A DNA stretch of 44,581 nt from an uncultured Bacilli bacterium (lineage in GTDB: Bacteria; Bacillota_I; Bacilli_A; RF39; UBA660). The position numbers and the translations under genes were made by a program. Positions within the stretch are counted from its first letter, which is position 1; each line of letters starts with the position of its first letter. This document shows positions 1 through 44,581 of the stretch, piece by piece. The stretch spans positions 1 through 44,581 of the forward strand of contig CALVVH010000003.1 of assembly GCA_944363805.1 (NCBI GenBank), in the 5' to 3' direction. A model generated the notes under the pieces. The model saw only the letters and a list, made by a program, of their open reading frames with translations, was not told the origin of the DNA and made no database searches.

Positions 1-647
1 TCTTTGCTTTTGATTGGGAATGTTAATAATGTTTCAAGTGTTCCTCTTTCTTTTTCTCCAGCAGTGGCATCAGTTGCTGGGTAAGTAGCTGATACAGTTA
101 TAGCCATAAGGATAAATAGAAAGGCATAATTTACTATATAGTTACTGTAGAAGTTTTGTTGTTCAATACTTTTTTGTTCATAAGTAAGTAGGTTATTAAA
201 AGTATTGATGTCGACGTTGTTTTCAGTAAGGTAATTGGCTTCTAAAACAGATTTATAACTTTCTAAATAACTTTGAGCCATGGAAGCTGCCCCGCTACTT
301 TCGATGTTGGCTTCATCGTAGTTGATAACGTAGTTATTGTTTTCTTTAGTTATGTAACTGTTTAGTTCTTTGTTATTAAAACTATTTTCTAGTTTTTCGG
401 TTGAGGCAATTGTATAATCTATTTCTAGAGTATCTAATATTTCAATTTCAGCAGGAGTTAATTCGTAGTTAAAACCTATTTTATTGTAAGTTTCAACATC
501 GGCTTCTGTTTGACTTTGAAATAAAGCAGACATCCCTATAATTATTAATGGAATAAATATGGGTATTATTAGCATCATGGCTAATGATTTTTTATCACGG
601 AATAGTTCACGTAATTCTTTTTTTAATATAAGTAATGTTTTATTCAT
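1..647 (-). CDS. NatB-like ABC exporter permease (partial, C-terminus off window)
   Basis: About 215 N-terminal residues are visible. The protein opens with a cytoplasmic stretch, KKELRELFRDKKSLAMM, directly followed by a hydrophobic segment (LIIPIFIPLIIIG). A large polar extracellular region follows, then a second membrane segment ending in a GEKERGTLETLL motif. That motif is typical of the ABC-2/NatB permease family, which exports Na+ or other small substrates. The ATG at 647 overlaps the stop of the upstream ATPase gene by 8 nt, so the two are translationally coupled and form one exporter. The C-terminal half lies beyond position 1. The family call is confident; the substrate is not. Confidence 0.85.
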   Translation of the reverse strand, partial: MNKTLLILKKELRELFRDKKSLAMMLIIPIFIPLIIIGMSALFQSQTEADVETYNKIGFNYELTPAEIEILDTLEIDYTIASTEKLENSFNNKELNSYITKENNNYVINYDEANIESSGAASMAQSYLESYKSVLEANYLTENNVDINTFNNLLTYEQKSIEQQNFYSNYIVNYAFLFILMAITVSATYPATDATAGEKERGTLETLLTFPIKSK

Positions 648-1392
648 GAGTGTCACCTACTAAAGCGAAGAAAGCATCGCGAAGATTTGTGGTTTTTGTT
701 TCTTTTTTTATTTGTTCTGGAGTTCCAGTAGCAATAATTTTACCTTTATTAACCATGATAATCATATCACAGATGTTTTCGGCTTCTTCCATATAATGGG
801 TTGAATAAAGAATGGTTTTTCCTTTTTCTTTTTCATTTTTAATAAAATTTAAAATTATTTGACTAGTTATAATGTCTAGACCACTGGTAGCTTCATCAAG
901 TATATAATATTTGGGATTGTGAACCATGCATCTAGCAATGTTAACTCGTTGAGTTTGACCAGTTGATAGTTTTTCGATACGATTATATAAAAATGAATCC
1001 ATATTAAGTATTTGGCTAATTTCTTTTATTCTGGTATCTATTTCACCAGTTGGTACATCATATATTTCAGCACACATTTTAAGTAGTTCATATGGGGAAA
1101 TAGTGCCATAAATTTTAGTATTACCAGAAAGATAAGCAATCATCTTTTTGATATCGGTTTCATTTTTTTCATAAGTTAGGTCATCAATGGTAATACTTCC
1201 TTTGTTTGGAGTCATGATACCAGCGATCATACGAAGAAGTGTGGTTTTACCAGCACCATTTGGGCCAAGGATTCCTAAAATTTCTCCTTCGTTGACATCG
1301 AAAGATAAATTATTTACAGCAGTGAATTCTTGACGCTCTTTTTTCTTGTTAGTTTTAACAAATTTTTTAGTTACATTTTTTACAGTAATCAT
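640..1392 (-). CDS. NatA-like ABC transporter ATP-binding protein
   Basis: A 250-aa ABC ATPase. It has Walker A GPNGAGKTT, signature LSTGQTQR, Walker B YYILDEATSGLD and an H-loop in STHYMEEAE. It pairs with the overlapping permease downstream on the same strand. Sequence style and partner resemble NatAB sodium/drug exporters. I chose ATG 1392 because a strong AAGGAGG lies 5 nt upstream; an in-frame GTG at 1407 would place that ribosome site inside the coding region. The substrate is inferred only from family resemblance. Confidence 0.9.
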   Translation of the reverse strand: MITVKNVTKKFVKTNKKKERQEFTAVNNLSFDVNEGEILGILGPNGAGKTTLLRMIAGIMTPNKGSITIDDLTYEKNETDIKKMIAYLSGNTKIYGTISPYELLKMCAEIYDVPTGEIDTRIKEISQILNMDSFLYNRIEKLSTGQTQRVNIARCMVHNPKYYILDEATSGLDIITSQIILNFIKNEKEKGKTILYSTHYMEEAENICDMIIMVNKGKIIATGTPEQIKKETKTTNLRDAFFALVGDTHE

Positions 1393-1476
1393 AATTTCCT
1401 CCTTCACAATTATATTATAAGTGACAATATTATGTAAATAGATTTTGGGCTTTATATCGTATTTTTTAAATTGTGC

Positions 1477-1482
1477 TATAAT
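1477..1482 (+). promoter_or_regulatory. extended -10 promoter of the alcohol dehydrogenase gene
   Basis: TATAAT preceded by TG and one base (TGCTATAAT). It lies 30 nt upstream of the TTG start at 1507, with AGGAGG between. The predicted leader is under 20 nt. No convincing -35 is seen, as expected for extended -10 promoters. Confidence 0.6.
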
Positions 1483-1506
1483 TAGTATGATAGGAGGTAG
1501 TTAAGT

Positions 1507-2532
1507 TTGAAGGCTGTAGCTATCAATGGGGTAAGACAATTTGAAATAAAAGATATTCCAGAACCAAAGGCTGATGGAAGTAAGGTAATTATTGAAGTTA
1601 GTAAAACTGGTATATGTGGTTCTGATATTCATTATTGGGTAAATGGAGAACCTAAAGGACTTGTTATGGGACATGAATTTGCTGGTGTTGTTGTAGATCC
1701 AGGAGATCGTTTAGATTTAATTAAAGGAGATAGAGTAACGGCATTACCAATATCACCATGTGGTAAATGTGAAGCGTGTCGTAATGGTGATGTACAATTT
1801 TGTCCAGAAACTTGGAATCAAGCAGTTGGTTTGTCAGTAGATAATCCAGGAGGACTTACTAGCAAAATTGCTGTTCGGAGTGACATGGTAATAAAGGTGC
1901 CTGATAATATTCAAGATGAAGAAGTAGCAATGGTAGAACCACTTGCTGTAGGACTTCATGCTGCTCATTTAGGAAGAATTGCTGTTGGTGATGATGTTTT
2001 AGTAATTGGGGCTGGTATTATTGGACTGGCATCTGCAGAATTTGCGAAGAAAGAAGGCGCAAGTTATGTGGCAATTACCGAAACTAATAAAGCAAGAGGA
2101 CAAAAAGCAGTTGATTTAAAAGTTGCTGATGAATATTATGATGCAACAGATAAGGATTTAGTTAGTAAGTTAATGGCTAAAACTAATGGCGGTTTTGATG
2201 TAGTTATCGAATGTGTCGGTAATGGGGCTGCTGTAAATAGTGCTATATCGATGGTTAAACCTGGTGGTATTGTTGTTTTAGTAGGTGTTGCAACGGATGC
2301 AGTACCAACTTATACAGTAATGGCTGTTATGAAAGAATTAGTTGTCCAAGGAGCTATTGCTTATACTTATAATGAATTTAAATCTTGTATTGATTTAATA
2401 GCTCGTAAGCAAGTTGATGTGCTAAAGTTTGTCGATGATATTGTGCCTTTAGAAAGAGTACAAGAAGCATATGAAAGACTTACAAGTGGAACAGATGCTG
2501 CTGTTAAGATTTTAGTTGATCCAAAAAATTAA
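1507..2532 (+). CDS. zinc-dependent medium-chain alcohol/polyol dehydrogenase
   Basis: A 341-aa MDR-family dehydrogenase (sorbitol/2,3-butanediol/threonine dehydrogenase-like). It carries the catalytic-zinc region TGICGSDIHYW and GHEFAG, the structural zinc cysteines CGKCEACRNGDVQFC, and the NAD-binding glycine run VLVIGAGIIGLAS. It probably oxidises or reduces a secondary alcohol or polyol with NAD(H) in the cytoplasm. Translation starts at TTG 1507, supported by AGGAGG at 1492-1497. It is monocistronic, bounded by its own promoter and a terminator. The exact substrate cannot be read from sequence. Confidence 0.88.
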   Translation: MKAVAINGVRQFEIKDIPEPKADGSKVIIEVSKTGICGSDIHYWVNGEPKGLVMGHEFAGVVVDPGDRLDLIKGDRVTALPISPCGKCEACRNGDVQFCPETWNQAVGLSVDNPGGLTSKIAVRSDMVIKVPDNIQDEEVAMVEPLAVGLHAAHLGRIAVGDDVLVIGAGIIGLASAEFAKKEGASYVAITETNKARGQKAVDLKVADEYYDATDKDLVSKLMAKTNGGFDVVIECVGNGAAVNSAISMVKPGGIVVLVGVATDAVPTYTVMAVMKELVVQGAIAYTYNEFKSCIDLIARKQVDVLKFVDDIVPLERVQEAYERLTSGTDAAVKILVDPKN

Positions 2533-2533
2533 G

Positions 2534-2560
2534 AGATGTGTTTTAAAAACATCTTTTTTT
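2534..2560 (+). terminator. rho-independent terminator after alcohol dehydrogenase
   Basis: Stem AGATGT/ACATCT with an A/T-rich upper stem, followed by a run of eight T. It begins just after the stop codon at 2532. Confidence 0.8.
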
Positions 2561-2567
2561 TGTGTGT

Positions 2568-2573
2568 TATAAT
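2568..2573 (+). promoter_or_regulatory. extended -10 promoter (TGTTATAAT)
   Basis: TATAAT with an upstream TG, 23 nt before the ATG at 2591. AAGGAGG lies in between. Confidence 0.6.
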
Positions 2574-2590
2574 TTTTATAAGGAGGAACT

Positions 2591-3034
2591 ATGAAAAAAA
2601 GAGTTATTGGTCTATGTTGTGTTTTGGGATTATGTCTTATTGGAATTATTGCTATGTCTTTAATACCAAGAGAGGCAAAGTTTGTGCCTGTAGAAGGTAT
2701 TTCAATGGAAATTGTCGAAGGAACACTTACAAATACTGGGGCAACAATTGTTATCACTGATTTATCAGGAGAAGATAATACTTATGGGGAAAGTTACAGA
2801 GTTGATAGAATGGAAAATGGTAAGTGGTATGAACTTGAAGATATTGTGGAAGGTAATGTCGGTTGGCAAATGATTGGTTATTCAGTTGGAGAAGACAATA
2901 AATTAAGGATGGATGTTAATTGGGAATGGCTTTATGGTCCTTTAGATAATGGAAAATATCGAATAGTTAAGAGTTTTATAAGTGAAAATCCATATGATGT
3001 TAGACATGTGGCTGCTGAATTTACAATAGAATAA
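2591..3034 (+). CDS. secreted/membrane-anchored Ig-like domain protein
   Basis: 147 aa. An N-terminal hydrophobic segment (residues 5-25, VIGLCCVLGLCLIGIIAMSLI) acts as signal or anchor. It is followed by one small beta-rich domain containing TLTNTGATIVI, YGESYRVDRMENGKWYEL and WEWLYGPLDNGKYRIVKSF. The WLYGPL.GKYRI pattern is that of the bacterial Ig-like domain found in many Firmicute secreted proteins. AAGGAGG precedes the ATG. The domain call is from memory of the family; the function is unknown, and surface binding or an accessory role is a guess. Confidence 0.7.
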   Translation: MKKRVIGLCCVLGLCLIGIIAMSLIPREAKFVPVEGISMEIVEGTLTNTGATIVITDLSGEDNTYGESYRVDRMENGKWYELEDIVEGNVGWQMIGYSVGEDNKLRMDVNWEWLYGPLDNGKYRIVKSFISENPYDVRHVAAEFTIE

Positions 3035-3073
3035 ATTAATTATTTTGTGATATACTTATTATGGTGAGGAAAA

Positions 3074-4288
3074 ATGCTTGAAGAATTAGAAAATAAATAT
3101 GTAAATTTATTGATAGATAGATGTCTAAGTTTTAAAAAAGGAAAGTCTTTGTTTATCAATTATTATAGTGATAATGAAAAGTTTGTTGAAAAATTAGTAG
3201 CTAAAGCTAAGAGTATAGGAATAGATGATATTTATTTGGATAGAAATGATAAGGAAGAAAGACATAGAAAGTTACTACAAAGTATTGATGAAATAAATAG
3301 TGATGATTATTTTGATGATCATATATGGGATGAATATGCAAAAAAGGATGCAGCTTTCTTGATGTTGTCGACGGAATTTCCAGGATATTTTTCAGATATT
3401 CCATCTGAAAATATGATGGCAGCTTCACTTAAGTCGAGAACTAGTAAGCCAGTTTATAAGTTAAAGCAACTTACTAATGATATTTCTTGGTGTATTGCAG
3501 TAATACCTAATAAGATATGGGCGAAAGAAAAATTTCCGGATTTAAGTGACGAAGATGCATATAACGAATACTTTAAATTAATGTGTCATTGTACAATGGT
3601 CGATAGGGAAAATCCGATAGAAGAATGGGATAAGTTTTTAGATAGACAAAGAAGTTTAGTTAGGGCTTTAAATGATTTACAAATTACAAAGATGCATTAT
3701 ACAAATTCATTAGGTACTGATTTAGTAATTGGTCTTTCACCAGATGCATTATGGCAATGTGCTGGATATGAGGGAGAAGATATAATAGTTAATATGCCAA
3801 CATATGAAGTATTTACTTCACCAGATTATAGATTAACGGAAGGAATTGTTTATGCATCAAAACCCCTTATGTATGGTGGAGCACTTGTAGATAAGTTTTG
3901 GGTTAAGTTTAAAGATGGTAAAGTAATAGATTATGATGCAGAGGTAGGTAAGGAAATATTAAAAGGGATTATCGAAAGTGATGAATATTCATGCTTTTTA
4001 GGAGAATGTGCTTTAGTTGATAAGAATACTGCGATTGCTCAAACTAATTTTGTTTATGGCGAAACTTGTCTAGATGAAAATGCTTCTTGTCATATAGCTT
4101 TTGGGGATGCATTTCCAGAATGTTTAAAAGGTGCTGAAGATGAAAGTATTGACGAAAGAAGAGAAAGGGGACTTAATCACTCTGATAATCATGTCGACTT
4201 TATGATTGGAACCGATGATTTAAATATCGTGGCAGAAACAAAGGACGGAGAAAAATTAATATTTAGAAATGGAGAATTTAATTTATGA
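3074..4288 (+). CDS. aminopeptidase, M29 family
   Basis: 404 aa, the normal length for M29 (AmpS/PepS/thermophilic aminopeptidase) metallopeptidases. Family landmarks seen are the N-terminal YVNLLIDRCLSFKKG, WCIAVIPNKIWA in the middle and, near the C-terminus, HIAFGDAFPE and NHSDNHVDFMIGTDDL, which supply metal-binding Glu, His and Asp. It removes N-terminal residues from peptides in the cytoplasm. A TGATATACT promoter lies 23 nt upstream and GTGAGG is the ribosome site. The next gene starts inside its stop codon (ATGA overlap), so the two form a peptidase operon. Confidence 0.9.
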   Translation: MLEELENKYVNLLIDRCLSFKKGKSLFINYYSDNEKFVEKLVAKAKSIGIDDIYLDRNDKEERHRKLLQSIDEINSDDYFDDHIWDEYAKKDAAFLMLSTEFPGYFSDIPSENMMAASLKSRTSKPVYKLKQLTNDISWCIAVIPNKIWAKEKFPDLSDEDAYNEYFKLMCHCTMVDRENPIEEWDKFLDRQRSLVRALNDLQITKMHYTNSLGTDLVIGLSPDALWQCAGYEGEDIIVNMPTYEVFTSPDYRLTEGIVYASKPLMYGGALVDKFWVKFKDGKVIDYDAEVGKEILKGIIESDEYSCFLGECALVDKNTAIAQTNFVYGETCLDENASCHIAFGDAFPECLKGAEDESIDERRERGLNHSDNHVDFMIGTDDLNIVAETKDGEKLIFRNGEFNL

Positions 4289-4887
4289 ATGATTTACCAA
4301 TAGATATATTAGTTAATAAAGATAATTTACTTCCAAGTGATTATTATCCAAAGGACTTAGTTGTAACTGATCAAAATGAAAATAATTTTCATAATTATCA
4401 AGACCCTAGGTTAAAACCGATGGTAAGAAGAGATATTTATCCATATATTCAGAGAATGATGGAAGATGCCAAAAAAGAAGGAGTAGAATTTATTGTCGAT
4501 AGTGGGTATAGGTCTTATAATTATCAGCAAAAAGTTTTAGATAAATTAATTGCTGAATTAGGAGATGTCGCGTATCAAAAAGCTGCTTTGCCAGGAGCTA
4601 GTGAACATCAAACGGGCTTAGCTTTTGATATAGCATACTATCATAATGGTGTATTTGATGATGATGTAAAGGAAGAAGACAAAGAAGCAATTTGGCTTGC
4701 TAATAATTCTTATAAATATGGTTTTATATTAAGATATCCTAAAGGTAAAGAAGAAATAACAGGATTTCAATTTGAGCCATGGCATTTTAGATTTGTTGGT
4801 TTAGAACTTGCTAAAGAATTATTCGATGAAGGTATAACTTTGGATGAATATTATGATAGAAAAGTAAATGGGACTTTAAAAAGATAA
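4285..4887 (+). CDS. M15 (VanY/LdcB-type) D-Ala carboxypeptidase-like protein
   Basis: 200 aa. The M15B signature is complete: SGYRS (Arg76), SEHQTGLAFD (His108, Asp115) and EPWHFR (Glu164, His167). These are the zinc-binding and catalytic residues of VanY, LdcB and DdcY carboxypeptidases that trim peptidoglycan stem peptides. Unusually, no signal peptide or membrane anchor is visible, so it may act on cytoplasmic muropeptides during recycling. Coupling to the M29 aminopeptidase through an ATGA overlap fits a peptide-turnover role. Confidence 0.85.
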   Translation: MNDLPIDILVNKDNLLPSDYYPKDLVVTDQNENNFHNYQDPRLKPMVRRDIYPYIQRMMEDAKKEGVEFIVDSGYRSYNYQQKVLDKLIAELGDVAYQKAALPGASEHQTGLAFDIAYYHNGVFDDDVKEEDKEAIWLANNSYKYGFILRYPKGKEEITGFQFEPWHFRFVGLELAKELFDEGITLDEYYDRKVNGTLKR

Positions 4888-4889
4888 TG

Positions 4890-4925
4890 TTAAAAGTTTT
4901 TCCAGTGAATTGGAAAAACTTTTAA
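4890..4925 (+). terminator. 15-bp perfect hairpin downstream of the peptidase operon
   Basis: 4890-4904 is an exact inverted copy of 4911-4925 with a 6-nt loop. The upper stem is A/T-rich, with T tracts on the descending arm. It may also serve the convergent XRE gene. Confidence 0.65.
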
Positions 4926-5031
4926 ATTGGCAGAATTTTTTCAATTCAACCAAAAAACTTTTAAAGTTATTTGAAATTGTTGTAATAAGTTTTTGTTTGT
5001 TAATAGAAAAATACATGACAAATTGACAAGT

Positions 5032-5322
5032 TTATTTACTTTTGTTATATAAGTTTTCAATCATTTTATCTATTATTTCTTTATCTTCATTAGATAGATA
5101 AGCGTACTTTGCAAATATACTATTTTCATCTATTAAACCTTCAACACAAGTATTTAATGCTTTAGCAATTTTTAAAGCAACTGGTAATGATGGTGTTCTA
5201 GTATTTGTTTCATAATAAGTAATACTTTGTTGTGATACACCAACCATCATACTTAGTTTTACTTGTGTTATTTTTTTATTTTCTCTTAAAGTTTGCATGC
5301 TTTTAAAATTTAATTTGCTCAT
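5032..5322 (-). CDS. XRE-family helix-turn-helix regulator
   Basis: 96 aa with an N-terminal HTH_3 domain: LRENKKITQVKLSMMVGVSQQSITYYETNTRTPSLPVALKIAKAL. A short acidic tail (YLSNEDKEIIDKMIENLY) may dimerise. The ATG at 5322 follows GGTGG by 8 nt; the longer frame from GTG 5334 would consume that site. It is divergent from the surface-protein gene at 5429, whose promoter region it probably controls along with its own. The ligand is unknown. Confidence 0.85.
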   Translation of the reverse strand: MSKLNFKSMQTLRENKKITQVKLSMMVGVSQQSITYYETNTRTPSLPVALKIAKALNTCVEGLIDENSIFAKYAYLSNEDKEIIDKMIENLYNKSK

Positions 5323-5351
5323 AAATACAACCACCAGTTTTATTATCCCCT

Positions 5352-5371
5352 AAAGTTTTGTTTATAACTTT
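5352..5371. promoter_or_regulatory. candidate operator AAAGTT-N8-AACTTT
   Basis: A 20-bp inverted repeat between the divergent XRE gene and the surface-protein gene. Placement suggests binding by the XRE protein. This is inference only. Confidence 0.35.
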
Positions 5372-5428
5372 TACTTTGAGTGGTAATTTTTGCGAAAGTA
5401 TGTTATTATTATTCTAGTGAGGTGATAT

Positions 5429-6970
5429 ATGGTGAATATTAAAAAAAATTTAATACTTATGATAATTGGCGCTTTTGTTTTAATTGCAATTGTTTTGGGA
5501 GCAACATATGCATATTTTACTGCCCAAGGTGGTGGAACTGGAAATATAGATGTTAATGCAGGGACAGCAACAACAGATAACTTGTCATTTCAAGTAGGAA
5601 GTGCAATAAGTTTAACAGCAAATCAAGAAGACTTTGGTAGTGGAATGGGTAATAAGAGTGGTAGTACTTATGCAAAAGCAACGTTGACGGCTAATAATGC
5701 TACAAATAATGCAACGAGAAATTATTATGTGTATTTAGATATTACAAGTAATAATTTTGAATATACAACAGATAAAGAACAAGCAGAGTTGCTATTAAAA
5801 GTAATAGCGCCAGATGGTACAGAATTAACAACACTTGGAAACTTAGAAAGAAAAACAAGTGGAGGAGAAACAGGCTTTGATATAACAAACCAAACTGGTT
5901 CAATTACCATCGCAGATAATTATGAAATAACATCAACAGGAATAGTAACACAAGAATGGCAAGTAGAAGTAATATTTGCAAATTTAGATAGCGATCAGAA
6001 TGTTAATACTGGAAAGTCCTTTAGTGCTAATTTAATAATTCAAGAAGATCCAATGCGAGTAATTGTAAATTTAGCAAGTTACATAACTAATACATTATAT
6101 ACAGAAGATGGAGTAAATGGATTATATTATCATGATGGGACAGGAAGTTATACAAATTCAAATTTAGAAGCAGAGGATAATAGTTATCGCTATGCCGGAG
6201 CAGATCCAAACAATTACGTATGTTTTGGTAGTGATGAAACAATTTGCCCAGCGGATAACCTATATAGAATCATCGGAGTATTTGATAGACAAGTAAAATT
6301 AATTAAAAGTGATTCTGCTGAGCCAAATATATTGGGTGCTGAACCAGTAGCAAGTGGAGAGCCAGATTTAATGTATTATAAAGGTAGTTTAAGTCAATTA
6401 TCTACTTATTATTGGATTAACATTAGTTTACCATTAAGTAATATATGGAGTAATAGTACATTAAATACTGATATATTAAATGGAACTTATATAACTACAA
6501 TAGGATTTGAATGGGAAAATATGATATCAGATCATGTATGGATTGTTGGTGGAAATAATGTAAGCAATTTAAGAGAAACTAATGCAAAAAGTGCATATAA
6601 TTCTGAAATAATAAGCCCAGGAGATAATGCAACATACAATGCAAAAGTGGGACTTATGTATATTAGTGATTATTATTATGGAGCAGATCCAACAAATTGG
6701 GCATATAAAGGTTTTGATAGAGATACAGAAACTGATTATAGACTTTCTATAAATGATAATTGGATTTCTTTGGGTATTTATGAATGGACTATTTCTCGAC
6801 GTTCTGAAAATAATTCAACAGTATTTTATATTGCTGGTCCCGGATTTGTCAATGATAGTGGAGCACAGGCATATTTTTCGGTTAGACCTGTATTTTATTT
6901 GAACTCCGATGTCCAAATCTATGAAGGACATTTTGGTACCGCATCAGATCCATATAGAATAGTACTTTAA
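5429..6970 (+). CDS. TasA/camelysin-like surface protein
   Basis: 513 aa. The N-terminus (residues 1-45: basic, hydrophobic stretch LILMIIGAFVLIAIVLGA, then TYAYFTAQGG and VNAGT) resembles SipW-processed TasA/camelysin precursors. Residues 50-210 are a beta-rich region (TLTANNATNNATRNYYVYLDI). The C-terminal half has YVCFGSDETICPADNLYRIIGVF and ends with RPVFYLNSDV.. and DPYRIVL. I know the C-terminal half only as a recurrent unnamed domain of gut Firmicutes. A decayed relative lies at 41135-41487. GAGGTGAT precedes the ATG. It is likely secreted and surface displayed; fibre formation is a guess. Confidence 0.7.
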   Translation: MVNIKKNLILMIIGAFVLIAIVLGATYAYFTAQGGGTGNIDVNAGTATTDNLSFQVGSAISLTANQEDFGSGMGNKSGSTYAKATLTANNATNNATRNYYVYLDITSNNFEYTTDKEQAELLLKVIAPDGTELTTLGNLERKTSGGETGFDITNQTGSITIADNYEITSTGIVTQEWQVEVIFANLDSDQNVNTGKSFSANLIIQEDPMRVIVNLASYITNTLYTEDGVNGLYYHDGTGSYTNSNLEAEDNSYRYAGADPNNYVCFGSDETICPADNLYRIIGVFDRQVKLIKSDSAEPNILGAEPVASGEPDLMYYKGSLSQLSTYYWINISLPLSNIWSNSTLNTDILNGTYITTIGFEWENMISDHVWIVGGNNVSNLRETNAKSAYNSEIISPGDNATYNAKVGLMYISDYYYGADPTNWAYKGFDRDTETDYRLSINDNWISLGIYEWTISRRSENNSTVFYIAGPGFVNDSGAQAYFSVRPVFYLNSDVQIYEGHFGTASDPYRIVL

Positions 6971-6978
6971 TCAAAATC

Positions 6979-7010
6979 AGTATAGCATTTTATTTGTTGC
7001 TATACTTTTT
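6979..7010. terminator. bidirectional terminator hairpin
   Basis: AGTATAGCA (6979-6987) pairs perfectly with TGCTATACT (6998-7006), followed by five T. It lies between convergent genes and overlaps the last codons of the glycosylase gene on the minus strand. Confidence 0.75.
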
Positions 7011-7472
7011 AATTATTGAATATTCTTTTATTAAATCGTTTAATTTAAATGTAGCATTAGCACTTGATGGACTAGGAAGACAAAATATTGGTATTGTAGT
7101 TTTATAATTTTTGATTAGATTGTTGTATGCTGTTTTGCCGGTGCAAAAGATAGCTTGAATGTTGGCAACTTTTGTTATCATATCGATATCATTTAATTCA
7201 TAGTTTTTGATCGAAGCATCACTTGAGGCGTGAATATCACAAGATTTGAAGACATCCCATAGGGCTATGTGATTTTTATGTAGGAATTCTATTTTTTCTT
7301 TCTTAGTTGATAACTTAGTATTAAATAAACTTTCTAGAATTGGCCAAAATCTATTGGATGGATGGGCATAGTAGAAACCAATTTCTCGGGATTTGACACT
7401 AGGTATGGTTCCTAAAATTAAGACTTTGGACCTTTCATCATATATTGGGGATAATTCGTGAGTTACTAACAT
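6990..7472 (-). CDS. hypoxanthine (deoxyinosine)-DNA glycosylase, UDG superfamily
   Basis: 160 aa. The opening ILGTIPSVKSREIGFYYAHP and NRFWPIL, the middle IALWDVFKSC and the C-terminal LPSPSSANA match family-6 UDG enzymes (HDG), which excise hypoxanthine arising from adenine deamination. The protein is single-domain, with the expected length of about 160 aa. The ATG at 7472 has only a weak upstream GAGGTG. It sits alone, convergent with the surface protein. The assignment rests on motif memory, and a Mug-like enzyme is the alternative. Confidence 0.8.
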   Translation of the reverse strand: MLVTHELSPIYDERSKVLILGTIPSVKSREIGFYYAHPSNRFWPILESLFNTKLSTKKEKIEFLHKNHIALWDVFKSCDIHASSDASIKNYELNDIDMITKVANIQAIFCTGKTAYNNLIKNYKTTIPIFCLPSPSSANATFKLNDLIKEYSIIKKYSNK

Positions 7473-7548
7473 AAAAACACCTCGTAAGTATTATAAATAT
7501 TTTGTAAAATATAAGCAAGTGGTGTATAATTACTCTGGAGGAAAAAAC

Positions 7549-7968
7549 ATGGAATATAAAAGATTTGGAAGAACTATTGTTGTTAGAATTGATAAAGGAG
7601 AAGAAATACTAGATAAAGTTAGAGAAATAGCTTTAAAAGAAAATATAAAGCTGGCGAATATTAATGCTTTAGGGGCTGTTTCAGAATTTACAGTGGGTGT
7701 ATTTAAAACTGATGAAAAGAAATATTATAGTAATGAATTTAAAGGATACTTTGAAATAGTTTCTTTAACGGGAACAATTAATACAATGAATGATGAATTT
7801 TATACACATTTACACATGAGTGCTGGTGATGATACTGGTAAAGTATTCGGAGGACACTTAAATAGAGCAATAGTTAGTGCCACTTGTGAAATGATTATTA
7901 ACATAATTGATGGTCGAGTAGATAGATATTTTGATGAAGAAATTGGTCTTAATTTATTTAAATTCTAG
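7549..7968 (+). CDS. PPC-domain (DUF296) DNA-binding-like protein
   Basis: 139 aa covering a single PPC domain. RIDKGEEILDKVREIALKENIKLANINALGAVSE forms the first half. FYTHLHMSAGDDTGKVFGGHL, with clustered His as in prokaryotic PPC metal-site proteins, forms the second. In plants the domain joins AT-hooks; bacterial stand-alone copies are trimeric and of unclear function. I start at ATG 7549 because GGAGG lies just upstream; the GTG at 7519 has no such support. Confidence 0.85.
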   Translation: MEYKRFGRTIVVRIDKGEEILDKVREIALKENIKLANINALGAVSEFTVGVFKTDEKKYYSNEFKGYFEIVSLTGTINTMNDEFYTHLHMSAGDDTGKVFGGHLNRAIVSATCEMIINIIDGRVDRYFDEEIGLNLFKF

Positions 7969-7977
7969 TAATATAAC

Positions 7978-8003
7978 AAAACTGTAATAATTTTTACAGT
8001 TTT
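7978..8003 (+). terminator. terminator after the PPC-domain gene
   Basis: AAAACTGTAA/TTACAGTTTT, a perfect 10-bp stem with a 6-nt loop ending in a T run. Confidence 0.8.
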
Positions 8004-8010
8004 TGTTTGC

Positions 8011-8016
8011 TATAAT
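8011..8016 (+). promoter_or_regulatory. extended -10 promoter of the Bce-like operon
   Basis: TGCTATAAT, 26 nt upstream of the small ORF at 8037, directly after a terminator. This is the only visible promoter for the ABC genes that follow. Confidence 0.6.
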
Positions 8017-8036
8017 TTTAGTGAGGGAGGGATTTT

Positions 8037-8144
8037 ATGCTATTAATTATATCTATACCTTTTATAGCATTAGTAATTATAGTGGTGGGAAAAATAGTAA
8101 ATATAAGGAGAAAGATAAATTATGAACGAAGTACTCAAAATTGA
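8037..8144 (+). CDS. small single-pass membrane peptide (35 aa)
   Basis: It begins MLLIISIPFIALVIIVVGKI and ends with the basic tail NIRRKINYERSTQN: one membrane helix plus a positively charged cytoplasmic end. AGGGAGGG lies 5 nt before the ATG, and its stop overlaps the ATPase gene by 23 nt. It may be a leader peptide coupling translation or a small transporter subunit. I recognise no family. Ribosome site and position support expression; function is open. Confidence 0.5.
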   Translation: MLLIISIPFIALVIIVVGKIVNIRRKINYERSTQN

Positions 8145-8889
8145 ACATTTAAAAAAATATTATGGCAATAGTAATAATATTACGAAGGCTGTCGATGATA
8201 TATCTTTTAATATTAAAGAAGGAGAATTTGTTGCCATTATGGGAGCGAGTGGATCGGGTAAGACAACACTTCTTAATACGATAGCAACAATAGATAATGT
8301 GACAAGTGGACATATTTATGTCGGAGGAATTGATATTACAACGTTAAAAGAAAAGGATGTGGCAAATTTTCGGAAGGATAATTTAGGATTTGTTTTTCAA
8401 GATTTTAATTTATTAGATACATTATCGATTGGAGAAAATATTGCAATGTCTTTAGTTATTAATGGGGAAAATCCGGAGGCTGTCGATAAAAAAGTAAGTG
8501 ATATTGCAAAAAAGTTAGGAATCGAAAATATTTTAGAAAGATTTCCTTATGAAGTAAGTGGAGGTCAAAAGCAAAGAGCAGCATGTGCTAGGGCCTTAAT
8601 AAATAAACCAAAATTGATACTAGCAGATGAACCAACAGGAGCATTAGATTCGAAGTCTTCGAGAATGCTATTAGAGACGATGGAAGAGATGAATGAAAAA
8701 CTCAATGTTACGATTATGATGGTAACCCACGATTCTTTTAGTGCTAGTTTTTGTGAAAGAATATTATTTTTAAAAGATGGTAAGATATTTAATGAAATAT
8801 ATAAGGGAGATAAAACTAGAAAAGAATTTTTTAATGAAATACTTGATGTACTTACATTACTGGGAGGAGACTTAAGTGATGTTAAGTAA
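8122..8889 (+). CDS. BceA-type ABC transporter ATP-binding protein
   Basis: 255 aa, MacB/BceA class. Walker A GASGSGKTT, Q-loop FVFQDFNLLD, signature VSGGQKQRAACARAL and Walker B LILADEPTGALD are all present. It energises the FtsX-type permease encoded immediately downstream, whose start lies inside this gene's last codons. With the response regulator and short-loop kinase that follow, the set forms a peptide-antibiotic (bacitracin/lantibiotic-like) sensing and target-protection module. AAGGAG lies upstream of the ATG. Confidence 0.9.
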   Translation: MNEVLKIEHLKKYYGNSNNITKAVDDISFNIKEGEFVAIMGASGSGKTTLLNTIATIDNVTSGHIYVGGIDITTLKEKDVANFRKDNLGFVFQDFNLLDTLSIGENIAMSLVINGENPEAVDKKVSDIAKKLGIENILERFPYEVSGGQKQRAACARALINKPKLILADEPTGALDSKSSRMLLETMEEMNEKLNVTIMMVTHDSFSASFCERILFLKDGKIFNEIYKGDKTRKEFFNEILDVLTLLGGDLSDVK

Positions 8890-10843
8890 GTTAGCAGTTA
8901 GGAATGCTAAGAGAAGTATAAAAGATTATGTTATTTATTTAATTACTGTTACGTTAGCATTTTCCTTCATTTTTGCCTTTAATTTAATTAGTGATGCCAA
9001 GGCGGTTGTAGAACTATCGAGTATGATGGTAAACTTTAAACTAGTAATGTATTTTGTCAATGCTTTTATAATACTTGTCATATGTTTTTTAATTAATTAT
9101 ACAACAAAGTTTATGTTTCAAAAGCGAAGTAAAGAATTTGGAACATATATGTTAATGGGGATACCTAAGAAAAAGATTGCGAGAATGTTTACTTTAGAAA
9201 GTTTAATTTTAGGTTTTATTTCCTTAATTATTTCTTTTGGTATTGGTTATGTTCTTAATATAATAATGACTTATATTATAATGAATATATTTGATGCTCC
9301 GTTTAGTGTAGATATAACGTTCAGTTGGAAGGCTGTTTTATTATCATTCTTATATTTTGCTATTATTTATTTGATTGTTTTATTCTTTCTTAGAAGAAGA
9401 ATAAAAAAGATGAAGATTCATGATTTGCTATATTATGAAAAACAAAATGAGAAAACAAGTAAATTAAAAAAATATCGGGGATTAATATTTATTGTAGCAA
9501 TATTTTTAGGAATTGTAACAATAGATACTTTTGATAGAGAGTTTAGAGCGGTGGAAGTTAATCCATCGTTTGGAACAATAATGCTTTGTTTGATATTAAT
9601 AATTATTAGTATTTATGGGGTAATTTATAGTCTAGGAGATTTCATTCTTAGTTTTGTTCTAAACAATAAGAAATTAAAATACAAAGGTAACATTTTGTTT
9701 GTGGCGAGAACTTTTTCTTCTAAGGTTAGGTCGATGAGTTTTACGCTCGGGACACTTACAGTTCTTATTACACTTACACTCATATGTTTAAATTTATCAG
9801 GATTATTCAAGGGAATGTTTGAGTATCAGATAAATACTTATGCGCCATATGATATTGTAATTGCAGATGATGAAGCGAAATTTAAAGAATATATAGATTT
9901 AGTTGATGATGAATATACAATAAAAGAAAGTATATCTTATAATACTTATATGAATACTAATAATGCTGTTAAGAAAGTGTTGGATAGTGAACTTAATGGT
10001 TGGCGAGATTTTGATCAATTAATTAAATTAAGTGATTATAATAAGTTACTGGAAATGCGAGGAATGGAAACTGTTACTTTAGATGATAATGAATATATCT
10101 TACATGTTAGTAGAGGTTATGAAGGATTTAAAAATAATCAGAATCTAGAAAGTATAACTTTGGATAATGGAATAGAATTGCAACAAAAGTTATTTACATC
10201 GTATAAATATACAACTTCATGGGCATATGGAGGAGGATATGTAGTTGTTGTACCTGATTATGCAGTAGAAAATTTGGATGTTGTGGAAAATCATTTGGTT
10301 ATCAACACAGAGGAAGAAACTACGGAAAAGTTTGCTCAAAAATTAGTTAGTTTTGCAGAACCAGATTTTTGTGAAGAAGATGAATATGGTTATATGGTAT
10401 GTTATAGTTTATCTAGTATAACTGTAAGAGGGCAAGAGGTAGCTAATAATAATGGACTGATGACTATTTGTCTATTTGTTTGTTATTATATTGCGATAAT
10501 ATTTACAACAATTGTCGGAACAATTTTGGCAATTCAGTCTCTAAGTGATTCAACCAAATATAAGTATCGTTATCAAGTATTAAATAAACTTGGAGTAGAA
10601 AAGAAAAAACTAAATAGGACAATATTTAAACAACTTAGTATATTCTTCTTATTTCCGGTAGTTTATCCAATTATTGTAAGTTTCTTTGTAATAAATTCTT
10701 TAAATAAAGTATTTAAGATTGCTTTAGTTAGTGATACAACTTATTTAAGTTACTTTGGCATAAGTTTATTATTATTCTTTGGAGTATACCTATTATACTT
10801 TATTGCTACATATTTTGGATATAAGAAAAATATTGATGATTAG
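8879..10843 (+). CDS. BceB-type FtsX-like ABC permease
   Basis: 654 aa. Several N-terminal membrane helices lead to a large extracytoplasmic domain at roughly residues 310-530, followed by three C-terminal helices. This is the BceB topology, in which the extracellular domain recognises the peptide antibiotic or its lipid-bound target. The N-terminus LSKLAVRNAKRSIKDYVIY and the segment FMFQKRSKEFGTYMLMGIPKKKI are characteristic. The start is ATG 8879 or the adjacent GTG 8876; GGGAGG at 8862-8867 serves either. It overlaps the ATPase gene by 11 nt or more. Confidence 0.9.
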   Translation: MLSKLAVRNAKRSIKDYVIYLITVTLAFSFIFAFNLISDAKAVVELSSMMVNFKLVMYFVNAFIILVICFLINYTTKFMFQKRSKEFGTYMLMGIPKKKIARMFTLESLILGFISLIISFGIGYVLNIIMTYIIMNIFDAPFSVDITFSWKAVLLSFLYFAIIYLIVLFFLRRRIKKMKIHDLLYYEKQNEKTSKLKKYRGLIFIVAIFLGIVTIDTFDREFRAVEVNPSFGTIMLCLILIIISIYGVIYSLGDFILSFVLNNKKLKYKGNILFVARTFSSKVRSMSFTLGTLTVLITLTLICLNLSGLFKGMFEYQINTYAPYDIVIADDEAKFKEYIDLVDDEYTIKESISYNTYMNTNNAVKKVLDSELNGWRDFDQLIKLSDYNKLLEMRGMETVTLDDNEYILHVSRGYEGFKNNQNLESITLDNGIELQQKLFTSYKYTTSWAYGGGYVVVVPDYAVENLDVVENHLVINTEEETTEKFAQKLVSFAEPDFCEEDEYGYMVCYSLSSITVRGQEVANNNGLMTICLFVCYYIAIIFTTIVGTILAIQSLSDSTKYKYRYQVLNKLGVEKKKLNRTIFKQLSIFFLFPVVYPIIVSFFVINSLNKVFKIALVSDTTYLSYFGISLLLFFGVYLLYFIATYFGYKKNIDD

Positions 10844-10866
10844 AACTAGTTATGCTAGTTTTTTTC
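10844..10866 (+). terminator. weak terminator/attenuator inside the Bce module
   Basis: AACTAG/CTAGTT stem with a 5-nt loop followed by seven T. The short stem suggests partial readthrough into the two-component genes. Confidence 0.5.
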
Positions 10867-10891
10867 TATTATAATAGTTGGTGGTGGTTAT

Positions 10892-11545
10892 ATGGACATA
10901 TTAATTATCGAAGATGATTTAAAAATTAGAAGAGAGTTAGATACTTTACTTGTAAGTAACGGTTTTCAGGTATTAGCAATTACGGATTTTGAAAATATAA
11001 TAGATGAGTTAAGAAATTATAAGTATGATTTGATATTACTCGATATTAATTTACCTGGAGTGGATGGATTTGAAATTGCTTCAATTGTGCGTAAGGAAAG
11101 TAATGTACCAATTATATTTGTAACCAGTAGATCAAGTGATGAAGATGAACTTAAAAGTATTATAACGGGTGGTAATGATTTTATAACAAAACCTTATAAT
11201 AAACTCATTCTTTTAGAAAAGATTAAAAGAGCATTAAATAAAAGAGATAATAAGGAAATATTAGAAGTTAATGGGGTAATATTAGATCCTTATAAATCAG
11301 TAATTAGTTATAATAATGAAAAAATAGAATTAACTCGGAATGAATTTAGAATTATTTATTACTTTTTTATAAATAAAGATAAAGTGCTTAGTAAGGAAGA
11401 ATTAATTGAACATCTGTGGAATGATAAGTATTATTTGGATGAATCGATTTTATTAGTAAATATCAATAGATTACGTAAGAAATTGGAGGTAATTGGGGTA
11501 AAAGACTTTATTAAGACAGTGCGAGGAAAGGGTTATAGTTTATGA
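10892..11545 (+). CDS. BceR-type OmpR-family response regulator
   Basis: 217 aa. The receiver domain (1-115) has the acidic pair EDD, the phospho-acceptor in LILLDINLPGVDG, the switch residues FVTSRS and the lysine in FITKPYN. The C-terminal winged helix (125-217) has TRNEFRIIYYF and NINRLRKKL..IKTVRGKGYSL. It is followed by an overlapping kinase gene (ATGATG at its stop). It presumably activates the ABC genes at 8037-10843 when the transporter senses its peptide. Confidence 0.92.
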   Translation: MDILIIEDDLKIRRELDTLLVSNGFQVLAITDFENIIDELRNYKYDLILLDINLPGVDGFEIASIVRKESNVPIIFVTSRSSDEDELKSIITGGNDFITKPYNKLILLEKIKRALNKRDNKEILEVNGVILDPYKSVISYNNEKIELTRNEFRIIYYFFINKDKVLSKEELIEHLWNDKYYLDESILLVNINRLRKKLEVIGVKDFIKTVRGKGYSL

Positions 11546-12546
11546 TGGAATATATCGAAGAAAAGATTGGCATAATTATTTTTTTAGTCTTTTATTTATT
11601 ATTTTTAGTTTTGTTTTTATGGATTTTTCAAGTTCCAGGATTAATAATTGTAGTGTTTGCTTTGGTATATGCATTAATATTTATGGGCTTTTTTGTAGTC
11701 AATTATTGGAAAGAAAAGAAAAACTACCAAAATATTGTGAAGGAAGTAGATAATCTAGAAGAAAAATATTTAATTAGTGAAATTATAAGAAAACCTAAAT
11801 CAATAGAAAATCTAGGATATTATTATGCTTTGAAAGAAGCATGTAAAGCTATGAATGATAAAATAACGAATATTGATAATGAAAGAAAAGAGTATCAGGA
11901 ATATATTGAATCTTTTGCTCATGAAATTAAAACTCCGATTGCTGCTCTTTCTTTATATGCCGACAATAACAAGGATGAGGTTATAAAAGAAGAAATTAAT
12001 AAGATTAATAATTGGGTAGAACAAGTATTGTTTTATGCGAGAAGTGAAAATCCAGAGAAAGATTATTTTGTAAAAAAACTAAATTTAGAAGAAGTAGTGC
12101 ATGGAGTAATTTTAGATTATAAAGATACTTTGTTAAAATTAAAAATATCTTTAAATATTCATGATTTAGAAAATGATGTTTTTACTGATGAAAAGTGGCT
12201 TTCTTTTATAATTAGTCAGGTAATTCAAAATGCAATTAAATATAGAAATAAGAATAATAATGAAATAGAAATATATAGTAAAAATAGTAAAAATATGGTA
12301 ACGTTAGTTATTAAAGATAGAGGAGTAGGTATTCTTGGTAGTGATTTACCTAGGGTATTTGAAAAAGGGTTTACAGGAAGTAATAGAAATAAAGAATATG
12401 CAACAGGTATTGGACTTTATTTATGTAAGAAGTTATGTGATAAATTAAATTTGAACATAAGTATAAATTCTTTAGTAGATAAATATACGGAAGTTAAGAT
12501 AATATTACCTATAAGTAACTATAATTTGCAAAATAACAGTAGATAA
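11542..12546 (+). CDS. BceS-type intramembrane-sensing histidine kinase
   Basis: 334 aa. Two membrane helices near the N-terminus are separated by only a few residues (FLWIFQVPGLIIVVF), the hallmark of intramembrane-sensing kinases that rely on a BceAB transporter for input. The H-box is SFAHEIKTPIAALSLY, the N-box QNAIKYRN, and the G-boxes DRGVGI and ATGIGLYL. The start overlaps the regulator's stop codon. No terminator follows directly; the next gene has its own TATAAT. Confidence 0.92.
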   Translation: MMEYIEEKIGIIIFLVFYLLFLVLFLWIFQVPGLIIVVFALVYALIFMGFFVVNYWKEKKNYQNIVKEVDNLEEKYLISEIIRKPKSIENLGYYYALKEACKAMNDKITNIDNERKEYQEYIESFAHEIKTPIAALSLYADNNKDEVIKEEINKINNWVEQVLFYARSENPEKDYFVKKLNLEEVVHGVILDYKDTLLKLKISLNIHDLENDVFTDEKWLSFIISQVIQNAIKYRNKNNNEIEIYSKNSKNMVTLVIKDRGVGILGSDLPRVFEKGFTGSNRNKEYATGIGLYLCKKLCDKLNLNISINSLVDKYTEVKIILPISNYNLQNNSR

Positions 12547-12591
12547 ATTATTATAAGTAGGATATAATGATTTATATGGAGAGTGAAATGA

Positions 12592-13275
12592 ATGAAAAAA
12601 GTTGTGTTTAGTTTATTGATGTTTTTAGGGCTTCCTTTGATGGTGCAAGCTGCCATTATTGATGTACCAAGTGCAGATATGTCCCTTACTTTACCGGATG
12701 AATGGTATGTTTTTACTAGAGATAATATTGAAGGTAATACAGAGTTGGAAGAATTAGAACTTACCTATGATTTTATGAATGATCTTATGAATGAAAATGA
12801 TATGTATGTTGATGCCTTCGATGATGAAGAAGAATTTATTGTTTCTGTAGTACCAGTAGAAGATGTTGGTAATTTAAATGATTATTTTGATTCGGAAATT
12901 GAAGATTTGGCAGTTGAAATTCAAGGAATTGCAGGAGCAGATGGTTATGAACTTTATGAAAATGATTATAAGTTTATCTATTTAGAATATATGGATGCAG
13001 GGTATTATATAATTAATTATTATACAATTATTGCTGATAGAGCGTATACATTTACTATTCAAAAGGAAGCAGAATTCACAGATAATGAAAAAAATTCTTA
13101 TAAAAATATAATTGATTCAGTGCATTTTGATAATTATATAGCAGTTGATAATAGTAAAGAAACATTGGTAGTAGCTATTGGTATTGGCTTAGTGGTCGTC
13201 TTAGGTATAGCTGCGGTGATAATTGCTAAGGTTAAAGGAAAAGATAATATAGAAAATAGTCAAGAAAATGTCTAG
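12592..13275 (+). CDS. secreted protein with C-terminal membrane anchor
   Basis: 227 aa. A clear signal peptide (KKVVFSLLMFLGLPLMVQA) leads into an acidic extracellular region (about 20-195). That region contains DMSLTLPDEWYVFTRD, reminiscent of proteins that test fit to a PsbP/DUF1795-like fold. A membrane helix follows (LVVAIGIGLVVVLGIAAVIIA) and then a short charged tail. It comes directly after the Bce-like kinase and has its own -10 at 12563-12568. It could be part of the same envelope-stress response, but that is inferred from position only. Confidence 0.65.
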   Translation: MKKVVFSLLMFLGLPLMVQAAIIDVPSADMSLTLPDEWYVFTRDNIEGNTELEELELTYDFMNDLMNENDMYVDAFDDEEEFIVSVVPVEDVGNLNDYFDSEIEDLAVEIQGIAGADGYELYENDYKFIYLEYMDAGYYIINYYTIIADRAYTFTIQKEAEFTDNEKNSYKNIIDSVHFDNYIAVDNSKETLVVAIGIGLVVVLGIAAVIIAKVKGKDNIENSQENV

Positions 13276-13296
13276 TGGTTCTAGACGTTTTTATTT
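13265..13296 (+). terminator. terminator after the secreted protein
   Basis: An 11-bp stem (13265-13275 with 13281-13291, one G-U pair) with loop TGGTT and a following T-rich tail. The left arm includes the stop codon. Confidence 0.75.
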
Positions 13297-13338
13297 TTAG
13301 GAAAATTTGTGATATCATTATTACAATAGGTGAAATGT

Positions 13339-14325
13339 ATGACAGTTAATGAAATTCCTAAAATTATTTTACATTTACATTTAGATGGTTCTATTGATAT
13401 CGATGATGCTTATAAATGGGCGAAGGAAGATGGAATAAAAATTACTAAGAAAGAGTTAATAAAGGAATTACAAGTAAATGAAGGGTGTCGAAGTTTGGAT
13501 GAATACTTAGAAAAATTTACTTTTCCTTGTAAGTTGTTACAAACATGTGCTAGGTTAGAAGAAACAACTTATCATCTTTTTAAAAAATTAGCTAAATTAA
13601 ACGTCATCTATGGAGAAGTTAGATTTGCACCCAATAAACATTTAGAAAGAAATCTTACTTTGGATGATGTAGTGATTTCAGTGATTAATGGCTTTAATAA
13701 AGCTAATGTAGAAACTGGCATTATGGGAGGAATAATTCTTTCGTTAATGCGAGGAGATAATAAAGAAGATAATTTTAAAGTTATAAATATAGCTAAAAAA
13801 TATTTAAATAAAGGGGTTTTAGCAATTGATTTAGCTGGAGCAGAAGCATTATATCCAACGAGTGATTATATGGAGTTATTTAAGTATGCTAAAGATTTAG
13901 AAATTCCTTTTACAATTCATGCTGGAGAAGCTGCTGGGGTAGATAGTATTGCCTCAGCACTTGATGTGGGGGCCAAAAGAATTGGTCATGGTGTTAGAGT
14001 GATTGATGATGAAAATTTACAACAAAGATTAATAGATGATGATATTTTATTAGAAGTATGTGTAACTAGTAATTATCAAACGGTAGCTATAAAAGGAAAA
14101 CATCCTATTGGGAAATTGTATAAGGAAGGAATAAAGATATCCATTAATACAGATAATGATACGGTTTCAAACATCGATATTAATAAAGAATATGAAAAGA
14201 TTATGGAAGAAACTAAGATGACTATAGATGATTTAATAAAATGTAATGTTGATTCGATTCCTTTTATATTTGCTAATGATGCAGTAAAGGAAAGGTTGAA
14301 AAATAGGTATGAAGAGATTAAATAA
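13339..14325 (+). CDS. add: adenosine deaminase
   Basis: 328 aa, the family's usual size. The zinc ligands are in HLHLDGS (His12, His14). The substrate and catalytic segments are FTIHAGEAAG, RIGHGVR and the final INTDND, where the canonical TDDP Asp pair is slightly altered. It deaminates adenosine to inosine in purine salvage. I choose ATG 13339 over GTG 13330 because AGGTG directly precedes the ATG; both give the same family alignment. The adjacent phosphodiesterase and glycosylase genes are not linked to it in an operon. Confidence 0.88.
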   Translation: MTVNEIPKIILHLHLDGSIDIDDAYKWAKEDGIKITKKELIKELQVNEGCRSLDEYLEKFTFPCKLLQTCARLEETTYHLFKKLAKLNVIYGEVRFAPNKHLERNLTLDDVVISVINGFNKANVETGIMGGIILSLMRGDNKEDNFKVINIAKKYLNKGVLAIDLAGAEALYPTSDYMELFKYAKDLEIPFTIHAGEAAGVDSIASALDVGAKRIGHGVRVIDDENLQQRLIDDDILLEVCVTSNYQTVAIKGKHPIGKLYKEGIKISINTDNDTVSNIDINKEYEKIMEETKMTIDDLIKCNVDSIPFIFANDAVKERLKNRYEEIK

Positions 14326-14340
14326 TAATCTTTTTTTTTA
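14315..14340 (+). terminator. terminator after adenosine deaminase
   Basis: AGATTA/TAATCT stem, loop AATAA, then nine T. It overlaps the stop codon. Confidence 0.7.
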
Positions 14341-14347
14341 ATAATTA

Positions 14348-14378
14348 TTGACAACTGTCATATACTGTTATATACTGT
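14348..14378 (+). promoter_or_regulatory. promoter with tandem CTGT operator for the GntR/ABC operon
   Basis: TTGACA (14348-14353), a 17-bp spacer and TATACT (14371-14376). CTGT recurs at 14355, 14365 and 14375, exactly one helical turn apart, and the 9-mer ATATACTGT occurs twice. The repeats cover the spacer and the -10. This is what one expects if the downstream GntR protein represses its own operon. Confidence 0.65.
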
Positions 14379-14395
14379 ATAGCAAGGAGGCAGAA

Positions 14396-14779
14396 ATGAA
14401 GTTAATTATTAGTAATAGTAGTTCTGTACCTATTTATGAGCAGATAAAAAAAGCAATTATTGAGCAAATTATGAATGGTGAACTGGTTGAAGATGAAGCT
14501 TTGCCATCGATTAGAAATTTAGCACAGGATATAAAAATTAGTGTTATGACTATAAAGAAAGCTTATGATGAACTTGAAAGTGAAGGCTATATCATTTCAA
14601 GACAGGGTAAAGGAACTTTTGTAGCACCGATGAATATGGAACTGGCTTTAGAACAGGCTCAAAAAGATATTGAAAGCAATATTGAAAGGGCAGTTGGGAT
14701 AGCTAAGCAGTTTAAAATAAAGAAAGATGATGTTAAAAATTTAATTGATATATTTTATGGAGATGATAATTATGAATAA
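14396..14779 (+). CDS. YtrA-subfamily GntR regulator
   Basis: 127 aa. The winged helix at residues 10-75 (SVPIYEQIKKAIIEQIMNGEL, LPSIRNLAQDI, TIKKAYDELESEGYIISRQGKGTFV) is classic GntR. The short C-terminal helix pair of about 45 residues marks the YtrA subfamily, which controls neighbouring ABC transporters. AAGGAGG precedes ATG 14396; the upstream in-frame ATG at 14348 lies inside the promoter and is excluded. The stop overlaps the ATPase start. Confidence 0.92.
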   Translation: MKLIISNSSSVPIYEQIKKAIIEQIMNGELVEDEALPSIRNLAQDIKISVMTIKKAYDELESEGYIISRQGKGTFVAPMNMELALEQAQKDIESNIERAVGIAKQFKIKKDDVKNLIDIFYGDDNYE

Positions 14780-15638
14780 GGCAATAGAAATTAAAAACTT
14801 AATTAAGAGGTATGATAGTAATTTTCAATTGGGAGAATTAAATTTGATTATTCCTGCTGGGGAAATTATCGGCTTAATTGGAGAAAATGGTGCTGGTAAG
14901 ACTACATTAATCAAATCTATTTTGGATATTTTGAAAATTAATAAGGGAGAAGTAAAGATTTTTGGAAAAGATATTAAAAATAATGAAATTGATATAAAGG
15001 AAGATATCGGGGTAGTTTTAGATAATTCCTTTTTTCCAGAAGTACTAAATGCTAAAGATATCGATTCAGTAATGAAAAGTATCTATAAAAATTGGGATAG
15101 TAATCTTTATTATACTTATTTAAAAGATTTTAATATTCCAGTTACTAGTAGTATTAAAAAATTGTCGAAAGGGATGCGAAAGAAGTTGGAAATTGCTACA
15201 GCTCTTGCGCATCATCCTAGATTGTTGATTTTAGATGAACCGACGAGTGGCTTAGATCCAGTGGTGAGAAATGAGGTTTTAGATTTGTTTTTGAAGTTTA
15301 TCGAAGATGATGAACATACTATAATTTTTTCAACACATATAACGACAGATTTAGAACATATTGCAGATGAGATTGTTTTTGTCGATGGCGGAAAAATATT
15401 GATAAATAAATCTAGAGATGAAATATTAGATAATTATGGAATACTTAAATGTAATTTGGATGAGTTTGCCAAGATAGATAAAAGTGATTATCTGGCATAT
15501 AAAAAGAATAAATATAATTATGAAATTTTGGTTAGTGATAGAAATAAAGTAAGTAAAAAGTATAAAAATATGGTTGTTGATAAAATAACTTTGGAAGATT
15601 TGATGGTATTAATGATAAAGGGGGATAAAATATGTTAG
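14772..15638 (+). CDS. ABC transporter ATP-binding protein (YtrB-like)
   Basis: 288 aa. Walker A GENGAGKTT, signature LSKGMRKKLEIATAL (the KGM form common in this subfamily), Walker B LLILDEPTSGLDP, H-loop STHITTD. The C-terminal 70 residues are a divergent regulatory tail. It overlaps the GntR gene by 8 nt and the permease gene by 7 nt, so all three are co-translated. It is likely a drug or peptide exporter induced by envelope stress, as for Ytr systems. GGAGATGATA supports ATG 14772. Confidence 0.9.
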   Translation: MNKAIEIKNLIKRYDSNFQLGELNLIIPAGEIIGLIGENGAGKTTLIKSILDILKINKGEVKIFGKDIKNNEIDIKEDIGVVLDNSFFPEVLNAKDIDSVMKSIYKNWDSNLYYTYLKDFNIPVTSSIKKLSKGMRKKLEIATALAHHPRLLILDEPTSGLDPVVRNEVLDLFLKFIEDDEHTIIFSTHITTDLEHIADEIVFVDGGKILINKSRDEILDNYGILKCNLDEFAKIDKSDYLAYKKNKYNYEILVSDRNKVSKKYKNMVVDKITLEDLMVLMIKGDKIC

Positions 15639-16261
15639 GTTTAGTAAAAAAAGATTTACTTATGATTAAGGGGAATATAAGACAAGTAATATTATTCTTA
15701 GTAGTATTTTTGATATTGACTTTCCAAGAAAATAATATTATAGTCATTGTTCCAGTATTTGTAGCGATGATGGTTTTTATTACGACATTTAGTTATGATG
15801 AATATAATAAATGGGATGCATATGCTATAGCGTTACCAATTTCTAGAAAAAATATAGTGAAATCAAAGTATATTGCGAGTGTAATTTTATGGTTAATTGC
15901 TCTTTTGGTAACTGTTGTTATCACAGTAATTATGGGGATTATTGGGCAAAATATAAATTACTTTGAAATGTTTGGAATGATTTTAGGTTGTGTGTTTTCT
16001 ATCGTATTACTTGAAGCAATAATGTTTCCTTTGATATTTAAATTTGGAGTAGAAAAGGGACGGATTGGATTATTTGTAGGAGTGTTTGCGATTGCAGCAT
16101 TACTTGGCTTCATTTTTACAGGTGTTGATTTAGAAAATGCTACTGGTTTTATTGAATTTTTTAATAAATATTATTATATTTTGTTACCTTTAGCTATCAT
16201 TATATTGTTGATGGGATCGTACTTTGTATCTAAAAGAGTATATTTGAAGAAAGAATTTTAG
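15632..16261 (+). CDS. ABC-2 type transporter permease
   Basis: 209 aa with about six predicted membrane helices (for example VILFLVVFLILTF, VILWLIALLVTVVITVIMGIIG and the C-terminal YILLPLAIIILLMGSYFVSKR). The N-terminus MLGLVKKDLLMIKGNIRQ and the segment TFSYDEYNKWDAYAIALPISRKNIVKSKY are characteristic of the ABC2_membrane_5 family that pairs with GntR/YtrB-like ATPases. It overlaps the ATPase gene by 7 nt. The substrate is unknown. Confidence 0.88.
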   Translation: MLGLVKKDLLMIKGNIRQVILFLVVFLILTFQENNIIVIVPVFVAMMVFITTFSYDEYNKWDAYAIALPISRKNIVKSKYIASVILWLIALLVTVVITVIMGIIGQNINYFEMFGMILGCVFSIVLLEAIMFPLIFKFGVEKGRIGLFVGVFAIAALLGFIFTGVDLENATGFIEFFNKYYYILLPLAIIILLMGSYFVSKRVYLKKEF

Positions 16262-16287
16262 AAGAACAATCTATTTTGTTCTTTTTC
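16261..16287 (+). terminator. terminator of the GntR/ABC operon
   Basis: AAGAACAA/TTGTTCTT, perfect stem of 8 bp, followed by five T including the arm. Confidence 0.75.
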
Positions 16288-16330
16288 TTTGTTATTATTT
16301 ATGATATTATGAGAGTATGTGAGGTAGAAT

Positions 16331-18511
16331 ATGGATGCAAAATTGAAAATGCTATATGAAAAGGTAATAGATAAGGGGATAAATTTTACTACACATGATT
16401 TAAATATGTGGGGGTATAATGCTAAAGCAATCAAAGAGTTAATTGAGCTTGGAATGATCAAGAGAATTAAGCGAGGATACTATGAATTTATTAATGTCAA
16501 AGACTTGTATAAGTATGGGGTTGATTTTTGGCATGATGATAAAGAACTTGCTAAAAATTGTTTTCGGCGTTGTTTAGAAATTGATGCAAAGCATCAATTA
16601 GCAGCATATAATTTATTTTTTTCAGAAGTGTATGCAGGAAATTATGAAAATGCAGTTCAATTTTTAGATATATTAATTGAGGAAAATAATCAAAAATATC
16701 AAAAAGATTATAATTGTTATTTATATTTACTTAGTTTTCTTATAGATTTACCAGAGAAATATCAACAACTAGTGGATAATATGGAAGTTCAAGATTTACT
16801 CGTAGATGCTGATGATAGAAGGTATAATGATAAAGAAAAAATGAATGAAATAAGAGGTGCTATATTTAATGGCAAGTGGTCTTATGCTTCTAAAAATTTA
16901 TATATAATGAAAACAGGCTTATCTGTAGATTTTGTGCTTGGTAGATTGTTACATGATGTACAGAATAAAATGATTGATACACTTAAATATTTGTGGGAAC
17001 AAGGAGAATATCGAGATTTTATTGGTCTTTTAGAATTAAAGCAAGATCGTTATTCATTGAATCGTTTGGAATTTATTTATCTATATTTAGCTAGAACTTA
17101 TGTTAATATACTGGAAACTAGAGTTATTCCTAGGAAGGAGAAAAAAGAAGATGGGACAATTTTTGATTATATCAATGCCAATGATTTTGCTAAGGCTTTA
17201 GAAATTGATAAAAAGCAAAAAATAAATCCTTTGCTCAATATGTTGTTAACAGATATTTGTAATCTTATTAAGACTATTCAAGAATCGGAAAAGAAAGAAG
17301 CAGCAAAACCAGATTTAGTTACTATTTTGTTAAATGCCTTACTTAGTGGCAATATGCCTTTGGTGAATGAGGTTTTACAAAGATATTTGCAAGATATTCA
17401 TAAAGAAGAATATTTTGAATTTATATTAAATCATATAAAGTTATGTCAACTTGAAAATGATCTTTCCTTTATTGAACCAATGCGTATTTTAGCTAAACTT
17501 AAAAATGATACTTTTTCAGTAGATTTAGAATATTATAATGAGTTACTGCAATATTATGTAAAGAAAAATAACTGGGAAGCTGCCAAGTTAGTTGCAGAAA
17601 TGTCGGGCTTTTTAATGAAAAAAAGTAGTGATTTCAAAGAAAGCGTTGGGGATACGGAAAATAAAGGTGAAGAATTAGATTTTTATTTGCAAGTGAAATA
17701 TAATGAATTAATGCGTGATAAAGGTTTAGTGTTATTAGATCCGATGGATGTTCAAGAAAGACTGAAAGTAATAGAACAAGTAAAAAACTTACCAGATATT
17801 ATGTGGTTTACTATTGGGGATGTCGAACCGAAGCGATTGGTGCTTCATTATGTTCCAGAGTTAAGGGAATATGTCGATTTAAAAACTTTGTTAAAAAATT
17901 TAAGATATAAATATAATAAGAAGAAATATCGGGAAGTAATTGCTGATTGTTTGTTAATATTGCAGTTTAAGAAAGTAAAATCATACCCTTGTTTTAGAAT
18001 AGGAGTTGCTTATGGGCATATTGGAGAGTATCAAAAAGCAAATGATTATTTGTTGATTGCTCAGGAATTAAGTAAAAAAGATCAAACGAGAGCTTATGAC
18101 TTTTCTCATTTATATTCGATATTTCATGATTTTTCTTATCAAGGAAGAAATGCAATTAAGACTTATGTCAATGTAGAACTTCAAGAATTTGAAGAACAAG
18201 ATGTCGATAAGGAATTTATGACAATAAAAGAAGCTGTACTAATTGATGGAATGGATGCTAAAAGTATATGTCAACATTTTGGATATGATAAGGATCAAAT
18301 TGGTAGAGTATTAATTTTGTTAGCCAGAGAATGTTATATGATTAAGAATATGGAACGAGGAGATAATTATATAAAAGAATTTGAAAGAATGGCTGAAAAA
18401 AGTAGAAGCAATATTGATTTGATGGAAGAAGTAAAGAGAAATAAAAAAATTTATGCAAATCAAGGAAATAGTTTAGTTAGAATGAAGAGTGAGCAAAATG
18501 GAAATAATTGA
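16331..18511 (+). CDS. large winged-helix plus TPR-repeat protein of unknown function
   Basis: 726 aa, soluble. Residues 1-50 (TTHDLNMWGYNAKAIKELIELGMIKRIKRGYYEF) look like the winged helix of AbiEi-type regulators. Next comes a TPR-like helical array: LAKNCFRRCLEIDAKHQLAAYNLFFSEVYAGNYENAVQFL at 70-110 and further pairs around 310-430 and 530-620 (FRIGVAYGHIGEYQKANDYLLIAQEL). A second HTH-like stretch, MDAKSICQHFGYDKDQIGRVLILLARECYM, lies near the C-terminus. I do not recognise a named family. DNA binding tuned by protein-protein contacts is plausible, nothing more. GTGAGG precedes the ATG. Confidence 0.6.
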   Translation: MDAKLKMLYEKVIDKGINFTTHDLNMWGYNAKAIKELIELGMIKRIKRGYYEFINVKDLYKYGVDFWHDDKELAKNCFRRCLEIDAKHQLAAYNLFFSEVYAGNYENAVQFLDILIEENNQKYQKDYNCYLYLLSFLIDLPEKYQQLVDNMEVQDLLVDADDRRYNDKEKMNEIRGAIFNGKWSYASKNLYIMKTGLSVDFVLGRLLHDVQNKMIDTLKYLWEQGEYRDFIGLLELKQDRYSLNRLEFIYLYLARTYVNILETRVIPRKEKKEDGTIFDYINANDFAKALEIDKKQKINPLLNMLLTDICNLIKTIQESEKKEAAKPDLVTILLNALLSGNMPLVNEVLQRYLQDIHKEEYFEFILNHIKLCQLENDLSFIEPMRILAKLKNDTFSVDLEYYNELLQYYVKKNNWEAAKLVAEMSGFLMKKSSDFKESVGDTENKGEELDFYLQVKYNELMRDKGLVLLDPMDVQERLKVIEQVKNLPDIMWFTIGDVEPKRLVLHYVPELREYVDLKTLLKNLRYKYNKKKYREVIADCLLILQFKKVKSYPCFRIGVAYGHIGEYQKANDYLLIAQELSKKDQTRAYDFSHLYSIFHDFSYQGRNAIKTYVNVELQEFEEQDVDKEFMTIKEAVLIDGMDAKSICQHFGYDKDQIGRVLILLARECYMIKNMERGDNYIKEFERMAEKSRSNIDLMEEVKRNKKIYANQGNSLVRMKSEQNGNN

Positions 18512-18526
18512 ATATGAAGAAAATAC

Positions 18527-18557
18527 TTGACCGGGAGTAACTCTCTGGTAGTATATT
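18527..18557 (+). promoter_or_regulatory. MerR-type promoter (19-bp spacer) of the aldo/keto reductase gene
   Basis: TTGACC (18527-18532), a 19-bp spacer starting GGGAGTAA, and TATATT (18552-18557). The over-long spacer with an imperfect dyad (CCGGGAG/CTCTCTGG) is the signature of MerR-activated promoters. Matching sites lie at 22858 and 23892. Confidence 0.75.
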
Positions 18558-18570
18558 TAAGATGTACTAG

Positions 18571-19461
<891 letters not shown>

Positions 19462-19468
19462 TTTATGG

Positions 19469-19500
19469 GCATTAAAAGATTTTGCTTTTAATGCTTTTTA
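19469..19500 (+). terminator. terminator after aldo/keto reductase
   Basis: GCATTAAAAG/CTTTTAATGC, a perfect 10-bp stem with a 6-nt loop and five or more T. Confidence 0.85.
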
Positions 19501-19546
19501 AATGGAAGAATATATGGTACACTTTAAATAATTAGGAGTGACTATT

Positions 19547-20656
19547 ATGAATGTAAAAAATAATTATAATGAATGTATTACTAATTTAGCATGTTCAATT
19601 AGAAAATATTTTGAGTTAGAATATAAACATAATACTTTGGAATATGTGGATAAGTTGTTGAGTGAGAAAGATCCTAAAAATGTAGTAGTTATTTTATTTG
19701 ATGGGATGGGTTCTAAAATACTTAAAAGAAATTTAGATAATGATGCATTTTTTATAAAGAACATGAAAAGGGAAATGACAACTGTTTTTCCGGCGACAAC
19801 TACAGCAGCAACAACTTCAATGAGAACGGGACTTAATCCAGTAGAACATGGATATTTAGGTTGGTATACTTATATTGAACCACTTGGTAAAACAATAGAG
19901 ATGTTTTTTGGAACTAATAAAGAAGATGGAGAGTATAATGTAGGGTTTGATGAAGTAAGAAAGAAATACTTTAATTATAAAGATATTACGCAAGAAATTA
20001 ATAATGTAGGAAAGTATAAGGCAGTGTCTTTGTTTCCTTTTGGAGATAAGCATTATAAAGATTTAGATGAAATGTTTGATATTATTGATAAAGAATGTGC
20101 TAGTGATGGTAAAAAATATATTTATGCGTATGATGAAGAACCGGATTATACAATGCATGATTATGGACCCGATAGTGTTGAAGTAAATAAACTTATAAAA
20201 GAAAGAAATGAAAAGGTAGAAAAGTTATGTGAAAATCTTGATGATACAATAGTTTTTGTCATTGCTGATCATGGACATATTGTTGTTGATAATATATTAC
20301 TTGATGATTATCCGGATTTAATGGCTATGCTAGAAAGAACTCCATCACTTGAAGAAAGAGCAGTTTCATTCAAAGTAAAGAATGGAATGCATGATAAGTT
20401 TGCTAATGAATTTAGAAAATTATTTGGAGAATATTTTAATTTGTATACTAAGGATGAGGTAGTTGCTAATAAGTTATTTGGTGATGGTGAGGAAAATCCT
20501 TTATTTGAAAGTGCTATTGGAGATTTTATTGCTATTGCTGAGGACTCTAATAAGGCTTTAGTTACTAAGGATAGTTCAATGCTTTATTCACATCATGCTG
20601 GATATAGCGATGATGAGGTGTATATTCCTTTAATAGTTATAGATAGAACCAATTAA
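19547..20656 (+). CDS. alkaline-phosphatase-superfamily phosphodiesterase
   Basis: 369 aa, nucleotide pyrophosphatase/phosphodiesterase type. First metal Asp in VVVILFDGMGSKIL, Thr nucleophile in TVFPATTTAATTSMRTGL, second site VIADHGHI and final His in SHHAGYSDDEVYIPL. No signal peptide is visible, so it appears cytoplasmic. It likely hydrolyses a phosphodiester or phosphonate substrate that cannot be named. I chose ATG 19547 (after TAGGAG) rather than GTG 19538. Confidence 0.82.
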   Translation: MNVKNNYNECITNLACSIRKYFELEYKHNTLEYVDKLLSEKDPKNVVVILFDGMGSKILKRNLDNDAFFIKNMKREMTTVFPATTTAATTSMRTGLNPVEHGYLGWYTYIEPLGKTIEMFFGTNKEDGEYNVGFDEVRKKYFNYKDITQEINNVGKYKAVSLFPFGDKHYKDLDEMFDIIDKECASDGKKYIYAYDEEPDYTMHDYGPDSVEVNKLIKERNEKVEKLCENLDDTIVFVIADHGHIVVDNILLDDYPDLMAMLERTPSLEERAVSFKVKNGMHDKFANEFRKLFGEYFNLYTKDEVVANKLFGDGEENPLFESAIGDFIAIAEDSNKALVTKDSSMLYSHHAGYSDDEVYIPLIVIDRTN

Positions 20657-20681
20657 ACTTTTATTTTTAGATGTTTAATGC

Positions 20682-20687
20682 TATAAT
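20682..20687 (+). promoter_or_regulatory. extended -10 promoter of the LysR gene (TGCTATAAT)
   Basis: TATAAT with an upstream TG, 29 nt before ATG 20711. Confidence 0.55.
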
Positions 20688-20710
20688 ATTGGCACTTGGT
20701 GGGTGTTATT

Positions 20711-21628
20711 ATGTATAAAAGTAATGTAAACTTAAATTTATATAAAACTTTTTATGATGTAGCAAAATGTGGAAGTATTTCGAAAGCAGCACAAAGTACC
20801 TATACTTCTCAACCTGCGATTAGTAAAGCAATAAAGAAATTAGAAGACGAATTGGGAGTACAACTTTTTTATCGTAATTTAAGTGGCGTAGAGCTAACTA
20901 ATAAGGGTAAAGAATTATTATATTTTGTGGAAAAGTCATTTAACAATTTGATAGTTGCTGAGCGTAATATGCTAGAAACGGAAAATTTGGAAAGAGGTAA
21001 ATTATCAATTGGTATGCCATCTAATATAGGTTCATTTTTTCTATTTGATAAGATTATGGATTTTCATAAAAAGTTTCCTAATATTGAAATAACCATAATA
21101 ACTGGTTCAACTTCAAGTTTAGTCAATTTACTTGATACGCATAAAATCGATTTTGCAATTGATACCTCACCGATAGATGAACATCTAGATGAAGGTATGA
21201 AGGTGGCTAAGTTAAAAACTGTTAATTATGCTTTTATAGTGAGGAAAGATACAAAATCGTTAGATATAAGTTCTATAAAGAAGTTGAATGATCTAAGAGA
21301 ATTACCATTGATATTGCCAATTCCAGGGACAGCAAATCGCAATGATTTAAATGAAGTTCTTACTAAGAATAATGTTGAAATTCAAAATGTTATTAATATT
21401 CATACTAGTGAAATGATTATTGCAGCAGTTAAAAAGGATTTAGGAGTTGGTTATGTAATTCATAATTTAGTAGAATCGGAAATAGAAAGTGGCGAAATTG
21501 AAGAATTGGAACTAAAAGAGAAATTGCCAACAGTAGATATTAATATTTTATATGATCCACATTTTTTAACTACGGCTCCAAGAAAGTTTATTGAAGAATA
21601 TATTGACTATAATCTGGAGTTATATTAA
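20711..21628 (+). CDS. LysR-family transcriptional regulator
   Basis: 305 aa, full length. The N-terminal winged helix (LYKTFYDVAKCGSISKAAQSTYTSQPAISKAIKKLEDELGVQLFYR) is followed by a periplasmic-binding-fold effector domain (LSIGMPSNIGSFFLFDKIMDFHKKFPNIEI onward). It resembles CysL/YtlI-type regulators. No divergently transcribed target is adjacent, so its regulon is not evident; the downstream radical SAM gene has its own promoter. GGTGGG precedes ATG 20711. Confidence 0.9.
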   Translation: MYKSNVNLNLYKTFYDVAKCGSISKAAQSTYTSQPAISKAIKKLEDELGVQLFYRNLSGVELTNKGKELLYFVEKSFNNLIVAERNMLETENLERGKLSIGMPSNIGSFFLFDKIMDFHKKFPNIEITIITGSTSSLVNLLDTHKIDFAIDTSPIDEHLDEGMKVAKLKTVNYAFIVRKDTKSLDISSIKKLNDLRELPLILPIPGTANRNDLNEVLTKNNVEIQNVINIHTSEMIIAAVKKDLGVGYVIHNLVESEIESGEIEELELKEKLPTVDINILYDPHFLTTAPRKFIEEYIDYNLELY

Positions 21629-21681
21629 TTATTAGATGTAGTTATACCTATAAATATAGTTTATAGAAGTTATGAAAAATG

Positions 21682-21708
21682 AGTATTTGTAAAAAAATAC
21701 TTGTTTTT
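21682..21708 (+). terminator. terminator after the LysR gene
   Basis: AGTATTT/AAATACT stem with a 6-nt loop followed within two bases by seven T. Confidence 0.75.
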
Positions 21709-21709
21709 T

Positions 21710-21715
21710 TATAAT
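21710..21715 (+). promoter_or_regulatory. candidate -10 of the RlmN-like gene
   Basis: TATAAT at the end of the terminator T run. It leaves a leader of about 105 nt before the ATG at 21830, unlike the very short leaders elsewhere in this window. Confidence 0.4.
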
Positions 21716-21753
21716 TAAGGTGAAAGGGAAAAAGTAAATTTTTGGAGGTTTTT

Positions 21754-21789
21754 ATGAAAAATTTAAAATTAAGTTTCAAGGAAATATGA
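21754..21789 (+). CDS. putative 11-aa leader peptide upstream of the RlmN/Cfr-like gene
   Basis: TTGGAGG lies 5 nt upstream of an ATG encoding MKNLKLSFKEI and then TGA. The ribosome site is better than that of the following gene. Short leader ORFs regulate ribosome-methylase genes by stalling, so the context is suggestive. No stalling motif can be demonstrated. Confidence 0.4.
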   Translation: MKNLKLSFKEI

Positions 21790-21829
21790 ATTGGTTATTA
21801 ATATGTTTAAATGGAAAAGAGGTAATAAA

Positions 21830-22819
21830 ATGTTAAAAAAATTAGGAACTTTTAAAGATTTTTCGGATAATTCTTTAAAGACAGTGTTTGAAAATGATGA
21901 TAAGCAAATAATTGAAATGACTCTTCTTGCTAATAAAGAAACTATGGATGTTGTCTGCGTACCAACACATCATTTCTGTAATTTAGGATGTAAAATGTGT
22001 CATTTGACTAACAAAGGATTAAATAAAGCAATGGTGCCAATAAAAATAGGAGATTTTGTTGATGCTTTATTTCAAACAGTTAGAGTTAATGGTAAGAGAA
22101 GAACAAATAAAGATAAATTGTTAATTTCTTTTATGGGTGTAGGTGAGCCACTTTTAAATCTTAAGTTGATTGAAGATGTTTATAGATTTGAAGAAACAGT
22201 AAAAAAAGAATTAGGTTATGAAACTGTGGGGTATGCAATTTCAACAATGATGCCTAATAATAATATTTTATTACTTAAGGATATGGTTGATAGGTTAGGT
22301 ATACCTTTAAAAGTACATTTTTCGATGCATACGCCGATCGATAAAGAAAGGTTTATATTAATTCCTAGTACGAGAGTTAGTGTTGAAGAAGCATTAGGGT
22401 ATCTACAAGAGTATCGCAATACTATTAGAAGTAATAAGAAAATTATGAATGAATACGTAAAATTACATAGGACTGATGATCCAGTGGAAATTCATTATAC
22501 TTTGATTAAGGATGTTAATGATGGTAAAAGACAGTTAGATGTTTTATGTGATTTATTAAAAAAATATCAAATTCCTATAAAGTTTATTAGATTTAATCCA
22601 ATTAATGAATTAAAGATAAGTGAAAATGAAAAGTTATGGATAGATGCTATTGCAAAGTCTGTTCTAGGTTTAAGAATAAAAACATATAGTCCTCCGGGAA
22701 GAGAAATTGGTAGTTCTTGTGGGGAATTTACAAAACATTATTATCACGCAGAGATAGAAACTGAAGATGAAAAAAGAGAATTTGAGGATTGGAAAGAGAA
22801 GCATCAAATATTTGAGTAA
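21830..22819 (+). CDS. RlmN/Cfr-like radical SAM methyltransferase lacking the N-terminal domain
   Basis: 329 aa. The radical SAM cluster is C50-x3-C54-x2-C57 (CNLGCKMC). FMGVGEPLLN, HFSMHTPID..R..LIP, EIHYTLIKDVND and FIRFNPI follow RlmN/Cfr order. Both extra cysteines of that mechanism appear to be kept: C43 in VVCVPTHHFC and C297 in REIGSSCGEF. RlmN and Cfr normally have over 100 residues before the cluster; here there are 49, so the N-terminal RNA-binding domain is missing or very short. AGAGGT supports ATG 21830. It probably methylates RNA (or another substrate) at an sp2 carbon. Confidence 0.75.
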   Translation: MLKKLGTFKDFSDNSLKTVFENDDKQIIEMTLLANKETMDVVCVPTHHFCNLGCKMCHLTNKGLNKAMVPIKIGDFVDALFQTVRVNGKRRTNKDKLLISFMGVGEPLLNLKLIEDVYRFEETVKKELGYETVGYAISTMMPNNNILLLKDMVDRLGIPLKVHFSMHTPIDKERFILIPSTRVSVEEALGYLQEYRNTIRSNKKIMNEYVKLHRTDDPVEIHYTLIKDVNDGKRQLDVLCDLLKKYQIPIKFIRFNPINELKISENEKLWIDAIAKSVLGLRIKTYSPPGREIGSSCGEFTKHYYHAEIETEDEKREFEDWKEKHQIFE

Positions 22820-22852
22820 AACTTATGAATAATAAATCATAAGTTTTAATTT
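22818..22852 (+). terminator. terminator after the RlmN-like gene
   Basis: A perfect 11-bp stem, AAAACTTATGA/TCATAAGTTTT, with an 8-nt loop and a T-rich tail. Confidence 0.8.
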
Positions 22853-22857
22853 TGCTC

Positions 22858-22888
22858 TTGGCACGGGAGTTAATCATGGGTGTATTGT
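22858..22888 (+). promoter_or_regulatory. MerR-type promoter (19-bp spacer) of the FMN reductase gene
   Basis: TTGGCA (22858-22863), 19 bp containing CGGGAGTTAA, then TATTGT (22883-22888). It shares GGGAGTTA with the sites at 18527 and 23892 but is weaker, and its dyad is poorer. Confidence 0.6.
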
Positions 22889-22910
22889 GAAAATGAATGG
22901 AGAAATGATA

Positions 22911-23375
22911 ATGAGTAAAGTTTTATTTATGAATTGTAGTCCAAATAAGGATGGGAACACTTTTAGAATTGGAAAAAATTTATTAGATAGTGTAGAACAT
23001 GATGTTTTACAAATGAGTGATTATAAAATATCACAATATGGAGCTGTATATGAAGATGACCAAATTAAAGAAGTATTTAATAAAATTAAAGATTATGATA
23101 CTTTGGTAATTGGGTCTCCGGTTTATTGGTATACAGTAAGTGGAATTTTAAAAACTTTTATCGATAGACTTTATATGTTGCCGGAGGCTGAAGTATTACG
23201 AGGAAAGAAGTTATATTTATTTGCTCAAGGTAGTGCTCCGGATGAAGATACAGTTAAGTCTATTAAGTTTTTAGCAAGTAGAGTTGCTTATTTAATGGGA
23301 ATGCAACTAGAAAGTGTTGTTGTGGATACTGATAGTGGTAATAAAATACTTAGTGAAATGAAAGTTATGAATTAA
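22911..23375 (+). CDS. NAD(P)H-dependent FMN reductase / flavodoxin-fold oxidoreductase
   Basis: 154 aa. The flavodoxin-like fold is shown by MNCSPNKDGNTFRIG (FMN phosphate loop), YDTLVIGSPVYWYTVSGILKTFIDRL (flavin site) and KKLYLFAQGSAP. It probably reduces quinones or flavins with NAD(P)H. I start at ATG 22911, after GGAG. The upstream GTG at 22887 overlaps the -10 element and cannot be in the mRNA. The MerR-type promoter ties it to the reductase and flavodoxin genes. Confidence 0.88.
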   Translation: MSKVLFMNCSPNKDGNTFRIGKNLLDSVEHDVLQMSDYKISQYGAVYEDDQIKEVFNKIKDYDTLVIGSPVYWYTVSGILKTFIDRLYMLPEAEVLRGKKLYLFAQGSAPDEDTVKSIKFLASRVAYLMGMQLESVVVDTDSGNKILSEMKVMN

Positions 23376-23376
23376 A

Positions 23377-23433
23377 ATGAAAAATTTTTTTATAATAGTA
23401 TTAGTTATAGTAGTTGGAGTGATTCCTTATTAA
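23377..23433 (+). CDS. possible 18-aa hydrophobic peptide
   Basis: ATG one base after the reductase stop encodes MKNFFIIVLVIVVGVIPY, a bare membrane helix ending at the terminator. There is no clear ribosome site, but translational coupling is possible. It is listed because of position and composition; it may be chance. Confidence 0.25.
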   Translation: MKNFFIIVLVIVVGVIPY

Positions 23434-23470
23434 AAGGATGACTAGTTTTAGTTTTGTTAGTCATCCTTTT
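23432..23470. terminator. bidirectional terminator
   Basis: A perfect 13-bp stem (23432-23444 with 23458-23470) bounded by A4 and T4. It lies between the convergent FMN reductase and MerR genes and overlaps the MerR stop. Confidence 0.85.
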
Positions 23471-23864
23471 CTATGCTTATAAGATTACTATAGTATTTGG
23501 TTTTGCCACTTAAAACAGCGTTGTAAAAATTTTGTTTCCAATGGATGTAGTCGATACTTTTTTGAAGTTCTTGCATTTTACTTTCTAATTCTTTAAGTTT
23601 AGCATCGAGTATTACTTGTCTTTGGGGAATTGATTTTTCTCCTTCAAGACAAAGATTTAGATATTCTTTCATTTCTTGGATGCTCATATTGCAATTTTTT
23701 AGACAAGATAAACTACTTATCCAAGCAACATCATTATCATCGAAGATACGATAGTTATTTTTGTCTCTTTTAACATTGGGAACTAGCCCTTCATTACAGT
23801 AAAACTTTAAAGTGTCATAACTTAAACCGGTTTGATTACAGGTTTCTTTCATTGTATATGTCAA
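23457..23864 (-). CDS. MerR-family regulator (AdhR/NmlR-like)
   Basis: 135 aa. The MerR winged helix YTMKETCNQTGLSYDTLKFYCNEGLVPNVKRDKNNYRIFDDNDV is followed by a long dimerisation coiled coil (residues 80-120). Cys54 (SLSCLKNCNMSI) sits where AdhR/NmlR-type sensors carry their conserved thiol; Cys9, Cys23, Cys58 and Cys72 are additional. I keep the TTG start at 23864 because it gives the family's M-x-YT opening and has AAGGAG upstream; ATG 23852 is the alternative. Its probable sites are the three 19-bp-spacer promoters at 18527, 22858 and 23892. Confidence 0.88.
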   Translation of the reverse strand: MTYTMKETCNQTGLSYDTLKFYCNEGLVPNVKRDKNNYRIFDDNDVAWISSLSCLKNCNMSIQEMKEYLNLCLEGEKSIPQRQVILDAKLKELESKMQELQKSIDYIHWKQNFYNAVLSGKTKYYSNLISIEKDD

Positions 23865-23891
23865 ATTTTATCAACTCCTTAAAAAAAACAC

Positions 23892-23922
23892 TTGACCGGG
23901 AGTTACACCCGTCGTGTATAGT
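23892..23922 (+). promoter_or_regulatory. MerR-type promoter (19-bp spacer) of the flavodoxin gene
   Basis: TTGACC (23892-23897), 19 bp beginning GGGAGTTACACCCG and TATAGT (23917-23922). It lies in the intergenic region between the MerR gene and the divergent flavodoxin gene. The arm CGGG pairs with CCCG. Confidence 0.75.
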
Positions 23923-24024
23923 TAAATTGTATAAAAAAGTTAATAAATTGTCAAGGAGGATGAATATCAAGAAATAGTAAAGAAATACTAAAATTAAAAA
24001 AAAAGAAAGGAAATGGTGATATTT

Positions 24025-24702
24025 ATGAATAAGAATGTAGCTATTGGAATAATTGTAGTCTTAGTAGTTGCTGTACTTGGGGTTGGAGGTTATTTTCTAT
24101 TAAATAATAGTGCTGATGAAGAAAATAATAATAATGTGAATAATAACAATAATGGCACTAATAACAATGAAAACAATAACAACAATGGAAATAGTACTGA
24201 TGATGTAAATGTCTCTGGAGGTAATACTTTAGTTGTTTATTTCTCTGCACAAGGTCATACTGAAGCTGTTGCAGAACAAATTGCAGAGAATTTAGATGCT
24301 GATATTTTTGAAATAGTACCAGTAGATGAATATACATCTGATGACCTAGATTGGACAGATGATAATTCTAGGGTATCTCGTGAATATGAAGATGAATCAT
24401 TACGTGATGTTCGGTTAGTTTCAACAGAAGTACCTAATTGGGAAGATTATGACACGATAATTATCGGTTATCCAATATGGTGGGGAATTGCTGCTTGGCC
24501 AGTAAAAACGTTTGTTGAAGCTAATGACTTTAGTGGAAAAACTGTTATTCCATTCTGTACATCTTCTTCATCTGGTTTAGGTCAAAGTGGTGAATTACTT
24601 CGTGAAGCCTCAGGTGCTGGTAATTGGCTTGAAGGACAAAGATTTAGATCTAATCCAAGCGATGATGATATTAAAGAATTTACTGATAGTTTAGCAGGAT
24701 AA
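24025..24702 (+). CDS. membrane-anchored extracytoplasmic flavodoxin
   Basis: 225 aa. A membrane helix (VAIGIIVVLVVAVLGVGGYFLL) is followed by an extremely Asn-rich linker (about residues 34-65) and a complete flavodoxin domain. That domain has VVYFSAQGHTEAVAEQIAENL (FMN phosphate loop), YDTIIIGYPIWWGIAAWPVKTFVE and VIPFCTSSSSGLG. The polar linker and anchor place the flavin domain outside the membrane. It likely shuttles electrons at the surface together with the MerR-controlled reductases. ATG 24025 follows GGTGAT; the leader is about 95 nt. Confidence 0.85.
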   Translation: MNKNVAIGIIVVLVVAVLGVGGYFLLNNSADEENNNNVNNNNNGTNNNENNNNNGNSTDDVNVSGGNTLVVYFSAQGHTEAVAEQIAENLDADIFEIVPVDEYTSDDLDWTDDNSRVSREYEDESLRDVRLVSTEVPNWEDYDTIIIGYPIWWGIAAWPVKTFVEANDFSGKTVIPFCTSSSSGLGQSGELLREASGAGNWLEGQRFRSNPSDDDIKEFTDSLAG

Positions 24703-24703
24703 G

Positions 24704-24730
24704 AGATTGATTAATTTCAATCTTTTTTTC
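24704..24730 (+). terminator. terminator after the flavodoxin gene
   Basis: AGATTGA/TCAATCT with a 6-nt loop, then a T run of seven. Confidence 0.8.
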
Positions 24731-24767
24731 TTGGAAATATGTTATTATTAATGTAGAGGTGATTTGT

Positions 24768-25628
24768 ATGGGAGCATGGAATTGTTCAATAAATGGAAAT
24801 GATACGGCTCAGGATTTAATTTATGAATATCGGGCGACTTTTTATTATAATGATGTTGATACTGCTTTAGAAAAGATATTTGATTACGTGACTAAGCATT
24901 TAGATACAGATGAGTATACTGATTTTATCTATTCTTTAGCAGATTTTATGTGGAAAAAGGGAATTTTAACTGAAGAAGTTAAAAATGCTGCCATTAAAAT
25001 GATTGATTCAAATTGTAATATGGAAATATGGGCATTATCTGGAGAAGAAATATTAGCAAAGAGAAAAAAAGTTTTACAAGAATTTAAAAATAAATTATTA
25101 TCTAAACAACCGGAAAAGAAGAAAATTACTTTGGGTTTATATATGAATTCTATATTTAATGATGGTGATGTTATTACTTTTAAACTAAATACTAAAGACC
25201 TAGATTGTAGTGATTACAGAGATATTGATATTAATATGGTAAAAAATTACGATGGGAAATATGTCGTATTAAGAAAGTTATATGATCACATTAGTTATAA
25301 ATCCTCGGTAGAGCCTAGAGTAAAAGATACTTGGGCAGTATTTCAAATAGTACCTTGCTTTTTTGATGAGTTACCTAGTATTGATTTGTTAATTTCTTTG
25401 TTTAATCATGATATTCAAAACAAAGAAATGATTTGCACAGAAAGTAGTTTATATTATTTTAAAAAGCGAAACTATGAATTATTAGGGAATGTTAAAGATA
25501 ATTTAAAAGATGAATATAAGTATAATTATATAGAAATTACTAGTGTATATTTAGGTATAAATAAACCTTGGTATCATGGAGATGTAGAAATTATTAAAAA
25601 AATTATGGCATTAAAAGATCATATATAA
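24768..25628 (+). CDS. DUF4259-like protein with extra C-terminal region
   Basis: 286 aa. The start MGAWNCSINGNDTAQDLIYEY matches the MGAWG..F.ND.A.D opening of DUF4259 proteins, so ATG 24768 (after GAGGTG) is used. Residues 1-120 are helical. From about 125 on there is a second, beta-rich part (ITLGLYMNSIFNDGDVITFKL, YDGKYVVLRKLYDH) unlike the usual 130-140-aa DUF4259 protein. Function is unknown for the family. The next gene has a separate start region, so no operon is implied. Confidence 0.65.
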   Translation: MGAWNCSINGNDTAQDLIYEYRATFYYNDVDTALEKIFDYVTKHLDTDEYTDFIYSLADFMWKKGILTEEVKNAAIKMIDSNCNMEIWALSGEEILAKRKKVLQEFKNKLLSKQPEKKKITLGLYMNSIFNDGDVITFKLNTKDLDCSDYRDIDINMVKNYDGKYVVLRKLYDHISYKSSVEPRVKDTWAVFQIVPCFFDELPSIDLLISLFNHDIQNKEMICTESSLYYFKKRNYELLGNVKDNLKDEYKYNYIEITSVYLGINKPWYHGDVEIIKKIMALKDHI

Positions 25629-25698
25629 TTGTAGATAAATTTATGTTGAGATTCAAGTAAAGTTATTATAAAATTAGTTTTGAATAGCGAGGTTTACT

Positions 25699-26637
25699 AT
25701 GAAAAAAAGACAAGAAATATATGATTTGTATTGGTATTTTGCTTGGGAAAGACAAAATATATTTTGGAAGAAATTAAATGGTGAAGAGGCACCGTGGACT
25801 GATGATTATATATTACAACAATATAAGTTTTGTAATAGTTATCGAGTAAATGATAGGGTTAGTCAATATTTACTTAAAAATGTCATTTATAATGGAAATA
25901 AATATGTAGATGAAGATATGCTTTTTAGAATTATATTATTTAAACTCTTTAATAAAGAAGCAACATGGGAGTTGTTAGTAAATGAGTTTGGGGATGTAAC
26001 TTTAAACGGATTTAATTTTGAAAGGTATTCAAAGGTACTTAGTGAAGCAACTTTAAAAGGAGTAAAAATATATAATGATGCATATATAAGTTGTGCAAAT
26101 AAGGCTTTTGGGTATGACAGAAAACATGATAATCATCTAGCATTATTAAATAAAATGTTCAATGAAGATAAAATTGCTGGTAAAATAAAATCTTGTAAGA
26201 CAATGAAAGAAGCTTTTGATATTATAAAAAGTTATCCTTTGATAGGAAACTTTATGGCATATCAATTAGTGACGGATATAAATTATAGTGAAGTTGTCGA
26301 TTGGCGAGAAGATGAATTTACGGTGGCAGGTCCTGGTTCTCTTCGAGGAATAAAAAAATGCTTTATAGATACTGGAGATATGAGTAATGAGGATATTATC
26401 AGATATATGTATGAGCATCAAGATGAAGAATTTAAGAGATTAAATTTAGATTTTAAGAGAATTGGTGATCGTCCATTACAATTAATTGATTGTCAAAATA
26501 TTTTTTGTGAGTTAGATAAATATTGTAGGGAAAAAGTACCAGAATTAAAGTCAAATAGAACAAAGATAAAGAAGAAATATGTATTTAAAAAAGGAAAAAT
26601 AGAATATATGTATCCACCAAAATGGGGAGTTAATTAA
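25699..26637 (+). CDS. 5-hmdU DNA kinase helical-domain-like protein
   Basis: 312 aa. AWERQNIFWKKLNGEEAPWTDDYILQQYKFCNSYRVNDRVSQYL, then FKLFNKEATWELL and the C-terminal FTVAGPGSLRGIKKCFID, fit my memory of the helical domain shared by phage 5-hydroxymethyluracil DNA kinases and thymine-hypermodification pyrophosphorylases. No P-loop kinase domain is present. Phage homologues make hypermodified bases. A cellular copy could act on modified DNA or in defence, but this is inference. It lies beside the integrated element but outside its att repeats. Confidence 0.6.
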   Translation: MKKRQEIYDLYWYFAWERQNIFWKKLNGEEAPWTDDYILQQYKFCNSYRVNDRVSQYLLKNVIYNGNKYVDEDMLFRIILFKLFNKEATWELLVNEFGDVTLNGFNFERYSKVLSEATLKGVKIYNDAYISCANKAFGYDRKHDNHLALLNKMFNEDKIAGKIKSCKTMKEAFDIIKSYPLIGNFMAYQLVTDINYSEVVDWREDEFTVAGPGSLRGIKKCFIDTGDMSNEDIIRYMYEHQDEEFKRLNLDFKRIGDRPLQLIDCQNIFCELDKYCREKVPELKSNRTKIKKKYVFKKGKIEYMYPPKWGVN

Positions 26638-26672
26638 TGTTAAATTAATAAAATGTTGATAATATATAAAAA

Positions 26673-26699
26673 AAGCAATCTTATTGATTGCTTCTTTTA
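26673..26699 (+). terminator. terminator before the left att repeat
   Basis: AAGCAATC/GATTGCTT perfect stem, loop TTATT, followed by a T-rich tail. Confidence 0.8.
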
Positions 26700-26732
26700 T
26701 TTTAAAGTTCGGATTGTTCGAACTTATTTTAT

Positions 26733-26751
26733 AATGGAGCAGGTGATGAGA
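26733..26751 (+). repeat. attachment-site repeat, left copy
   Basis: AATGGAGCAGGTGATGAGA, 19 bp identical to 29682-29700. It is a copy of the tRNA-Gly 3' end with no tRNA body attached. Confidence 0.88.
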
Positions 26752-26782
26752 TTTTCCATTGATTTGAATTAAGTTTGTTAAA

Positions 26783-26828
26783 TTGTTGTGGTTGGTGGCG
26801 AAATATTTACCGCCACCCACTACAACAA
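26783..26828 (+). repeat. GC-rich hairpin, candidate rolling-circle origin
   Basis: Arms 26783-26800 and 26811-26828 form an 18-position stem: 16 Watson-Crick pairs, one G-T and one mismatch. The 10-nt loop is AAATATTTAC. GGTGGCG/CGCCACC closes the loop. A GC-rich stem presenting an A/T loop close to TAATATTAC recalls CRESS/geminivirus origins, and it lies just ahead of the HUH Rep gene. The origin role is inferred. Confidence 0.6.
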
Positions 26829-26835
26829 AATTATT

Positions 26836-26851
26836 AGATAATTAATTATCT
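26836..26851. promoter_or_regulatory. perfect 16-bp palindrome abutting the rep start codon
   Basis: AGATAATTAATTATCT ends at the base before ATG 26852, where a ribosome site would normally be. It is a likely operator or part of the origin. Confidence 0.5.
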
Positions 26852-27748
26852 ATGAATAGAAACTATAAGAATAGGGAGGACCCCTATCTATTACTTGATA
26901 GTAGTCTCATAACTCCGACAATTTATGAAAAACCTATGTTATATGATTATAAAATTGTTGAGTGTGGTTCTTATGTTCAAGTTTATTATTATAAACATTC
27001 TAGGATTAAAAATCCTAAAAAAGATGATGATGTTGATTTAAACTTAAAAAAATTAAATGCTGAAGTTAATACTTCAAAAAAAGAAACTAAATTGAAAACT
27101 TCAAATGAGATTGAAGAAAGAAATATTACTCGTAGTAAATTACAATGTCAACGTATTGCTAAGGCTAATATGGAATATTGGAAGTCTTTTGTAACTCTTA
27201 CATTTGAGGATAATATTACTGATGAAGAATTTGCTAATAAAAGATTTAGATATTATGTAGATAAGATTAGAAGAGTAAAAAAAGACTTTAGATATATTTG
27301 TGTTAAAGAACATCAAAAACGTGGTGCAATTCATTTTCATTTACTTACTAACTTAGAGTGTGATACTGATTTGATTCCAAAAAGACCTTTAAAAAGATTA
27401 TATAACAAAGAAAGCAAGATTTGGAAAGATTTAGATTATTATGATTTAAAATATTGGAATGATGGTTTTTCTAGTGCTGAGCCTGTTTCTGGCGATGCTA
27501 AAAAGATAGTTGGTTATATTTCAAAATATATGACCAAAGATATTGATGACAGATTATTTGGACGTCGACGTTTCTTTTATTTACAAAATTGTATTGTACC
27601 TAAGATTAGTTATATCGATAGTATGGATAGTAGGGATTTAGAATTTTTGCAAAAAAAAATTCAAGATAAAGAACTTATATATCAAAATAAGTATTTAAAT
27701 GCTTATGATGATAGCGAAGTATCTTTTCAAGAATTCCTCCCACATTGA
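26852..27748 (+). CDS. HUH-endonuclease rolling-circle replication initiator (Rep)
   Basis: 298 aa. Rep motifs are in order: FVTLTF at 113-118, the metal-binding HFH at 161-163 (AIHFHLLTN) and the catalytic tyrosines Y222 and Y226 in GYISKYMTK. Two tyrosines three residues apart suggest the Microviridae/G2P-like class. There is no helicase domain, so the host must supply unwinding. The N-terminal 90 residues are charged and unassigned. The ATG at 26852 has no ribosome site and abuts a palindrome; ATG 26936 is an alternative start that keeps all motifs. Confidence 0.82.
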   Translation: MNRNYKNREDPYLLLDSSLITPTIYEKPMLYDYKIVECGSYVQVYYYKHSRIKNPKKDDDVDLNLKKLNAEVNTSKKETKLKTSNEIEERNITRSKLQCQRIAKANMEYWKSFVTLTFEDNITDEEFANKRFRYYVDKIRRVKKDFRYICVKEHQKRGAIHFHLLTNLECDTDLIPKRPLKRLYNKESKIWKDLDYYDLKYWNDGFSSAEPVSGDAKKIVGYISKYMTKDIDDRLFGRRRFFYLQNCIVPKISYIDSMDSRDLEFLQKKIQDKELIYQNKYLNAYDDSEVSFQEFLPH

Positions 27749-28110
27749 TATTATATAATAAAAATTATTAAATTAAAATATCTTTTTAACTTTTATGGTC
27801 GGTCATTGTAAAGTAAAGGGGCGACTAGTCGCCCTAGAGTAATTTTTTGTCAAGTGAACGTGGAATAACGGAGCGAGTAGTTCATTTATGATCTACGAGC
27901 GAGTATATGCCGCGAAAGCACTTGATGAAAAATTGCGATGAATATAATGGTGTTTCAAACGAAAGGTATATTTACCTTTTGTTTGATAACTATCCGACTG
28001 TAAAATGCTTTAGGTTACGATAGTAACATAAAGCCTAAAAAGTTTTGTATTACTTTTTCTAAAAGTAATATTAAAATATTTTAATTAAATAATTGGAAAG
28101 GAGTGTAATA
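27749..28110 (+). other. structured noncoding region of the element
   Basis: No credible ORF is seen. Contents are a perfect 16-bp palindrome GGGCGACTAGTCGCCC (27819-27834), a long-range pairing CAAGTG/CACTTG closing about 80 nt, and GAGCGAGTA repeated at 27871 and 27897. Hairpins follow at 27955-27986 (14 bp, one wobble), 28007-28034 (12 positions, one mismatch) and 28048-28070 (perfect 10 bp). It is more GC-rich than its surroundings. It may be a single-strand origin, a terminator array or an RNA. Confidence 0.6.
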
Positions 28111-28326
28111 GTGGAAATTTTTATTGATAAAGATTTATATTATTTATTTAATCTTTTATTAGATTTGGATAACTATAAATTTGATTATGATGTTACTAGA
28201 GCGATTGAAGATTTAACTAGTTTAGTTTGTACTAAATTAACTAAAGATTTTGATTTTGATAAATATGACATTAATAATGAAAATGTAGTTTATAAATTTT
28301 ATCCAAACAAGAGAAAATACAATTAA
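28111..28326 (+). CDS. hypothetical protein of the mobile element
   Basis: 71 aa, acidic then basic at the end (KFYPNKRKYN), mostly helical. AAAGGAG precedes GTG 28111; the upstream TTG at 28093 would bury that site. I recognise no family. Position between Rep and the regulator suggests a replication or copy-control accessory, unproven. Confidence 0.6.
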   Translation: MEIFIDKDLYYLFNLLLDLDNYKFDYDVTRAIEDLTSLVCTKLTKDFDFDKYDINNENVVYKFYPNKRKYN

Positions 28327-28349
28327 TTTTTAAAATAAGCAAAAATGTG

Positions 28350-28380
28350 TTGACATGGTAAATATATTTTGATATATTTA
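28350..28380 (+). promoter_or_regulatory. promoter and operator of the regulator-integrase operon
   Basis: TTGACA (28350-28355), a 17-bp spacer and TATATT (28373-28378). The inverted repeat TAAATATAT-N4-ATATATTTA (28359-28380) covers spacer and -10, fitting repression by the ribbon-helix-helix protein encoded next. Confidence 0.7.
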
Positions 28381-28438
28381 TTGTGTCGTATAAAATACTT
28401 ATGCTTATTCCATTGAGTATAAGAAAGGAGTTGATTAT

Positions 28439-28678
28439 ATGGCAACTTATAATAAAAAGATTGAACTAAAAAGAGTAAATGTTAATTTACCTGCAAATTT
28501 AGTTCAAAGAGTTGAAGATTATGCTTTAAGTCTAGGTGTAAATACTACTAATGCATATATTATTCTTTTAAATCAGGCACTTGATTACAAAGATACCTTA
28601 AATAATTTACCTGTACTTTTAGACCTTATTTCTGAGTATAAAACTTCAACTTTAGAAAATGAAAAAGAAAGGAAGTGA
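28439..28678 (+). CDS. ribbon-helix-helix regulator
   Basis: 79 aa. KRVNVNLPANLVQRVEDYALSLGVNTTNAYIILLNQAL gives the beta strand plus two helices of CopG/Arc-type DNA-binding proteins. The C-terminal 30 residues are helical. AAAGGAG lies before the ATG. It probably represses its own promoter (inverted repeat at 28359-28380) and thereby the integrase, keeping the element silent. The integrase follows after 10 nt. Confidence 0.75.
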   Translation: MATYNKKIELKRVNVNLPANLVQRVEDYALSLGVNTTNAYIILLNQALDYKDTLNNLPVLLDLISEYKTSTLENEKERK

Positions 28679-28688
28679 ATAATAATAA

Positions 28689-29678
28689 TTGTCTAATAAA
28701 CATCTTTTTCTTGATGTTTATGATGACTATATGCTTTATGCAAGGAAAAAACAAAAAAATCAAAGTTTCACTAGCATGAAATATAAGTTTGATTTACATG
28801 TTTTACCTTATTTTAAAGATATGTTTTTAGAGAATATCACAAGTAAAATTATTTTAGAGTGGGAAGAACATATTTTAACTTTTAATTTTTCTAATAATCA
28901 AAATAGAAATTTATATTATATTCTTAGTGGCTTTTTTGAGTATTGCAGTGTATTTCTTGGGTTTGATAAAAAGATTATTAGCAATGTTGGTTGTTTTAAA
29001 AGAAAGTATGAAGATAAGAAAGCCGATTATTATACTTTAGAAGAATTTTATCAGTTTATTAGTGGTTTTACTGATGAAGATTTTGTTTTTAAGCAGTTCT
29101 TTACTTTAATGTTTTTTACTGGTTTACGTCCTGGCGAGGCTATGGCTTTAAAATTTAAAGATTTAAGCAATGGATACATAAATGTATCTAAGACAATAGA
29201 AAGCCACGGAAAACGTGATATAACGACTCCAAAGACATATTCTTCTAATCGACAAGTAAAAATTGATAGAAAGTTAGAAAAAGACTTACTTAAGTTAATA
29301 AAAGTATATGAAGATAAAGGAATACCTTTTAATAGTGATTTATTCTTGTTTGGAGCAACGAAACCTTTATCTCCTAGTACAATTGATAGAAGAAAAGAAA
29401 AAGCCTGTAAAAAGGCTGGAATTAGGTCTATAACGTTACATCAATTTAGACATAGTCATGCTACTATGCTTCACAATATGGGTATTCCTATTACTGAAAT
29501 ATCAAGACGTTTGGGACATAGTAAAGTAAGTACAACACTAGATGTATATAGTCATACTGATTTAACACAAGAAAAAAGAGTGTTTGACACTCTTAATTCA
29601 ATTAGATTTAACCGTTTCACTAGCATGAAATATAAGTTTAAATCTATATTAAAACGGATATTCCGTTCTAATAACTAA
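28689..29678 (+). CDS. tyrosine recombinase / integrase
   Basis: 329 aa. An N-terminal SAM-like core-binding domain (residues 5-105) is followed by the catalytic domain with R147 (TGLRPGEAM), H251 and R254 (HQFRHSHATM), H277 (LGHSKVSTT) and nucleophile Y287. Start is TTG 28689 behind AGGAAG. It excises and integrates the element at the tRNA-Gly 3' end, which begins 3 nt after the stop. Oddly, residues 27-34 (FTSMKYKF) recur at 310-317 through a 26-bp exact DNA repeat. Confidence 0.92.
   Translation: MSNKHLFLDVYDDYMLYARKKQKNQSFTSMKYKFDLHVLPYFKDMFLENITSKIILEWEEHILTFNFSNNQNRNLYYILSGFFEYCSVFLGFDKKIISNVGCFKRKYEDKKADYYTLEEFYQFISGFTDEDFVFKQFFTLMFFTGLRPGEAMALKFKDLSNGYINVSKTIESHGKRDITTPKTYSSNRQVKIDRKLEKDLLKLIKVYEDKGIPFNSDLFLFGATKPLSPSTIDRRKEKACKKAGIRSITLHQFRHSHATMLHNMGIPITEISRRLGHSKVSTTLDVYSHTDLTQEKRVFDTLNSIRFNRFTSMKYKFKSILKRIFRSNN
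28765..28790 (+). repeat. 26-bp exact direct repeat within int, copy 1
   Basis: Identical to 29614-29639, 849 bp away in the same reading frame. Both copies encode FTSMKYKF. Confidence 0.9.
29614..29639 (+). repeat. 26-bp exact direct repeat within int, copy 2
   Basis: Second copy, in the last codons of the integrase gene, 42 nt from the right attachment repeat. Confidence 0.9.
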
Positions 29679-29681
29679 ATA

Positions 29682-29700
29682 AATGGAGCAGGTGATGAGA
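29682..29700 (+). repeat. attachment-site repeat, right copy
   Basis: Same 19 bp as 26733-26751. It covers the CCA end, acceptor 3' strand and part of the T arm of tRNA-Gly. Confidence 0.88.
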
Positions 29701-29757
29701 ATCGAACTCACGTCAGGAGCTTGGAAGGCTCTTATTCTACCATTAAACTACACCTGC
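29684..29757 (-). tRNA. tRNA-Gly (anticodon UCC)
   Basis: 74 nt including an encoded CCA. Acceptor GCAGGTG pairs with CACCTGC, the discriminator is U as in bacterial tRNA-Gly, the D loop has AATGGTAGA, the anticodon loop is CTTCCAA (anticodon TCC), and the T arm is GTGAGTTCGATTCTCAT. It closely resembles Bacillus tRNA-Gly. It serves as the attachment site of the adjacent element, which sits at its 3' side and preserves its sequence. Confidence 0.95.
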
Positions 29758-29815
29758 GTTTTTCTTTACGTGATTGATTATATCACATAAAGAATATATA
29801 TTTCAAGTGTTTTTG

Positions 29816-31192
29816 CTAATTTTTTTCGTGTTCTTTTTTCCAATTTTCAACTTCTTCAGCATCATCTAGATGTATTTTGGTGTGACCAATTATTTGATAG
29901 TCTTCATGACCTTTACCAAGAATTAGTAGAATGTCTTCGGGTTCAAGCATTTCAATTCCTTTTTTGATAGCTGTTCGGCGATCAAGTTCAACTTCATAGT
30001 TATCAGTTGTAACACCTTTTAAAATGTCTTCCATAATTTTAGCTGGATCTTCAGTTCTTGGATTGTCGCTCGTTAAAATTGCATAGTCACTTAGTTCGGT
30101 AGCAATTCTTCCCATGATTGGTCTTTTGATTGGGTCACGATCTCCACCACAACCAACAATTGTTATAACTCGATTAGTTTTAAGATCGTTGTAAGCTTTA
30201 ACAACTTTTTCAACAGCATCAGGTGTGTGAGCATAATCAATTACAGCATAGCCATCATTGATTTTGTGGGTTTCACATCTTCCTTTTGGTGCATGCAATT
30301 TGTTTGTTTCTTTGATGATTGTTTCGATATCATAGCCAAGGGAATGAACTATGGCTAAAGATGTAATGTAGTTGTAAACATTGAATTTACTTGTCAAATT
30401 AGTTGTAACATGATAATCTTTATTGTTGTAAACAAAGTCAATATCAGTTTCAGCTGGAGTTATATGAGTATTTTTTATATAATAATCATAATTTGGATTG
30501 AAACCTAAACGAATACCTCTGTGATATTTATCGATAAATTTTTGACTCGCTTCATCATCGCCATTGACAATAAGTTTACCATTGGGAACTAAATAGTCGA
30601 TAATTTTTAATTTTGCATTTAGATAATTTTCCATTGTTTTGTGATAATCTAAGTGATCTTCGGTTAAATTAGTAAATGCTACGGCATTGAGGTGTAAACC
30701 ATATATTCTTTCAAAAGACAAGGCATGGGAACTTATTTCCATGACAACTGTTTGACATCCTTTATCAGCAAGATTTAGCAAAAGGGTGTAAAGAACCAAA
30801 ATATTGGGAGTAGTATTGTCAGTTTCATCGGCGATATTTTTATATTTAAAACCTAAAGTTCCGATATAGCCACATTCTTCACCAAGTAAGTTTAATAGTT
30901 GGTAAGTAAGGTAAGCAGTAGTAGTTTTACCATTGGTGCCTGTTATTCCTATTATTTTTAGTTTGTTTACTTTTTCAGCGTATTCTTCTTTTAAAGCATG
31001 TTTTAAGTATTCTTCAGTTGATGATACAACTTCAACTGGGACATCACACTTAACGTCTTTTTCTGCAATGATTTTGCTAGCTCCATTTTTAACAGCATCT
31101 TCTATGTAATTGTGGCCATCCACAGTATGACCTTTTAAGGCTACAAATATTTGGCCATCTTTCACTTTACGTGAATCTGTTTCATATAACAT
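29816..31192 (-). CDS. murE: UDP-MurNAc-tripeptide synthetase MurE (meso-DAP type)
   Basis: 458 aa. The N-terminal UDP-MurNAc-binding domain (DSRKVKDGQIFVALKG) is followed by ATP site GITGTNGKTTTAYL, the carbamylated-Lys region, and the C-terminal VIDYAHTPDAVEKV and TSDNPRTEDP. DNPR is the motif of enzymes that add meso-diaminopimelate; lysine-adding enzymes differ there. It therefore predicts a DAP-type peptidoglycan and a walled cell. AAGGAGG precedes ATG 31192, and TGTTATAAT on the minus strand at 31219-31227 is its promoter. Confidence 0.95.
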   Translation of the reverse strand: MLYETDSRKVKDGQIFVALKGHTVDGHNYIEDAVKNGASKIIAEKDVKCDVPVEVVSSTEEYLKHALKEEYAEKVNKLKIIGITGTNGKTTTAYLTYQLLNLLGEECGYIGTLGFKYKNIADETDNTTPNILVLYTLLLNLADKGCQTVVMEISSHALSFERIYGLHLNAVAFTNLTEDHLDYHKTMENYLNAKLKIIDYLVPNGKLIVNGDDEASQKFIDKYHRGIRLGFNPNYDYYIKNTHITPAETDIDFVYNNKDYHVTTNLTSKFNVYNYITSLAIVHSLGYDIETIIKETNKLHAPKGRCETHKINDGYAVIDYAHTPDAVEKVVKAYNDLKTNRVITIVGCGGDRDPIKRPIMGRIATELSDYAILTSDNPRTEDPAKIMEDILKGVTTDNYEVELDRRTAIKKGIEMLEPEDILLILGKGHEDYQIIGHTKIHLDDAEEVENWKKEHEKN

Positions 31193-31218
31193 GTAAAAAA
31201 CCTCCTTGATATAAGTTT

Positions 31219-31227
31219 ATTATAACA
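31219..31227 (-). promoter_or_regulatory. extended -10 promoter of murE
   Basis: TGTTATAAT on the minus strand, 27 nt before the murE ATG. Confidence 0.55.
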
Positions 31228-31268
31228 TGAGTTGTAACTTTACAATAGTTTTTCTTGTTTTGTCGTGT

Positions 31269-31274
31269 TATAAT
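31269..31274 (+). promoter_or_regulatory. extended -10 promoter of trpS (TGTTATAAT)
   Basis: TATAAT with TG upstream, 28 nt before ATG 31297. TGGAGG lies between. It is divergent from the murE promoter. Confidence 0.55.
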
Positions 31275-31296
31275 AATGTAAATATGGAGGTTTACA

Positions 31297-32385
31297 ATGA
31301 AAAAAATAATATTAACTGGGGATCGTCCAACTGGACGGTTACATTTGGGACATTACGTAGGATCATTAAAAAATCGAGTTGCTTTACAAAATAGCGGGGA
31401 ATTTGACAAAATTTATATAATGATTGCCGATGCCCAAGCTCTTACTGATAATTTTGATAATCCAAGTAAAGTTAGAAATAATGTTATTGAAGTAGCATTA
31501 GATTACTTGGCAGTGGGAATAGATCCAGAAAAGACAACAATTTTAATTCAATCGGAAGTAAGTGAACTTACTGAACTTACATTCTATTATATGAATTTGG
31601 TGACTTTGAGTAGATTACAAAGAAATCCAACAGTTAAAAATGAAATTGGACTTCGGGGATTTGAAAAGAGTATTCCAGTAGGTTTTTTGAATTATCCAAT
31701 TAGTCAAGCAGCAGATATCACAGCTTTTGATGCGACATGTGTACCTGTAGGTGTCGATCAATTGCCAATGATTGAACAAACTAGGGAAATAGTTCATAGC
31801 TTTAATAATATATACGGGGAGTCTTTGGTTATGCCAGAAGCAACTGTGCCTGAAAATGAATTAGAACAAAGGTTACCAGGAACAGATGGCAAGGCGAAGA
31901 TGAGTAAGTCTTTAGGAAATTGTATATATTTAGCAGATGATGCGGAAACAATAAAGAAAAAAGTTATGAGTATGTATACAGATCCTAATCATATAAAAGT
32001 GGATGATCCGGGTCAAGTGGAAGGAAATGTTGTTTTTACTTATTTAGATGTATTTGCCAAAGATGAAGATTTCGTTAAATATTTACCAGAATATAAAAAT
32101 TTAGATGAACTTAAAAATCATTATCGACATGGGGGACTTGGGGATATGGTTATTAAAAAGTTTTTGAATAATATTTTACAAGAATTTTTAAAACCAATTA
32201 GAGAAAGAAGAGAGGAATTAGCAAAAAATATTGAATATGTATACCGAGTTTTGGAAAACGGAACAAAGGATGCAAGAATACATGCGAAAAAAACAGTTGA
32301 TAGAGTTAAACAAGCAATGAAGATAGATTATTTTGAAAGTGATGAATTTTTAAAAGAAATAATTGCTAAATATCAAGAAAAATGA
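31297..32385 (+). CDS. trpS: tryptophanyl-tRNA synthetase
   Basis: 362 aa class I synthetase. [18 protein letters not shown] carries the HIGH motif (HLGH 16-19) and AKMSKSLGN the KMSKS motif (201-205). [21 protein letters not shown] binds tRNA and ATP elements. The GDRPTG variant and a length above the usual 330 aa mark the longer TrpRS subgroup with an extended C-terminus. It charges tRNA-Trp. No T-box is seen upstream; the leader is very short. Confidence 0.95.
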
Positions 32386-32418
32386 TAATATTTTAATAGA
32401 GAAAAGGGTGAAGATAAA

Positions 32419-34827
32419 GTGGCTAGTTTTGATACACATTTTGCTCCAGATTTAACTAATTCAACCGCTAATGAAAGGGCGGTGTTTCAAGGTACAAATT
32501 ATCGAATTACAGTTTTAACTGAAAGGTTGGTTCGTCTTGAATATAGTGTGGACGGACATTTTTCTGATAACTTGACGACTTTAGTTAAAAATAGAAGGTT
32601 TAGTGTGCCTCAATTTAAAGTGGAACAAGATCAAAATTATTTAGTTATTACAACTAGTTATTTTATGCTTCAATATTTAAAAAATAAACCTTTTTTAGGA
32701 CCAAAATTTGCACCAGATTCTAATTTGAAAGTAGAGCTTTTAAGTACTGATAAGATGTGGTTTTATGGCCAGGCAGAAGCAAGAAATTTTAAGGGTGGCG
32801 CAATAAGTTTAGACAATTACAAAGGAAGAATTGCTCTAGATAAAGGTTTGTATTCAACTGATGGTTTTGTCTCTTTAGATGATTCGGGAAATTTTGAAAT
32901 TGATGCCAATGGTTTTTTAGTAAAGCCAGATGTTAATAAAGTAGATATATATTTGTTTATGTATAAAAGAGACTTTGGCATGTGTTTAAGAGATTATTTT
33001 ACATTGACGGGTTATCCTCCGTTAATTCCAAGATATGCTCTTGGTATATGGTGGAATAAAGAAAGAATTTATAATTTTGATGATACTAAAGGTTTAGTTA
33101 AGACTTTTAATCGGCATCAAATTCCTTTGTCAGTATTACTTTTAAGTGAATTTTGGCACATTAAAGATCCAAGTGATTATAATATGTATCGGACAGGTTT
33201 TACCTTTAATAAAGATTTATTCCCAAATCCAGTAGAGTTTATCAAATATATGCATGACCGAGGAGTTAGAGTTGGAGTAAATATTGATCCTGAGGAAGGT
33301 GTACGTAAGGAAGAAGATAGGTATTTAAATGTAGCTCAAGAATTAAATGTGGCTGATGGAATAACTATTCCTTATAATGCGTATGATAAAAATTTTATGT
33401 CTACTTATGTAAGACATTTAATTGATCCGATGCTCGATATAGGGATAGATGTTTATTGGCTAGATTATAAAAAAGATTTAGATTCAATTCAAACATTGCA
33501 ATATTATTATAATAAAGATTTTGATAAAATTAAAAATACACGGCCTTTAGTTTTGACACGGAGCCCTTTAGTGGCACCACATCGAGCAGGCATCTTGTAT
33601 TCTGGGGAAACTATTGTTTCTTGGGATACCTTAAAATTTTTGCCATTTTATAATTCAATGGCAGCAAATAAGGGAATTACTTGGTGGAGTCATGATGTTG
33701 GGGGGTATAAAGATGGAATTGAAGATAGTGAATTGTATTTAAGATATATCCAATTTTCAACTTTTAGTCCAATTTTTAGATTTAGTTCAAAACGAGGAGT
33801 ATACTATAAAAGAGAACCTTGGATGTGGGATGTTAAAACATTTACAGTAGCTCGGGAGTACTGTTGGCTTCGCCAAAGACTAGTTCCATATCTATATACT
33901 GCGGCGTATGAGTATCATAAGACAGGGAAACCTTTAGTTCAACCAATCTATTATACTTATCCGGAAATATATGATGAACCGACCTATCGTAACGAGTATT
34001 ATTTTGGAAAAGAATTATTTATTGCTCCGATTACTAAACCGAAAGATGTAACGATGAATAGGTCAATTGAACGAGTGTTTTTACCAAAAGGAACTTGGTA
34101 TGATTTTAAAACAGGTAAGAAGTTTATAGGTAATAAAAGATATGTAGTATTTTATAAAGAAGAAGAATATCCAATATTTGCTAGAGCGGGAGCTATAATA
34201 CCACTAGCAAATTTAGACAAAAATATCAATGATACTAATCCACCGAAGAGTATGGAAATTAATATTTTCCCTGGTCAAAGTAATGAATTTAAAATGTATG
34301 AAGATGATGGAATAACTAAACTTCATGAAGATGGTTATTACATTGTAACAGCAATAGATTATAATTACTTGCAAAATAACTATACGGTTATAATTCATCC
34401 AACAGAGGGAAAGACAGAAATAATTCCAAAACTTAGAGATTATAAGATTCGGTTTAGAAATACGAGAGCTGCCGATGATGTAGAAATTTTCTTAAATGGT
34501 AATTTAGCTAATCTAGAACGAGAATATTATGAAGATGAAAACGACTTTGTGGTCGATGTTAAGGGTGTTGATACTACAAAACAGCTTACGGTAAATTGTA
34601 AAGGTAAAGATATTGAAATAAATGCTGTTAGAATTGTCAATGAAGATGTCAATTCCATTATTAGTGACTTAAAAATTACAACTAAATTAAAAGAAGAAAT
34701 TGCAGAAATATTCTTTAGTGATTTGGACATTAAATTAAAACGGATTAGAATAAAAAAATTACATGGACTTGATAGAAGATTTGTCAGAATGTTTATAAAA
34801 CTACTTGAATACTTGGCAGAAATCTAA
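32419..34827 (+). CDS. glycoside hydrolase family 31 (alpha-glycosidase)
   Basis: 802 aa, cytoplasmic (no signal). An N-terminal beta-sandwich is followed by a TIM barrel (IPRYALGIWWNKERIYN, VGVNIDPEEGV) with nucleophile D349 in DVYWLDYKKD. WWSHDVGGYKDG, TFSPIFRFSSKRG and the beta-sandwich C-terminus match GH31 alpha-glucosidases/xylosidases. In the acid/base segment the usual GD is GE (E397 in LYSGETIVSWDTLKF). The last 65 residues (IISDLKITTKL...) form an extra helical tail. Start is GTG 32419. Confidence 0.88.
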   Translation: MASFDTHFAPDLTNSTANERAVFQGTNYRITVLTERLVRLEYSVDGHFSDNLTTLVKNRRFSVPQFKVEQDQNYLVITTSYFMLQYLKNKPFLGPKFAPDSNLKVELLSTDKMWFYGQAEARNFKGGAISLDNYKGRIALDKGLYSTDGFVSLDDSGNFEIDANGFLVKPDVNKVDIYLFMYKRDFGMCLRDYFTLTGYPPLIPRYALGIWWNKERIYNFDDTKGLVKTFNRHQIPLSVLLLSEFWHIKDPSDYNMYRTGFTFNKDLFPNPVEFIKYMHDRGVRVGVNIDPEEGVRKEEDRYLNVAQELNVADGITIPYNAYDKNFMSTYVRHLIDPMLDIGIDVYWLDYKKDLDSIQTLQYYYNKDFDKIKNTRPLVLTRSPLVAPHRAGILYSGETIVSWDTLKFLPFYNSMAANKGITWWSHDVGGYKDGIEDSELYLRYIQFSTFSPIFRFSSKRGVYYKREPWMWDVKTFTVAREYCWLRQRLVPYLYTAAYEYHKTGKPLVQPIYYTYPEIYDEPTYRNEYYFGKELFIAPITKPKDVTMNRSIERVFLPKGTWYDFKTGKKFIGNKRYVVFYKEEEYPIFARAGAIIPLANLDKNINDTNPPKSMEINIFPGQSNEFKMYEDDGITKLHEDGYYIVTAIDYNYLQNNYTVIIHPTEGKTEIIPKLRDYKIRFRNTRAADDVEIFLNGNLANLEREYYEDENDFVVDVKGVDTTKQLTVNCKGKDIEINAVRIVNEDVNSIISDLKITTKLKEEIAEIFFSDLDIKLKRIRIKKLHGLDRRFVRMFIKLLEYLAEI

Positions 34828-34840
34828 TATAATAAGTTAC

Positions 34841-35026
34841 AAGCAGATGAAGAAAGAGTAGTAAATTATGTTTTTTTAAATAGAGAATTAGTGGTTGGTG
34901 AAAACTAATAAAAATCATAATTGAACTTGCTTTTGGATGTGTTGGGGTAATTTCCTTATCAATTATAAGAGAAGTAATTAAGGTGGTACCACGAGTTTTA
35001 CTCGTCCTTTGGGATCATCTTTTTTT
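34841..35026 (+). promoter_or_regulatory. T-box leader, leucine-specific
   Basis: The T-box core TGGTACCACG lies at 34984-34993 within AAGGTGGTACC. Stem I has an AGTAGTA region, AGAGA and GGTTGGTGA motifs. An AAATTATG/CATAATT helix is followed by a specifier loop reading AACTTGC, giving codon CTT (Leu) at 34926-34928. The terminator is ACGAGT/ACTCGT plus T7 at 35020-35026. It senses uncharged tRNA-Leu and controls the membrane protein-leuS operon. Confidence 0.9.
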
Positions 35027-35040
35027 ATGGAGGGATAAAC

Positions 35041-35442
35041 ATGAATGAATTTATTTGGACACTTATTTGGGGTGGAGCATTATTTGTAATAGTGTTTGTT
35101 ATCAATTATTTTCTCATTTTAAAAAGAGGATATAAGAATATACAAAAGGCTAAGAAGAAAAAAAGAAATAAAAAAATTGAGGATTTTGTAGGTTTTTCAA
35201 TTTTGATTCCGAAGTTTAAACTTGATATCAATAAGATGAATCTCAATTATGTATTTGTGTTGTCATCTTTAATTAATGCATTTATTATTGCGTTAGTGTT
35301 TGTAATAATTTATAGTATTCCATGGGATTTACCTTTTCAAATACTCCTCGCATTTGTCCTTTTATTTGGACTTATATATGCATTATATGAATTATTAGGA
35401 AGGCATTTAGTTAAGAAAGGTTGGAAGAAAGATGAAAAGTAA
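35041..35442 (+). CDS. three-helix membrane protein upstream of leuS
   Basis: 133 aa. There is one N-terminal helix (TLIWGGALFVIVFVINYFLIL), a strongly basic cytoplasmic loop (KKKKRNKKIEDFVGF), then two helices (FVLSSLINAFIIALVFVIIYSI and FQILLAFVLLFGLIYALYELL). I do not recognise the family. It sits between the leucine T-box and leuS and overlaps leuS by 11 nt, so it responds to leucine starvation. Whether it is functionally tied to leucine is unknown. Confidence 0.7.
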   Translation: MNEFIWTLIWGGALFVIVFVINYFLILKRGYKNIQKAKKKKRNKKIEDFVGFSILIPKFKLDINKMNLNYVFVLSSLINAFIIALVFVIIYSIPWDLPFQILLAFVLLFGLIYALYELLGRHLVKKGWKKDEK

Positions 35443-38242
35443 AATAATAGAAGAAAAGTGGCAAAAATATTGGGAAGAACATAAGAGTTTTGAAGCTGTT
35501 ACAGGAAGCGATAAAGATCCTTATTATATTTTAGTTGAGTTTCCTTATCCGTCAGGTTCAGGGCTTCATGTTGGGCATGTTCGTAGTTATACAGCACAAG
35601 ATGCAATGGCTAGAATGATGCGAATGCAAGGAAAGAATGTTTTGTTTCCAATGGGCTGGGATGCTTTTGGGGCACCAGCAGAACAATATGCAATAAAAAA
35701 TCATATTCATCCTAAGGAAGCAGTAAAAGAAAATATTAAGACTTTTAAAAGACAAATGCAAACATTAGGTTTTTCATTTGATTGGGATAGAGAGTTTTCA
35801 ACGACAGATCCGGAATATTATAAATGGACACAATGGCAATTTTTACAATTTTATAAACATGGAATGGCTTATAAAGATACGGTGCCTGTAAATTGGTGCC
35901 CAAATTGTAAAACAGTTTTGTCAAATGAAGATGCAGCTGGGGGAGTATGTGAGAGATGTGGTACCCAAGTTGTTCAAAAGGAAAAAAGTCAATGGATGCT
36001 TCGAATGAGTGATTATTCAGAAGATTTACTTAAGGGACTTGATGATACTAACTTTGCTGAAAAAGTAAAACTTGGTCAAATCAATTGGATTGGTAAATCA
36101 ATTGGAGCAGAAGTAACATTTAAAATTGATGGATATGAAGAAAAGTTTACAGTATTTACAACAAGGTGTGATACTTTATTTGGGGCAACATATTGTGTTC
36201 TTGCTCCAGAACATAAACTAGTTGATGTAATTACAACGGACGATAAAAAATCAGAGGTAGAAGCTTATAAAGAAGCATGTCTATTAAAAAATGAAATGGA
36301 AAGAACGGAACTTAATAAGGAAAAGACTGGAGTATTTACTGGGGCTTATGCAATTAATCCAGTAAATGGAGCAAAAATACCAATTTATATAAGTGATTAT
36401 GTTCTTGCAAGTTATGGTACTGGTGCTATTATGGCCGTTCCGGCGCATGATGAGCGAGACTATGAATTTGCGACTAAATTTAATATTCCAATTATTCAAG
36501 TTCTTGAAGAAGTAACTGGTACTCCTTATGAAGGAGAAACTAAGAAAAATTCAATTGTAGCAATTTTGTATGATGAGGCAAATGACAAATATTTGACAGT
36601 TAATTGGCATGAAATGGGAGGTCGTTTGTTTATCGGAGGTACAATTAAAGAAGGGGAATCAGCATTAGATTGTGCTATAAGAGAAATAAAAGAAGAAACA
36701 GGATATAAAGATATTGAACTTGTTTGTGAACTTCCAAAGATAAATCATCACTATTATGCTTATAATAAAGATAAGTATTTCAATATTGAATCAACAGGAT
36801 TTTTGTTTAAGTTAGTAAGTAATGCTCAAGATGAACAAAATTTAGATGATGATGAAAAATTTGATTTGGAATGGGTAGATAAAAATACCATTATGGCTGA
36901 GGTTAACGATGGGCTTCATAAGAAGACTTTTGAATATGCAATGAAGCCGGGAGCTATGGAAGGTGATGGAATACATATTAATTCTGGTTTCTTAGATGGC
37001 TTAAATAAAGAAGATGCAATAAGCAAAATGTTAGAATTTTTGGAAGAACATAAATGTGGTAAAAAACAAGTAAACTATAAAATGCGTGATTGGATTTTCT
37101 CAAGACAAAGATTCTGGGGTGAACCAATTCCAATGATTTATTGTAACACCTGCGGCTGGCAACCGATGAATGAAGAAGATTTACCTTTGCTTTTGCCAGA
37201 TGTTGCTGAATATGAACCAACGGATAATGGAGAAAGTCCACTTGCAAAAATTACGGATTGGGTAAATACAACTTGTCCAAAATGTGGTGGACCAGCAAAA
37301 AGAGAAACTGATACGATGCCAAACTGGGCAGGATCTAGTTGGTATTTCTTGAGATTTATGGATCCACATAACGATAAAGAGTTTGCTTCGATGGATGCTA
37401 TGAAATATTGGCGAAGAGTAGATTGGTATAATGGTGGAATGGAACACACTGCTAGACACTTACTTTATGCGAGATTCTGGGTACAATTTTTGTATAATAT
37501 CGGTTTAGTTCCAAGTAAGGAAATGATTTGGACTAGAGTAAGTCATGGTATGGTACTTGGTAGTGATAACCAAAAGATGAGTAAATCTAAAGGAAATGTA
37601 ATTAATCCGGATGATATTGTCAATGAATATGGTGCAGATACTTTGAGAGTTTATGAAATGTTTATGGGAGATTATCAAAGTGATTGCCCGTGGAGTACAG
37701 ATTCTTTAAAAGGCTGCAAGAGATTCTTAGATAAAGTAATTCGTTTAAAAGAAAAAGTAGTTGATGGAGATAAATATTCTGATGCGTTAGAAAAAATAAT
37801 TCATAAGAGTATTAAGAAAGTGCAAAATGATTTAGTTGCAATGTCATATAATACTGCTATATCGACATTGATGATTTTAGCAAACAGTTATGATGAAATG
37901 ATGAATATAACCAAAGAAGATTATCATTTATTACTTACTTTACTTAATCCAATTGCTCCGCATATAACGGAAGAATTAAATGAAAAACTTGGTTATAAAC
38001 CAATTTGTGAAAGTACATGGCCAACTTATGATGAAGCTAAAACTATAGATGATGAAAAAGAAATTGGAGTACAAGTAAATGGAAAACTTAGAGCTTCAAT
38101 AAAAATTTCTATTAATGAAGCTGAAGAAAGTATTAAAAGTAAAGCTTTGAGTGAAGAAAATGTCAAGAGACATATTGATGGTAAAGAAGTTGTCAAAATA
38201 ATAGTTATTCCAGGACGTATCGTCAATATTGTTGTAAAATAA
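35432..38242 (+). CDS. leuS: leucyl-tRNA synthetase with inserted NUDIX domain
   Basis: 936 aa, against about 805 for typical bacterial LeuRS. HIGH is HVGH 46-49, the zinc finger is CPNC..CERC, editing motifs are TRCDTLFGATYCV and GTGAIMAVPAHDERDYEFA, and KMSKS is at 715-719. The extra 130 residues (about 373-505) sit in the CP1 editing region right after the HDERD segment. They hold a perfect Nudix box at 403-425 (G-x5-E-x7-REIKEETGY). LeuRS sequence resumes at GDGIHINSGFLDGLNK. The frame is unbroken. It charges tRNA-Leu; the role of the insert is unknown. Confidence 0.95.
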   Translation: MKSKIIEEKWQKYWEEHKSFEAVTGSDKDPYYILVEFPYPSGSGLHVGHVRSYTAQDAMARMMRMQGKNVLFPMGWDAFGAPAEQYAIKNHIHPKEAVKENIKTFKRQMQTLGFSFDWDREFSTTDPEYYKWTQWQFLQFYKHGMAYKDTVPVNWCPNCKTVLSNEDAAGGVCERCGTQVVQKEKSQWMLRMSDYSEDLLKGLDDTNFAEKVKLGQINWIGKSIGAEVTFKIDGYEEKFTVFTTRCDTLFGATYCVLAPEHKLVDVITTDDKKSEVEAYKEACLLKNEMERTELNKEKTGVFTGAYAINPVNGAKIPIYISDYVLASYGTGAIMAVPAHDERDYEFATKFNIPIIQVLEEVTGTPYEGETKKNSIVAILYDEANDKYLTVNWHEMGGRLFIGGTIKEGESALDCAIREIKEETGYKDIELVCELPKINHHYYAYNKDKYFNIESTGFLFKLVSNAQDEQNLDDDEKFDLEWVDKNTIMAEVNDGLHKKTFEYAMKPGAMEGDGIHINSGFLDGLNKEDAISKMLEFLEEHKCGKKQVNYKMRDWIFSRQRFWGEPIPMIYCNTCGWQPMNEEDLPLLLPDVAEYEPTDNGESPLAKITDWVNTTCPKCGGPAKRETDTMPNWAGSSWYFLRFMDPHNDKEFASMDAMKYWRRVDWYNGGMEHTARHLLYARFWVQFLYNIGLVPSKEMIWTRVSHGMVLGSDNQKMSKSKGNVINPDDIVNEYGADTLRVYEMFMGDYQSDCPWSTDSLKGCKRFLDKVIRLKEKVVDGDKYSDALEKIIHKSIKKVQNDLVAMSYNTAISTLMILANSYDEMMNITKEDYHLLLTLLNPIAPHITEELNEKLGYKPICESTWPTYDEAKTIDDEKEIGVQVNGKLRASIKISINEAEESIKSKALSEENVKRHIDGKEVVKIIVIPGRIVNIVVK

Positions 38243-38281
38243 AAAGATTAGTGTGGTAAAGCACGCACTAATCTTTCTTTT
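38243..38281. terminator. bidirectional terminator
   Basis: AAAGATTAGTG (38243-38253) pairs perfectly with CACTAATCTTT (38266-38276). A and T tracts lie on either side, between the convergent leuS and kinase-like genes. Confidence 0.85.
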
Positions 38282-39012
38282 TCTTTAGAACTAGGAGGGG
38301 TTATGTATTCTGCAATATCAGAAAATTGTAAATCTAAGTTATCATCTTGGCATTTAGCTTTTTCAATTAAATATTCTATATAGTATAGCAAAGCAGGATT
38401 GGCTTTAATGTTTTTTAATATTTCAAATAATTCTATTAAATCTTTGTTAGAAAAGAAATCTTCTATGTCAATATTATAGTAGATACTTAAAGCTGATAGT
38501 AAGGCTTTAAGGATATCACTAAGTTTAGAATCAGGAATAATATGTTTGTTAATATCAATACAATAACAAACAAGTAAAGTTTTTTTGCTATTAATTTTTT
38601 TGCCAAAATCCCAATCTATGAAGAAGGCTTCATTATTTCTTATTAAAATGTTAGTATTTCTTACATCTCCTAAAATGAGGTGTTCATTGATGCCTCTTAA
38701 AGATTCAAAAATACTTTTCATGATGGCAATTACATCTAATTGGTTGTTTTCTTCTTGAAGTAGTTCATCGATGTTTTTACTATCAGGTATATATGGTAGT
38801 TGATAGCCGTAGATGTGTTCATCTTTTATTAAATCCATTGGTAAAACTAAACCAGAAACATTTTTAAGACTGTTAACATATAAATAGTAGTCATCACGAT
38901 TTTCTCTATCGCTTATTCTTATTACTTTATATAAGGTATCATCTGGTCCCCAATAAAGGCCGCGTTTAAATTGGGGTAGTGATTCGACTTCTTCTTTCTT
39001 TAAATTTAACAT
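38248..39012 (-). CDS. protein-kinase-fold protein (putative small-molecule or protein kinase)
   Basis: 254 aa. The catalytic loop HLILGDVRNTNILI (Asp and Asn of HxD...N) and metal loop FFIDWDFGKK (DFG) define a kinase-like fold. The N-terminal lobe has LYKVIRISDR with a candidate ATP-binding lysine. It is short, with a helical C-terminal lobe. Homologues could be aminoglycoside/choline-type phosphotransferases or bacterial Ser/Thr kinases; the substrate is not evident. AAAGGGGG precedes ATG 39012. Confidence 0.7.
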   Translation of the reverse strand: MLNLKKEEVESLPQFKRGLYWGPDDTLYKVIRISDRENRDDYYLYVNSLKNVSGLVLPMDLIKDEHIYGYQLPYIPDSKNIDELLQEENNQLDVIAIMKSIFESLRGINEHLILGDVRNTNILIRNNEAFFIDWDFGKKINSKKTLLVCYCIDINKHIIPDSKLSDILKALLSALSIYYNIDIEDFFSNKDLIELFEILKNIKANPALLYYIEYLIEKAKCQDDNLDLQFSDIAEYITPPSSKEKERLVRALPH

Positions 39013-39115
39013 AATATCCCCCTTTAATGAGTGCTATTATAACAAAAATGTGCTATTTTGGCAAATTCGACACTATTTTTAGTTAGAATAACATAGGATG
39101 TATGGGTGAGAAAAA

Positions 39116-39286
39116 ATGAAAGTTAAAGTATTTGATGAATCACATGAAAAAGATTTAGAAAACTCTATTAATGGCTTTCTAAATTCTGGAGAGTTTGATA
39201 TAATAGATATCAAGTATCAAGTGGCAATTGCTGTGTGTGGAGAAGAACAAATTTATTGTTTTAGTGCTTTAATTATGTACAATTAA
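39116..39286 (+). CDS. Cse60-like small protein
   Basis: 56 aa. MKVKVFDESHEKDLENSINGFL, then IIDIKYQVAIAVCGEEQIYCFSALIMYN closely follow the sporulation protein Cse60 of Bacillus, nearly the entire length of that family. In Bacillus it is made in the mother cell during sporulation, but homologues are also found in non-sporulating Firmicutes. GTGAG lies 9-10 nt before the ATG. Its last four bases overlap the end of the convergent gene at 39283. Confidence 0.75.
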   Translation: MKVKVFDESHEKDLENSINGFLNSGEFDIIDIKYQVAIAVCGEEQIYCFSALIMYN

Positions 39287-39612
39287 AGCATATACATGTT
39301 GCCAGATGTGTCGATATCTTCGGTTATGAATGTTGTATTTCCTGATTCTAATTTATTGATACGATGTTCTAACCGATTTATTTGTCTTTCAATTTTGGCT
39401 AGACGATTTTCGATGTTGTCGTTTCCAGTTCCTGTATATTGTGGATATTGAACATTTCCTGGCATATTTGGGGGTCCGGCATAGAATGAATTGTAACTTG
39501 TTTGGGCTTGTTGGTAAGGAATACCATTGGGCATCATGTTTGGTATGTTAGGATTATATCCTGAATAAGACATGTTTGCTTCGGTAAAAAATGAATTTCT
39601 TGTTTTTTTCAT
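39283..39612 (-). CDS. Pro/Asn/Tyr-rich protein with C-terminal coiled coil
   Basis: 109 aa. The N-terminal 65 residues are a disordered Asn-Pro-Tyr-Gly-rich stretch (YSGYNPNIPNMMPNGIPYQQ). A heptad coiled coil follows (NRLAKIERQINRLEHRINKLE, 69-90) and then a short tail ITEDIDTSGNMYML. This composition recalls spore-coat or surface-layer morphogenetic proteins, and it is convergent with a Cse60-like gene. I know no named family. AGGAGG precedes ATG 39612. Confidence 0.65.
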   Translation of the reverse strand: MKKTRNSFFTEANMSYSGYNPNIPNMMPNGIPYQQAQTSYNSFYAGPPNMPGNVQYPQYTGTGNDNIENRLAKIERQINRLEHRINKLESGNTTFITEDIDTSGNMYML

Positions 39613-39661
39613 ATGATTTCCTCCTACAAGTAATATATGTTAAATTTTAGGAAGTGATATT

Positions 39662-40255
39662 ATGAGAATGCGTAATCCCAAAGATAAAGATGAAGTAATT
39701 AGTTCTTGTGATTTTTTTTATGAAGGTTTTAATAATGATAATCCAGTACATTTAGAAATTGGAATGGGAAAGGGAAAATTTATATTGGAAATGGCTTTAA
39801 AATATCCTAATATAAATTTTATTGGTGTGGAAAAGTATTCGAGTGTAGCAAGTGTTGCTATAAAAAGGATTAGGGAAATTAAACCGGATAATTTGCGAAT
39901 ACTTATAATGGATGCCAAGAAATTAGAGGAAATACTTAAAGGGAAAGTTGATACAATATATTTGAATTTTTCTGATCCATGGCCAAAGGATAGACATGCT
40001 AAAAGAAGACTGACTGCAAGAAATTTTTTAGAAAGTTATGATATATTATTTAAAGGTAGTCCTCATATAGTAATGAAAACTGATAATGATAATTTATTTC
40101 AATATAGTTTAGAGTCATTTAAAGAATATGGTTATAAAATTAATAAAATAAGTTATGATTTACATAGTGAGACACTAGATAATGTTGAAACAGAATATGA
40201 AGAAAAGTTTAGTAAAAATGGTATAAAAATAAAATATGTTGATGTTAGTAAATAA
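39662..40255 (+). CDS. trmB: tRNA (guanine-N7-)-methyltransferase TrmB
   Basis: 197 aa. SAM site LEIGMGKGKFILEMA, then NFIGVEKYSSVA and the signature YLNFSDPWPKDRHAKRRLT, followed by MKTDNDNLFQYS. It methylates G46 in the tRNA variable loop. The length is slightly under the usual 210-215 aa but complete. GGAAGTGAT precedes ATG 39662. Confidence 0.93.
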   Translation: MRMRNPKDKDEVISSCDFFYEGFNNDNPVHLEIGMGKGKFILEMALKYPNINFIGVEKYSSVASVAIKRIREIKPDNLRILIMDAKKLEEILKGKVDTIYLNFSDPWPKDRHAKRRLTARNFLESYDILFKGSPHIVMKTDNDNLFQYSLESFKEYGYKINKISYDLHSETLDNVETEYEEKFSKNGIKIKYVDVSK

Positions 40256-40273
40256 CTAATTATCAACATATTT
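40234..40273 (+). terminator. terminator overlapping the trmB stop
   Basis: ATATGTTGAT (40234-40243) pairs perfectly with 40262-40271, with inner TTAGT/ACTAA, followed by a T run. Confidence 0.75.
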
Positions 40274-40283
40274 TTTTAAAAAC

Positions 40284-40316
40284 ATAGTTTACTATTTGAA
40301 GCGTATTTGATATAAT
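40284..40316 (+). promoter_or_regulatory. promoter with overlapping dyad for the XRE gene
   Basis: -35 TTTACT (40288-40293), a 17-bp spacer and extended -10 TGATATAAT (40308-40316). The dyad ATAGT-TT-ACTAT (40284-40295) covers the -35, as expected for autoregulation. Confidence 0.5.
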
Positions 40317-40337
40317 GTATTCAGAAAGGCAGACAAT

Positions 40338-40670
40338 ATGTATTCGAATTTAGGAGAAAAGTTAAAATTATTAAGAACAAGAAGGGGCATAACGCAAGGT
40401 GACTTAGCACAAGTATTAAATCTAAGTAAAGGACAAGTTTCTAATTTAGAAAATGGAAGAAGAAACTTAGGTTTAAAACAATTAGAAAAAATATGCGAGT
40501 TTTTTAAAGTTGATATGTCTTACTTTTTCATAGTGGAAACAACTGATTCTTGTTTGGATTTGATTGAAAAGGCAAAAGTGTTATTTGATAGCAAAGAGTT
40601 AACTAATGCTCAAAAGGATGATTTATTTACTTCTATTATGAAAATATATCTAGATTCAAAAGAAAAATAA
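40338..40670 (+). CDS. XRE-family repressor (phage-type)
   Basis: 110 aa. HTH at residues 5-60 (GEKLKLLRTRRGITQGDLAQVLNLSKGQVSNLENGRRNLGLKQLEKICEFF), then a 45-residue helical C-terminal region (DLIEKAKVLFDSKELTNAQKDDLF). It resembles small phage/ICE repressors. It immediately precedes a broken BRO/antirepressor gene (ATG right after its stop), the usual repressor-antirepressor pairing, so it is probably a relic of a lost phage module although itself intact. Confidence 0.85.
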   Translation: MYSNLGEKLKLLRTRRGITQGDLAQVLNLSKGQVSNLENGRRNLGLKQLEKICEFFKVDMSYFFIVETTDSCLDLIEKAKVLFDSKELTNAQKDDLFTSIMKIYLDSKEK

Positions 40671-41133
40671 ATGAAGAAGGGTGGTTTTGTGAATCAAGAT
40701 AAAATGTATTTAATTAATAAAATATTTAATAATGATGAAAATAGGACGGTATGGGATAAGGAAAAAGAAAAGTATTATATTAGCGTTGTAGATATTGTGG
40801 CTATTTTGTCAGAAAGTAAAAGTAAAGATTATACTGCTTATTGGAGAAAACTTAAACAACGATTGATAAAAGAGGGAAATGAAAGTGTGACAAATTGTCA
40901 CGGTTTGAAAATGCTTTCAAAAAGATGGTAAATATCGGATGACTGATGTTGTCGATATTGAAGGAATGTTTAGAATAATTGAATCAATTTCATCCAAAAA
41001 TGCCGAACCAATAAAACAATGGTTAGCAAGACTTGGTAGTGAGAGAATTGATGAAGTTTTTGATACTTCAATTACGATGCAGAGAGCAGTAGATACTTAT
41101 AGAGCAAAAGGATATGATGAAGAATTGTGTTAG
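40671..41133 (+). pseudogene. frameshifted BRO-N/antirepressor gene
   Basis: The first part (to 40931) holds TVWDKEKEKYYISVVDIVAILSES and YWRKLKQRLIKEGNESVTNCHGLKML, then stops. One extra A in the AAAAA run near 40920 breaks it. In the next frame, QKDGKYRMTDVVDIEGMFRIIESI, KQWLARLGSERI and AVDTYRAKGYDEE continue exactly as in BRO-family/DNA-damage-inducible antirepressors. The family normally goes on past YDEEW; here it ends at LC and a stop, so the 3' part is lost. GTG 40689 behind GGGTGG is the better start. Confidence 0.85.
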
Positions 41134-41134
41134 T

Positions 41135-41487
41135 GAAGGTGAAATAGTTGATTGTACAGTAAATGCAATTTATAATATTCCAATTGGTTTAATGTATGTA
41201 TCAGATTATGGTTATGCCCAAATCCTGAAAGTTGGTCATATAGTTTAAGTGATTATAATTTAGTTAGAGATAGTAATTGGCTTTATAATTCTATGTCAGA
41301 GTGGACTATTACTAGAAATTCTGCTGATGGAGATGTTTTTCAAATCAATAATAATGGCAGTGTTAGTAGTGCTATGATTGGGTATACAGGAGGATTTAAT
41401 AATACTAGACCTGTATTTTACTTAAATTTCGACGTCAAATATATTTCTGGCACAGGCACAGAAAGTGACCCTTATCGTATTCAATAA
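41135..41487 (+). pseudogene. remnant of a TasA-like surface protein gene (C-terminal part)
   Basis: Frame 1 reads IPIGLMYVSDYGYA. A shift near 41210 then leads to NPESWSYSLSDYNLV, DSNWLYNSMSEWTITRNS and RPVFYLNFDVKYISGTGTESDPYRIQ. These align with residues about 405-513 of the intact protein at 5429-6970 (VGLMYISDYYYGADPTNWAY, EWTISRRS, RPVFYLNSDV, DPYRIVL). The N-terminal three quarters are missing; the broken BRO gene abuts directly. Confidence 0.85.
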
Positions 41488-41488
41488 G

Positions 41489-41517
41489 TTGCTACTTTAT
41501 ATGTAGCGATTTTTTTG
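41489..41517 (+). terminator. terminator after the surface-protein remnant
   Basis: TTGCTAC/GTAGCGA (one G-T pair) with seven T following. It survives although the gene is broken. Confidence 0.75.
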
Positions 41518-41518
41518 A

Positions 41519-41524
41519 TATAAT
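41519..41524 (+). promoter_or_regulatory. extended -10 promoter (TGATATAAT)
   Basis: TATAAT with upstream TG, 28 nt before ATG 41547, overlapping the end of the terminator. Confidence 0.55.
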
Positions 41525-41546
41525 TATTAGTGCGAGGAGATATTAA

Positions 41547-42185
41547 ATGAAGAAAGTATTATTAATTATTGGTTTAATATTCTTAATAACGGGATGTACA
41601 AATGTAAAAAATTTGACATATGATGAAATTATTCAATATTTTGGTTCTAAGAGCATGCGGACAAACATGTATAGAACGGGATATAAATACTATTTGCCAC
41701 GAGGTATGCAAGTAGATAATAGTACACTTTTTAATGAAATACTTGATGATGGAACTTATACTTACTATTTATATGTTGATGTAGTAAGTTATTTAAATAA
41801 GGTCGACTATGAGTATGAAGTTAATCCTGCTAGTTTATATTCTAGGACTATTTCTAATGATGATAAATATGGTTATGTTGAGATAAATTTACAAGAAAAT
41901 AATAAATATTTAGTTGAAATTATGTATAATTATGCTAAAATAGAAGTGATAGTAGATGAAGATAGAATTAATAATGCTATGTTGTCTGCTATAAGCATTT
42001 TGAAAAGTATTGTGTATAATGATAGTGTAATTGCTGACTTATTGGAAAATAATATATTGGATTTTGCTGAAGAAGAATTCGATATTTTCAATAATAATCA
42101 GGAAGACAGCGATTATATTGAATTTGGCACGGACGATTATCAACCTATTGAAGAAGAAATTCCAGATACGGATTTAATTAACTAG
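41547..42185 (+). CDS. lipoprotein of unknown function
   Basis: 212 aa. The lipoprotein signal KKVLLIIGLIFLITGC has a good lipobox (LITG-C at residue 17). The mature part contains YDEIIQYFGSKSMRTNMYRTGYKYYLPRGM and a beta-rich middle (YTYYLYVDVVSYLNKVDYEY), and ends in a highly acidic tail. The YKYYLPRGM region recalls a conserved Firmicute lipoprotein family of unknown role. It is the first gene of the envelope cluster that follows (5-15 nt spacing). Confidence 0.75.
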   Translation: MKKVLLIIGLIFLITGCTNVKNLTYDEIIQYFGSKSMRTNMYRTGYKYYLPRGMQVDNSTLFNEILDDGTYTYYLYVDVVSYLNKVDYEYEVNPASLYSRTISNDDKYGYVEINLQENNKYLVEIMYNYAKIEVIVDEDRINNAMLSAISILKSIVYNDSVIADLLENNILDFAEEEFDIFNNNQEDSDYIEFGTDDYQPIEEEIPDTDLIN

Positions 42186-42199
42186 GAAAGGTGAACGCT

Positions 42200-43174
42200 A
42201 TGGGATTGTTTAATAAATTAAAAGATATATTATTTGAAGATGAAGAAGTAGAAGAAAAGGAAGTAAAGAAAGAAGAAAAAAGGGAAAAGAAAGAAGCAGT
42301 TATGGAACAAGTGAAGCCAATTGCGGAAAAGATTGAACCTCAAAGAAGAGTAGAGAATCCCGCATCAGTGGCTCCAACTAGAGAACAATCTAGAGTTCAA
42401 ACTAGTTCAACGAATTCTCAACAACCAAAGACAAATTGTTATAATTATAATAATACTATTAATGAAAGAGAGTTATTTAAATCAGATAATACTTTTCCGT
42501 TTCCTGATTTCGATGAAGAAGAGTTTTCTAGTTCATATTCTCGTCAACAGCCACAACAAAGAAGCAAAACTACAACTAATGTATTAGAGTATGAAAAGAA
42601 AAAGAAAATCGAAAAGAAATATGACTATGGACGTTATGAGAGAACTGAAACTAGAGAGGTAGTAGAAAAGAAAAAGTTTAAGCCTTCACCGATTATTTCA
42701 CCAGTTTATGGAATCTTAAATGAAGATTATAAAATTGAAGATATAAAAGATAAGACTGAAGAGTATGCTAGTAATAACTTAGATTTTAATAGTGTTAGAA
42801 AGAAAGCTTTTGGGGATATAGAAGCTTTGGAAGAAGCTGAACCTAAACAAACATATTATGAAGAAACTGTTACGGTTAAATTAAAAGAAAATGAAGAAGA
42901 AAAGAAACAAAAAGTTAAGACTATTGATGAATTATTAGAAGATACTGCTGATGTCGAAATAAATTTGGAAAAGCATAATAATAGAGTTAAACCAGAACCT
43001 CCAAAAGTGACAGAAGATTATGAAAAAGTCGATGAGGATTTAGAAGAAATAATTGAGCCGAAGAAATCTGAAAGTACTAATGTAGAATTGGAAGAAGATG
43101 ATGATACATTGGAAAATGATTTATTCGATTTAATTGATTCGATGTATGATAATAGAGAGGATGGTGATTACTAA
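42200..43174 (+). CDS. charged, largely disordered cytoplasmic protein
   Basis: 324 aa. After MGLFNKLKDILFED it is almost entirely Lys/Glu-rich and low complexity, with a Gln/Ser/Arg segment (residues 60-130). Short conserved-looking islands occur, for example FKPSPIISPVYGILNEDYKIED and FDLIDSMYDN at the C-terminus. The amphipathic N-terminus could be a membrane-targeting helix, as in MapZ/SepF-like division proteins, but I cannot claim homology. ATG 42200 follows AAAGGTGAA; the stop overlaps the next start. Confidence 0.65.
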   Translation: MGLFNKLKDILFEDEEVEEKEVKKEEKREKKEAVMEQVKPIAEKIEPQRRVENPASVAPTREQSRVQTSSTNSQQPKTNCYNYNNTINERELFKSDNTFPFPDFDEEEFSSSYSRQQPQQRSKTTTNVLEYEKKKKIEKKYDYGRYERTETREVVEKKKFKPSPIISPVYGILNEDYKIEDIKDKTEEYASNNLDFNSVRKKAFGDIEALEEAEPKQTYYEETVTVKLKENEEEKKQKVKTIDELLEDTADVEINLEKHNNRVKPEPPKVTEDYEKVDEDLEEIIEPKKSESTNVELEEDDDTLENDLFDLIDSMYDNREDGDY

Positions 43175-43470
43175 TGGAATTTTGGCTAGCTTTTTTACCT
43201 TTGATAATTTATTTCTTGTTGATTATTCTCTTAATTGTAGGAATAATTTTGGGAATAAAAACTATAATAACTATGAATAAAGTTGAAAAAGTTGTCGATA
43301 ATGTTAATGAAAAAGTTGAGTCTTTAAATTCAGTATTTAACTTAATTGATTTTACTACTGATAAGATTGCTGGTTTTACAGATAAAGTAATTGAAGTAGC
43401 TGGTAATTTATTTAGTAAATTACTATTTAGAAAAAAAAGAAAGAAGGATGATGAATATGAAGAAGAATAG
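43174..43470 (+). CDS. DUF948-like membrane protein
   Basis: 98 aa. One N-terminal membrane helix (FLPLIIYFLLIILLIVGIILGI) is followed by an amphipathic helical region (KVEKVVDNVNEKVESLNSVFNLIDFTTDKIAGFTDKVIE) and a basic end, the DUF948 pattern. DUF948 genes commonly sit next to YtxH genes, as here. The ATG shares a base with the preceding stop (TAATG) and the 3' end overlaps the next gene. Confidence 0.75.
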   Translation: MEFWLAFLPLIIYFLLIILLIVGIILGIKTIITMNKVEKVVDNVNEKVESLNSVFNLIDFTTDKIAGFTDKVIEVAGNLFSKLLFRKKRKKDDEYEEE

Positions 43471-43858
43471 TGGAATTGGTAAGTTTTTAGCAGGAGCTGC
43501 AGTTGGAGCAGGATTAGGTATTCTTTTTGCGCCAAAGTCTGGTAAAGAAACTAGAGCGGATATTAAAAAGAAGTTTAATGAAGTTTTAGAACAAGTTAAA
43601 ACTTTGCGAGCAGAAGACGTTAAAGAAATGATTGTGAAGAAGGTTAATGAACTTCAAGAACAATTGAAAGACTTGGATAAGGAAAAGGTATTGAAAGTAG
43701 CTAAACAAAAAGCTAAGAAAATTCAAAAGAAAGCAGAAGAACTTTATAAATTAGCAGTAGAAAAGGGAACTCCAGTATTAGAAAAGGCTACTAGAGAATT
43801 AAAAGAAGCTACTGCAGAAGCTTTAAAGAAAATTGTTGCCAAGTTAGAAGAAGAATAG
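43457..43858 (+). CDS. YtxH-domain protein
   Basis: 133 aa. The YtxH motif (GIGKFLAGAAVGAGLGILFAPKSGKETR) spans the N-terminal glycine-rich membrane segment. A long amphipathic coiled-coil-like helix follows (residues 35-130, many KKAEEL/KEATAE repeats). YtxH proteins are general-stress or envelope proteins of Firmicutes. ATG 43457, 8 nt after AAGGA, is preferred over ATG 43448. It is the last gene of the operon begun at 41547. Confidence 0.88.
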   Translation: MKKNSGIGKFLAGAAVGAGLGILFAPKSGKETRADIKKKFNEVLEQVKTLRAEDVKEMIVKKVNELQEQLKDLDKEKVLKVAKQKAKKIQKKAEELYKLAVEKGTPVLEKATRELKEATAEALKKIVAKLEEE

Positions 43859-43878
43859 GATTTTTCCTATTTTTTTTG
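43854..43878 (+). terminator. terminator of the YtxH operon
   Basis: AATAGGA/TCCTATT with loop TTTT, followed by eight T. It overlaps the stop codon. Confidence 0.85.
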
Positions 43879-43927
43879 TCGATTGTTTTTTCTTCGCAAA
43901 TATGATAAAATTTAATTGGTTAATGTT

Positions 43928-44527
43928 ATGATGAAAAGAAATTTGAAAATTTTTGCAGGTGCTTTAGCTCTTAGTGGGGCATTGATTGCTGGTGGAATAT
44001 CATATAATAGTGGGATGCCTCATCTTACTAATAGTGATTTTAATGTAAAAAGAGAAAAACAAGTTGAGGATGAACAAACACCTTATGCAAGTGTTATTAC
44101 TTCACAAGAGCTTGATAATTTAGTTAGTCCATTAACGGTTGATGATAGTCTTATTATTCCTTTAGAGAAATATTATTCTGAGGATGGTGATCCGCTTTAT
44201 AAGTTACCAGTTGAATATGATTTATATGATGTAGATCAAAGTTATGTTGTTCCTGGTATAATGCCTGTTGTTGAATTAAATGAAGATTATATTGTTTTTA
44301 ATGGTGGTGGATCTGTGATTTATCCTGATGGTTCAATGGCATTGTGTAGTCTTGATGGTTGCATTGGGGTAAAGACTGATTGGAGATATGCATTAATTCT
44401 TTATAGAGAGTTAATAAATAATGGTAGAGTAGCAGAGATGAATCCAGAAACGATAGCGACATTAGGAGAAGTATTAGAAATTGTAGAGGAAAGATATTAT
44501 GAAGGAATTGACCGTTACGAAAAATAG
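43928..44527 (+). CDS. secreted/anchored hypothetical protein
   Basis: 199 aa. N-terminal hydrophobic segment (KRNLKIFAGALALSGALIAGGISY), then an extracellular domain of about 160 residues with YVVPGIMPVVELNEDYIVFNGGGSVIYPDG and two close cysteines (CSLDGC) that could form a disulphide. I recognise no family. The start is ATG 43928 or 43931; ribosome binding is weak. It has no visible partner in the window. Confidence 0.6.
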   Translation: MMKRNLKIFAGALALSGALIAGGISYNSGMPHLTNSDFNVKREKQVEDEQTPYASVITSQELDNLVSPLTVDDSLIIPLEKYYSEDGDPLYKLPVEYDLYDVDQSYVVPGIMPVVELNEDYIVFNGGGSVIYPDGSMALCSLDGCIGVKTDWRYALILYRELINNGRVAEMNPETIATLGEVLEIVEERYYEGIDRYEK

Positions 44528-44536
44528 GTTCAGGCC

Positions 44537-44552
44537 ACGTGCTTAAGCACGT
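44537..44552. repeat. 16-bp palindrome after the last gene
   Basis: ACGTGC-TTAA-GCACGT, followed by AAATTGT...ACAATTT (44553-44579). The first hairpin has no T run, so it may be a processing or operator site, or a weak terminator with the second. Confidence 0.4.
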
Positions 44553-44581
44553 AAATTGTTAAGAATTTAAAGACAATTTAT

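Follow-up and report, generated by a model that had tools for sequence, protein, structure and literature searches.

Why should a leucyl-tRNA synthetase (LeuRS) carry a complete Nudix hydrolase domain within its CP1 editing region, and on what might this domain act? The gene that raises the question lies in a stretch of 44,581 nucleotides (the window), in which the following features bear on the answer:

34838..35012, forward strand: T-box leader (Rfam RF00230, 99.6 bits; gathering cut-off 93), upstream of a 133-aa ORF and leuS
35041..35442, forward strand: 133-aa ORF between the T-box leader and leuS (ORF call)
35432..38242, forward strand: leuS, leucyl-tRNA synthetase of 936 aa, with Nudix insertion (ORF)
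35567..35578, forward strand: HVGH, residues 46–49 (sequence; H46, G48 and H49 invariant in alignment A1)
36158..36175, forward strand: CP1 editing motif TTRCDT, residues 243–248 (sequence)
36437..36460, forward strand: CP1 editing motif VPAHDERD, residues 336–343 (sequence)
36491..36961, forward strand: stretch between the CP1 anchors (Nudix domain and linkers), residues 354–510, 157 residues
36554..36898, forward strand: Nudix domain, subtype A, residues 375–489 (Pfam) or 365–502 (family profile)
36638..36706, forward strand: Nudix box GX5EX7REUXEEXGU, GTIKEGESALDCAIREIKEETG(Y), residues 403–425
36962..36985, forward strand: GDGIHINS, residues 511–518, where CP1 resumes 3′ of the insert
37574..37588, forward strand: KMSKS, residues 715–719 (sequence and alignment A1)

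By its whole-protein profile score (TIGR00396, leuS_bact; 959.2 bits, curated cut-off 548.4), the ORF at 35432–38242 is a bacterial LeuRS, in which the HIGH and KMSKS signatures and both CP1 editing motifs were all found; we take HVGH to be the class I HIGH signature and KMSKS likewise to be a class I signature. The enzyme body, HIGH/KMSKS, the CP1 fold and the editing motifs are shared with known bacterial LeuRS (TIGR00396; T. thermophilus 1h3n/2v0c and the S. pneumoniae editing domain 4k47), but the window LeuRS has about 141 extra residues that form the Nudix domain. Upstream, the 133-aa ORF overlaps the leuS start by 11 bases. By eye its composition was membrane-protein-like; no match was obtained in Pfam or NCBIfam, and relatives directly precede leuS at many loci, the Nudix-less L078–L080 among them. 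As part of the explanation that we favour below, leuS of the window's gut Bacillota lineage would be T-box-controlled.

The insert stretch is bounded by KFNIP, ending at residue 353, and GDGIHINS, beginning at residue 511. The span from VPAHD to HINS comprises 183 residues in the window as compared with 42 in Nudix-less L077, a net insertion of about 141. A sequence-only reading of this locus had proposed an in-frame insertion of about 130 residues, a size that was slightly low. PF00293 matched residues 375–489 (E = 3.3e-12; 47 bits, gathering cut-off 21.1), a score that excludes a chance match; it interrupts the LeuRS match, which is split in two around it. The modelled insert has a Nudix fold, and the CP1 fold continues across it. 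Together with the TIGR00396 score of 959 bits, these results bear out the claim that a Nudix domain lies inside the CP1 editing region; the same reading had located the domain at 36548–36944 (about residues 373–504), right to within a few residues, and a complete Nudix box at residues 403–425, where we found all box residues kept. As a refutation it had named a LeuRS insertion unrelated to Nudix, which Pfam and the fold rule out. As judged from these matches, the CP1 editing domain is intact apart from the Nudix domain that it contains. The insert is left uncovered by LeuRS sequences from the PDB (60 listed), whose best stretches end by residue 368 or begin at residue 543 or later. Nudix-less relatives such as L077, L080, L111, L113 and L126 have a short loop at the insert site, and L077 is 87% identical to the window LeuRS. 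With the Nudix hydrolases of PF00293 (MutT, RppH and Ap4A hydrolases; 2azw, 3i7u, 6m6y) the insert shares the fold and the full box, but it is only about 20% identical to them, has its own (Y/F)(Y/F)AxxK motif downstream and is embedded in CP1. No description of Nudix in LeuRS was found in the open-licence PMC literature, judged on titles and the starts of abstracts.

The sequences concerned are mostly metagenome-assembled, a point in favour of an assembly chimera or annotation artefact. Recurrence refutes this explanation, to which we assign practically no probability. Searching with residues 360–510 (LeuRS-sized proteins, E ≤ 1e-3) recovered 810 proteins from several sources, 120 of them listed, so that the co-occurrence of LeuRS and Nudix, for which the sequence-only reading had suggested a search, is recurrent. 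The same architecture was found at one site, in frame and at several identity levels, and the 40 LeuRS matches in the order of genome G001 are free of internal stop codons.

Every one of the 120 listed homologues (of 810) carries a strict Nudix box, as do all of their 126 domains. We also assembled a locus set of 170 rows, comprising the window, 163 of 170 LeuRS loci and six tandem proteins; seven loci were left out because their ORF was shorter than 780 aa (L046, L051, L065, L069, L071, L074 and L149). This set, which overlaps the 120 homologues and contains near-copies, includes 117 Nudix-bearing rows. Here the strict box was present in 120 of 123 LeuRS-embedded domains, and in 99 of 102 domains (96 rows) once rows 97% alike had been removed. 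Degenerate boxes were found in L035, L110 and L158, and in L069, which is too short for the set; loss of the Nudix residues, which would have told against the sequence-only reading had it affected all relatives, is confined to three of 123 domains of the set. Across 104 A domains, near-copies among them, seven box residues had a mean conservation of 0.996, as compared with 0.757 for the domain as a whole. In 11 chosen pairs the insert had dN/dS values of 0.04–0.18; the core gave 0.03–0.09 in ten of the same pairs and 0.33 in L001–L060, where synonymous sites are near saturation. At the level of codon comparison, these ratios show purifying selection on the insert. The intact box and its conservation in relatives also agree with the earlier expectation of an active domain, which is probably catalytic.

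Could the domain contribute to editing? Both CP1 editing motifs, TTRxDT and VPxHDxRD, are retained in 117/117 Nudix-bearing rows, which excludes the Nudix domain as a substitute for a lost editing site. Among the 53 Nudix-less rows, 35 have both motifs and 18 are without TTRxDT, reading TTC(I/P)ET at that place. An additional editing site, at which the Nudix domain would hydrolyse non-cognate aminoacyl-adenylates before transfer or act on the tRNA 3′ end beside CP1, might be suggested by its location in CP1, starting about 20 residues past VPAHDERD in sequence, and by the fact that Nudix enzymes generally cut phosphoanhydrides. We nevertheless regard it as improbable: nothing is being replaced when the editing motifs are fully retained, L077 manages without Nudix at 87% identity, and we know of no aminoacyl-adenylate among Nudix substrates. 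Moreover, free-standing relatives of the domain (see below) have neither editing motifs nor a synthetic site, which argues against a role dependent on LeuRS editing.

The distribution of the domain, which the sequence-only reading had proposed to map, proved to be patchy. In the order of G001, 40/146 genomes had a Nudix match within a frame of LeuRS size (782–966 aa); in the order of G006, Nudix-LeuRS was found in 9/191. In wider samples, the phylum of G001 yielded 4/392 genomes, all four already found in its order, and the class of G006 yielded 1/391, namely G006 itself (here a different profile was used, and no more than six candidates were scored for each genome). In the genomes sampled, the trait is concentrated in these two orders. 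Some of the hosts are small-genome gut bacteria. A scan of viral contigs with the whole LeuRS, which detects close relatives only, revealed no phage carriage. On a LeuRS tree of 136 rows built without the insert, the presence or absence of Nudix requires 15 changes, at least 12 of which are forced by well-supported branches.

Cassette movement is clearest in L060. Compared with L001, its core is 55.8% identical in protein, 63.5% in nucleotides and 51% at third positions; the corresponding values for the insert are 93.6%, 94.1% and 87%, and dS is 0.27 in the insert versus 1.22 in the core. The mosaic breaks lie near residues 345–352 and 520. P0025, which is 99.6% identical to L060, is on a contig of another length and stands for a cluster of 34 sequences, is the same mosaic (62% identity overall, 91% in the Nudix region). 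As far as sequence comparison goes, these data show in one clear case, L060 versus L001 and the window, that the cassette alone was transferred between diverged leuS genes. L007 differs from the window in the other sense, with cores 88% alike and a Nudix domain only 66% alike. Among the 2153 A-pairs with cores less than 65% identical, insert identity exceeded core identity in 94.9%, a figure to which a constraint plateau, with flat insert identity over deep pairs, could contribute; pairs with close cores exhibited the opposite pattern, the insert being less alike than the core. Only 23 of the 2153 deep pairs had z above 4, and four of these pair L060 with the window's group. The remaining 19, which are not independent, are suggestive of cassette transfer. 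Because a constraint plateau is possible, we treat only L060 versus L001/window as proven transfer. Strictly vertical inheritance is rejected by the tree changes and by the mismatch of core and insert identity.

Loss was also observed: by eye against the window, the 851-aa LeuRS of G067 has kept the edges of the insert, and the middle with the box is deleted in frame, one case in which the alignment shows Nudix loss by in-frame deletion. Taken together, the comparisons of these genes show that the Nudix domain is dispensable to LeuRS, exchanged between species and separable from editing. That it is dispensable and patchy, that the G067 enzyme retains only the insert edges, and that boxes are degenerate in L035, L069, L110 and L158 could indicate a structural or regulatory insert that does not catalyse, or a neutral mobile passenger. 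There is only a slight chance of this in our view, as few positions of the domain are as well conserved as the box residues, the insert dN/dS is 0.04–0.18, and the box persists in 117/120 listed free-standing relatives despite loss of the editing motifs.

Profiles split the embedded domains into two subtypes, A (that of the window) and B, which are about 27% identical. In the 170-row locus set, 98 rows carry A, 13 carry B, six are B-A tandems and 53 have none. The tandem proteins, six among the 120 listed homologues (P0051, P0069, P0071, P0075, P0085 and P0091), are about 1100 aa long; B precedes A, and each box is intact. With the Nudix domain alone as query, 11 matches were obtained. Among these, the nearest convincing relative of the plain Nudix type is P0128 (32–33% identity), P0130 and P0131 being weaker plain ones (E about 1e-6). 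By eye, P0121, P0127 and P0129 look chimeric and P0123 looks truncated. The (Y/F)(Y/F)AxxK motif 3′ of the box and a tryptophan are common to A, B and P0128.

The domain also occurs outside LeuRS. Free-standing CP1-Nudix ORFs, typically of about 290 aa (277–312 aa, one cut to 195), combine a degenerate CP1 with a B-like Nudix domain; they were found in 7/191 genomes (order of G006) and in 1/146 (order of G001). In the single ORF compared with Pfam (L199:6702-7517), both were detected. There were also weaker matches (E 1e-13 to 1e-16, frames of 302–313 aa); four of these, L191–L194, are double-Nudix proteins that lack CP1. Across both orders, no genome had Nudix-LeuRS together with the free-standing protein (E ≤ 1e-12), a result that is not significant at these low frequencies. 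A database search (E ≤ 1e-10) returned 363 proteins, 120 of them listed; the rest may include plain Nudix proteins. Precomputed PF13603 and PF00293 matches are present in all 120 listed, and the strict Nudix box in 117. TTRxDT was found in 0/120, and a VPAH-like motif in 109/120, reading HIQEH or similar, not HDxRD. The free-standing Nudix domains form a single clade (support 98, starred), whose place in the tree is on the side of subtype B, adjacent to P0128 and to the L062 and L177 B domains (support 83). Like Nudix-LeuRS, these proteins have a Nudix domain, here B-like, flanked by LeuRS CP1 pieces, but they have no synthetase body and no editing motifs. The unit which left LeuRS thus kept its Nudix box and dropped the editing motifs. 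The sequence-only reading could not reveal that the domain passes horizontally between genes, has been duplicated and repeatedly lost, and occurs as well in a free-standing CP1-Nudix protein.

In four of the eight sampled genomes (G166, G306, G297 and G143), the free-standing gene adjoins genes for a radical-SAM protein of a variant type, a PRTase-like protein and a CYTH-related protein. The PRTase-like protein has the motif ILIxDSxYSGKT by our own reading and no Pfam match; Pfam CYTH was detected in L207 only, the other copies being assigned by BLAST. The PRTase-like gene is present in 3/191 and 1/146 genomes of the two orders, the same four that supplied the query, and in none of the other 333 of 337; the chance that all four fall among the eight free-standing genomes is about 1e-7 by a hand calculation that assumes independence, which is not strictly true. 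It is absent from the other four of the eight, three of which (G246, G284 and G210) are almost identical to one another in their adjacent genes, for a GNAT and an APH-like protein (one of each was compared with profiles), and may be close kin. In three of the four genomes with the PRTase-like gene, NMP-kinase genes lie near the free-standing gene (L199, L203 and L207); these may be incidental, because they belong to different families and that of L203 scores as housekeeping cmk.

What, then, does the domain hydrolyse? The window Nudix domain scored 32 bits against the RppH model NF001936 (equivalog cut-off 118) and reached the cut-off of none of the 17 NCBIfam models listed. Neither fold nor profile comparison distinguishes between hydrolases of the Ap4A, RppH, MutT and ADP-sugar types, and comparison with PHROGs and PDB sequences did not single out a substrate either. 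Dinucleoside polyphosphates arise as by-products of aminoacyl-tRNA synthetases, which form them from aminoacyl-adenylate and ATP. The main rival to the reading that we prefer is clean-up of Ap4A or related alarmones, in which the Nudix domain would hydrolyse dinucleoside polyphosphates at their source. We consider it possible, though rather unlikely: other Nudix folds score within 1–2 Z units, a housekeeping need would not predict patchiness, horizontal exchange and tandem subtypes, and the free-standing proteins lack the synthetase body that would produce Ap4A.

On balance, and with moderate confidence, we favour an active, horizontally traded Nudix cassette in the CP1 loop that hydrolyses a nucleotide harmful to LeuRS or made nearby, most likely a LeuRS-directed toxin. 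The cassette leaves the synthesis and editing motifs of LeuRS intact, and the domain would cleave a nucleotide with a diphosphate-type linkage. We infer that it serves either in detoxification of a LeuRS-directed nucleotide or in Ap4A clean-up; the single most likely kind of substrate would be a toxic LeuRS-directed nucleotide of the class of leucyl-adenylate mimics, which best fits the exchange pattern and the gene neighbourhood. A built-in protection module, retained only where its substrate is encountered, would account for the patchy presence, for horizontal trade and duplication, and for the free-standing copies beside nucleotide-processing genes. A more specific proposal, which we offer tentatively, is that of a resistance module in LeuRS, traded horizontally among gut bacteria, that destroys a LeuRS-directed nucleotide toxin and is gained, swapped, doubled or lost with exposure, the free-standing CP1-Nudix protein being an immunity or processing factor of a toxin-nucleotide pathway. 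The free-standing genes do not share the setting of leuS and so may have another role. To our knowledge, no LeuRS-directed toxin has come from these gut communities.

A precedent for such a toxin exists in agrocin 84. TM84 is a leucyl-adenylate mimic, and the self-immunity LeuRS is reportedly a second, extra synthetase copy. Among the matches listed (down to about 520 bits), no second LeuRS was found in the 40 Nudix-LeuRS genomes. The agrocin 84 producer expresses a resistant LeuRS, AgnB2, whose resistance stems from changes that free toxin binding from its dependence on tRNA (PMC5059758). AgnB2, too, is an unusual form of LeuRS linked to a nucleotide toxin; it resists by means other than an added hydrolase, whereas Nudix-LeuRS has an added hydrolase domain and the evidence that ties it to a toxin is indirect.

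A synthetase with an added enzyme domain is in itself of a known kind. IleRS with an N-acetyltransferase domain (NCBIfam NF040702, by name) likewise joins a tRNA synthetase to an extra enzyme domain, but both the synthetase and the added enzyme differ from those of LeuRS-Nudix, a form that is new and unusually mobile. Inserts in synthetases are usually treated as fixed lineage markers. A catalytic domain that moves alone between orthologous copies of an essential gene points to a selection on LeuRS that is strong and changes within gut communities, and the identity of its substrate would reveal either a new class of LeuRS-directed nucleotides or alarmone control coupled to its source. The free-standing CP1-Nudix family merits a name of its own; where its members are named in databases, they appear as NUDIX domain-containing protein, MutT or leucine--tRNA ligase.

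In 18 LeuRS that lack the Nudix domain (L115-L121, L123-L125, L127, L130, L132, L135, L139, L140, L143 and L144), the threonine-rich motif of the CP1 editing domain, TTRxDT, is replaced by TTC(I/P)ET, and the second editing motif, VPxHDxRD, is retained in every one of them. The 16 of these proteins that were included in the LeuRS tree all fell into a single clade. The 18 enzymes may be altered in editing.

Disrupted Nudix sequences were found at the following loci:
L174 (genome G067), 851-aa LeuRS in which an in-frame deletion has taken out the central part of the Nudix insert and spared both edges
L172:2808-3232 (genome G135), Nudix-like fragments interrupted by stop codons

The L172 fragments, which lie ∼2.7 kb from a Nudix-LeuRS and on the opposite strand, look like the sequence of a decayed B-like Nudix gene.

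Around free-standing CP1-Nudix (L199, L201, L203 and L207), the same gene company recurs, i.e. a variant radical SAM protein, a PRTase-like protein without a match in Pfam, a CYTH-related protein and CP1-Nudix itself; a nucleotide-making or nucleotide-handling locus is possible.

Three further features were noted in the window:
38248-39012 (-), 254-aa ORF downstream of leuS
28689-29678 (+), tyrosine recombinase-like ORF, scoring under the family cut-offs
29684-29757 (-), tRNA-Gly(tcc) gene adjoining the recombinase-like ORF

Pfam and NCBIfam searches with the 254-aa ORF gave no match; L001, L002 and L067, which represent the three closest genomes, have 57-82% matches to it, and among the other loci compared there is only one weak match. 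The recombinase-like ORF with its adjoining tRNA gene represents a setting usual for an integrated element.
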